Origin: a virus
DNA length: 31,100 nt
IMG/VR virus record: IMGVR_UViG_3300044638_000961
Location: 1 to 31,100 of that record
Direction: 5' to 3' (one strand)
The position numbers and the translations under genes were made by a program. Positions 1-31,100 of this stretch are shown here, piece after piece; the first letter of the stretch is position 1, and every line of letters starts with the position of its first letter. The notes beneath the pieces are model-generated. The model saw nothing but the letters and a program-made list of their open reading frames with translations. It did no database searches and was not told the DNA's origin.

Positions 1-37
1 ATAGTTCGCACACCGTCGCATTTCAAACCTTTTCGGG

Positions 38-49
38 TAGGCTTGCGTT
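38..49 (+). promoter_or_regulatory. -10 box for leaderless start of the packaging operon
   Basis: TAGGCT (38-43) lies 6 nt before the ATG at 50, so transcription would start at or next to the A of the start codon. No purine-rich ribosome site precedes the ATG, which supports a leaderless message. No good -35 hexamer is visible at 16-19 nt spacing. The same box and spacing recur before the genes at 6480, 9292 (TAGAAT) and 19671 (TAGAAT). Confidence 0.55.
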
Positions 50-508
50 ATGCCTAACCCACCGAAGCCGGCCGAGCTAAAGCGACAACTCGGCAACCCA
101 GGGCGCAGACCTATCGCAACACCCGCCGCCTATGTCGATGGCGGATACGTCGAACCACTACGCCCGCTGGAATTTGCCGGTATGCAACTATGGGATTCCG
201 CCATGACTACCGGCCAAAGCTGGATCGCGCGAAACTCCGACACGCAACTTCTGCTAATGACTTGCGAACAGATGGACAGACGCACCGACCTAATTAGCAA
301 GATTCACGAAACGGGCGAGTGGCGTTTATACCGCGCACTCCACGACCTAGAGAAAATGATTAGTTCGAACCTAGCCCTACTAGGCTTTACGCCTACGGAC
401 AGAACCAGGCTAGGACTTGCCGAAGTCAAAACCGCAAGCAAGCTGGAAGAACTAATGGCACGAAAGGAACAACGTGTGGCCCCCGAAATGGCTAACTCAG
501 GTTCCTAA
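50..508 (+). CDS. terS: terminase small subunit (P27/Terminase_4-like)
   Basis: A 152-residue protein with the N-terminal pattern of P27-type small terminases (PKPAELKRQLGNPGRRP at residues 6-21) and the family-like C-terminal segment LLGFTPTDRTRLG near 113-125. Small terminases bind the packaging site on the phage DNA and hand it to the large subunit. The gene sits directly before and overlaps terL by 35 nt, the standard order, with a GTG start for terL inside its 3' end. The ATG at 50 lacks a Shine-Dalgarno site but follows a well-placed TAGGCT box, so it is probably read from a leaderless mRNA. The family call rests on sequence pattern and position. Confidence 0.88.
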   Translation: MPNPPKPAELKRQLGNPGRRPIATPAAYVDGGYVEPLRPLEFAGMQLWDSAMTTGQSWIARNSDTQLLLMTCEQMDRRTDLISKIHETGEWRLYRALHDLEKMISSNLALLGFTPTDRTRLGLAEVKTASKLEELMARKEQRVAPEMANSGS

Positions 509-1976
509 CGAAGACCTACTCAACGGCGACGGGGAAGTAGTAATCGACTTTGCCGAAGCCTTCGGGATTATCACTAAGGACTCGATTGCCGGTCGTGCAG
601 GGTCGCCGCTAGTTTTGCGAGAGTGGCAAAAGGAACTAATCCGCCACGTCTTCGCTGGCGACGACACCGGTTATCGGCACCGTGTTTCGCTTATCGGTAT
701 GCCACGCAAAAACGGCAAGTCGGCAATCGGATCGGTGTTCGGTCTTTACTCGCTAATACTTGGAGCCAGGGGCGCGGAAGTTTATTCGGTAGCCGCCGAA
801 AAGGAACAGGCTCGAATCGTATTTGCCGACGCTAAGCGAATGATTGAAGCGTCGCCAGAACTAAGTGCGATCACCAAGCTTTACCGCGACGCAATTGAAC
901 TACCAAAAGCCGGTTCCGTCTATCGCGTTCTATCCGCGGAAGCCTATTCCAAAGAAGGTCTAAACCCTTCGGCAACTATCTTCGACGAGCTACACGCACA
1001 ACCGACACGCGAACTATTCGACGTAATGTCGCAAGCCCAGGGTTCGCGCGGACGGCTTTCGACGCTTATCGCCATTAGCACCGCGGGCGTGAAGACCGGC
1101 GCAGATGGCAAGGACTCAATCTGCTACACCCTTTACCAATACGGCCAGAAGATAGCCCGTAAGGAAGTAGAAGACCCAACGTTCTTTATGGCCTGGTGGG
1201 AAGCCGACGCAGAAGCCGACCACCGCTTGCCTTCAACCTGGGAAGTTTCTAACCCAGGCTTCGGGGACATTTGTTCGGCAGAAGACTTTGAATCAGTAGT
1301 TAGACGAACCGAGGAACCGGAATTTAGAACCAAGCGATGTAACCAATGGGTCAGTTCCCAAATTAGCTGGCTACCTACGGGGACGTGGGACGCTTGCGCT
1401 GGCGAAACGGAAGTAGGGGATAAGGACTACATTCTGGGGCTTGACGGGTCGTTCAACGGCGACGCTACGGTTGTAACCTTTACGACGATCGAGGACATTC
1501 CGCAAATTGGAATCGTTGGAGCCTGGGAAAAGGACACAACAATACATGACGATACTTGGCGCGTAGACGTGCTGCAAGTCGAAGAAACAATTAGGCAGTT
1601 CGTAAAAGCCCACCCGAACATAAAGGAAATCGCTTGCGACCCTTATCGCTGGACGCGAACCATGCAGGTTCTACAAGACGAGGGCTATCCGGTGGTGGAG
1701 TTCAATTCCACAAACGCCCGTCGTATGGTTCCAGCTTGCGCGAAGTTCTATGACGCGGTCGTCGATAAGAAGGTTATTCACGATGGCAACCCGCTTCTAG
1801 CCCGTCACATTTCTAACGCCGTAGTAAAGGTGGACAACTTAGGCCCGCGAATTGTGAAGGAAAACAGGGCTTCCCAAAGACGTATCGACGCAGCCGTAGC
1901 CGCCGTGCTATCCTTCGACCGTGCAACGGTGGGTAGAATAGAAGACGAGCCTTTGGTTCCACAATTCTTCGTTTAG
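474..1976 (+). CDS. terL: terminase large subunit (Terminase_1 family)
   Basis: A 500-residue packaging motor with both expected domains. The ATPase domain has a Walker A motif GMPRKNGKS at about 75-83 and a Walker B motif ATIFDELHA at about 167-175. The nuclease domain carries acidic residues in ILGLDGSFNGD (D324), IACDPYRW (D389) and RRIDAAVAAV (D472), which fit an RNase H-like metal site. It cuts and translocates DNA into the prohead through the portal encoded next. The start is GTG at 474, chosen because AAAGGA lies just upstream and the frame opens into the protein at once. Length is normal for the family. Confidence 0.95.
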   Translation: MWPPKWLTQVPNEDLLNGDGEVVIDFAEAFGIITKDSIAGRAGSPLVLREWQKELIRHVFAGDDTGYRHRVSLIGMPRKNGKSAIGSVFGLYSLILGARGAEVYSVAAEKEQARIVFADAKRMIEASPELSAITKLYRDAIELPKAGSVYRVLSAEAYSKEGLNPSATIFDELHAQPTRELFDVMSQAQGSRGRLSTLIAISTAGVKTGADGKDSICYTLYQYGQKIARKEVEDPTFFMAWWEADAEADHRLPSTWEVSNPGFGDICSAEDFESVVRRTEEPEFRTKRCNQWVSSQISWLPTGTWDACAGETEVGDKDYILGLDGSFNGDATVVTFTTIEDIPQIGIVGAWEKDTTIHDDTWRVDVLQVEETIRQFVKAHPNIKEIACDPYRWTRTMQVLQDEGYPVVEFNSTNARRMVPACAKFYDAVVDKKVIHDGNPLLARHISNAVVKVDNLGPRIVKENRASQRRIDAAVAAVLSFDRATVGRIEDEPLVPQFFV

Positions 1977-1983
1977 GGCGGAC

Positions 1984-3345
1984 ATGGCAAGTTTTATCGA
2001 CAGACTGCTAAACAGGCGGTCAATTAGTTTCCAAACCATTTGGGGTTCGGGCGAAGATGTAGTTCTCGGAACTCAGTCCGGAACCTATGTAACCCCAGAT
2101 ACCGTCTTCAAGGTAAACGCAATTTACTCCGCGGTTTCTTTGATCGCAGACACAATCTCAACCCTGCCACTAGACGCTTACATTCGTATCGACGGCGAGC
2201 GCCGTCCGTTCCGCCCACGTCCAGCCTGGGTCACTAAGCCAGACGTAGACCTAGTAAGCAAAGAGCCGTTCTATAACGCCGTGCTTGTTTCTATGCTTCT
2301 CGACGGTAACGCTTTCGTTCGCGTCTACCGCGACGGACAAGGCAAGCCCCTAAACCTAGTGGTGCTAAACCCTACCGATGTAGAGGTCGTTCGCAACGGA
2401 ATCGGTCGCGTAATGTATCGCGTCCAATCTCATGACGAACTTCTATCGTCCGAGCAGGTTCTCCACATTATCGACGTGCTAAAGCCAGGACAGATTCGCG
2501 GTGTATCGCGCGTGGAAGCACTAAAGGAAAACTTCGGTTTGGCGATCGCGCTAGAGTCCTTCGCCGCTCGCTACTTCGGCCAGGGCGTAACTATGGCCGG
2601 CCACATTGAGTTTCCAGGCAACCTATCGCCAGAACAAGCGAAAGACCTATCGGACGCGTTTTCTAGTCGCCACGGCGGTTTTAGGAAGTCGAGCAAGGTT
2701 GGCGTTCTATCCGGCGGTGCAAAGTTTGTCAGCGATCAGGTAGACAATAACGCTGCGCAATTCATCGACTCTCGCCGTATGGCAGTCGAAGACGTAGCCC
2801 GTGCCTTCAACATTCCACCGCACCTACTTGGCCTACCTGGAACCAACACCTATTCGTCGGTCGAACAGAACAACATCGCCTATACGCAAATGACGCTTCG
2901 CCCATTGGTGCAGAAGCTCGAAGGTGCGTTCTCGACTTTGCTATCTGCGGAGCCAGGTGGCGAAAACGCCTTTATTCGTTTCAGCATGGACGGGCTATTG
3001 CGCGGTGATTCCAACTCCCGCTTCTCGGCTTACTCAAACGGCTTGCAGTCTGGTTGGCTAACCGTAAACGATGTTCGCCGCCTAGAAGACCTACCGCCGG
3101 TCGAAGCTGGCGACATCGCTCGCGTTCCGCTATCAAACATCGCAATTACCGACGCGGGTATCGTCGCGGAAGATAAGAAGGTTCTAATGGCGAACCGCCT
3201 AGTTACCGCAGGTTACGATCCGAAGGAAGTCCTAGCAGCCCTAGACCTACCTGCAATCAAGCACACCGGCGTTCCGAGCGTAATGCTTCAAGGCGTGGCG
3301 CAGATAGACCCAGAAGACCCGCAGGGCGTATACGAGGCTAACTAA
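1984..3345 (+). CDS. portal protein (HK97 type)
   Basis: A 453-residue phage portal of the HK97 family, forming the dodecameric channel at one capsid vertex and the docking site for the terminase and the connector. Recognisable blocks are the N-terminal VFKVNAIYSAVSLIADTIS with the following LPLDAY, and the central DVARAFNIPPHLLGLPG with SSVEQNNIAY, near residues 270-300, which is the portal family core. It starts 7 nt after the terL stop and its TAATGA junction overlaps the next gene. Length and position are both standard. Confidence 0.93.
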   Translation: MASFIDRLLNRRSISFQTIWGSGEDVVLGTQSGTYVTPDTVFKVNAIYSAVSLIADTISTLPLDAYIRIDGERRPFRPRPAWVTKPDVDLVSKEPFYNAVLVSMLLDGNAFVRVYRDGQGKPLNLVVLNPTDVEVVRNGIGRVMYRVQSHDELLSSEQVLHIIDVLKPGQIRGVSRVEALKENFGLAIALESFAARYFGQGVTMAGHIEFPGNLSPEQAKDLSDAFSSRHGGFRKSSKVGVLSGGAKFVSDQVDNNAAQFIDSRRMAVEDVARAFNIPPHLLGLPGTNTYSSVEQNNIAYTQMTLRPLVQKLEGAFSTLLSAEPGGENAFIRFSMDGLLRGDSNSRFSAYSNGLQSGWLTVNDVRRLEDLPPVEAGDIARVPLSNIAITDAGIVAEDKKVLMANRLVTAGYDPKEVLAALDLPAIKHTGVPSVMLQGVAQIDPEDPQGVYEAN

Positions 3346-3602
3346 TGATTACCACAGGCCAAATCTCGGTAACAACTACACGGCAAGTTCTGGACGGGAC
3401 ATCGTTCAACCCTTACCGGCTAATCCTTCACAATTCTGGAAGTAATGCCGTCTATCTTGGGAATGAAACCGTGACCGAAAACAATGGATTCAATCTTCAT
3501 GCGAATAGCACTTTGACCCTTGAATTACCACCCCTAACCACGCTCTACGCGATAACCGGTTCTGGAACTCATGAAGTTTCTTGGATAAGGATTGATCAGT
3601 AA
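3345..3602 (+). CDS. small beta-rich protein between portal and protease
   Basis: An 85-residue protein with a run of short alternating hydrophobic strands (ISVTT, YRLILHN, AVYLGN, LTLELPP, TLYAIT, HEVSWIRI) and no cysteine, signal peptide or membrane segment. The pattern (FNPYRLILHNSGSNAVYLGNETVT and a closing VSW) resembles small beta-sandwich proteins seen beside phage portal or capsid genes, possibly a decoration or head-fibre piece. I do not know the function. Its DNA is visibly richer in A+T and less CTA-rich than portal and protease, so it may have been acquired separately. It overlaps both neighbours at ATG/stop junctions, so it is co-translated with the head operon. Confidence 0.8.
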   Translation: MITTGQISVTTTRQVLDGTSFNPYRLILHNSGSNAVYLGNETVTENNGFNLHANSTLTLELPPLTTLYAITGSGTHEVSWIRIDQ

Positions 3603-4897
3603 TGCCGTATTTTATTTGGGACGAATCGCCAGAGTGTTCGGGTTGGGCCGTAGTCAAAGAAGACGGCGAACAAATGTCTTGCCACTCTAGCAAGCAAGAA
3701 GCCATCGACGCTATGGTCGGCGTATCGGCTGCCGAAGGTATCGAACCAGGCGGAACCTACAACGACGACGAAGACGAAGAAGAAATCGAAATCGAACAAA
3801 CCGAACTTAGAGAAGTAAACCTAACCCCACCGGCCTACATGAGAGCCGCAGCCCGCCAGGGTTTGCGTTACTACGAAGAAGGTAAAGCTGGCGATGGAGT
3901 GGTGGACGCAACTATCCGCGAAGCTCGCGCGATGGCAGAAGGAAATGTCACGGCAGATAAGTGGGTTCGGATTCGGGCTTGGATTAGCCGTCACCTTGTT
4001 GATCTGGATTCGCCCGCCGCTAGACCTGATTCCCCTGATTATCCTAGTCCTGGCGTAGTCGCTCATTTGCTTTGGGGTTCGGGGCCGTCTAAGGCTGCTG
4101 CTCGCCGTGCTTTGGCTTATGCCGAGGGCGTGGTTAGTAGAATGGAAGAAGAAAACGAAGGCCGAGCGAAAGGCGAAGCATTGTCAAAGATTGAAACTCG
4201 CGTATTTACTAACGAGTTTGAAGTGCGCGAAGACGGCGACGGAATGACCCTAACCGGTTACGCCGCTAGATTCAACGAGCCAAGCGAACCGCTACCGTTT
4301 ATCGAGCGTATTAAGCCAGGCGCGTTCAAGCGATCCATCAACTCACGCAACGACATAAAGCTTCTATGGAACCACAATACCGACATGGTTCTAGGCTCAA
4401 CCCGTGCGGGAACCCTAACCCTAAAGGAAGACGAAATCGGCTTGCGCGTTGTGGCTTCACTTCCAGACACAAGCTACGGACGTGACGCAAAGGTATCTAT
4501 TCAGCGCGGCGACGTAACAGGTTTCAGCTTTGGATTCACCGTTCCAGCGGGCGGAGATTCCTGGTCGAGCGACGGAACCGAGCGAACCCTAAAGTCGGTT
4601 CGCCTAATGGAAGTTTCTACCGGTGTAGCGTTCCCTGCCTATCCAAGCACTAACGGAACCGCCCAGGTTCGCGGACTAGACAAGGTAGCCGAAAGAAACA
4701 ACATCGACGCAGACGCACTAGCAGACGCGTTGCTAAAGATTGAAGACGGCCAGACCATCTCTAAGGACGAAGCCGAAATGGTTTCGCGTGTAATCAGCGA
4801 CCTAGCGCCTTCGGAAGAAGTCGAGCAGAACCAGGGCGACTTGGGTATGCTTGCCTTGAAAAAGAAGAAGCTCGAACTACTAATCAAAGGAATCTAA
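3602..4897 (+). CDS. prohead protease with extra N-terminal domains
   Basis: A 431-residue protein, roughly twice the size of a plain HK97 gp4-type protease. The C-terminal part (about 197-360) is the Prohead_protease (U35) domain with the likely catalytic His in LLWNHN (H258), Ser in GFSFGF (S309) and Glu in LMEVS (E337). In front are a short N-terminal module (1-45), an acidic linker rich in Asp and Glu (55-65), and a helical module (about 75-180) ending in YPSPGVVAHLLWGSG, a type also seen elsewhere in phage head proteins with unknown role. The protease trims the scaffolding segment of the capsid protein during maturation. DNA for residues about 120-180 uses GCT, TTG and CTG more than its surroundings. 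Confidence 0.9.
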   Translation: MPYFIWDESPECSGWAVVKEDGEQMSCHSSKQEAIDAMVGVSAAEGIEPGGTYNDDEDEEEIEIEQTELREVNLTPPAYMRAAARQGLRYYEEGKAGDGVVDATIREARAMAEGNVTADKWVRIRAWISRHLVDLDSPAARPDSPDYPSPGVVAHLLWGSGPSKAAARRALAYAEGVVSRMEEENEGRAKGEALSKIETRVFTNEFEVREDGDGMTLTGYAARFNEPSEPLPFIERIKPGAFKRSINSRNDIKLLWNHNTDMVLGSTRAGTLTLKEDEIGLRVVASLPDTSYGRDAKVSIQRGDVTGFSFGFTVPAGGDSWSSDGTERTLKSVRLMEVSTGVAFPAYPSTNGTAQVRGLDKVAERNNIDADALADALLKIEDGQTISKDEAEMVSRVISDLAPSEEVEQNQGDLGMLALKKKKLELLIKGI

Positions 4898-5073
4898 TGG
4901 CTACCAAAGACCAGATTAAGAAGGCAATCCTAGAGGTCGCGGGCAACCCGATCAGCGGTGCAATCGCAGACCTAGCAGACTCAATGGCCGACGCTGTTGT
5001 CGCCATTGACACTCCCGCCGTCGTTGGCGAGGTAAAAGAAGCGCGTGTAACCAAGCCGACCGAAATTCGATAG
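4897..5073 (+). CDS. small head-operon protein, unknown
   Basis: A 58-residue ORF beginning MATKDQIKKAILEVAGNP and ending KPTEIR. It starts on the ATG that overlaps the protease stop (TAATG) and ends 20 nt before the head terminator, so it is the last gene of the first head transcript. It has a predicted N-terminal helix and an Ala/Val/Asp-rich middle, with no recognised motif. Its place between protease and capsid could fit a small scaffold, assembly or decoration factor, but this is only from position. Codon use (CTA, GCA) matches its neighbours. Confidence 0.75.
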   Translation: MATKDQIKKAILEVAGNPISGAIADLADSMADAVVAIDTPAVVGEVKEARVTKPTEIR

Positions 5074-5092
5074 TCGCCAAGCTTACGCTTCT

Positions 5093-5134
5093 CCCCGCCG
5101 GTCTTCCCCTTTCACCGGCGGGGTTCTTCTTTTT
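5093..5134 (+). terminator. intrinsic terminator after the protease operon
   Basis: A perfect 9-bp GC-rich stem (CCCCGCCGG 5093-5101 with CCGGCGGGG 5115-5123), a 13-nt loop, then TTCTTCTTTTT. It ends the portal-protease transcript just before the capsid gene, which therefore appears to have its own promoter. Confidence 0.85.
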
Positions 5135-5151
5135 GCGGTATGCACTCATGC

Positions 5152-5157
5152 TATAAA
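5152..5157 (+). promoter_or_regulatory. possible -10 box of the capsid promoter
   Basis: TATAAA lies between the terminator and the capsid gene. A start near 5164 would give a leader of about 78 nt. No clear -35 hexamer is seen at the usual distance, so this is a weak call, but some promoter is expected here because a strong terminator stands directly upstream. Confidence 0.4.
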
Positions 5158-5191
5158 CTAGAACCAGGCGTGTGAGTTAGCTCTAGCCGTT

Positions 5192-5214
5192 TTAGTCTGC
5201 GTCAGCGCGACTAA
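5192..5214 (+). promoter_or_regulatory. hairpin in the capsid mRNA leader
   Basis: TTAGTC (5192-5197) pairs with GACTAA (5209-5214). The outer bases GTGA (5172-5175) can also pair with TCAC (5215-5218), giving a folded leader that ends shortly before the AGGAGAA ribosome site. It may stabilise the abundant capsid message or regulate it. The six-base arms are the same as those of the P2 stem in the tmRNA-like gene at 20505. Confidence 0.4.
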
Positions 5215-5241
5215 TCACTTACATTCAATTTAGGAGAAACA

Positions 5242-6405
5242 ATGTCAGAGTTCATCAAGGCTCAGCACGAACTCCGCGCAAACTTGACCATGCAAATTCG
5301 CGAGGTCATCGACTCGGCAGAGGCCGAGGGTCGCGGACTAGATTCTGAGGAATTGCAGAAGATCGACCGTATCGAGGCCGACATCCGCAAGGCCGACGAG
5401 TCTATCGAAGTAGCAACCCGCTCAGAGGAGCGCAAGGTTGAGGCTTCCGTAGCCGCTAAGGGATTCATCCCTTCGGTTTCCGAGGAGCGTTCCACCAGCG
5501 ACATCTTCCGCGCACTAGCAAACGGCGAAGCTCGTTCACACGAGTTCTCAAAGCGCGCTGCTCTAGTATCTTCAAGCAACACCGTTCCTAAGTCGTTCTA
5601 CGACCAGGTATTCGACGTTGCACGTCTAGCTGGCCCAATGCTAGAAACTTCGGAAGTTATCCAGACCACCACCGGCGACCAGCTAACCATCCCAACCATG
5701 ACTGCTTACTCGACTGCGGCTCTAACCGCCGAGGGTTCTGCAATCGCGGCAAGCGAGCCTACTTACGCGTCAATCACCTTGAACGCTTATAAATACGGTT
5801 TTCTCGCCCAGGCGTCGAACGAACTTGTTACCGACGCAGGTTTCGACCTAGCTTCGCACTTGGCTCGCCAGGCAGGTAACGCGATTGGTTTCGCTGTGAA
5901 CTCAGCTCTAACCACCGGAACCGGAACCGTCCAGCCACTAGGTATCTCAACCGCAGCGGGAACCGGTGTTACCGGTGGAACCGGTGTATCGGGTGCTTTC
6001 ACCGCCGACAACCTAATCGACCTTGCCTACTCGGTAAACGGTGCGGTTCGTCGTCTGCCTTCTGCCGCTTTCATGGCAAACGGTCAGTCAATCGGTGCTA
6101 TGCGCAAGCTAAAGGACACCGCTGGAAACTACCTATACCAGGTTGGTATCGGTTACCCAGACACCTTCGCTGGCTTCCGCGTAGTGGAGAACCCACACGT
6201 TGCAGCTATCGCAACCGGTGCTAAGTCCGTTCTGTTCGGTGACCTAGAGTCCTACAAGGTTCGCCTAGCAGGTGGAATCCAGGTAGCTTCTTCACAGGAC
6301 TACGCATTCAACACCGACCTAACCACCTGGCGTTTCTTGATCCGTCTAGACGGTAACCTAACCCACCAGGCACACATCACCAGCTTCAGGGGTGGAGCAA
6401 GCTAA
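5242..6405 (+). CDS. major capsid protein (HK97 fold)
   Basis: A 387-residue HK97-type coat protein (Phage_capsid, PF05065). Residues about 1-75 are highly charged and helical, the delta domain that acts as internal scaffold and is removed by the upstream protease. The shell domain follows, with the family-like segments SNTVPKSFYDQVFDVARLAGPM, TGDQLTIPTMTA and the P-loop/A-domain region to GNLTHQAHITSF. It has a strong Shine-Dalgarno (TAGGAGAAACA) before the ATG. It is set between two intrinsic terminators (5093 and 6422), so it is transcribed as a single-gene unit, fitting the high copy number required. Codons are the most strongly biased in the window. Confidence 0.95.
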   Translation: MSEFIKAQHELRANLTMQIREVIDSAEAEGRGLDSEELQKIDRIEADIRKADESIEVATRSEERKVEASVAAKGFIPSVSEERSTSDIFRALANGEARSHEFSKRAALVSSSNTVPKSFYDQVFDVARLAGPMLETSEVIQTTTGDQLTIPTMTAYSTAALTAEGSAIAASEPTYASITLNAYKYGFLAQASNELVTDAGFDLASHLARQAGNAIGFAVNSALTTGTGTVQPLGISTAAGTGVTGGTGVSGAFTADNLIDLAYSVNGAVRRLPSAAFMANGQSIGAMRKLKDTAGNYLYQVGIGYPDTFAGFRVVENPHVAAIATGAKSVLFGDLESYKVRLAGGIQVASSQDYAFNTDLTTWRFLIRLDGNLTHQAHITSFRGGAS

Positions 6406-6421
6406 ACCCTTGTAACTAACT

Positions 6422-6465
6422 GATAGGCCCCGCGTTGTAGGTTGCGCGGGGTCTATCTTTTTTTT
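6422..6465 (+). terminator. strong intrinsic terminator after capsid gene
   Basis: A 13-bp stem (GATAGGCCCCGCG 6422-6434 with CGCGGGGTCTATC 6445-6457, one G-T pair), a 10-nt loop, then eight T residues to 6465. It closes the capsid transcript and separates it from the sugar cassette. Confidence 0.93.
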
Positions 6466-6467
6466 GA

Positions 6468-6479
6468 TAGGCTTTCACC
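6468..6479 (+). promoter_or_regulatory. -10 box for leaderless start of the sugar cassette
   Basis: TAGGCT (6468-6473) directly follows the capsid terminator T-run and lies 6 nt before the ATG at 6480. There is no Shine-Dalgarno site. The box and spacing are identical to those before the small terminase gene. A conventional -35 is not evident. Confidence 0.55.
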
Positions 6480-7655
6480 ATGACAACCTACGGCGCAATT
6501 TCACTTGCAAGCAATTCCCCAGGCTCGCCTACGGGCTATGGAGTCCAGGGCCTACTATTAGCCGAACGCCTAAAGCGCGACGGCTACGACGTTGCCGCAC
6601 TATCGAACTTCGGGCTAGAAGGCAACATCTCTACGCTCGAAACCAAATACGGCCCGATCGCACACTATCCCCGTGGCTACACGCTCTATTCGGGCGACGT
6701 TTTGGAAACGCACCACAAGCACTTCTTAGCGGGACGCGAGATTCCAAACGCTATCCTTACGCTTTACGACGCTTGGGTTTACCTGGACGTGCCACAACTA
6801 GAAGACCTAAAGTTCTGGTCTTGGACACCGGTAGACCACTTATCCGTTCCGCCAAAGGTTGCGGCCTGGGCTAAGCGGCCCAATGTAAAAACTATTGCTA
6901 TGAGTCCTTTTGGGCAAAGACAGTTCCAAGCCATCGGCGTAGACTCGACCTACATTCCTCACGCGGTTGATACTTCGATCTACAAGCCGACCGACAACAT
7001 CGAAGGCTATTCGCTAAAGCAATACATGGGCGTAGGCGAAGACGACTTTATCGTCGGCATGGTGGCGGCTAATAAGGCAAACGGTTCGATTCACCGTAAG
7101 GCATACGCCGAGAATCTACTAGCCTTCGCGATGTTCCGACAGAAGCACCCGAACGCCTACCTATACATTCACGCCGAGCCGTCCAGGGTCTTCGGCGGTT
7201 TCCACCTAGCTACCCTTATGAAATCCGTAGGGCTACCAGAAGACGCGGTTTTATTCCCTGATCCGCACAAACTTCGCTATGGGTATTCGTCCGAGGAAAT
7301 GGCAGGGCTTTATTCCGCGATGGACGTTCTGCTACACGCGTCCTACGGCGAAGGCTTTGGCGTTCCGGCCATCGAAGCCCAGGCGGCGGGGACGCGAATT
7401 ATCGGTAGTAATTGGGCGGCAACCCCAGAGCTACTCGGGGAAGATTCCTGGTTGGTAGACGGGCAGCCATTCTGGGACGAAGCGCAGTCGTCATTCTTCC
7501 AGATTCCCCTAATACCTTCCCTAGTAACTGCCCTTGAACAGGCATACGAAGCCCCTAGAGGGGTTTCTACGGCAAGCGTAGACTTTGCTAAGCAATTCGA
7601 AATCGAAGCCGTGTATGAGCAGTATTGGAAGCCGTTTCTAGCCGAGAACCTATGA
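6480..7655 (+). CDS. GT4-type glycosyltransferase
   Basis: A 391-residue GT-B fold sugar transferase. The N-terminal half starts with a SNSPGSPTGYGVQGLLLAERL segment typical of the acceptor domain. The C-terminal half has LLHASYGEGFGVPAIEAQAAG, which contains the EX7E-type donor-binding motif of family GT4, followed by GSNWAATPELL. It would transfer a nucleotide-activated sugar to an unknown acceptor. It opens a three-gene cassette with the GT2 enzyme and an SDR epimerase, placed inside the structural genes between capsid and connector. That placement suggests decoration of the virion or of a host glycan, but the acceptor cannot be read from sequence. Translation starts at 6480 on a probably leaderless mRNA. 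Confidence 0.9.
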   Translation: MTTYGAISLASNSPGSPTGYGVQGLLLAERLKRDGYDVAALSNFGLEGNISTLETKYGPIAHYPRGYTLYSGDVLETHHKHFLAGREIPNAILTLYDAWVYLDVPQLEDLKFWSWTPVDHLSVPPKVAAWAKRPNVKTIAMSPFGQRQFQAIGVDSTYIPHAVDTSIYKPTDNIEGYSLKQYMGVGEDDFIVGMVAANKANGSIHRKAYAENLLAFAMFRQKHPNAYLYIHAEPSRVFGGFHLATLMKSVGLPEDAVLFPDPHKLRYGYSSEEMAGLYSAMDVLLHASYGEGFGVPAIEAQAAGTRIIGSNWAATPELLGEDSWLVDGQPFWDEAQSSFFQIPLIPSLVTALEQAYEAPRGVSTASVDFAKQFEIEAVYEQYWKPFLAENL

Positions 7656-8278
7656 AGTTAATTGTTCCGGTTCTAAATCGCTATGACCTTCTGCAAAGAA
7701 TGGTTAGCTCGATTGACCACCCGCTAGACCTACTTATCCTGGACAACGGCGACGGGCTAAAGTCGCTACAAGTTCCGCCGTGGGTGGACGCTAGGGTCTT
7801 GCACCTGCCAACGAATCAAGGCGTAGCGGGGAGCTGGAATCTTGGTATCAAATTGCTACCGTTCGAGTCGCTTTGGTTCTTTAGTTCGGCGGACACCGAA
7901 TACAGACCAGGCGCACTCGCTAACTTGGCGAAAGCCAAACCAACCGAAATAACCCTATGCAAGTCGTTCCCGCATTGGCAGACGTTCGCGATCGGGGAAG
8001 AAGTCGTCAGACAGATTGGGCTATTTGACGAAAACCTATTCCCAATTTACTTCGAGGACAACGACTACACGAAGCGAGCCAAGCTCGCCGGTATCCCGAT
8101 AACCTTCGCCGACGTAGACGTTCACCACGACAATAGCTCGACAATCGCAAGCGACGCTAATTATGCACGGGAGAACACTAGGACTTATACAAACAACCAG
8201 GACTATTTCGAAGCCAAGACCGACGGCTTGTGGAATTGGTCGCTTGATAGGAGAAGGAATAACTATTGGCAAAAGTAA
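7652..8278 (+). CDS. GT2-type glycosyltransferase
   Basis: A 208-residue GT-A fold enzyme beginning MKLIVPVLNRYDLLQRMVSS, the usual start of family GT2, with LLILDNGDG, LPTNQGVAGSWNLGI and FSSADTEYRPGAL (an Asp-containing donor/metal site) in order, and YFEDNDYTKRAKLAG as the ED catalytic-base region. The ATG at 7652 overlaps the previous stop (ATGA), which is why I prefer it to an in-frame TTG 27 nt upstream. The protein is shorter than stand-alone GT2 enzymes of about 250-300 residues but holds the whole catalytic core. It probably acts with its two neighbours on one glycan. Confidence 0.9.
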   Translation: MKLIVPVLNRYDLLQRMVSSIDHPLDLLILDNGDGLKSLQVPPWVDARVLHLPTNQGVAGSWNLGIKLLPFESLWFFSSADTEYRPGALANLAKAKPTEITLCKSFPHWQTFAIGEEVVRQIGLFDENLFPIYFEDNDYTKRAKLAGIPITFADVDVHHDNSSTIASDANYARENTRTYTNNQDYFEAKTDGLWNWSLDRRRNNYWQK

Positions 8279-9276
8279 TCATTACGGGCGTAGCAGGGTT
8301 CTTAGGCTCGCACCTAGCAGATAGATTTCTAAAAGAAGGCTGGGAAGTCGTAGGGGTCGATTCCTTCATTGGCGGTTACATGGATAACGTTCCAGACGGG
8401 ATTACCTTCGCCGAGCTAGACCTAGTAACCGACACCGAGTTTCTAGGTGAAATCACCGAAGGCTCAGACCTATTTATTCATGCCGCTTGCACCGCCTACG
8501 AAGGGCTATCAGTATTTTCGCCTAGCTTGGTAGTCGCCAACACCGCACAAGCGACAACTAATTGCCTGGTGGCAGCGGTGAACGCGAAGGTAAATAAATT
8601 CGTCTATCTTTCGTCTATGGCTCGCTACGGCGATCACGGCGGAAAGCTATTCACCGAAGACATGGAAACCAGACCCCAAGACCCCTACGGTATTGCTAAG
8701 GTTGCGAGCGAACAGCTAGTAGAGAACATCTGCGATACCCAGGGAATAGATTGGGTTATCTTGGTTCCTCATAACATCATCGGGCCACGCCAGAAGTTCG
8801 ACGATCCGTTCCGCAACGTAGCGTCGATTATGACTAACCGAATGCTTCAAGGCAAGCAACCAATTATCTACGGCGATGGAACGCAACAACGCTGCTTTAG
8901 CTTCGTGCAGGACGTAGTAGAACCCTTGTTCACCGCTTGCCAGAAACCCGAAGCCGTTAGGCAGGTAATCAACGTAGGGCCAGACGAAGAACCTATTTCT
9001 ATAAACCAACTAGCCCAAACCCTAGCGGAGATTATCGGCTTCGAGCTAGACCCTATCTACATCACCGGAAGACCGCAGGAAGTAAAAATCGCCCTATGCT
9101 CGTCCGATAAGGCGCGCGACCTACTCGGCTATCAGACGGGGACGAATCTTCGCAACGGCCTACAAGAGCTAGTCGATTACATCGTGGACAAAGGCCCGCG
9201 GGAGTTTGACTACCACTTACCGATCGAGATAGAGAACGATAAGACCCCTGCAACTTGGAAGCAAAAACTTATCTAG
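8266..9276 (+). CDS. NAD-dependent sugar epimerase/dehydratase (extended SDR)
   Basis: A 336-residue extended short-chain dehydrogenase. The Rossmann motif GVAGFLGSHL (G8, G11, G14) is at the N-terminus. The catalytic triad is visible as Ser116/117 in YLSSMARYGD and Y141xxxK145 in DPYGIAK. The C-terminal half carries substrate-binding segments (NIIGPRQ, IYGDGTQQRCFSFVQD, INVGPDEEPISI) as in UDP-glucose 4-epimerase-like enzymes. It would make or interconvert a nucleotide sugar for the two glycosyltransferases. The start is TTG at 8266 with AGGAGAAGG upstream, overlapping the GT2 gene by 13 nt. The exact substrate is unknown. Confidence 0.9.
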   Translation: MAKVIITGVAGFLGSHLADRFLKEGWEVVGVDSFIGGYMDNVPDGITFAELDLVTDTEFLGEITEGSDLFIHAACTAYEGLSVFSPSLVVANTAQATTNCLVAAVNAKVNKFVYLSSMARYGDHGGKLFTEDMETRPQDPYGIAKVASEQLVENICDTQGIDWVILVPHNIIGPRQKFDDPFRNVASIMTNRMLQGKQPIIYGDGTQQRCFSFVQDVVEPLFTACQKPEAVRQVINVGPDEEPISINQLAQTLAEIIGFELDPIYITGRPQEVKIALCSSDKARDLLGYQTGTNLRNGLQELVDYIVDKGPREFDYHLPIEIENDKTPATWKQKLI

Positions 9277-9291
9277 CGGTAGAATAAAAGC
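9255..9291 (+). promoter_or_regulatory. promoter before connector operon (leaderless)
   Basis: TAGAAT (9280-9285) lies 6 nt before the ATG at 9292. TTGGAA (9255-9260) is a possible -35 at 19 nt. No Shine-Dalgarno precedes the ATG. The promoter lies within and after the 3' end of the epimerase gene, so the tail operon can be expressed separately from the sugar cassette. Confidence 0.5.
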
Positions 9292-9894
9292 ATGGCAATC
9301 ACACAAGGCTACGCGACGCTCGCACAAGTTAAGGCCGGACTAAGAATCACGGATAACGTGGACGACTCCCTATTGGAGATGGCCGTAGAGTCCGCTTCCC
9401 GCGCGATGGATTCCTACTGCAACCGCGTCTTTTACTCGACCGGAACCGCGGTAGTTCGCTACTACTCGCCACGCGATTCTTACCTATGCGACATCGACGA
9501 CCTGGTATCGCTAACTTCGCTCTACACAAACAGCGACGAAACGCAATCGAGCTACAACATTCAATGGACTTCCGAGGACTACCAGCTAGAGCCGCTAAAT
9601 GGCCTGGCAGACTCGCAGCCAACCCCTTATACCCGTATCCGTGCGATCGGTAATTACACCTTCCAGACCCTAGACGGCGAAGCAAGCGTAAAGGTTACGG
9701 GCGTATTCGGTTACAGCGCGGTTCCTATCGCCGTTACCCAGGCAACCGTTATCCAGGCTTCGCGTATTTACAAGCGTCTAGATAGCCCATTAGGAATTAT
9801 CTCCGGCGAACTTGGCACTATGCGCGTAGGCACTCGCCTAGACCCAGACGTGGCTCAGCTAGTAGACGGCTTCCGTAAAGTGAGAATGGCCTAA
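9292..9894 (+). CDS. head-tail connector / adaptor protein
   Basis: A 200-residue protein with the gp6/gp15-like connector pattern. An N-terminal helix set (TLAQVKAGLRITDNVDDSLLEMAVESASRAMDSYCNRVF) is followed by a beta domain (VVRYYSP, SLTSLYT) and a C-terminal helical segment (AVTQATVIQASRIYKRLDSPLG) that ends in residues expected to contact the portal. These proteins form a ring beneath the portal after packaging. It is the first gene of the connector-tail operon and its TAATG stop overlaps the next start. Confidence 0.85.
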   Translation: MAITQGYATLAQVKAGLRITDNVDDSLLEMAVESASRAMDSYCNRVFYSTGTAVVRYYSPRDSYLCDIDDLVSLTSLYTNSDETQSSYNIQWTSEDYQLEPLNGLADSQPTPYTRIRAIGNYTFQTLDGEASVKVTGVFGYSAVPIAVTQATVIQASRIYKRLDSPLGIISGELGTMRVGTRLDPDVAQLVDGFRKVRMA

Positions 9895-10301
9895 TGGCAG
9901 ACATTCAGTTACTACGAACCGGTATCTGCAACAACCTGGCAACCATCACCGGCCTACGCACTTCGGTAGACATTCCAGACAACCCAAACCCACCGGTTGC
10001 AATCGTTCAGCTTGTCCGCGTGGAGTATCACCAGGACTTTAGAAATGGCATGGCGGAATACACTTTCGCGGTGCAGGTTCTAGTCGGTCGCGTAGACGAG
10101 CGATCCGCACAACGTAACCTAGACGCTTACTGCTCTAGCGACTCGGACTCGTCTATACGCCGTGCGATAGAATCTAATAGGAATCTTGGTGGCAACGCGA
10201 TGGACTGCGTGGTTACCGAGATGTCGTCTTACGGAAGCGTTCTGGTAAACGACACCACCTATCTAGCGGCGGAATTCGCCGTTAGAGTGCTTGCAAGCTA
10301 A
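9894..10301 (+). CDS. tail terminator-like protein
   Basis: A 135-residue protein with the layout of lambda gpU-type tail terminators: an N-terminal helix (LLRTGICNNLATITGL), a beta sheet (AIVQLVRVEYH, AEYTFAVQVLVGR), then the DERSAQRNLDAYCSS helix and the SIRRAIESNRNLGG segment. Such proteins cap the tail tube and join it to the head. It lies directly before the tail tube gene, as expected. Assignment is from pattern and position. Confidence 0.75.
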   Translation: MADIQLLRTGICNNLATITGLRTSVDIPDNPNPPVAIVQLVRVEYHQDFRNGMAEYTFAVQVLVGRVDERSAQRNLDAYCSSDSDSSIRRAIESNRNLGGNAMDCVVTEMSSYGSVLVNDTTYLAAEFAVRVLAS

Positions 10302-10313
10302 TTAGGAGAAAAC

Positions 10314-10721
10314 ATGGCAAAGCTAGTTCTCACCGACGTTGTTACCACCATTGGCGGAACTGACTACTCGGCGAACATCAACCAGGTAGAAATTTCCGTT
10401 TCTGCCGACGAAGTAGACACCACCGCATTTGGTTCTGCTTGGCGCACCTCAACCAACGGCCTAAAGTCTGGAACCTTCACCGTATCGTTCCACTCTGACT
10501 ACGCCGCTGCCGCGATCGACTCTGGCCTATGGACTTTGTTCGGTTCTGCCGCTACCGTTGTCGTAAAGCCAAACGGAACCGCAGTATCGTCTTCCAACCC
10601 AAGCTACACTTTCGCGGTAAACGTGAACAACCTAACTCCGGTATCTGGCGCAGTAGGCGACCTAGCAGTAGCTAACGTCACCTGGCCAATCACCGGTGCA
10701 GTAACCCGCGCAACTGCGTAA
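10314..10721 (+). CDS. major tail (tube) protein
   Basis: A 135-residue, almost wholly beta protein (LVLTDVVTTIGGTDYSANINQVEISVSADEVDTTAFG), which is the typical start of actinophage tail tube subunits, followed by GTFTVSFHSDYAAAAIDSGLW. It is short, near the single-domain minimum for tube proteins. A strong ribosome site TTAGGAGAAAAC precedes the ATG, and codon bias is strong (ACC, GTA, AAC), fitting a highly expressed structural protein. It is followed by the two tail chaperone products and the tape measure gene, the standard order. Confidence 0.9.
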   Translation: MAKLVLTDVVTTIGGTDYSANINQVEISVSADEVDTTAFGSAWRTSTNGLKSGTFTVSFHSDYAAAAIDSGLWTLFGSAATVVVKPNGTAVSSSNPSYTFAVNVNNLTPVSGAVGDLAVANVTWPITGAVTRATA

Positions 10722-10743
10722 CAACTCATAAGGAAACCTACAA

Positions 10744-10995
10744 ATGAGAATCAACCTAGAAATCGAACAAGTAGACGGAACCAAGCTAGAGGTAACGGCT
10801 TCAGCCATTGACCTAGTCAAGTTCGAGGAAAGATACGACATCAGCGTATCCAGACTCGATAAGGAAATGAAGCTAACCCACTTGCTATTCCTGGCTCACA
10901 CGTCGCTAAAGCGACAGAACAAGACCGCCCTGGACTTCGACGCATGGCTAGAAACGGTTGAGAGCGTAGGAGCTTCGGCTAAAGACCCAAAATAG
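10744..10995 (+). CDS. tail assembly chaperone G
   Basis: An 83-residue product of the zero frame, ending in DPK then TAG. It lies between the tube and tape measure genes, where the lambda G/T-like chaperones lie in most siphophages. The segment VKFEERYDISVSRLDKEMKLTHLLFLAHTSLKR matches the general helical pattern of actinophage G-type chaperones. It is preceded by AAGGAAACC. The last two sense codons with the preceding base form C CCA AAA (10986-10992), a -1 slippery heptamer, so a fraction of ribosomes should continue into the following frame. Confidence 0.85.
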   Translation: MRINLEIEQVDGTKLEVTASAIDLVKFEERYDISVSRLDKEMKLTHLLFLAHTSLKRQNKTALDFDAWLETVESVGASAKDPK

Positions 10996-11138
10996 TAGGG
11001 CTTGGCGATAAGTCGTCCCATTGGTTTATCGCCGGCCTTGCTGTTGAAACAGGCATAGCCCCGTCGGTTCTTATGCAAGAATCCGATCGTATGTTGTGGA
11101 CTATGGGTCGCTACCTTATTTGGAAGCACTCGGCATAA
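10744..11138 (+). CDS. tail assembly chaperone G-T by -1 frameshift
   Basis: A ribosomal slip by -1 on C CCA AAA (10986-10992) lets reading continue at 10992 as ATA GTA GGG and run 48 codons to TAA at 11136-11138, giving a product of about 131 residues. The added part (GDKSSHWFIAGLAVETGIAPS, then DRMLWTMGRYLIWKHSA) has the conserved features of T extensions in actinophages, with a central helix and a Trp/Tyr-rich C-terminal helix. The extension has no start codon of its own near its beginning and covers a stretch that would otherwise be empty. This supports programmed frameshifting rather than an error. Confidence 0.8.
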
Positions 11139-11168
11139 CCCCTGCTAATCGCGGGGGTTTTGTCTTTT
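11137..11168 (+). terminator. intrinsic terminator after the tail chaperone genes
   Basis: A 9-bp stem (AACCCCTGC 11137-11145 with GCGGGGGTT 11151-11159, one T-G pair) has a 5-nt loop TAATC and is followed by TTTTGTCTTTT. It overlaps the stop codon of the G-T product and would lower expression of the tape measure genes compared with tube and chaperones. Confidence 0.85.
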
Positions 11169-11170
11169 GG

Positions 11171-11191
11171 TAGACTTGGAGAAACAAGGAG
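11171..11191 (+). promoter_or_regulatory. possible -10 box and ribosome site before the gp10-like gene
   Basis: TAGACT (11171-11176) follows the terminator, and AAGGAG (11186-11191) is 7 nt before the ATG at 11199. The ribosome site is why I choose 11199 over the in-frame TTG at 11160, which lies inside the terminator. The promoter part is weak because no -35 is seen. Confidence 0.35.
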
Positions 11192-11198
11192 TCGGTTT

Positions 11199-11822
11199 AT
11201 GTTTCTAAGTGGCGAAGTATCGGCTCAGGACATCAAGCGTATAAACGCCGCCCTAAAGCTTGTCGAGCCAGAACTTCTGAAATCTATCCGTGCCGAGATT
11301 CGTTCTATTGCAAAGCCAATCGAAGACCAGATAAAAAAGAACATCCCTAGCAAACCACCTATGAGCGGTATGGGTAGCGTCGTCTTCAATAAGAAGACCG
11401 GTAACTATTCAATAAACGAAGGACGCTTACGCTGGCACGGTGCAGGGCTTAGGGCTTCTAAGGCAATCGCGCCAAACGCTACTTCGATAAACAGCTCTAT
11501 GAAAGCCACGGGACGTTCCCTAAACACTTCCCTAGCAAAAATCGTCGTGCGATCGCCAGCGGTATCTATGGCAGACATGGCAGGTCGCAAAAACCAAAGC
11601 CGTCCGCTTTCACGCGAATACCTTTACCGCAACCGATCAGGCGAAATTGTAAAGCGCCGTCACCGAGTTACGACCCAGGGTAAGAAGTTTATTGAGAACC
11701 TATCAGGGGCCGCTTCTCGATACGCTTGGCCGGCACTAGAGAGTAAAATTGACCAGGTAGCTAAGGAACTCGAAACCCGTGTTTTGGACAAGTTCTATCG
11801 CAAGCTAAACAGAAGGTTCTAA
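11199..11822 (+). CDS. HK97 gp10-like putative minor tail/neck protein
   Basis: A 207-residue, strongly basic protein beginning MFLSGEVSAQDIKRINAALK. The segment AEIRSIAKPIEDQIKKNIPSKPPMSGMG and the later Arg-rich parts are like the HK97 gp10-type family of head-tail joining or minor tail proteins. In most phages that gene lies before the tube gene; here a similar one lies between chaperones and tape measure. It ends with a helical RVLDKFYRKLNRRF tail and overlaps the tape measure start (TAATG). The functional call is moderate. Confidence 0.7.
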   Translation: MFLSGEVSAQDIKRINAALKLVEPELLKSIRAEIRSIAKPIEDQIKKNIPSKPPMSGMGSVVFNKKTGNYSINEGRLRWHGAGLRASKAIAPNATSINSSMKATGRSLNTSLAKIVVRSPAVSMADMAGRKNQSRPLSREYLYRNRSGEIVKRRHRVTTQGKKFIENLSGAASRYAWPALESKIDQVAKELETRVLDKFYRKLNRRF

Positions 11823-14524
11823 TGGCTGGAAATGTAAAGGTAACGCTAAAGTCCGTATGGGACGACAAGGGCGTTAGGGACGCACAACAACAGCTAGGCA
11901 ATCTAGGCAAAGGGCTAGGCGTAGCATTTGCCGCTGTATCCGCCGCAGTAATTGGCGCTGGTGCAGCCGTTGCGGGTTTTGCTTCTAAGGCCGTAGACGC
12001 AGCCGAGAACGTCCGCCAGGCAGATAATCGACTAGGCCAGGTCGCTAAGTCTATGGGTCTATTCGGCTCGCAGACTCAGGCCGTAACTAACCGCCTAATT
12101 GAACTCGCGGAAGCAAACGAAGTCAATCTTGCTATCGACGCGGAAACCATCAAGCTCACGCAGTCCAAGCTTCTAACCTTCAAGGAACTAGCAGGTAGCG
12201 CAGACGAAGCGGGTGGTGCTTTCGACCGTGCGACGATGGCAGCCCTTGACCTGGCCGCCGCTGGATTCGGTTCGGCAGAAACCAACGCCACACAACTAGG
12301 TAAAGCCCTACAAGACCCGATCAAGGGCCTAACCGCACTAACCCGTTCCGGTGTCACCTTCACGAAGCAAGAGAAGGAAAACATTAAGACCCTGGTTGAA
12401 TCAGGGCAGACGCTAAAGGCGCAAGACCTAATTCTGCAAGCCATCGAAACGCAGGTAGGCGGAACCGCCCAGGCAACCGCTAAGGCTTCTGACAAGATGA
12501 AGCTGGCGTTTGAGAACGTTTACGAAACCGTAGGCGAAGCCCTATTGCCGGTCTTCGACGAACTCGCTAATGAGGTAACGGCACTAACCCCAGAAATTGC
12601 CGACGCTCTAACGCCCGTCTTCGAACAACTAGCAGAAGTGTTCCGCAAAGAGATTATTCCGCTTATCAAGGAATTTACCGGCTGGCTTGCGTCACCGCAG
12701 GGAACTAAGGCCGTCAAGGACTTGACCGCCGCCGTAGTCGATTCGGTAAAGGGCTTCTTCGACTTCACTAAAAAGCTTATGGAGAATTGGGATCAGATAG
12801 TCGCCGTTACCGGTGTCCTGGTTACTCTCTACGGAGCCATCAAGGTATTCACCACCGTGACCGCGGCCGCCCGTGCTGCCATGTTGCTATTCAATGTAGC
12901 CCTGGCCGCTAACCCAATCGGTGCGCTACTTGTCGTTCTGGGTCTAACCACCGCCGCCGTTATTGCTTTCACGAAGGAAGTAACACCTGCGACCCAGGCA
13001 CTAAAGAACGCTACGAACGCTTCGCTTGCACTAGAGCAAGAACAGAATCAACTTATCGAAAAGATAAAGCAAGGTGGGCTAGGGCTTAGCCAATACGAAA
13101 GCCAGCTTATCGACGTAAACGATAAGCTCATGCTTGTAAAGACCGGATTCTCGACTTCGGCCGGTGAAGCCAATCGCTTCAATCAAATCAAAACCGACGG
13201 CGTAAATTCGCAGATCGACAAGACCGCACTAAAGCTACAAAACCTATTCAACAAGTTTGGCGAAACAACCGCCGAAGCTCGCAGGTTTGCCGCTCTAAAG
13301 CCAGAAGAACTAACCACAACTACTACAACCACAACCACAACTTCTGGCCCTACCGCTGCCGAGCAATTGGCAGAAACTCGCAAGAAGGTTCAAAAGATTA
13401 TCCAGGACGCGCAGAAGCGTGTTGCGGAAGCCCAGAACTCATACACAAAGGCAGTAGCCGCAGCGGACAAGGCGTTTCTAGAGAACGAGCTAAAGATTCG
13501 TCAGGACTACGGCAACCGCCTAGCCGACATTATCGAGCAGTCAAAGAACCGAATCCGCGACGCGTATAAGTCGATCGCGCAGTTCAACATCTCGACCTTC
13601 CTATCGAACTTCCAGCAGGTCGAAGACGCTCGCTTGCAATCCTTTAACGAAGCTAAGAAGGCAGCCGAAGACGTAGGCACGGCGTTTACAGACGTGTTTA
13701 CAAAGGGCGACCCCGTCCAGGCATACCTAAATAACCTACGCGACAAGATCGCTTCTAACAAGAAGATTCTTGACACAAGCGCCAAGCTACTTCAAGCCGG
13801 ATTCTCCCAGACGTTTATCGAACAGATTATCGCCACCGGTGAAACGGGCGGTATCGCACTAGCAGAAGGTCTACTAGCAAGTAGCCCAGAAACTATCCGC
13901 GAAGTTCAATCGCTGTTCAAGGAAATTGAATCGGTAGCTGGCACGGGAGCAGACGCTCTAGCGGAACAGCTTTACAAGAAGCAGGGACTAGCAACACAAG
14001 AGCTAGTGACGCTGTTCGAAGACACAAACATTCAGCTTCTAGACGCACTAGCCGCTAACTACGCCGACTACACGAAGTCTTTGGCGGACGCAGGGGACGC
14101 ACTAAAAGAATCCATTACGGACATCACTACGGACTTTAACGAAGCAATTGCAGAAATGGATGGCAAGCTAGGTGGGCTAACTGCAACCATCAAGGCTTTG
14201 CGTAATCTTCTTGACGGCGTATCGGAAGACACTATTTCCAGAACCAAGCCAATCACACCAGGCGGCGGTAAGACATCTGGCGCGTTTACCCCAGAACCCT
14301 TTGACATCTTCAAGGCACTAGGCCCGCAGGGAATTGAAAGCTTTAATTTCGGTATGCCGGTTCTACCAAATACCGCTACTTCGAACGCCGCCGTAAACAA
14401 ACCGACTACCGTTATCAACGTGAATGTCGCCACCGATCAGACGCAATCGACCGCCCAAGTAGGTGCAGTTATCGCAAACGCCATCAACAAATACACCGCT
14501 AACGGTGGAAAGCTTGCGGTCTAA
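11822..14524 (+). CDS. tape measure protein
   Basis: A 900-residue protein, the longest in the window, lying after the tail chaperones. It is alanine-rich and helical. The N-terminus has a hydrophobic segment (VAFAAVSAAVIGAGAAVAGFASKA, about 34-57), and the middle has two or three more (about 325-390, ending ANPIGALLVVLGLTTAAVIAF), as usual for tape measures that reach the host membrane. A run of nine Thr (about 498-506) followed by SGP forms a flexible linker, then a long coiled-coil part. No lysozyme or peptidase domain is evident. From the usual relation of about 0.15 nm per residue, the tail would be near 135 nm long. Confidence 0.93.
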   Translation: MAGNVKVTLKSVWDDKGVRDAQQQLGNLGKGLGVAFAAVSAAVIGAGAAVAGFASKAVDAAENVRQADNRLGQVAKSMGLFGSQTQAVTNRLIELAEANEVNLAIDAETIKLTQSKLLTFKELAGSADEAGGAFDRATMAALDLAAAGFGSAETNATQLGKALQDPIKGLTALTRSGVTFTKQEKENIKTLVESGQTLKAQDLILQAIETQVGGTAQATAKASDKMKLAFENVYETVGEALLPVFDELANEVTALTPEIADALTPVFEQLAEVFRKEIIPLIKEFTGWLASPQGTKAVKDLTAAVVDSVKGFFDFTKKLMENWDQIVAVTGVLVTLYGAIKVFTTVTAAARAAMLLFNVALAANPIGALLVVLGLTTAAVIAFTKEVTPATQALKNATNASLALEQEQNQLIEKIKQGGLGLSQYESQLIDVNDKLMLVKTGFSTSAGEANRFNQIKTDGVNSQIDKTALKLQNLFNKFGETTAEARRFAALKPEELTTTTTTTTTTSGPTAAEQLAETRKKVQKIIQDAQKRVAEAQNSYTKAVAAADKAFLENELKIRQDYGNRLADIIEQSKNRIRDAYKSIAQFNISTFLSNFQQVEDARLQSFNEAKKAAEDVGTAFTDVFTKGDPVQAYLNNLRDKIASNKKILDTSAKLLQAGFSQTFIEQIIATGETGGIALAEGLLASSPETIREVQSLFKEIESVAGTGADALAEQLYKKQGLATQELVTLFEDTNIQLLDALAANYADYTKSLADAGDALKESITDITTDFNEAIAEMDGKLGGLTATIKALRNLLDGVSEDTISRTKPITPGGGKTSGAFTPEPFDIFKALGPQGIESFNFGMPVLPNTATSNAAVNKPTTVINVNVATDQTQSTAQVGAVIANAINKYTANGGKLAV

Positions 14525-15744
14525 TGTCGATTCCTATTCCGAAAGTAGAAATTGGTTTTGACATTACGGGTTCGAACGCCCCGCTATTTACCCTAGATAG
14601 TGCAACAAAAGGTGTTCTGAATAACACGCAATACCCGCTCGGCGGACAAATCTTCTACGACGTAACCGAATACCTAATCAGCGTTTCTATCGACCGCGGT
14701 AAGAACCGAGAACTAGACTTATACGACCCTGGCTTGGCTAACGTCGTCCTACAAAACCGCCAGCGTATCTTTGACCCATTGTTTACTTCTTCGCCCTTCT
14801 ACGGGCAGATTATCCCGAAGCGCGCAATTCGAATTAGTTACGATAACCAATACGCCTTCGTCGGCGTGATCGACGATTGGAATTTTTCCTACTCCCCGAA
14901 CGGTGAGAGCCTGGTATCCGCCGCCGCTTCCGACGCTTTCGTTTACTTCTCGAACCAGACTCTAGACGCGCAGACCTTCACGTCGCAGAAAACCGGTGAG
15001 CGTATCGGCGTAGTGCTATCAAACGCTTCCGTAAATTGGCCCCAAGAGAACCGCAGTCTGGAAACCGGACTAACCACCGTCGCGGGCGACACCGTGGCCC
15101 AGGACACGAACGTTCTGGACTACCTACAAACCGTTACGCGTTCCGAGCCAGGTTCGCTATTCATTGGCAAGGACGGCCACGTCGTATTCAGGGATAGACG
15201 CACGGCCGCAACTTCGGGCGGTGTTACCTTCGCGGACGATGGGACAGGAATCACCTATAACGCGCTAGGTATCGAATACGGATCAGAAACGCTCTATAAC
15301 GAAATCCTGGTAGGCGCGACCGGCGGAACCGCTACGGCAATCGACGCAACATCGCAAGCCGAATACGGTGTCTTAAACCTAACCCAGACCGGTCTACTGA
15401 TTCAGTCGGCTACCGACGTAGGCGCGCTGGCTTCGTATCTAATCTCGCTCTACAATCAACCCGAATACCGATTCCGCACTTTGGAAGTCCAGCTAGACGA
15501 ACTTACAACAGCGCAACAAACGCAAATCCTAGACCTAGAAATTGGTTCGGTTGTTCGAATCAAGTTCACACCTAACGGCATACCGCCAGCGATCGACCGC
15601 TACGCAGAAGTAATCCAGGTGTCGCATGGAAGCAATCAAATAACCCACACCGTAAAGCTAAGTTTCGCAACTCTCGATACGGCGCTACTAGTGCTAGACG
15701 ACGCAGAGTTCGGTAAACTAGACTCATACGCTTTAGCGTTCTAA
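14524..15744 (+). CDS. minor tail protein (baseplate/hub type)
   Basis: A 406-residue protein directly after the tape measure, beginning MSIPIPKVEIGFDITG. A YDVTEYLISVSIDRGKNREL segment, an FVGVIDDWNFSYSP strand pair, and later DYLQTVTRSEPGSLFIGKDGHVVFRDR followed by LIQSATDVGALASYLI are typical of actinophage minor tail proteins that combine distal-tail and hub-like beta domains. It probably forms part of the tail tip. No Dit protein is separately visible, so this protein may do both jobs. Confidence 0.8.
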   Translation: MSIPIPKVEIGFDITGSNAPLFTLDSATKGVLNNTQYPLGGQIFYDVTEYLISVSIDRGKNRELDLYDPGLANVVLQNRQRIFDPLFTSSPFYGQIIPKRAIRISYDNQYAFVGVIDDWNFSYSPNGESLVSAAASDAFVYFSNQTLDAQTFTSQKTGERIGVVLSNASVNWPQENRSLETGLTTVAGDTVAQDTNVLDYLQTVTRSEPGSLFIGKDGHVVFRDRRTAATSGGVTFADDGTGITYNALGIEYGSETLYNEILVGATGGTATAIDATSQAEYGVLNLTQTGLLIQSATDVGALASYLISLYNQPEYRFRTLEVQLDELTTAQQTQILDLEIGSVVRIKFTPNGIPPAIDRYAEVIQVSHGSNQITHTVKLSFATLDTALLVLDDAEFGKLDSYALAF

Positions 15745-15752
15745 GGAGAATC

Positions 15753-16376
15753 ATGGCTGGATTAGGCCGTAAAGTATTTAGCCCAGGGGACATTCTCGCG
15801 GCGGCAGACGTCCAGGGATACCTACAAGATCAGGTCGTTCAGGTCTATGACGACTCTACCGACCGCTCTACCACGCTAGGAACCGCCGTATCCGAAGGTA
15901 TGGTTTCATACCTAAAGGACACTAACGCAACCGAAGTCTATACAGGGGCAGCCTGGGAGCCGGTAGCTACGGGCGATATCACCGCCGTAACCGCAGGAAC
16001 AGGTCTAACCGGTGGCGGAACTTCGGGTAGCGTAACCCTAAACGTAAACACCGCAACTATGGTCTTCGGTGCAACCGCAGTTAGCGCGGCTTATACTGCC
16101 GTCGCAGGTTTGGACAACGGAACCATTATCGTCACCGGAACCGCTGCCGTAACCGTGACTATCCCAGACGTAATTAGCACCGGCGACTCGATCAACGTAA
16201 TTCGCGACACTTCGGGAACCGTGACCCTGGCCGCTGGAACAGGCGTAACCTCTTGGGCAGGTGCAGGAACAGCCGGCACTGCCGTCACCTTCAAGATAGA
16301 CCAGCAATACAATGGTGCCCAGATTATCAAGACCGCCGCAAACACTTACCGAGTAATTGGAAAGATCACCGTCTAA
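15753..16376 (+). CDS. minor tail / fibre protein
   Basis: A 207-residue, Gly/Thr/Val/Ala-rich protein with good ribosome site TAAGGAGAATC. The N-terminus (RKVFSPGDILAAADVQGYLQDQVVQVYDD) is the attachment-type segment common to actinophage tail-tip fibres. A central TAGTGLTGGGTSGSVTLNV repeat-like stretch and many short beta strands follow, as in trimeric fibre shafts. It is likely to be a structural stem for the three small proteins encoded after it. Confidence 0.75.
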   Translation: MAGLGRKVFSPGDILAAADVQGYLQDQVVQVYDDSTDRSTTLGTAVSEGMVSYLKDTNATEVYTGAAWEPVATGDITAVTAGTGLTGGGTSGSVTLNVNTATMVFGATAVSAAYTAVAGLDNGTIIVTGTAAVTVTIPDVISTGDSINVIRDTSGTVTLAAGTGVTSWAGAGTAGTAVTFKIDQQYNGAQIIKTAANTYRVIGKITV

Positions 16377-16939
16377 TGCCTTTTGGTTTAGGTTTCTTTG
16401 CAACCGCAGGAGCTGGCGGAGCAGGTGGAACATACGAGCTTATCGAAACGCAAATTCTGGGGTCAAATGTTTCTTCAGTTACCTTCAGCTCGCTATCCGC
16501 TTACGCAAGCACTTATCAGCACCTACAAGTTCGTATTGTTGGTGTAACTAGTGCAGACTCTAATGTTCGGTTTCAGCTAAATGCGGATACGGGCAACAAC
16601 TATGCCTTTCACAATCTTTACGGATCGGGAAGCGGTAGTGCCACCACAGGAGCAATCACTTCTACGAATGGCGGTTATATTGGTTATTCAAAATTGACAA
16701 CTGCTAGTGGCAATCAGTTTGGTGCGGTGCTGGACTTACTAGACGCTTTCGAAACAACGAAATACAAAACAGCTCGTTGTTTTTATGGCAATAGGCACAC
16801 CAGCACAGACCCGCTAGTAATGCTGAATTCTTCCTTATGGCAAAATACCAATGCACTAACGGAAATTAAGTTTTATGCCGAAAGTGGCAACATCAACGCC
16901 ACTTCTCGTTTTAGTCTTTATGGATTGAAAGCAGCCTAA
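16376..16939 (+). CDS. fibre/receptor-binding candidate, paralogue 1
   Basis: A 187-residue beta protein starting MPFGLGFFATAGAGGAGG, a glycine-rich N-terminus, then the block TQILGSNVSSVTFSSLSAYASTYQHLQVRI and the ending RFSLYGLKAA. The same two end blocks are found in the next two genes, so this is the first of three tandem paralogues. The ATG overlaps the preceding stop (TAATG); an extended reading upstream would overlap the previous gene and is rejected. The DNA is more A+T-rich with fewer CTA codons than the tail genes before it. Position and variable centre suggest a host-binding role. Confidence 0.7.
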   Translation: MPFGLGFFATAGAGGAGGTYELIETQILGSNVSSVTFSSLSAYASTYQHLQVRIVGVTSADSNVRFQLNADTGNNYAFHNLYGSGSGSATTGAITSTNGGYIGYSKLTTASGNQFGAVLDLLDAFETTKYKTARCFYGNRHTSTDPLVMLNSSLWQNTNALTEIKFYAESGNINATSRFSLYGLKAA

Positions 16940-17425
16940 ATGCCAACTAGCACTTATACACCGCTGGCCACAGTCACGCTAGGCGGTTCTGATTCAAGCA
17001 TTACTTTCAGCTCTATTCCTGCAACTTACCGCGATCTAATCATGGTTATCAACGGAAGCACGACAGCGAACGCCGACTTTGGTCTAAGGTTCAACGGTGA
17101 CAGCGGAGCAAATTACTCATTCGTTTACATAGGTGGTGCTGGTTCTACTAGCGTTAGCGGTGCAAGTGCGAGCGAAACGCAAGTAGTATTAGACGCTTAT
17201 TTTTGGAGAAGTAGCGAGCGTGGCCTAGTAGTTGCTCAAATTATGGATTATTCGGCAACCGACAAGCACAAGACCGTTCTAAGCCGTAACAATGTTGGTA
17301 ATGCTGGAGTGGACGCTTTTGCAAACAGGTGGGCTAATACTGCTGCTATAAACTCAATCTTGTTATTTACCGGACAGGCGTTCGCAACTGGGACAACCAT
17401 TTCTCTTTACGGGGTGATCGCATAA
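16940..17425 (+). CDS. fibre/receptor-binding candidate, paralogue 2
   Basis: A 161-residue beta protein with the shared N-terminal block LATVTLGGSDSSITFSSIPATYRDLIMVI and C-terminal TTISLYGVIA. The middle differs from paralogues 1 and 3 (for example AYFWRSSERGLVVAQIMDYS and HKTVLSRNN), and the DHKT-type segment matches KYKTARCFYGN in paralogue 1. A 25-nt block at 16997-17021 is identical to one in paralogue 3. The start follows the previous stop without a gap and the stop overlaps the next ATG. Confidence 0.7.
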   Translation: MPTSTYTPLATVTLGGSDSSITFSSIPATYRDLIMVINGSTTANADFGLRFNGDSGANYSFVYIGGAGSTSVSGASASETQVVLDAYFWRSSERGLVVAQIMDYSATDKHKTVLSRNNVGNAGVDAFANRWANTAAINSILLFTGQAFATGTTISLYGVIA

Positions 17426-17940
17426 TGCAGGTAATTCAACATCAGGAACTAGCTTCTAGTCAGGCAAGCATTACTTTCAGCTCTATTCCACAGACTTATA
17501 CCGACCTTGTTCTTTTGGTTAGTGCTAGAAATACTGTTGCCAATTATTACTCGGACACAGTAGTAACCCTAAATAACCAAACTTCCAGCACCACTAAGGT
17601 TCTTTACGGCTTATCTGGCAGTTCAGCTTCTTATACTGCTACTGACGGCACTAACTTATACACTCCTGGCACGACAGCCACCGCTAACACTTTTGGAAAC
17701 ACGCAGATCTACTTTCCGAATTACACTTTGACAGGAACTAAGTCCACTTCATTCGAAAGCGTGACTGAAAATAACAGTGCAAATTACATTATTGCTATTG
17801 GAGCAGGTTCCGTAACCAACGGAACTAACCCTATAAACACAATCACTATCTCTTTAGCAGGTGGAAGCTTCACGCAGTATTCAACTGCCACGCTATACGG
17901 CATTTTGGCTGGCAGCGATGGAACGACCGTAGTTAGCTAA
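17425..17940 (+). CDS. fibre/receptor-binding candidate, paralogue 3
   Basis: A 171-residue beta protein with QELASSQASITFSSIPQTYTDLVLLVSAR near the N-terminus and FTQYSTATLYGILAGSDGT at the C-terminus, the same frame of conserved ends as the two previous genes. The centre is Ser/Thr/Asn-rich and diverged. It likely adds another tail-tip beta module. Identity at the DNA level with paralogue 2 over the 5' block suggests duplication or recombination at this spot. Composition is A+T-rich compared with the tape measure gene. Confidence 0.7.
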   Translation: MQVIQHQELASSQASITFSSIPQTYTDLVLLVSARNTVANYYSDTVVTLNNQTSSTTKVLYGLSGSSASYTATDGTNLYTPGTTATANTFGNTQIYFPNYTLTGTKSTSFESVTENNSANYIIAIGAGSVTNGTNPINTITISLAGGSFTQYSTATLYGILAGSDGTTVVS

Positions 17941-17955
17941 CAGAAAGAAAGAAAA

Positions 17956-18192
17956 ATGACTCAAGAAATCCCAACCCGATTGGTTATCAACTGCAAAACA
18001 GGCGAGCGAGAGATTATCCCGCTAACCCCTGAAGAGATCGCAGAGCGTGAAGCTATGGCAGCCCAGGCCCTAGCAGACCAGGCAGAGCGTGAAGCGGCAG
18101 AAACCGCTAAGGCAAACGCTAAGGCTTCTGGTATTGCGAAGCTTCTGGCACTTGGACTCACCCAGGCCGAGGCCGAGGCTCTAGTAAACTAG
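17956..18192 (+). CDS. small tail-region protein with Ala/Glu helix
   Basis: A 78-residue protein with a beta-like start (TRLVINCKTGEREIIPLTPEEI) followed by a long Ala/Glu helix and a C-terminal ALGLTQAEAEALV segment that looks like a small UBA- or HeH-like helical fold. The layout 'short strand, proline, long helix' is common for small proteins encoded just after phage tail fibres, of unknown role (chaperone or tail piece). An AGAAAGAAAGAAAA purine run precedes the ATG. Confidence 0.7.
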   Translation: MTQEIPTRLVINCKTGEREIIPLTPEEIAEREAMAAQALADQAEREAAETAKANAKASGIAKLLALGLTQAEAEALVN

Positions 18193-18234
18193 TAACCGCA
18201 ACAACCTACATTCACCCCGAAAGGCATGAGTGTA

Positions 18235-18444
18235 ATGGAAGAGCAGATTCCAACCTGGGCCATTGAGCTAATCAAACAGGTTGAACGCCTAAACGAAAAG
18301 TTGCCTACACACGTCGAATGGGTAGAGCGAAACATTCTCGATCACGAGAAGCGTATTCGTGAAATTGAACGTCGAATCTGGATAGCCGCTGGCGCGTCCG
18401 GTGTCTTCGGTGCAGCCGTTACATTCCTAATCCAAAGCTTCTAA
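18235..18444 (+). CDS. small membrane-anchored lysis-region protein (XhlA-like)
   Basis: A 69-residue protein with an amphipathic helix (WAIELIKQVERLNEKLP, then LDHEKRIREIERRI) and one C-terminal membrane segment (IWIAAGASGVFGAAVTFLIQSF). This layout is that of XhlA/hemolysin-type proteins found with phage holins. I choose the ATG at 18235 because GAAAGG (18219-18224) lies 10 nt before it; the in-frame ATG at 18226 would be only 1 nt from that site. It overlaps the next gene by its stop (TAATG). Confidence 0.7.
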   Translation: MEEQIPTWAIELIKQVERLNEKLPTHVEWVERNILDHEKRIREIERRIWIAAGASGVFGAAVTFLIQSF

Positions 18445-19487
18445 TGCGTCGCTGGCTAATTGTCTTAGTCTTAGCTTTCGGTTGGTTATTCTCAACCCCT
18501 GCAAACGCCGACGTTAGGCAAGACGGGGATACGTTTCAATTTAGTTACACCTGGGGCAGCGTTACGCGCACCTTTACGGACTCAGTCGTAACCGTTACCG
18601 TCGTGAACGACATAACAAACAAAATCGGGTATGGCGGAGAAGTTATCGACACCTACCGACTCACCTTCGCGAACCAGGTAATCGAAGTAACCGAAAAGCA
18701 TGGGGCCAGGGACTACGTCTTTACAGGATCGGGAACACTAACCCTAGAAGGTATCGACCGAGGATTCTGGGCAGGTTTCTACGGCCCGATTATGACCGTT
18801 TCAATCTCTCCAATAGTTCAACCAATAGAACCCACAACACAATCGCCACAAACTGAATCCCCGACACAATCCGACGCAACTACATCACCGACCCAATCAG
18901 TAACGGCAAGCCCAGAGCCAACGCCAGAACCGCAACCCATTCCAACGCCGTCGCCAGAGCCAATCCCAAGTCCAGAACCAATTTCTTCACCTACGCCCGA
19001 ACCCGTCCAGCCAGAACCGACCCCAGAAGCAACACCATCACAAACGCCAACGGCAAGTTCCCCGACGCAATCGCCAGAACCAGAACCAACACAATCGCCC
19101 ATAACCCCAAGCGAAACAGCGACAGAATCACCACAAGCGACAGAACAATCAACGCCCCTACCCATAGCGACAGAAGCACAAACCCCGCAAGTAATCGAGC
19201 CAACACCCGTTCAGTCTAGCGAAGGTATAAATGAAGAACCGTCTACAACTTCCACGCAAGCTTCTGAAATCGCAGAAGAAACTTTCAGCGAGTCGGTATC
19301 AGGCTCAATCGAAGCAACCGTTACCCAAGCCATCGGAGCAGTTACCGAAGCCGTGGGACAATTAGTAGAAGCGTTTGCTTCGGCAGGTTTGGACATGACC
19401 CCAGAACAGCGCGAGGAAGCCCAAGACGTTGTCGTATCAACGGTTATCGCTAGTCAGGTAGCGGCAGGAATAAGGAAGATAAAGTGA
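18444..19487 (+). CDS. exported protein with Pro/Thr/Ser/Glu-rich spacer
   Basis: A 347-residue protein. Residues 1-22 form a clear signal peptide (RRW, hydrophobic core LIVLVLAFGWLF, and cleavage-like ANA-DV). A beta domain follows (about 23-115), then a low-complexity spacer of about 130 residues rich in PTQSPEPEPT-type repeats (about 120-255), then a helical C-terminal part. It has no catalytic motif that I recognise. It lies among membrane and lysis genes and overlaps the next gene, so it may cross the cell wall to help lysis, or block other phages at the surface. Both roles are inference. I find no clear match to a spanin or to LysB. Confidence 0.75.
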   Translation: MRRWLIVLVLAFGWLFSTPANADVRQDGDTFQFSYTWGSVTRTFTDSVVTVTVVNDITNKIGYGGEVIDTYRLTFANQVIEVTEKHGARDYVFTGSGTLTLEGIDRGFWAGFYGPIMTVSISPIVQPIEPTTQSPQTESPTQSDATTSPTQSVTASPEPTPEPQPIPTPSPEPIPSPEPISSPTPEPVQPEPTPEATPSQTPTASSPTQSPEPEPTQSPITPSETATESPQATEQSTPLPIATEAQTPQVIEPTPVQSSEGINEEPSTTSTQASEIAEETFSESVSGSIEATVTQAIGAVTEAVGQLVEAFASAGLDMTPEQREEAQDVVVSTVIASQVAAGIRKIK

Positions 19488-19666
19488 AGTTCGTAAAGGC
19501 ACTATTCAAAGACCTACTCGATCAGGTTTGGACGCTCGTAGCATTAGTTATAGGTTATGTCGTTCTAGAAGGCACGGCCAGAACGCTCACCGGTTGGCTT
19601 ATCCTGGGAACGCTTCTGGTATGGGTTATCACCTTCCCGTTGCGTTACGACCGCGAAGTAGAATAG
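19484..19666 (+). CDS. holin-like small membrane protein
   Basis: A 60-residue protein with two hydrophobic segments (VWTLVALVIGYVVLEG and WLILGTLLVWVITFPL) and charged ends. The size, topology and position just before the endopeptidase gene fit a class II-type holin. The start is GTG at 19484, overlapping the previous stop (GTGA), with AAGGAAGATAAA upstream. The other holin candidate is the protein at 20114, so which one controls lysis timing is open. Confidence 0.7.
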   Translation: MKFVKALFKDLLDQVWTLVALVIGYVVLEGTARTLTGWLILGTLLVWVITFPLRYDREVE

Positions 19667-19670
19667 ACCT
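19659..19670 (+). promoter_or_regulatory. -10 box for leaderless start of the endolysin gene
   Basis: TAGAAT (19659-19664) lies 6 nt before the ATG at 19671 and overlaps the stop of the holin-like gene. There is no purine-rich ribosome site, so the endolysin can be made from a separate leaderless message. A -35 is not clear. Confidence 0.45.
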
Positions 19671-20117
19671 ATGCGCTTCCCGTTCGACCCGAAATTTATC
19701 ACCGATCGCTTCGGCACTCTATCCGAGTTCCGCAAGTCCCGTGGTATGCAACCGCACTCCGGCGTAGACTTTGGCCGCCCAGACAACACTCCCATTCCTT
19801 CGGTGGCTAACGGCACTATCGTTCTACAACAATGGAGCGACGTGCTAGGCAACGTTTCGGTTCTGCGTGTAATGGGAGCCGACAAGGAACTTCGCTATTT
19901 TGGTTTCTGCCACCTAGCCGAACCAGGCTTGGAAGTCGGAACGAAGGTAAAAGAAGGCGACATTATCGGTAAGGTCGGCGGCGGTAAGAAGACCCCTAGC
20001 GGTAGCGCGTCTTCCGGCAGCCACCTTCATCTCACGCTAAGCAAAGAACTAAAGGGAGTCTTTGGGCCAACGAGCGTAAAGCAAGACCCGATCGAATACA
20101 TAAAGGCAAACAAGTGA
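19671..20117 (+). CDS. endolysin, M23-type metalloendopeptidase
   Basis: A 148-residue peptidoglycan peptidase made of an M23 (LytM-like) domain only. The zinc motif HxxxD is in MQPHSGVDFG (H29, D33) and the HxH motif in SGSHLHL (H118, H120), with a further conserved His in FCHLAEP (H81). It would cut peptide cross-bridges in the host wall. There is no separate wall-binding domain or signal peptide, so release across the membrane should depend on a holin, for which neighbours at 19484 and 20114 are candidates. The stop overlaps the next GTG start. Confidence 0.9.
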   Translation: MRFPFDPKFITDRFGTLSEFRKSRGMQPHSGVDFGRPDNTPIPSVANGTIVLQQWSDVLGNVSVLRVMGADKELRYFGFCHLAEPGLEVGTKVKEGDIIGKVGGGKKTPSGSASSGSHLHLTLSKELKGVFGPTSVKQDPIEYIKANK

Positions 20118-20470
20118 AAGAAACAATCAAGCAACTTCTAGTCCGCTCGCTAGGTCTAGTTCTTGCGACCTTCTTCGGCGGAACGGCAGTAGGTAGCGTT
20201 CTAGGCGATTGGGTTATGGGCGCGCTGATCGGTGTCGGTTCTGCCTTCGCCGTGGTTCTAACAACTATCGGTGTGGCTATTGCCTGGAAGGGTTCCCTAG
20301 AGCTTTCCGACATTCAGAACGCCTACCGCGCGGCCGTGGCTAAGTCAGATAGCGAAGCCGTAGAGGACGCACTAAAGGTTACCCAGGACGGCAACTTTGA
20401 CTTCGACGACGTGGACTTCGACGGCGACGACGACCTATACGACGCGAACGCAAAAGACGAAGTAAAATAG
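20114..20470 (+). CDS. two-span membrane protein with acidic tail (holin candidate)
   Basis: A 118-residue protein with two strongly hydrophobic, glycine-rich segments (LGLVLATFFGGTAVGSVLG and GALIGVGSAFAVVLTTIGVAIAW, about 13-60) and a C-terminal tail of very acidic residues (FDFDDVDFDGDDDLYD). The start is GTG at 20114, overlapping the endolysin stop. Small two-span proteins directly after the endolysin are often holins in actinophages, so I regard this as a holin or holin partner. It is the last rightward protein gene before the small RNA gene and the leftward whiB pair. Confidence 0.75.
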   Translation: MKETIKQLLVRSLGLVLATFFGGTAVGSVLGDWVMGALIGVGSAFAVVLTTIGVAIAWKGSLELSDIQNAYRAAVAKSDSEAVEDALKVTQDGNFDFDDVDFDGDDDLYDANAKDEVK

Positions 20471-20493
20471 AACTCTCGCGCCTATGTTTAGCG

Positions 20494-20504
20494 TAGGCTT
20501 CTTA
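20494..20504 (+). promoter_or_regulatory. -10 box placing a start at the tmRNA-like RNA 5' end
   Basis: TAGGCTT (20494-20500) is the same heptamer found before 50 and 6480. Counting the usual 5-7 nt after the box, transcription would begin at or within 2 nt of G20505, the first base of the acceptor stem. No clear -35 is seen. This would give the mature 5' end without cleavage. Confidence 0.45.
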
Positions 20505-20584
20505 GGGCTTGAAACGGTGTCGATTAGTCGCTAAAACCCCAGGTGGGAACGACTAAGACCAGAGTTCGATTCTCTGCAAGTCCA
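20505..20584 (+). ncRNA. minimal tmRNA-like RNA (tRNA-like domain only)
   Basis: An 80-nt RNA. The acceptor stem is 7 bp (GGGCTTG 20505-20511 with CAAGTCC 20577-20583), with a G3:U70 pair and discriminator A73, the alanine identity signals. The D-loop part AAACGGTGTCGA (20512-20523) resembles the start of actinobacterial tmRNA (from memory, GAACGGTTTCGAC). It has no D stem, as in tmRNA. P2 is a 7-bp stem (TTAGTCG 20524-20530 with CGACTAA 20550-20556). The T arm is CAGAG-TTCGATT-CTCTG (20560-20576), preceded by AAGAC, also tmRNA-like. P2 is closed by only 19 nt containing CCC-AGGT-GGG, so the tag ORF and pseudoknots are missing. CCA is not encoded. The 3' end touches the stop codon of the leftward whiB-like gene. 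Ordinary tRNA is unlikely as no anticodon arm forms. Confidence 0.75.
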
Positions 20585-20914
20585 CTAACGTATTGCGCCG
20601 AGCTTGAAGTTCTCGACTCTGGCCGCCGATCGCTCTAACGCCTTATCGAGCGTCGTCTTACCCTTACGAATCTCGTCGCGCTGGTGTGGGGTTAATCCGC
20701 CCCAGATTCCGTAGGCTTCGTCCGCGGTAACTGCGTAAATAGCGCATTCACGTTGCACGGGGCAGGTTCCGCAAAGCTTCTTTGCCATGCGTAGTTCGTA
20801 GGACTCACCGCCCGATTCAGGGAACCATAACTCGCCGTCAATCTCTTGACAGACCGGTGTTCCCTTTTGACTAACCGCTTCGGCTAAGGCCGTAAATGCT
20901 TGTTCCGCTTTCAT
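20585..20914 (-). CDS. WhiB-like transcription factor 1
   Basis: A 109-residue Wbl protein with four cysteines for a [4Fe-4S] cluster (C22, C48, C51, C57; the last three as CGTCPVQREC), followed by the signature turn GIWGG (69-73) and a basic C-terminal part (KGKTTLDKALERSAARVENFKLG). Wbl proteins bind region 4 of the main sigma factor and alter promoter choice. It is leftward, against nearly all other genes, and has its own leaderless-type promoter. Phage Wbl proteins can act against host WhiB2 and on superinfection (known for mycobacteriophage TM4), but the role here is inferred. Confidence 0.93.
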   Translation of the reverse strand: MKAEQAFTALAEAVSQKGTPVCQEIDGELWFPESGGESYELRMAKKLCGTCPVQRECAIYAVTADEAYGIWGGLTPHQRDEIRKGKTTLDKALERSAARVENFKLGAIR

Positions 20915-20921
20915 ACGCTCG

Positions 20922-20950
20922 ACGATACGGCACTAGTAGGCAGGTGTCAA
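20922..20950 (-). promoter_or_regulatory. sigma-A-type promoter for whiB-like gene 1
   Basis: Reading leftward, a consensus -35 TTGACA (20950-20945), 17-nt spacing, and -10 TATCGT (20927-20922) end 7 nt before the ATG at 20914. No Shine-Dalgarno is present, so the mRNA should be leaderless. It is the best -35 match I found in the window. Confidence 0.75.
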
Positions 20951-21210
20951 ATTCTGTCGCCTGGTGTCGTCCCGCCCCAGATTCCGTAACGCTGATTGGT
21001 TGTCAAGGCGTAGGTAAAACATTGTTCGATAATCGGGCAGGAATGACATAACGCCTTAGCGACTTTCGTATACGCAGATCGCAGTTCGGGGTCGGTTACG
21101 TCTTCGGGGAAGAATAGTTCGGGGTATGGTTCGCAGGGAACGCCACCGGCAGCGTGAATCGACTTCAACAGCTTGAAGTGTTTGGTATCCGTAATTTGTC
21201 GGTGGGTCAT
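20947..21210 (-). CDS. WhiB-like transcription factor 2
   Basis: An 87-residue Wbl protein with C26, C55, C58 and C64 (CHSCPIIEQC) and the GIWGGTT turn (76-82). It ends almost at once after the turn, so it has hardly any C-terminal DNA-binding tail, unlike its neighbour. It is thus more likely to work through sigma binding alone. It lies in the same orientation and upstream of whiB-like gene 1, separated by 32 nt, and shares a divergent control region with the early rightward operon starting at 21245. Its own promoter is unclear; TAGCCT or TAAAGA on the minus strand near 21220 are weak candidates. Confidence 0.9.
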   Translation of the reverse strand: MTHRQITDTKHFKLLKSIHAAGGVPCEPYPELFFPEDVTDPELRSAYTKVAKALCHSCPIIEQCFTYALTTNQRYGIWGGTTPGDRI

Positions 21211-21224
21211 TGTATCTTTAGGCT
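21196..21224 (+). promoter_or_regulatory. early rightward promoter
   Basis: TTGTCG (21196-21201), 17-nt spacing and TAGGCT (21219-21224) form a sigma-A-like promoter. A start near 21230 gives a short leader with GAAAGG (21232-21237) 7 nt before the ATG at 21245. It lies over the start of the leftward whiB-like gene 2, so the two directions could interfere. Confidence 0.7.
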
Positions 21225-21244
21225 ACTAGACGAAAGGCGAATAA

Positions 21245-22126
21245 ATGGCTCTACACGCACCGGAAGACTTCAACGGGGCAAAACTACTAGGTGTCTTCGA
21301 ATCAGGCACTAGCGAGTGGCATGAAGCCCGCGCAGACGGTATCGGTGGCTCGGAAGTGGGAACGATTCTCGGACTCAATCCGTGGGAGTCGCCTTATTAC
21401 TTGTGGGCCTTGAAGACCGGCCAACTACCACCTAAGCAACTTGACTCGTTTGCGGTGAAACTAGGCCACGCTTTAGAGCCGGTGATTCTTGACGTGCTAC
21501 TTCCCCAAGAACATCCAGATTGGGAAATCTACCGCACCGGAACTTACCAACATCCCACCATCCCGTTCCTACACGCCAACCCAGACGCGCTGGCAAAGGT
21601 AAACGGCGAATGGGTAGTAGTCGAGGTAAAAACGTCCCGTAACTATTGGAGCGAAACACCGCCGCACTACGAAGCCCAGGTGCGTCACTACATGAATGTT
21701 TTGGGAATCAAGCGTGGCGTTATCGTCGGCCTGGTTGCGATGGATTGGGTCGAAACCTGGATTGAACACGACGACTTCGAAGCTCAGGTTATCGAGCAGA
21801 AGGCAAGCGAGTTCTGGAAGTTGGTGCAAGAAGGCACGGCCCCAGACTTTGACGGCAGCGAAAGCACCTACACCGCGGTAAGGGAACTACACCCACTTAT
21901 CGACGGCACGGAAGTAGAAATCGACGGGCTGCACATTCTTTCGATCGCGCAAGAGAAATTCGACCGCGCGGAAGCAGACCTAAAGCAAAAAAAGTCTGAG
22001 GTGCTAAGTATTATGGGGAACGCACAACACGCCTACGTCCAAGTGGGCGAGGAAAAAATAAGGGTCGCTTCACGGCAAGCCCGCAACGGTGGGACTCCGT
22101 TTCTAGTGATAAGGAAGAACAAATGA
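21245..22126 (+). CDS. YqaJ/lambda-type exonuclease
   Basis: A 293-residue PD-(D/E)XK recombination nuclease. Family blocks are EWHEARADGIGGSEVGTILGL near the N-terminus, GHALEP (E78), HANPDAL (D114) and VVVEVKTS (E127, K129), which together make the metal site. The C-terminal part is helical. Enzymes of this type chew one strand of double-stranded ends and work with an annealing protein, here probably the product of 22325. It opens the early operon behind a good promoter. Length is normal for the family with an added C-terminal extension. Confidence 0.92.
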   Translation: MALHAPEDFNGAKLLGVFESGTSEWHEARADGIGGSEVGTILGLNPWESPYYLWALKTGQLPPKQLDSFAVKLGHALEPVILDVLLPQEHPDWEIYRTGTYQHPTIPFLHANPDALAKVNGEWVVVEVKTSRNYWSETPPHYEAQVRHYMNVLGIKRGVIVGLVAMDWVETWIEHDDFEAQVIEQKASEFWKLVQEGTAPDFDGSESTYTAVRELHPLIDGTEVEIDGLHILSIAQEKFDRAEADLKQKKSEVLSIMGNAQHAYVQVGEEKIRVASRQARNGGTPFLVIRKNK

Positions 22127-22332
22127 TGTTATTGCTTGGCGACGAAGTTACTTGCTTTCGCGAAATTGGCGGGGACACTTCGATCGTGACCGGACGCGTT
22201 ACGGGTATCGTGCAGAACGACAACGGCGATCTAAAGTATTTCTACATAAAGGGCATTAGCACTCAGTTCTGGGTTAGCGATGGCTGGACTTTTGAGTTTG
22301 AAGAAGAAATAAAGGACGAAAACAATGGCTAG
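22123..22332 (+). CDS. small hypothetical between exonuclease and annealase
   Basis: A 69-residue mostly beta protein (GDEVTCFREI, TGRVTGIVQN, DLKYFYIKGI, FWVSDGWTFEFEEE) with an acidic C-terminus. It looks like a small SH3-like or OB-like barrel, but no family is recognised. The ATG overlaps the exonuclease stop and the end overlaps the next ATG by 8 nt, so it is translated as part of the recombination gene group. Confidence 0.75.
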   Translation: MMLLLGDEVTCFREIGGDTSIVTGRVTGIVQNDNGDLKYFYIKGISTQFWVSDGWTFEFEEEIKDENNG

Positions 22333-22882
22333 ATTCAACCTGGACGATTACGAAACCGTCGAATCCCGTATCAAGCGATTCTATGAAGCCTACCCAGACG
22401 GCAGAATTGTCACCGATTGGGCTAATGAGTTTGCCGAGCAACCCGAAAAGGCCAGGTGGGTAGTAAAGGCGACTATCTACCTAGACGCGGGCGAGGAAGC
22501 CAACAAGCTAATGAAAAGCACCGGCTACGCAAGCGAAATCGAAGGCACGGGCGGGGCCAATAACGTAGACGCTCTAGCCAACTGCGAAACTTCCGCAATC
22601 GGCCGCGCACTAGCGAACATGGGGCTAAGCGGTAACAAGCGAGCTTCGCGAGAGGAAATGCAAAAGGTTGAGCGTCTGACCCAGACCGATTGGATCACCG
22701 AAGCCCAGGGAATCCTGAACGTAAACGACCTACGCAACCTATACACTAGAGCGAAGGCGCAAGGCGCACCGGCAGAAGTATTGGAGCAGTTGAAGGATTA
22801 TGCAAACGCACTCAATACTGCGAGCCAAGATACAGGAACTAGAGGAAGCGTTCCTGGAAGCGGCAAGGGCGGGAAACGTTGA
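22325..22882 (+). CDS. single-strand annealing protein candidate (Erf/RecT-type)
   Basis: A 185-residue protein starting MARFNLDDYETVESRIKRFYEAYPDGRI, the normal opening of an actinophage family related to Erf-type annealing proteins, with the hallmark block ANCETSAIGRALANMGLSGNKR (about 93-114). The C-terminus is a flexible Gly/Ser/Lys tail (GTRGSVPGSGKGGKR). Annealing proteins coat resected DNA and pair it with complementary strands. The nearby exonuclease makes a two-part recombination system likely. Exact fold family is uncertain. Confidence 0.8.
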   Translation: MARFNLDDYETVESRIKRFYEAYPDGRIVTDWANEFAEQPEKARWVVKATIYLDAGEEANKLMKSTGYASEIEGTGGANNVDALANCETSAIGRALANMGLSGNKRASREEMQKVERLTQTDWITEAQGILNVNDLRNLYTRAKAQGAPAEVLEQLKDYANALNTASQDTGTRGSVPGSGKGGKR

Positions 22883-22988
22883 GCGAACTCAGTTCTATAA
22901 CCGAGAACTTATTTACTACCTGGTAAAGCTCGCCCATGTTATCGGAAATCCAACGCCAGATCGCGGAACTGATAGCGGAGAACTCTAA
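22800..22988 (+). CDS. possible small helical protein overlapping two genes
   Basis: A 62-residue ORF that overlaps the annealase 3' end by 83 nt and the next gene by 53 nt, both in other frames. It reads as a well-formed amphipathic helix (ILRAKIQELEEAFLEAARAGNVERTQFYNRELIYYLVKLAHVIG) and fills the otherwise empty 53 nt between its neighbours. GAAGG lies 3 nt before the ATG, which is closer than ideal. No family recognised. I am not sure it is translated. Confidence 0.4.
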   Translation: MQTHSILRAKIQELEEAFLEAARAGNVERTQFYNRELIYYLVKLAHVIGNPTPDRGTDSGEL

Positions 22989-23259
22989 GGGTTCGACCGC
23001 ACTCTACGAAGCTGAAAAGTCACTAGCCGAAGCCGAATACGAACTCGACACAACCGAAGCTAAGGCGTTTATTTCTGCCGAAGGCAGCGTGGCAGACCGA
23101 CAGGCGTTAGCACGGCTTAAATCGGCTCAGGTGCGCTTAGAACGTGACTTGCGCAAGGCCGAGCTAAATCGCATACGGGTAAAAATCAAGGCAATCGAAA
23201 CCGGACTAATCGCGCTCTCGACTCAGGCGAAACTCATAGGCGTAGAATTTAGGGCGTGA
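22936..23259 (+). CDS. coiled-coil hypothetical protein
   Basis: A 107-residue protein that is almost wholly helical and rich in Ala, Glu, Leu, Lys and Arg (EAEKSLAEAEYELDTTEAKAF, and RLKSAQVRLERDLRKAELNRIR). It is probably a two-helix coiled-coil hairpin. Such proteins are common beside recombination genes in actinophages; the function is unknown to me. Its stop overlaps the GTG start of the HNH-like gene. Confidence 0.75.
   Translation: MLSEIQRQIAELIAENSKGSTALYEAEKSLAEAEYELDTTEAKAFISAEGSVADRQALARLKSAQVRLERDLRKAELNRIRVKIKAIETGLIALSTQAKLIGVEFRA
23243..23255 (+). promoter_or_regulatory. weak -10-like box before HNH-like gene
   Basis: TAGAAT (23243-23248) lies 7 nt before the GTG at 23256, which has no good ribosome site. 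It fits the leaderless pattern seen elsewhere in the window but lies inside a coding region and lacks a clear -35. Confidence 0.25.
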
Positions 23260-23594
23260 AGAATAGCGACCTAAAGAAACTCCGTGAACGTGATCACTAC
23301 TGCTGGCATTGTGGAAGTGAATCAACCCTGGTTCCGCACCACCGAGCGAACCGCGGGATGGGGTCTAGCAAAGTCCTAGACACGTTACAGAACGTTATCT
23401 TGGTCTGCTCGCGCTACAACGGGGAAATGGAATCGGACGCTAACATCGCTAACCAGGCACGGGACTTGGGCCACAAACTCTCAAAGTTTGCGTCACCTTC
23501 GGCCGCAGTATTTGACAATTTCCAGAAGAAGTGGTTTTATCTAGACGAGAAGGGAAACAAGTTCGAAACCGAACCACCTTCGTATCTAATTTGA
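23256..23594 (+). CDS. HNH-like endonuclease or zinc protein
   Basis: A 112-residue protein with DHYCWHCGSES (CxxC) and VPHHRANRGMGSSKVLDTLQNVILVC, matching the first two-thirds of the beta-beta-alpha HNH fold (His-His, Asn, closing Cys). The closing part reads SRYNGEME, so the last conserved His is not obvious and activity is uncertain. It may nick DNA in recombination or packaging. The start is GTG at 23256, overlapping the previous stop. Confidence 0.75.
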   Translation: MKNSDLKKLRERDHYCWHCGSESTLVPHHRANRGMGSSKVLDTLQNVILVCSRYNGEMESDANIANQARDLGHKLSKFASPSAAVFDNFQKKWFYLDEKGNKFETEPPSYLI

Positions 23595-23606
23595 AAGGGA
23601 GATTAG

Positions 23607-23846
23607 ATGGAGTTAGAAAAGCTGGCAAAAGCCATGCGAGAGCGAGCCTTACTTATTGAGGGCGACGACTCACTTAGCGAAAGTCTGGCAATAGACGAAA
23701 TCGCAATCAGTAAAGCGAAAGCCGCCAAGCAAAAGCAAGTAGAGAACCTAAAAAAGCTATACTTCAATGCCGGACGCTGGGTAGGCGGGGCCAGAGATCA
23801 GAACGCTAGAGAAGCCTTCGTCAAAATGAAAGCCCGCGAAGTATGA
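23607..23846 (+). CDS. hypothetical helical protein before the methyltransferase
   Basis: A 79-residue charged, helical protein (LEKLAKAMRERALLIE, ISKAKAAKQKQVENLKKLYFNAGRW). It has no recognised domain. A GAAAGGGAGATTAG purine-rich site precedes the ATG. The stop overlaps the methyltransferase ATG (ATGA), so the two are probably translated together. Confidence 0.75.
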   Translation: MELEKLAKAMRERALLIEGDDSLSESLAIDEIAISKAKAAKQKQVENLKKLYFNAGRWVGGARDQNAREAFVKMKAREV

Positions 23847-24412
23847 AAATCGGCAGCTTATTTTCTGGCTACGGTGGACTCGACCTAGCCGTTATGAATG
23901 TCACCGGTGCAGAACTCGCTTGGCATTGTGAATGGGACGACGCACCTTCAAAGATTTTGGAAAAGCGTTTCCCAGGCGTTCCTAATTATCGGGACGTGTC
24001 GAAGGTGGACTTTACACAGGTCGAACCCGTAGACATACTCACCGGCGGGTTTCCCTGCCAGGACTTATCTTTAGCTGGTAAAAGGGCCGGACTAAAAGAA
24101 GGAACAAGAAGCGGACTATGGATTGAGTTCGCGAGAGCAATTGAAGAAATTAGACCAAGATTGGTGGTTATCGAAAATGTCAGAGGATTACTTAGCGCGT
24201 CTGCCCATAGCGACGTGGAACCCTGCTCGTGGTGTATGGGAGACGAACCAGGCGAACCTACTTTGCGCGCACTTGGAGCCGTGGCGGGAAGTCTGGCCGA
24301 CATCGGGTATGACTGCAAATGGACAGGTGTTCGAGCTGCCGACGCTGGCGCACCGCATAACAGATTCCGAGTCTTTATCGTTGCCTACCCCGCGAGCGCA
24401 GGAACCAGGTAG
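23843..24412 (+). CDS. cytosine-C5 DNA methyltransferase, catalytic half
   Basis: A 189-residue protein with the N-terminal catalytic motifs of 5mC methyltransferases: motif I (LFSGYGGLDLA, 6-16), motif IV (GGFPCQDLS with catalytic C72), motif VI (ENVRGLL, E111) and motif VIII (APHNRFRVF, 170-178). A zinc-like pair (EPCSWCMGD) lies between VI and VIII. It ends right after motif VIII, so it lacks the target recognition domain and motifs IX-X. Those are in the next ORF, which overlaps it by 236 nt in another frame. It may form a two-subunit enzyme, as known for M.AquI and M.EcoHK31I, and protect phage DNA from host restriction. Confidence 0.88.
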   Translation: MKIGSLFSGYGGLDLAVMNVTGAELAWHCEWDDAPSKILEKRFPGVPNYRDVSKVDFTQVEPVDILTGGFPCQDLSLAGKRAGLKEGTRSGLWIEFARAIEEIRPRLVVIENVRGLLSASAHSDVEPCSWCMGDEPGEPTLRALGAVAGSLADIGYDCKWTGVRAADAGAPHNRFRVFIVAYPASAGTR

Positions 24413-25346
24413 CACTTCACCAGGCTACGGAGATTCGCTGAACGACTTTGCAAGCCGTGTAACGACGGGTTATGCACCAAAAGACTTATTGCGTTCGCCA
24501 ACTGCTAGTCAGGGCGAAGGCGGAGCGTTAGGCGAGGAAGAAGCTCGCAAGCGTGGCAACACCGTAGGGATTCGTGATCAGGCTATGGACATCGCCAGGG
24601 CTAATGGCGAGAAGGTGAGCCGTGCAGTATTGCCTACCCCAATGGCTCGCGACTACAAGAACGACGCTACACCGCACGAACGTAATGGTGCTATACAGGT
24701 AGATTCAGTCCAGCGAGCTATCTTTCATAGTGGAGAAGTTTTACTGCCGACTACCCGAACCAGCATGGCTAACGGCCCTACCCAAAACGAAATCGCCCAG
24801 GGAAACCCAAAGACCCGTATCGAAACAGAAGTAATGCTAGGGGAAGTGAATTGGGGCAAGTTTCAACCAGCGATCCGAAGGTGGGAAGAAACACTAGGCC
24901 GCCCTTCACCTGCACCTACCAAGCCAGACGGCAAAGATGGAGCGCACCGACTATCAAGTGAGTTCACCGAATGGCTAATGGGGCTACCGGAAGGCTGGAT
25001 AACCGACTGCGGGCTAACTCGCAACGAGGAACTAAAGGCTTGCGGAAACGGCGTAGTCCCACAACAAGCCGAACTAGCCCTTAGAGTTCTGCTCGAAGGC
25101 GTTTCCATACCACGCGGGGGGGGGCAAGTGAATCTACCAACTCCAACCGTTAGTGACACCTTCACGGATAACCTAACCAGCTCACAACAAAAGCCAGGCT
25201 CTATGCACTCCGTAACGCTGCCACAAGCCGTTAGGTGGGTAAGTGGTAGAATAGAAGAAGCGGGCCAAGAGCTATCCACCCTTGACCCGCAGACCGATAA
25301 CGAGACTATCGGCGGTTTCAATGATACTGCCGAAGATAGGCAGTAA
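24177..25346 (+). CDS. methyltransferase recognition / C-terminal half
   Basis: A 389-residue protein in a different frame. It starts MSEDYLARLPIATWNPARGVWE at the ATG 24177, then EPWREVWPTSGMTANGQVFELPTL, SLPTPRAQEPG, LPTPMARDYK, and RLSSEFTEWLMGLPEGW followed by ACGNGVVPQQAELALRVLL. These are the recognition segments and motifs IX-X found at the C-terminus of actinophage cytosine methyltransferases. A TTG 54 nt upstream is an alternative start. A G9 run (25116-25124) is followed by a further LPTPTVSDT segment. It most likely pairs with the catalytic half. Codon use is similar to neighbours. Confidence 0.82.
   Translation: MSEDYLARLPIATWNPARGVWETNQANLLCAHLEPWREVWPTSGMTANGQVFELPTLAHRITDSESLSLPTPRAQEPGSTSPGYGDSLNDFASRVTTGYAPKDLLRSPTASQGEGGALGEEEARKRGNTVGIRDQAMDIARANGEKVSRAVLPTPMARDYKNDATPHERNGAIQVDSVQRAIFHSGEVLLPTTRTSMANGPTQNEIAQGNPKTRIETEVMLGEVNWGKFQPAIRRWEETLGRPSPAPTKPDGKDGAHRLSSEFTEWLMGLPEGWITDCGLTRNEELKACGNGVVPQQAELALRVLLEGVSIPRGGGQVNLPTPTVSDTFTDNLTSSQQKPGSMHSVTLPQAVRWVSGRIEEAGQELSTLDPQTDNETIGGFNDTAEDRQ
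25116..25124 (+). repeat. G9 homopolymer in methyltransferase gene
   Basis: Nine consecutive G residues, the longest G run I noticed, lie just after motif X and before an extra LPTPTVSDT segment. A change of one base would remove the C-terminal 75 residues. Confidence 0.9.
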
Positions 25347-25350
25347 GCAA

Positions 25351-26157
25351 ATGCCACTAATCAGGGGCTACCACTCATTCGACGACCAATTCGTCCAAAT
25401 TCCTAACGCCTGGCTACGCGATAGCCGCATAAGCCTAAAAGCCCGTGGCCTAATGGCCCAGATAATGACGCACCGCGAGGATTGGTCGCTTTCAATCAAC
25501 CGCCTAGCGTCTGACAATGGCGAAGGCAAACACGCAATCCGGCAAGCGATCGCAGAACTAGAGAAGTTTGGCTACTTAGTGCGTGACCAGGTAAACGATA
25601 AAAGGTTTGCCGAAGCAATCTGGACTACTCACGACCCATTTGAAATTCCGTTAGCGGAAAACCCGTTGTCGGAAATTCCGTTGTCGGAAAATCAGACCAC
25701 TAAGAATAACACTTTATTAGAAGACCACTTAGAAGAAGAACACTTAAAGAACACTAAGACAAAAGAGCTTTTTGAAGCCTTTTGGACTGAATACCCGCGC
25801 AAGGTCGATCGAGCTAAAGCGTTTAGGGCTTTTAAGTCGGCTCTAAATAGAACCACCTTCGAGGAAATACTTGCAGGGGTTATCGCCTATCGGACTGATC
25901 CGCTGCGCAAGACCGAGTTCACTAAGTATCCGACTACTTGGCTAAATGCCGATTCCTGGGAGAACGAAATTAGCCCGTCGCCAGATTCCGAAGCCGCCGA
26001 ACGCTCAAAGCAACGACGCGAACGTGAACTAGAAGCTTCCCGAACCTACCTAGCGCAACTCAAAGCCCAGGAAGCCGAAGCCAGCGCACCGAAGACGTGT
26101 AGGCACGGCAAAAATTTAGCCCTATGCTTGCCTTGTTCAAAGGAAACTAATGCCTAG
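25351..26157 (+). CDS. replication initiator / replisome organiser, helix-turn-helix type
   Basis: A 268-residue protein with an N-terminal winged-helix domain (FVQIPNAWLRDSRISLKARGLMAQIMTH, then LSINRLASDNGEGKHAIRQAIAELEKFGYL), the standard form of actinophage replication initiators. A linker follows that holds the iteron-coded repeats IPLAE-NPLSE-IPLSE, and then a C-terminal domain (LFEAFWTEYPRKVDRAKAFRAFK) similar to the helicase-loader-recruiting part. It ends with a Cys/His cluster (CRHGKNLALCLPC). The start at 25351 (MPLIRGYHSF) is chosen because it matches the common N-terminus; ATG 25321 is possible. It binds DNA at the origin inside its own gene. Confidence 0.85.
   Translation: MPLIRGYHSFDDQFVQIPNAWLRDSRISLKARGLMAQIMTHREDWSLSINRLASDNGEGKHAIRQAIAELEKFGYLVRDQVNDKRFAEAIWTTHDPFEIPLAENPLSEIPLSENQTTKNNTLLEDHLEEEHLKNTKTKELFEAFWTEYPRKVDRAKAFRAFKSALNRTTFEEILAGVIAYRTDPLRKTEFTKYPTTWLNADSWENEISPSPDSEAAERSKQRRERELEASRTYLAQLKAQEAEASAPKTCRHGKNLALCLPCSKETNA
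25648..25692 (+). repeat. three 15-bp iterons
   Basis: Three tandem copies of a 15-bp unit, CCGTTAGCGGAAAAC, CCGTTGTCGGAAATT and CCGTTGTCGGAAAAT, are exactly in phase (five codons each). Each includes a short dyad TTCCG-TTGT-CGGAA or close to it. They are in the linker of the initiator gene. Confidence 0.8.
25648..25790. other. putative replication origin (lambda-like)
   Basis: The three iterons are followed by an A+T-rich stretch: by my count 30 of the 90 bases at 25691-25780 are G or C, against about half elsewhere. Iterons next to an AT-rich unwinding element, both inside the initiator gene between its DNA-binding and C-terminal parts, is the plan of the lambda origin in gene O. That the initiator binds these iterons is inference. 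Confidence 0.6.
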
Positions 26158-26401
26158 TCAGACCTGCCTACGTTGCGGATACGTTTGGGAAATCTCACTT
26201 TCGCGCAACAACCCCGAAAACTGCGAATCCTGCCGCACTACAAAGAAGAACCGAATCCGTGAATGTATTGTCTGGCATGGACACTTCGCCGCCGACTTTG
26301 TCACACCGGTAGACGAAAATGGTGTCGAAGTAATGCCAGGTATCAGGACTTGCGGTAACAAAGACTGCGTTTCACCGACGCACATTACTAAACTGAAATA
26401 A
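26150..26401 (+). CDS. zinc-binding HNH-related small protein
   Basis: An 83-residue protein with two Cys pairs (CLRCGY at 6-11, CESC near 25-28) and a C-terminal cluster RTCGNKDCVSPTHI, the closing pattern of HNH_3-like zinc folds. The full catalytic His-Asn pair is not seen, so it may be a zinc-stabilised DNA-binding piece. It starts within the end of the initiator gene, overlapping by 8 nt. Confidence 0.7.
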   Translation: MPSQTCLRCGYVWEISLSRNNPENCESCRTTKKNRIRECIVWHGHFAADFVTPVDENGVEVMPGIRTCGNKDCVSPTHITKLK

Positions 26402-26415
26402 ACGAAAGGTAACAA

Positions 26416-26727
26416 ATGATTCGAAACCAGGCCCTAGTCACCGTAACCGGTTGGCTAAACGACGCTAAGACCTTCGATTGGGGATCAGCGGCAAAGGTAT
26501 CCGTAGACATTCGCAAGCAGAACGCAACGGGCGAATGGGAAACCGTAGACAAACTCATCTATGACGTAACCTACGAGGGCGTGTTCCCAGACGCTAAGCA
26601 GGTAATCGCAACCGGCCGAATCGTCGGCGTAAACACCTACGAGAAGCGCGACGGCAGCGTTGGCGTGAGTATCAAGGTTCGCGCTACCGATGTAGCACCT
26701 GCCGAAGAAACAGACGCACCATTCTAG
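26416..26727 (+). CDS. ssb: single-stranded DNA-binding protein
   Basis: A 103-residue OB-fold protein (ALVTVTGWLNDAKTFDWG, AKVSVDIRKQ, IYDVTYEGVFPD, IATGRIVGVNTYEKRDGSVGVSIKVRATDV) with a C-terminal tip ETDAPF that resembles the acidic SSB tail motif DDxPF. It is shorter than bacterial SSB. It would coat single strands during replication and recombination; it is placed between the initiator and the resolvase genes. GAAAGGTAAC is the ribosome site. Confidence 0.82.
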   Translation: MIRNQALVTVTGWLNDAKTFDWGSAAKVSVDIRKQNATGEWETVDKLIYDVTYEGVFPDAKQVIATGRIVGVNTYEKRDGSVGVSIKVRATDVAPAEETDAPF

Positions 26728-27131
26728 TATTTGAGGTATTTGGTGACCCAGCCCCGCAAGGCTCAAAGCGAGTAGTGCGGGGTAGGGTAATCGAAGCTTC
26801 GAAGAAACTAAAGCCTTGGCGTGAAGCCATCGCGAAGGTGGTAGAGGACAAACTTCCCACCAATCACAACATGATTATCGGCCCCGTATCGGTCGAAATA
26901 AACTTTTATCTTCCCAGGCCGCCAAGCGTAAAGCGACCCGCCCCAATCGTCCCACCGGACATCGACAAATTATGCCGCGCCGTCCTGGATGGCTTAGGCC
27001 AGGGACTCAACGGCAAGTCAGGCGACGGGCGACTATGGGCAGACGACAGCTTGGTAATTGAGCTGGTAGCTCGCAAGTTCTACGCCGACGCTCGCAAACC
27101 AGGTGCGGACATAAAAGTAACAACTTGGTAA
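26721..27131 (+). CDS. rusA: RusA-type Holliday junction resolvase
   Basis: The conserved C-terminal part has PPDIDKLCRAVLDGLGQ and LWADDSLV, which contain the catalytic Asp cluster of RusA. The conserved N-terminal strand, VFEVFGDPAPQGSKRVVRG, is in frame from 26727 but has no ATG, GTG or TTG before it. The first standard start is GTG 26775, which would cut off PAPQGSKR. I therefore place the start at ATT 26721 (ILVFEVFGDP), which gives 136 residues, a normal length; this overlaps the SSB end by 7 nt. If GTG 26775 is used, the enzyme has 118 residues. RusA cuts four-way junctions before packaging. Confidence 0.8.
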   Translation: MLVFEVFGDPAPQGSKRVVRGRVIEASKKLKPWREAIAKVVEDKLPTNHNMIIGPVSVEINFYLPRPPSVKRPAPIVPPDIDKLCRAVLDGLGQGLNGKSGDGRLWADDSLVIELVARKFYADARKPGADIKVTTW

Positions 27132-27148
27132 CACTCGCAAAAATGTAT

Positions 27149-27178
27149 TTGACCCCTGGCACTTTTTGGCAGTAACCT
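27149..27178 (+). promoter_or_regulatory. promoter for the small-gene cluster
   Basis: TTGACC (27149-27154), 18-nt spacing and TAACCT (27173-27178) lie in the 75-nt gap after rusA. A start near 27185 leaves a short leader with AAAGGGAAATCAA before the ATG at 27207. The spacer holds an inverted element (TGGC-ACTTTTT-GGCA, imperfect). Confidence 0.7.
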
Positions 27179-27206
27179 ATTTCTAGCCAAACGAAAGGGA
27201 AATCAA

Positions 27207-27410
27207 ATGGCAGCAGTAGACCTAGCAACTAAGCAAAAGCAAGAGCGCAAGCTTGACGAAATCGAGTCAATGCTAAAGACGCTAATTCACCAGGTCGAGT
27301 ATTCGATCACTTCTTACCGCCGGACGGACGTAGAAGCTCTACGCGCCGCATACCGCGCCGTAAACGCCGTAACCCTACTAACCGACTCCGAGCTAGAGCA
27401 GGTGGCATAA
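27207..27410 (+). CDS. hypothetical helical protein
   Basis: A 67-residue helical, charged protein (LATKQKQERKLDEIESMLKTLIHQVEYSI, then VEALRAAYRAVNAVTLL). It has no recognised family. First gene of the cluster behind the 27149 promoter, with a good ribosome site. It ends on the start of the next small gene (TAATGA). Confidence 0.7.
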   Translation: MAAVDLATKQKQERKLDEIESMLKTLIHQVEYSITSYRRTDVEALRAAYRAVNAVTLLTDSELEQVA

Positions 27411-27553
27411 TGACCACTCGCACTAAGGACGCTCTAACCGTTGCCGTAATCCTAATCGCCGGTATCGCCGTATTTGTTGGCGACCTACACCGCACAATTC
27501 TCCAGGCTACCTGGCCTGTAATCACCGCTTACTTCGACTACCTATTCAGCTAA
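27410..27553 (+). CDS. very small membrane protein
   Basis: A 47-residue ORF: a short basic N-terminus (MTTRTKD), one clear membrane segment (ALTVAVILIAGIAVFVGDL) and an aromatic C-terminal part (WPVITAYFDYLFS). The ATG overlaps the previous stop and codon use (CTA, GCC, ATC) is like the neighbours, so it is likely translated. Possible roles include a superinfection or membrane factor, but nothing specific can be read from it. Confidence 0.7.
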   Translation: MTTRTKDALTVAVILIAGIAVFVGDLHRTILQATWPVITAYFDYLFS

Positions 27554-27563
27554 AGGGGCAGAA

Positions 27564-27857
27564 ATGACAAAACTACGCGAACTATTTCGTCGCAACGCTT
27601 CGGATACTTCAATCCAGGCAGCCGAGTCCATCGACATTGGCAAACTCGAAGGCATGGTGCTAAACGCAATTCGCACCGCCGGAACCAACGGGATGACCCA
27701 GACCGAGCTACTAGCAAAGTTCCCTGGGTATTCCTATTCCTCGATCACCGCTCGCCCAAGCGCACTAAAGCGTAAGGGCCTTATCTATGACTCCGGACTA
27801 CGCCGTCCATCGGCTAACGGACGCAACCAAATGGTTCTAATGGCGGTGAAGAAATGA
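27564..27857 (+). CDS. winged helix-turn-helix protein
   Basis: A 97-residue protein with a winged-helix core: LEGMVLNAIRTAGTNGMTQTELLAKFPGYSYSSITARPSALKRKGLIYDSG has the two-helix turn and a wing-like strand, followed by the basic segment RRPSANGRNQMV. It may regulate early genes or bind DNA in replication. AGGGGCAGAA precedes the ATG. The stop overlaps the next gene. Confidence 0.75.
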   Translation: MTKLRELFRRNASDTSIQAAESIDIGKLEGMVLNAIRTAGTNGMTQTELLAKFPGYSYSSITARPSALKRKGLIYDSGLRRPSANGRNQMVLMAVKK

Positions 27858-28060
27858 AGCCAAACGAGGAAATGCGTAAGGCTATCGCTCACTCGCTAGA
27901 CGCGCTGGAAATGATTAGCTGGAATCGCGGTTTCGAAGCCGCTATCGACGCGATAGATGAAATGTCAAACGAACTACACAACAAGGGCGAGAAACTATCG
28001 GCAGAAATCCTGCGCTGGGCCGCCAAAGAGCTAAGGGGCGAAAATGAAGAATGTAACTAG
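27854..28060 (+). CDS. hypothetical helical protein
   Basis: A 68-residue, helical and acidic protein (EEMRKAIAHSLDALEMISWNRGFEAAIDAIDEMSNEL, then LSAEILRWAAKEL). It has no recognised motif. It overlaps both neighbours (4 nt upstream, 17 nt downstream), indicating coupled translation. Confidence 0.7.
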   Translation: MKPNEEMRKAIAHSLDALEMISWNRGFEAAIDAIDEMSNELHNKGEKLSAEILRWAAKELRGENEECN

Positions 28061-28259
28061 GTGGATCGCGGAAGTCTTGTTTGAGCGCGAGCTAGACGAA
28101 GACTACGAGCTAGGCACACGCTACGGGGCCGAGATGAATCGCAAGGCGACCCTAATGCAACTGCAACTATTACACGACCAGGCGAACAAAAGCCACAAGG
28201 CCGGTATCGCGAAAGCAATAGAGAATCTAGGCGGCAAGGTTAGGGAGTCGGCAGAATGA
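28044..28259 (+). CDS. hypothetical helical protein
   Basis: A 71-residue protein rich in Glu, Lys and Ala helices (RWIAEVLFERELDEDYELGTRYG, LMQLQLLHDQANKSHKAGIAKAIENLGG). The short repeated use of W/Y with acidic residues resembles its neighbour at 27854, though no clear paralogy can be claimed. Role unknown. Confidence 0.7.
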   Translation: MKNVTRWIAEVLFERELDEDYELGTRYGAEMNRKATLMQLQLLHDQANKSHKAGIAKAIENLGGKVRESAE

Positions 28260-28558
28260 CAATGAAGATAACCGTCTGGGAACTCCCAAACTGCGTTCAA
28301 TGCAACCAGACCAAGCGCGAGTTCGACAAGCGCGGGATTATCTACACAACCCGCAAGCTAACCCCAAAGGCCGTAGACCGCTTCCTAGCCCTGGGACTTA
28401 CTTCCGCCCCGATCGTCGAAACCGACGCTAAGAGATGGAGTGGGTTCCGGTTGTCAAAGATTGAGAGCCTGGACAACCACCTGAAGTTCGAGCGCAAGCG
28501 CGGCGTAAACGTCCCGCTAGAACCGATGGTGCAGGTTGCGGACGAGGTGGAAGAATGA
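28256..28558 (+). CDS. nrdH: NrdH-like glutaredoxin
   Basis: A 100-residue thioredoxin-fold protein with the redox motif CVQC (C13, C16) in VWELPNCVQCNQTKREFDKRG, followed by TSAPIVETD with the conserved cis-Pro and the RWSGFRLSKI segment, which matches the WSGFRP region of NrdH. NrdH passes electrons to class Ib ribonucleotide reductase. No reductase gene is in the window, so it probably feeds the host enzyme to boost dNTP supply. The C-terminus (about 75-100) extends past a minimal NrdH. Confidence 0.88.
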   Translation: MTMKITVWELPNCVQCNQTKREFDKRGIIYTTRKLTPKAVDRFLALGLTSAPIVETDAKRWSGFRLSKIESLDNHLKFERKRGVNVPLEPMVQVADEVEE

Positions 28559-28773
28559 AAATCTGGGAACAAAAGAAGGCAGAACGCGCCGAGCTGGTTC
28601 TAGACCTAATCGACAGATTGAACGCTATCGACGACAAGCAAGCGCGCCTAATCGCGATGGCCCTAGACGCTTACGGTTTCTACCGCCAACAAATGCCGCA
28701 CAAGGCTTGGATCAAGATTCGTAAGGAAGTCATAGACAAAGCTAAGGCGTATCTAGAGCAGGTGGAAAAATGA
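28555..28773 (+). CDS. hypothetical helical protein
   Basis: A 72-residue charged protein with helices KAERAELVLDLIDRLNAIDDKQARLIAMALDAYGF and WIKIRKEVIDKAKAYLEQVE. No family is recognised. It starts on the ATGA overlap with nrdH. Confidence 0.7.
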   Translation: MKIWEQKKAERAELVLDLIDRLNAIDDKQARLIAMALDAYGFYRQQMPHKAWIKIRKEVIDKAKAYLEQVEK

Positions 28774-28973
28774 GCGACCTACAAGACCTAATCCACACAA
28801 ACGCCCACAACGCCTACGAAATCGGCGTGAAGACCGAGCGTGAACGCATTATCAAAATTGCTAAGCAAAACATTTGCTTCGACCACCTGAGAACCCAGAC
28901 TTGCGATCACGGTGGCTGTTACGCCCTAGACCTACTGATTGGAAAAGTAAATGAGCAATTGGCAACGCGCTAA
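28770..28973 (+). CDS. hypothetical protein with Cys/His cluster
   Basis: A 67-residue protein with a helix (AHNAYEIGVKTERERIIKIAKQ) and a cluster of C36, H39, C45, H47 and C50 in ICFDHLRTQTCDHGGCYALD, which could bind zinc. The helix 'GxxxERERII' is common in small phage proteins. Role unknown. It overlaps both neighbours. Confidence 0.7.
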   Translation: MSDLQDLIHTNAHNAYEIGVKTERERIIKIAKQNICFDHLRTQTCDHGGCYALDLLIGKVNEQLATR

Positions 28974-29160
28974 CTACCGCCAGGTAATCGACCTACTCAA
29001 AGACGATAAGTTGGTCTGGTCGCCAGACTTCGACGCAATCCGCAAGCACCTAGCGGACGTATTCGACGAACATCTAATCGAAGGCAACTTTAGCTTCGGC
29101 ACTCTAAACTATCTAGCAGAGAAGCTACTAGAGGACGAGAACGACCTAACCCATGCTTGA
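28951..29160 (+). CDS. hypothetical protein
   Basis: A 69-residue helical protein (YRQVIDLLKDDKLVWSPDFDAIRKHLADVFDEHL, LNYLAEKLLEDENDL). No motif recognised. The ATG lies 23 nt inside the previous gene; the end overlaps the next ATG by 8 nt. Confidence 0.7.
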   Translation: MSNWQRANYRQVIDLLKDDKLVWSPDFDAIRKHLADVFDEHLIEGNFSFGTLNYLAEKLLEDENDLTHA

Positions 29161-29377
29161 AGACTTGATACCACCAGGACGGCACTTCACTTGTAAGGTG
29201 AGAACCGTAGCCGACGGACTCGACGCGAAAGATAAAGAGATACTTCTAAACGCCGTGAATAGCGAGGAATGGAAGCTAAAGACTCTAAGCAACGAACTAG
29301 CCAAGCGCGGCCTGGTAATCGTCGATACCGCAATCGCCAAGCACCGACGCAAACAATGCAGTTGCTTTAGGAAATAA
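29153..29377 (+). CDS. small HTH-like protein, actinophage family
   Basis: A 74-residue protein with PPGRHFTCKVRTVADGL, KDKEILLNAVNSEEWKLKTLSNELAKRGLVIVDTAIAKHR and a basic Cys-containing tail RRKQCSCF. The second half has the shape of a helix-turn-helix, with 'T.SN.L...G....T...HR' as the recognition part. Similar short proteins are common next to replication genes in actinophages; the job is unknown to me. It begins with ATGCTTGAAGAC, a 12-nt start also used by the next gene. Confidence 0.75.
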   Translation: MLEDLIPPGRHFTCKVRTVADGLDAKDKEILLNAVNSEEWKLKTLSNELAKRGLVIVDTAIAKHRRKQCSCFRK

Positions 29378-30528
29378 TGCTTGAAGACATGGTGAACCTA
29401 GACCGGCAGGGTAGCGATCGCAAGAACCCTATCCCGAAGGAAGCTTGGCGACCCCAACTAGAGCTAGACGCAGACGGCGGATACTTTGTCAGCTCACCAC
29501 GCACAACGCCTATCCAGGACGCAGCGGAACTACTAGCCGAGTTCGACCTAAACCCTAACGATTGGATTATTACCAATGTTCGACGGGGCAAATGGCAGAC
29601 TTATCACGGAGATTGGCTAGAGTCCTACCGCGTGAGCCTAAAGCCGGTCGCTAAGCGGTCGTCACTTATTCCTTACGACGACCTAGAGCGCGAGCTAAAG
29701 CGATGGAAACCGAAAGCAAAGAAAACACAACCAGGCAACCTAACGGCTATCTACAACATCGGCGATACACAATGGGGTAAGGACGCAGGGGACGGAACAC
29801 GGGGAAGCCTAGTCCGCACTCGATCCGCCCTAGAGTCTGCACTAGAACACCATGCCTACATTTCCAAGCGCGGTATCGGCCAGATAGCCCTACCCCAGCT
29901 AGGCGACTGCATAGAAGGAACCGTATCCCAGAACGGCCGCATTATGGGAAGGCTAGACCTAGACCTAACGGCGCAGGTAAGACTAGGCCGTCGCGTCCTG
30001 CTTGAATGGGTAAAGGCATTCGCGCCACTAACCGATCACTTGATTATTCCTGTCGTCCCAGGCAACCACGACGAAACCACCAGGCAGGTCATAGTAGACC
30101 CGATGGACTCATGGCAAGTCGAGATAGTCCAACAAGTCCTAGACATCTGCAAGGCTCACCCAGACCTACAACACGTCGAGGCTAGGTTTCCGGAAAGAGA
30201 TAACACAACACTTGCAGTCAATTTATCTGGCACGTTAGTTGGCTTCGCACACGGCCACCAGATCAGGGACGTGCAGAAGTGGTTTGCGGGACAAGCCCTG
30301 GGAGATACCGCCGTGGGGCAATCGCAGGTCTTGATAAGCGCCCACTACCACCACTACGCCGTAAAGCAACTCAACCACCGACTCTGGGTTCAGATACCAT
30401 CGCTCGACGGCGGATCACATTGGTTCGCAGACCGGACGGGTATGGGCGGCAACGCGCCAGGTGGAATAGTTAGTTTAGTTGTAGGCGACGGATACGACCC
30501 GCGCCGTGACCTAGTGGTTCTGCAATAA
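29377..30528 (+). CDS. calcineurin-like metallophosphoesterase
   Basis: A 383-residue protein with a metallophosphoesterase core: NIGDTQWG (about 127-134), LGDCIEG (GD 176-177), GNHDE (229-233), HGH (292-294) and AHYHHY (about 322-327). These are the metal-binding blocks of the family in order. The N-terminal 115 residues are a separate part with two Trp-rich strands (NDWIITNVRRGKWQTYHGDWLESYRV). Phage members may act on nucleic acid ends or nucleotides; substrate is not clear. It starts directly at the previous stop (TAATG). Confidence 0.88.
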   Translation: MLEDMVNLDRQGSDRKNPIPKEAWRPQLELDADGGYFVSSPRTTPIQDAAELLAEFDLNPNDWIITNVRRGKWQTYHGDWLESYRVSLKPVAKRSSLIPYDDLERELKRWKPKAKKTQPGNLTAIYNIGDTQWGKDAGDGTRGSLVRTRSALESALEHHAYISKRGIGQIALPQLGDCIEGTVSQNGRIMGRLDLDLTAQVRLGRRVLLEWVKAFAPLTDHLIIPVVPGNHDETTRQVIVDPMDSWQVEIVQQVLDICKAHPDLQHVEARFPERDNTTLAVNLSGTLVGFAHGHQIRDVQKWFAGQALGDTAVGQSQVLISAHYHHYAVKQLNHRLWVQIPSLDGGSHWFADRTGMGGNAPGGIVSLVVGDGYDPRRDLVVLQ

Positions 30529-30546
30529 AAGAAGGGCGGCCTAGTA

Positions 30547-30720
30547 ATGCCAATGTATGAATTCACTTGTTTACTTTGTGACAAGACCCTAGAGATGAAT
30601 CTAACCCTAGACGCTACCCAACAAGTCACCTGCCCTGAGTGCGGGGAACCTATGAAGCGAAGCTACACGTTCGGAGCCGTTACCTTCACCGGCAAAGGCT
30701 TCTACTCGACTGATAAGTAA
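30547..30720 (+). CDS. FmdB-type zinc ribbon protein
   Basis: A 57-residue ORF starting MPMYEFTCLLCDKTLEM, with CLLC (C8, C11) and CPEC (C29, C32) knuckles and the segment MKRSYTFGAVTFTGKGFYSTD, the standard end of FmdB-family zinc ribbons. Such small ribbons are frequent in actinophages close to the packaging genes. Stop overlaps the HNH start (TAATG). Function unknown; zinc binding is expected. Confidence 0.88.
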   Translation: MPMYEFTCLLCDKTLEMNLTLDATQQVTCPECGEPMKRSYTFGAVTFTGKGFYSTDK

Positions 30721-31043
30721 TGTTCCCTAAACCCTGCCTAGACTGCCAGCGACTCCATACCGACGGCGGCGATTGGTGTTCGCCGTGCCGACGCGAAAGA
30801 CAAAGACAAAAAGAACCAAACGTTGCTAGGAAGCTAAAGAAGGCAAAGCTCTATAACGCCGAATACCAAAGACTCTCAAAGCTAGTAAGAGCAAACGCCG
30901 TCCAATGTCACCTATGCGGTGAAGGCTACCGGCCCCTAGACCCGTGGACTGCTGATCACCTAATACCAGGCGACCCTATGTCGCCACTCGCGCCAGCTCA
31001 CCGAAGCTGCAACTCACGACGAGGAAACAAACCACTCCAATAG
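30720..31043 (+). CDS. HNH endonuclease next to terminase
   Basis: A 107-residue nuclease. Residues 1-25 hold a CxxC pair and a second pair (CLDC, CSPC), then a basic helix, then the HNH core: VQCHLCGEGYRPLDPWTADHLIPGDPMSPLAPAHRSCNSRRGNK, with the D-H of ADHL, the His of AHRSCN and the closing Asn/Cys. HNH proteins of this sort act with the terminase in packaging and lie next to terS. If the window is a circular genome, this one is 106 nt before terS. Confidence 0.9.
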   Translation: MFPKPCLDCQRLHTDGGDWCSPCRRERQRQKEPNVARKLKKAKLYNAEYQRLSKLVRANAVQCHLCGEGYRPLDPWTADHLIPGDPMSPLAPAHRSCNSRRGNKPLQ

Positions 31044-31100
31044 CCCTACCGCTTTACCCAGGGGCGGGTCAGAACATTTGCAAACGTGTCGGTTCGATAC
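31044..31100. other. non-coding end, possible part of cos/packaging region
   Basis: A 57-nt stretch after the HNH gene with no ORF. It has a G-rich part CAGGGGCGGGTC (31059-31070) and an octamer palindrome TTTGCAAA (31077-31084). With the first 49 nt of the window it would make a 106-nt gap between HNH and terS, where cos sites usually lie. No direct repeat between the two window ends was seen. Confidence 0.35.

Follow-up and report, generated by a model that had tools for sequence, protein, structure and literature searches.

Organisation of the locus

The window, i.e. the whole 31.1-kb stretch of DNA analysed here, is a virus record in which family searches detected HK97-type portal and capsid genes and a WhiB gene; a tailed phage with an actinobacterial host is therefore the likeliest source. 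Two overlapping genes, A and B, are flanked by a lambda-exonuclease-like gene upstream and by a helix-turn-helix gene and a RusA gene downstream, and the same gene neighbourhood is found around their counterparts in the Arthrobacter phages Eesa, Abidatro and Leona. The features of the locus, with motif coordinates taken from the window sequence, are as follows:

23843..24412, plus strand: gene A, catalytic half of a C5-cytosine DNA methyltransferase (189 aa, frame 0)
23855-23890, plus strand: motif I of A, SLFSGYGGLDLA
24044-24070, plus strand: motif IV of A, GGFPCQDLS, including the catalytic Cys
24163..24179, plus strand: putative initiation signal of B, GGTGG, 9-nt spacer and ATG (from a start-region alignment of 109 loci)
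within 24164-24193, plus strand: motif VI of A, ENVRGLL
24177..25346, plus strand: gene B, second half, with N-terminal domain, LPTP modules and motifs IX and X (389 aa, +1 frame relative to A)
24177..24412, plus strand: apparent dual-coding overlap (236 nt; A residues 112-189, B residues 1-78)
24207..24338, plus strand: N-terminal domain of B, IATWNPARGVWETNQ...WPTSGMTANGQVFEL, wholly within the overlap, with five short predicted strands
within 24350-24391, plus strand: motif VIII of A, NRFRVFIVAYP
24381..24770, plus strand: array of LPTP-type modules, the presumed target-recognition region (module starts near 24381, 24489, 24630 and 24744)
24852..25085, plus strand: conserved C-terminal core of B, WGKF..RRWE plus motifs IX and X (pLDDT 80-95 over most of it)
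24948-24998, plus strand: motif IX of B, RLSSEFTEWLMGLPEGW (B residues 258-274)
25044-25085, plus strand: motif X of B, GNGVVPQQAELALR (B residues 290-303)
25116..25124, plus strand: G9 homopolymer in B just 3' of motif X, a possible phase-variation tract and the only run of six or more G or C in the window
25128-25157, plus strand: module VNLPTPTVSD following the G9

The order of motifs in A, namely I, IV (with PCQ), VI (with ENV) and VIII, is that expected of C5-methyltransferases, and its stop codon lies six residues past the AYP that closes motif VIII. A profile search matches A to positions 1-161 of the 324 in PF00145 (E 6.6e-39) and to TIGR00675 with a score above the family cut-off (E 2.5e-35), while phmmer aligns it with M.HhaI (E 1.6e-17). 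These matches agree with the initial annotation of this DNA, which had described A as an ORF that carries the four motifs and then ends.

B matches the family phrog_1008 (E 3.5e-60), such that the two overlapping frames belong to separate protein families, phrog_363 and phrog_1008. The same kind of search found no significant match for B in Pfam, NCBIfam or PADLOC, and none was found when a B profile was compared at the sequence level with solved structures. In an AlphaFold2 model of B the confident parts are residues 11 to 55 and 225 to 295, approximately; the block-mean pLDDT is 82-92 over residues 11-50 and 72 over residues 51-60, and W21, W40, G44 and G49 are invariant in 75 sequences. The segment of B coded by the overlap is thus predicted to be a confidently folded, family-specific N-terminal domain with no canonical methyltransferase motif. 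The proposal that the overlap carries conserved parts of both enzyme halves consequently holds as regards the conservation of the B segment, but not as regards any recognised methyltransferase motif within it.

The LPTP modules that follow have pLDDT values mostly under 40 and differ in number and order between relatives. Motifs IX and X could be located in B as had been claimed, whereas the role of the LPTP modules in target recognition is presumed from their position. The LPTP of B at 24381-24404, in the window as in relatives, is the +1 reading of the terminal (V)AYP codons of A, and in many relatives the stop codon of A is formed by the TAS or TVSD codons of the first module; duplication of this junction may have given rise to the downstream modules. 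The B gene of Mycobacterium phage Ovechkin (L008) has at least six LLPTP modules in a long array, which suggests that repeats are gained and lost.

Evidence for coding in both frames of the overlap

Selection on the +1 frame was assessed in unique relatives whose A protein is at least 65% identical (n = 101), against a null model in which A is recoded synonymously with the codon usage of the sequence concerned. From nt 353 to nt 552 of A, the +1 frame is free of stop codons in all 101 relatives, compared with an expectation of 277 ± 13, the stop and identity counts being non-independent in so far as these sequences share kinship. The control region upstream (nt 2-347 of A) contains 727 stops against 763 ± 19 expected; as this is near expectation, the effect begins at the start of B. 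Pairwise identity in the +1 frame averages 0.465 in the overlap, where the null gives 0.266, and 0.338 in the control region, where it gives 0.294. The synonymous diversity of A falls from 0.912 of expectation outside the overlap to 0.615 inside it (Mann-Whitney P = 4.5e-14), which is the outcome of the synonymous-constraint analysis that had been suggested for this locus.

The same pattern is evident in 13 finished genomes of isolated phages from four host genera (Arthrobacter, Mycobacterium, Gordonia and Rhodococcus; GC 0.62-0.69), in which no stops are present when 14.3 are expected; none of 300 null runs was free of stops. About 100 unique contigs share the split and the overlap, among them sequences from independent metagenomes as well as finished phage genomes, and the arrangement is hence widespread among relatives rather than peculiar to the window. 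Using B as a tblastn query, matches were found in 573 phage records; a scan of bacterial genomes gave only four matches, all distant and partial, and a search of plasmids gave only partial matches, mostly from Streptomyces. On these sequence comparisons the overlap is coding in both frames and is kept so by selection, as had been proposed for all 236 nt. Together with the family matches, this supports the original description of a split C5-methyltransferase with a long out-of-frame overlap.

Putative initiation of B

In the window, the putative start of B is an ATG within GAAAATGT, in the E-N-V codons of motif VI of A. At about half of the 109 aligned loci the first start is instead a GTG, 18 nt downstream of the position of the window ATG, in the L-S-A codons. 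In loci of this type the V-R-G codons, some 7 nt before the GTG, contain AAGGGG or AGAGG, and the GTG (+22) is often directly 3' of an in-frame stop (TAAGTG). Even in the high-GC phages Eesa, Abidatro, Geodirt, Ramsey and Ovechkin, the Arg of VRG is encoded by AGA or AGG, and in one relative (L119) a Ser-to-Asn change in A converts the GTG of B to ATG. These putative signals match what would be expected of initiation, and the recurrence of start codons with stretches resembling Shine-Dalgarno (SD) sequences favours internal initiation of B over frameshifting.

Fused and nested relatives

In the phages Ramsey, Derg and OldBen, and in a contig (L023) whose fusion is seen in two metagenomes, A is joined to motifs IX and X in one ORF, with the +1 reading across the corresponding 200 nt still open and similar to the N-terminus of B. 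Residues 1-479 of a model of the L023 fusion align to residues 12-325 of M.HhaI (Z 19.8, rmsd 3.5, 232 aligned; Foldseek E 3e-13), and this match implies, at the level of the model, that A and the C-terminal core of B form one C5-methyltransferase fold completed by motifs IX and X. When residues 228-291 of B are considered alone the top structural matches are weak (Foldseek E about 1, Z about 3), and they are nearly uniformly methyltransferases of the DNMT3/DRM2 type. As the fused chains lack the N-terminal domain of B, this domain may be dispensable for catalysis; the short +1 product of the fused relatives either works in trans or does something else.

In 74 of the 76 cases from a more distant group (L058-L065, L145, L146, L153 and L154-L233), the +1 ORF lies nested within a longer methyltransferase ORF in frame 0. 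Over the 44.9 kb of matched stretch, the +1 frame contains 7 stops where 418 ± 16 are expected. The pair of families seen in A and B recurs in one member (L062): its frame 0 matches phrog_363, besides positions 1-322 of the 324 in PF00145, and its +1 frame matches phrog_1008. The group spans phage and plasmid C5 methyltransferases, with a +1 ORF of the phrog_1008 type open over about 600 nt.

Comparison with known two-polypeptide and interrupted methylases

The beta polypeptide of M.EcoHK31I is encoded in another frame inside the alpha gene. The second gene of the window likewise overlaps the first in another frame, with its 236-nt +1 overlap, and the nested phage group, with a +1 gene inside a longer methyltransferase, has the same layout. 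M.AquI and M.EcoHK31I are both C5 enzymes made of two polypeptides (PMC3404938). In the former, the larger subunit contains motifs I-VIII and the smaller contains the distal recognition part and motifs IX-X; in the latter, both polypeptides are needed, and the small subunit has only motif IX, the large having I-VIII and X (PMC3404938). The cut between motifs VIII and IX in M.AquI is nearly the same as that between A and B, with I-VIII on A and IX-X on the adjoining B. The window differs from M.AquI in that A stops right after motif VIII, in the dual-coded overlap (236 nt in the window), and in that B has repeated LPTP modules and, at its N-terminus, an additional conserved domain. The distribution of motifs is not that of M.EcoHK31I, as A is truncated after motif VIII and B carries both IX and X, the latter at 25044-25085.

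Overlapping frames within an actinophage methylase gene are also present in phage ShiLan, but there they reflect a homing insertion with an endonuclease, whereas both frames of the window appear to be parts of a methyltransferase with no insertion. An intein, intron or HNH insertion was considered for the window and rejected, as a family search detected nothing similar in A or B. While the two-polypeptide kind of enzyme is already known, the dual coding of about 200 nt, the placement of motif X in B and the arrays of modules beside poly-G tracts look under-described.

Interpretation and alternative explanations

The most probable reading, to which we assign a probability of roughly 0.85, is that A and B are two subunits of one phage C5-cytosine methyltransferase, with B translated from its own start codon within the motif VI codons of A. 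A would provide SAM binding and catalysis through motifs I-VIII, and B would provide the target-recognition modules and motifs IX-X. The reading of one stretch of mRNA in two frames, over about 200 nt, would link the output of both subunits, and the overlapped segment of B, a small conserved domain, probably docks B on A. A complex of this kind would be expected to methylate DNA, and may thereby protect that of the phage from restriction.

Two of the alternatives have a negligible probability. A frameshift introduced by sequencing or assembly, or decay of the gene, might be suspected from the frame changes in the A/B region of three relatives (L258, L049 and L057), but the identical split and overlap in finished isolates and in many independent metagenomes, together with selection in both frames, refute it. 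An indel at 24370-24420 and a single continuous ORF in relatives had been named as the marks of such an error, and nearly all relatives in fact keep the split and the overlap. The open +1 frame could alternatively be a by-product of the conserved amino acids and base composition of A, from which part of the +1 similarity does follow (null identity 0.27). This is refuted by the recoding nulls, which retain the A protein and its codon usage and still predict the 277 stops that are absent from the 101 relatives, with the nested group behaving likewise; furthermore, Gly155 of A is encoded by GGG in 98 of 101 sequences, and the same nucleotides code the invariant Gly of the TSGM of B.

Programmed +1 ribosomal frameshifting late in A (e.g. 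at TACCCC) would generate an A-B fusion without B having a start of its own. Shift-prone, CCC-rich codons are indeed conserved there (Pro183 is CCC in 58 of 86), fused A-B ORFs exist among the relatives and methyltransferases are among the non-chaperone predictions of a frameshift-prediction paper (PMC10885494). But a shift at the end of A does not need an open and conserved +1 frame 200 nt upstream, the conserved CCC is accounted for by the LPTP codons of B, and start codons with SD-like stretches are kept where the open region begins, in many cases just after a stop of the TAAGTG type. This conserved start region disfavours frameshift fusion as the main route, and we regard it as improbable. 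Rather more plausible, while still unlikely, is that the N-terminal segment of B has a function apart from the methyltransferase, acting for instance as a regulator or against restriction, and that only some phages have it joined to the recognition half. The reason for considering this is the retention of the short +1 ORF by Ramsey, Derg and OldBen despite their fused enzymes, to which may be added the group in which the +1 ORF is wholly nested. Against it, the window and about 100 relatives have the N-terminus of B and motifs IX-X in one ORF, and the family searches gave no match to a known regulator.

Long overlaps that dual-code two well-defined functional parts and are conserved across the phages of several bacterial genera are uncommon. 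In this case a textbook enzyme fold, fixed by A, shares its DNA with a second conserved protein, providing a clean system in which one DNA encodes two proteins.

Annotation in public phage genomes

The overlap of A and B is annotated in GenBank for the Arthrobacter phages Leona (gp41/gp42, 251 nt) and Andrew (gp43/gp44, 239 nt), which have the same gene pair as the window, but these annotations are silent on dual coding. By contrast, the annotations of Eesa, Abidatro, Jamun and Ovechkin place the start of B 3' of the stop of A. Residues 1-72 of B, used as a query, matched 193 phage records, and in most of the 60 matches listed the N-terminus of B falls under one annotated methyltransferase gene. 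No description of the overlap was found in the literature searched, which was covered in part. If B begins within A as proposed, several public annotations place its start too late, by about 200 nt or more, and versions cloned or modelled from them would be missing part of the enzyme.

Poly-G tracts

The G9 of the window is followed within a few codons by stops in the other two frames. Over the 2 kb from the start of A in 178 relatives there are 59 runs of at least seven G, compared with two runs of at least seven C, and 41 of the 59 are directly upstream of an LPTP-type module; since a plain shuffle expects about 35 such G runs, what stands out is their strand bias and position rather than their number. 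Tract lengths range from 7 to 11 across relatives. Among relatives that are 92-97% identical, lengths of 7, 9 and 10 are found, and two pairs with identical flanks agree in length. Tracts of 7-11 G precede LPTP modules in the B genes of L014, L015, L016, L021, L022, L045, L081, L091, L093, L095 and L100, and in several of these the tblastn pieces switch frame at the tract.

A tract may also be positioned at the 3' end of A. Such a tract lies at nt 553 of A in L023 (2635-2643), L241, L049 and L057. As a G9, in L023 and L241, it joins A in frame to the modules and motifs IX-X; at other lengths A ends, and in L049 and L057 A is out of frame. It is possible, as a tentative hypothesis, that the poly-G tracts near LPTP modules are slippage switches, the length of the tract at the 3' end of A setting whether the two halves are fused, B is separate or there is no reading at all; errors in the assembly of homopolymers are an alternative source of the length variation. 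If slippage does occur, this would be a phase-variable phage methyltransferase alternating between one-chain and two-chain forms, and the G9 at 25116 would switch the module after motif X. Were recognition modules to be switched in this manner, phages would be answering host restriction phase-variably.

In L030, a G9 is found at nt 406 of A, inside the dual-coding overlap, where a slip would alter both proteins. L019 and L023 have further tracts of G6-G10 about 1.6 kb past the start of A, and in these two relatives slippage-prone tracts may extend beyond the methyltransferase.
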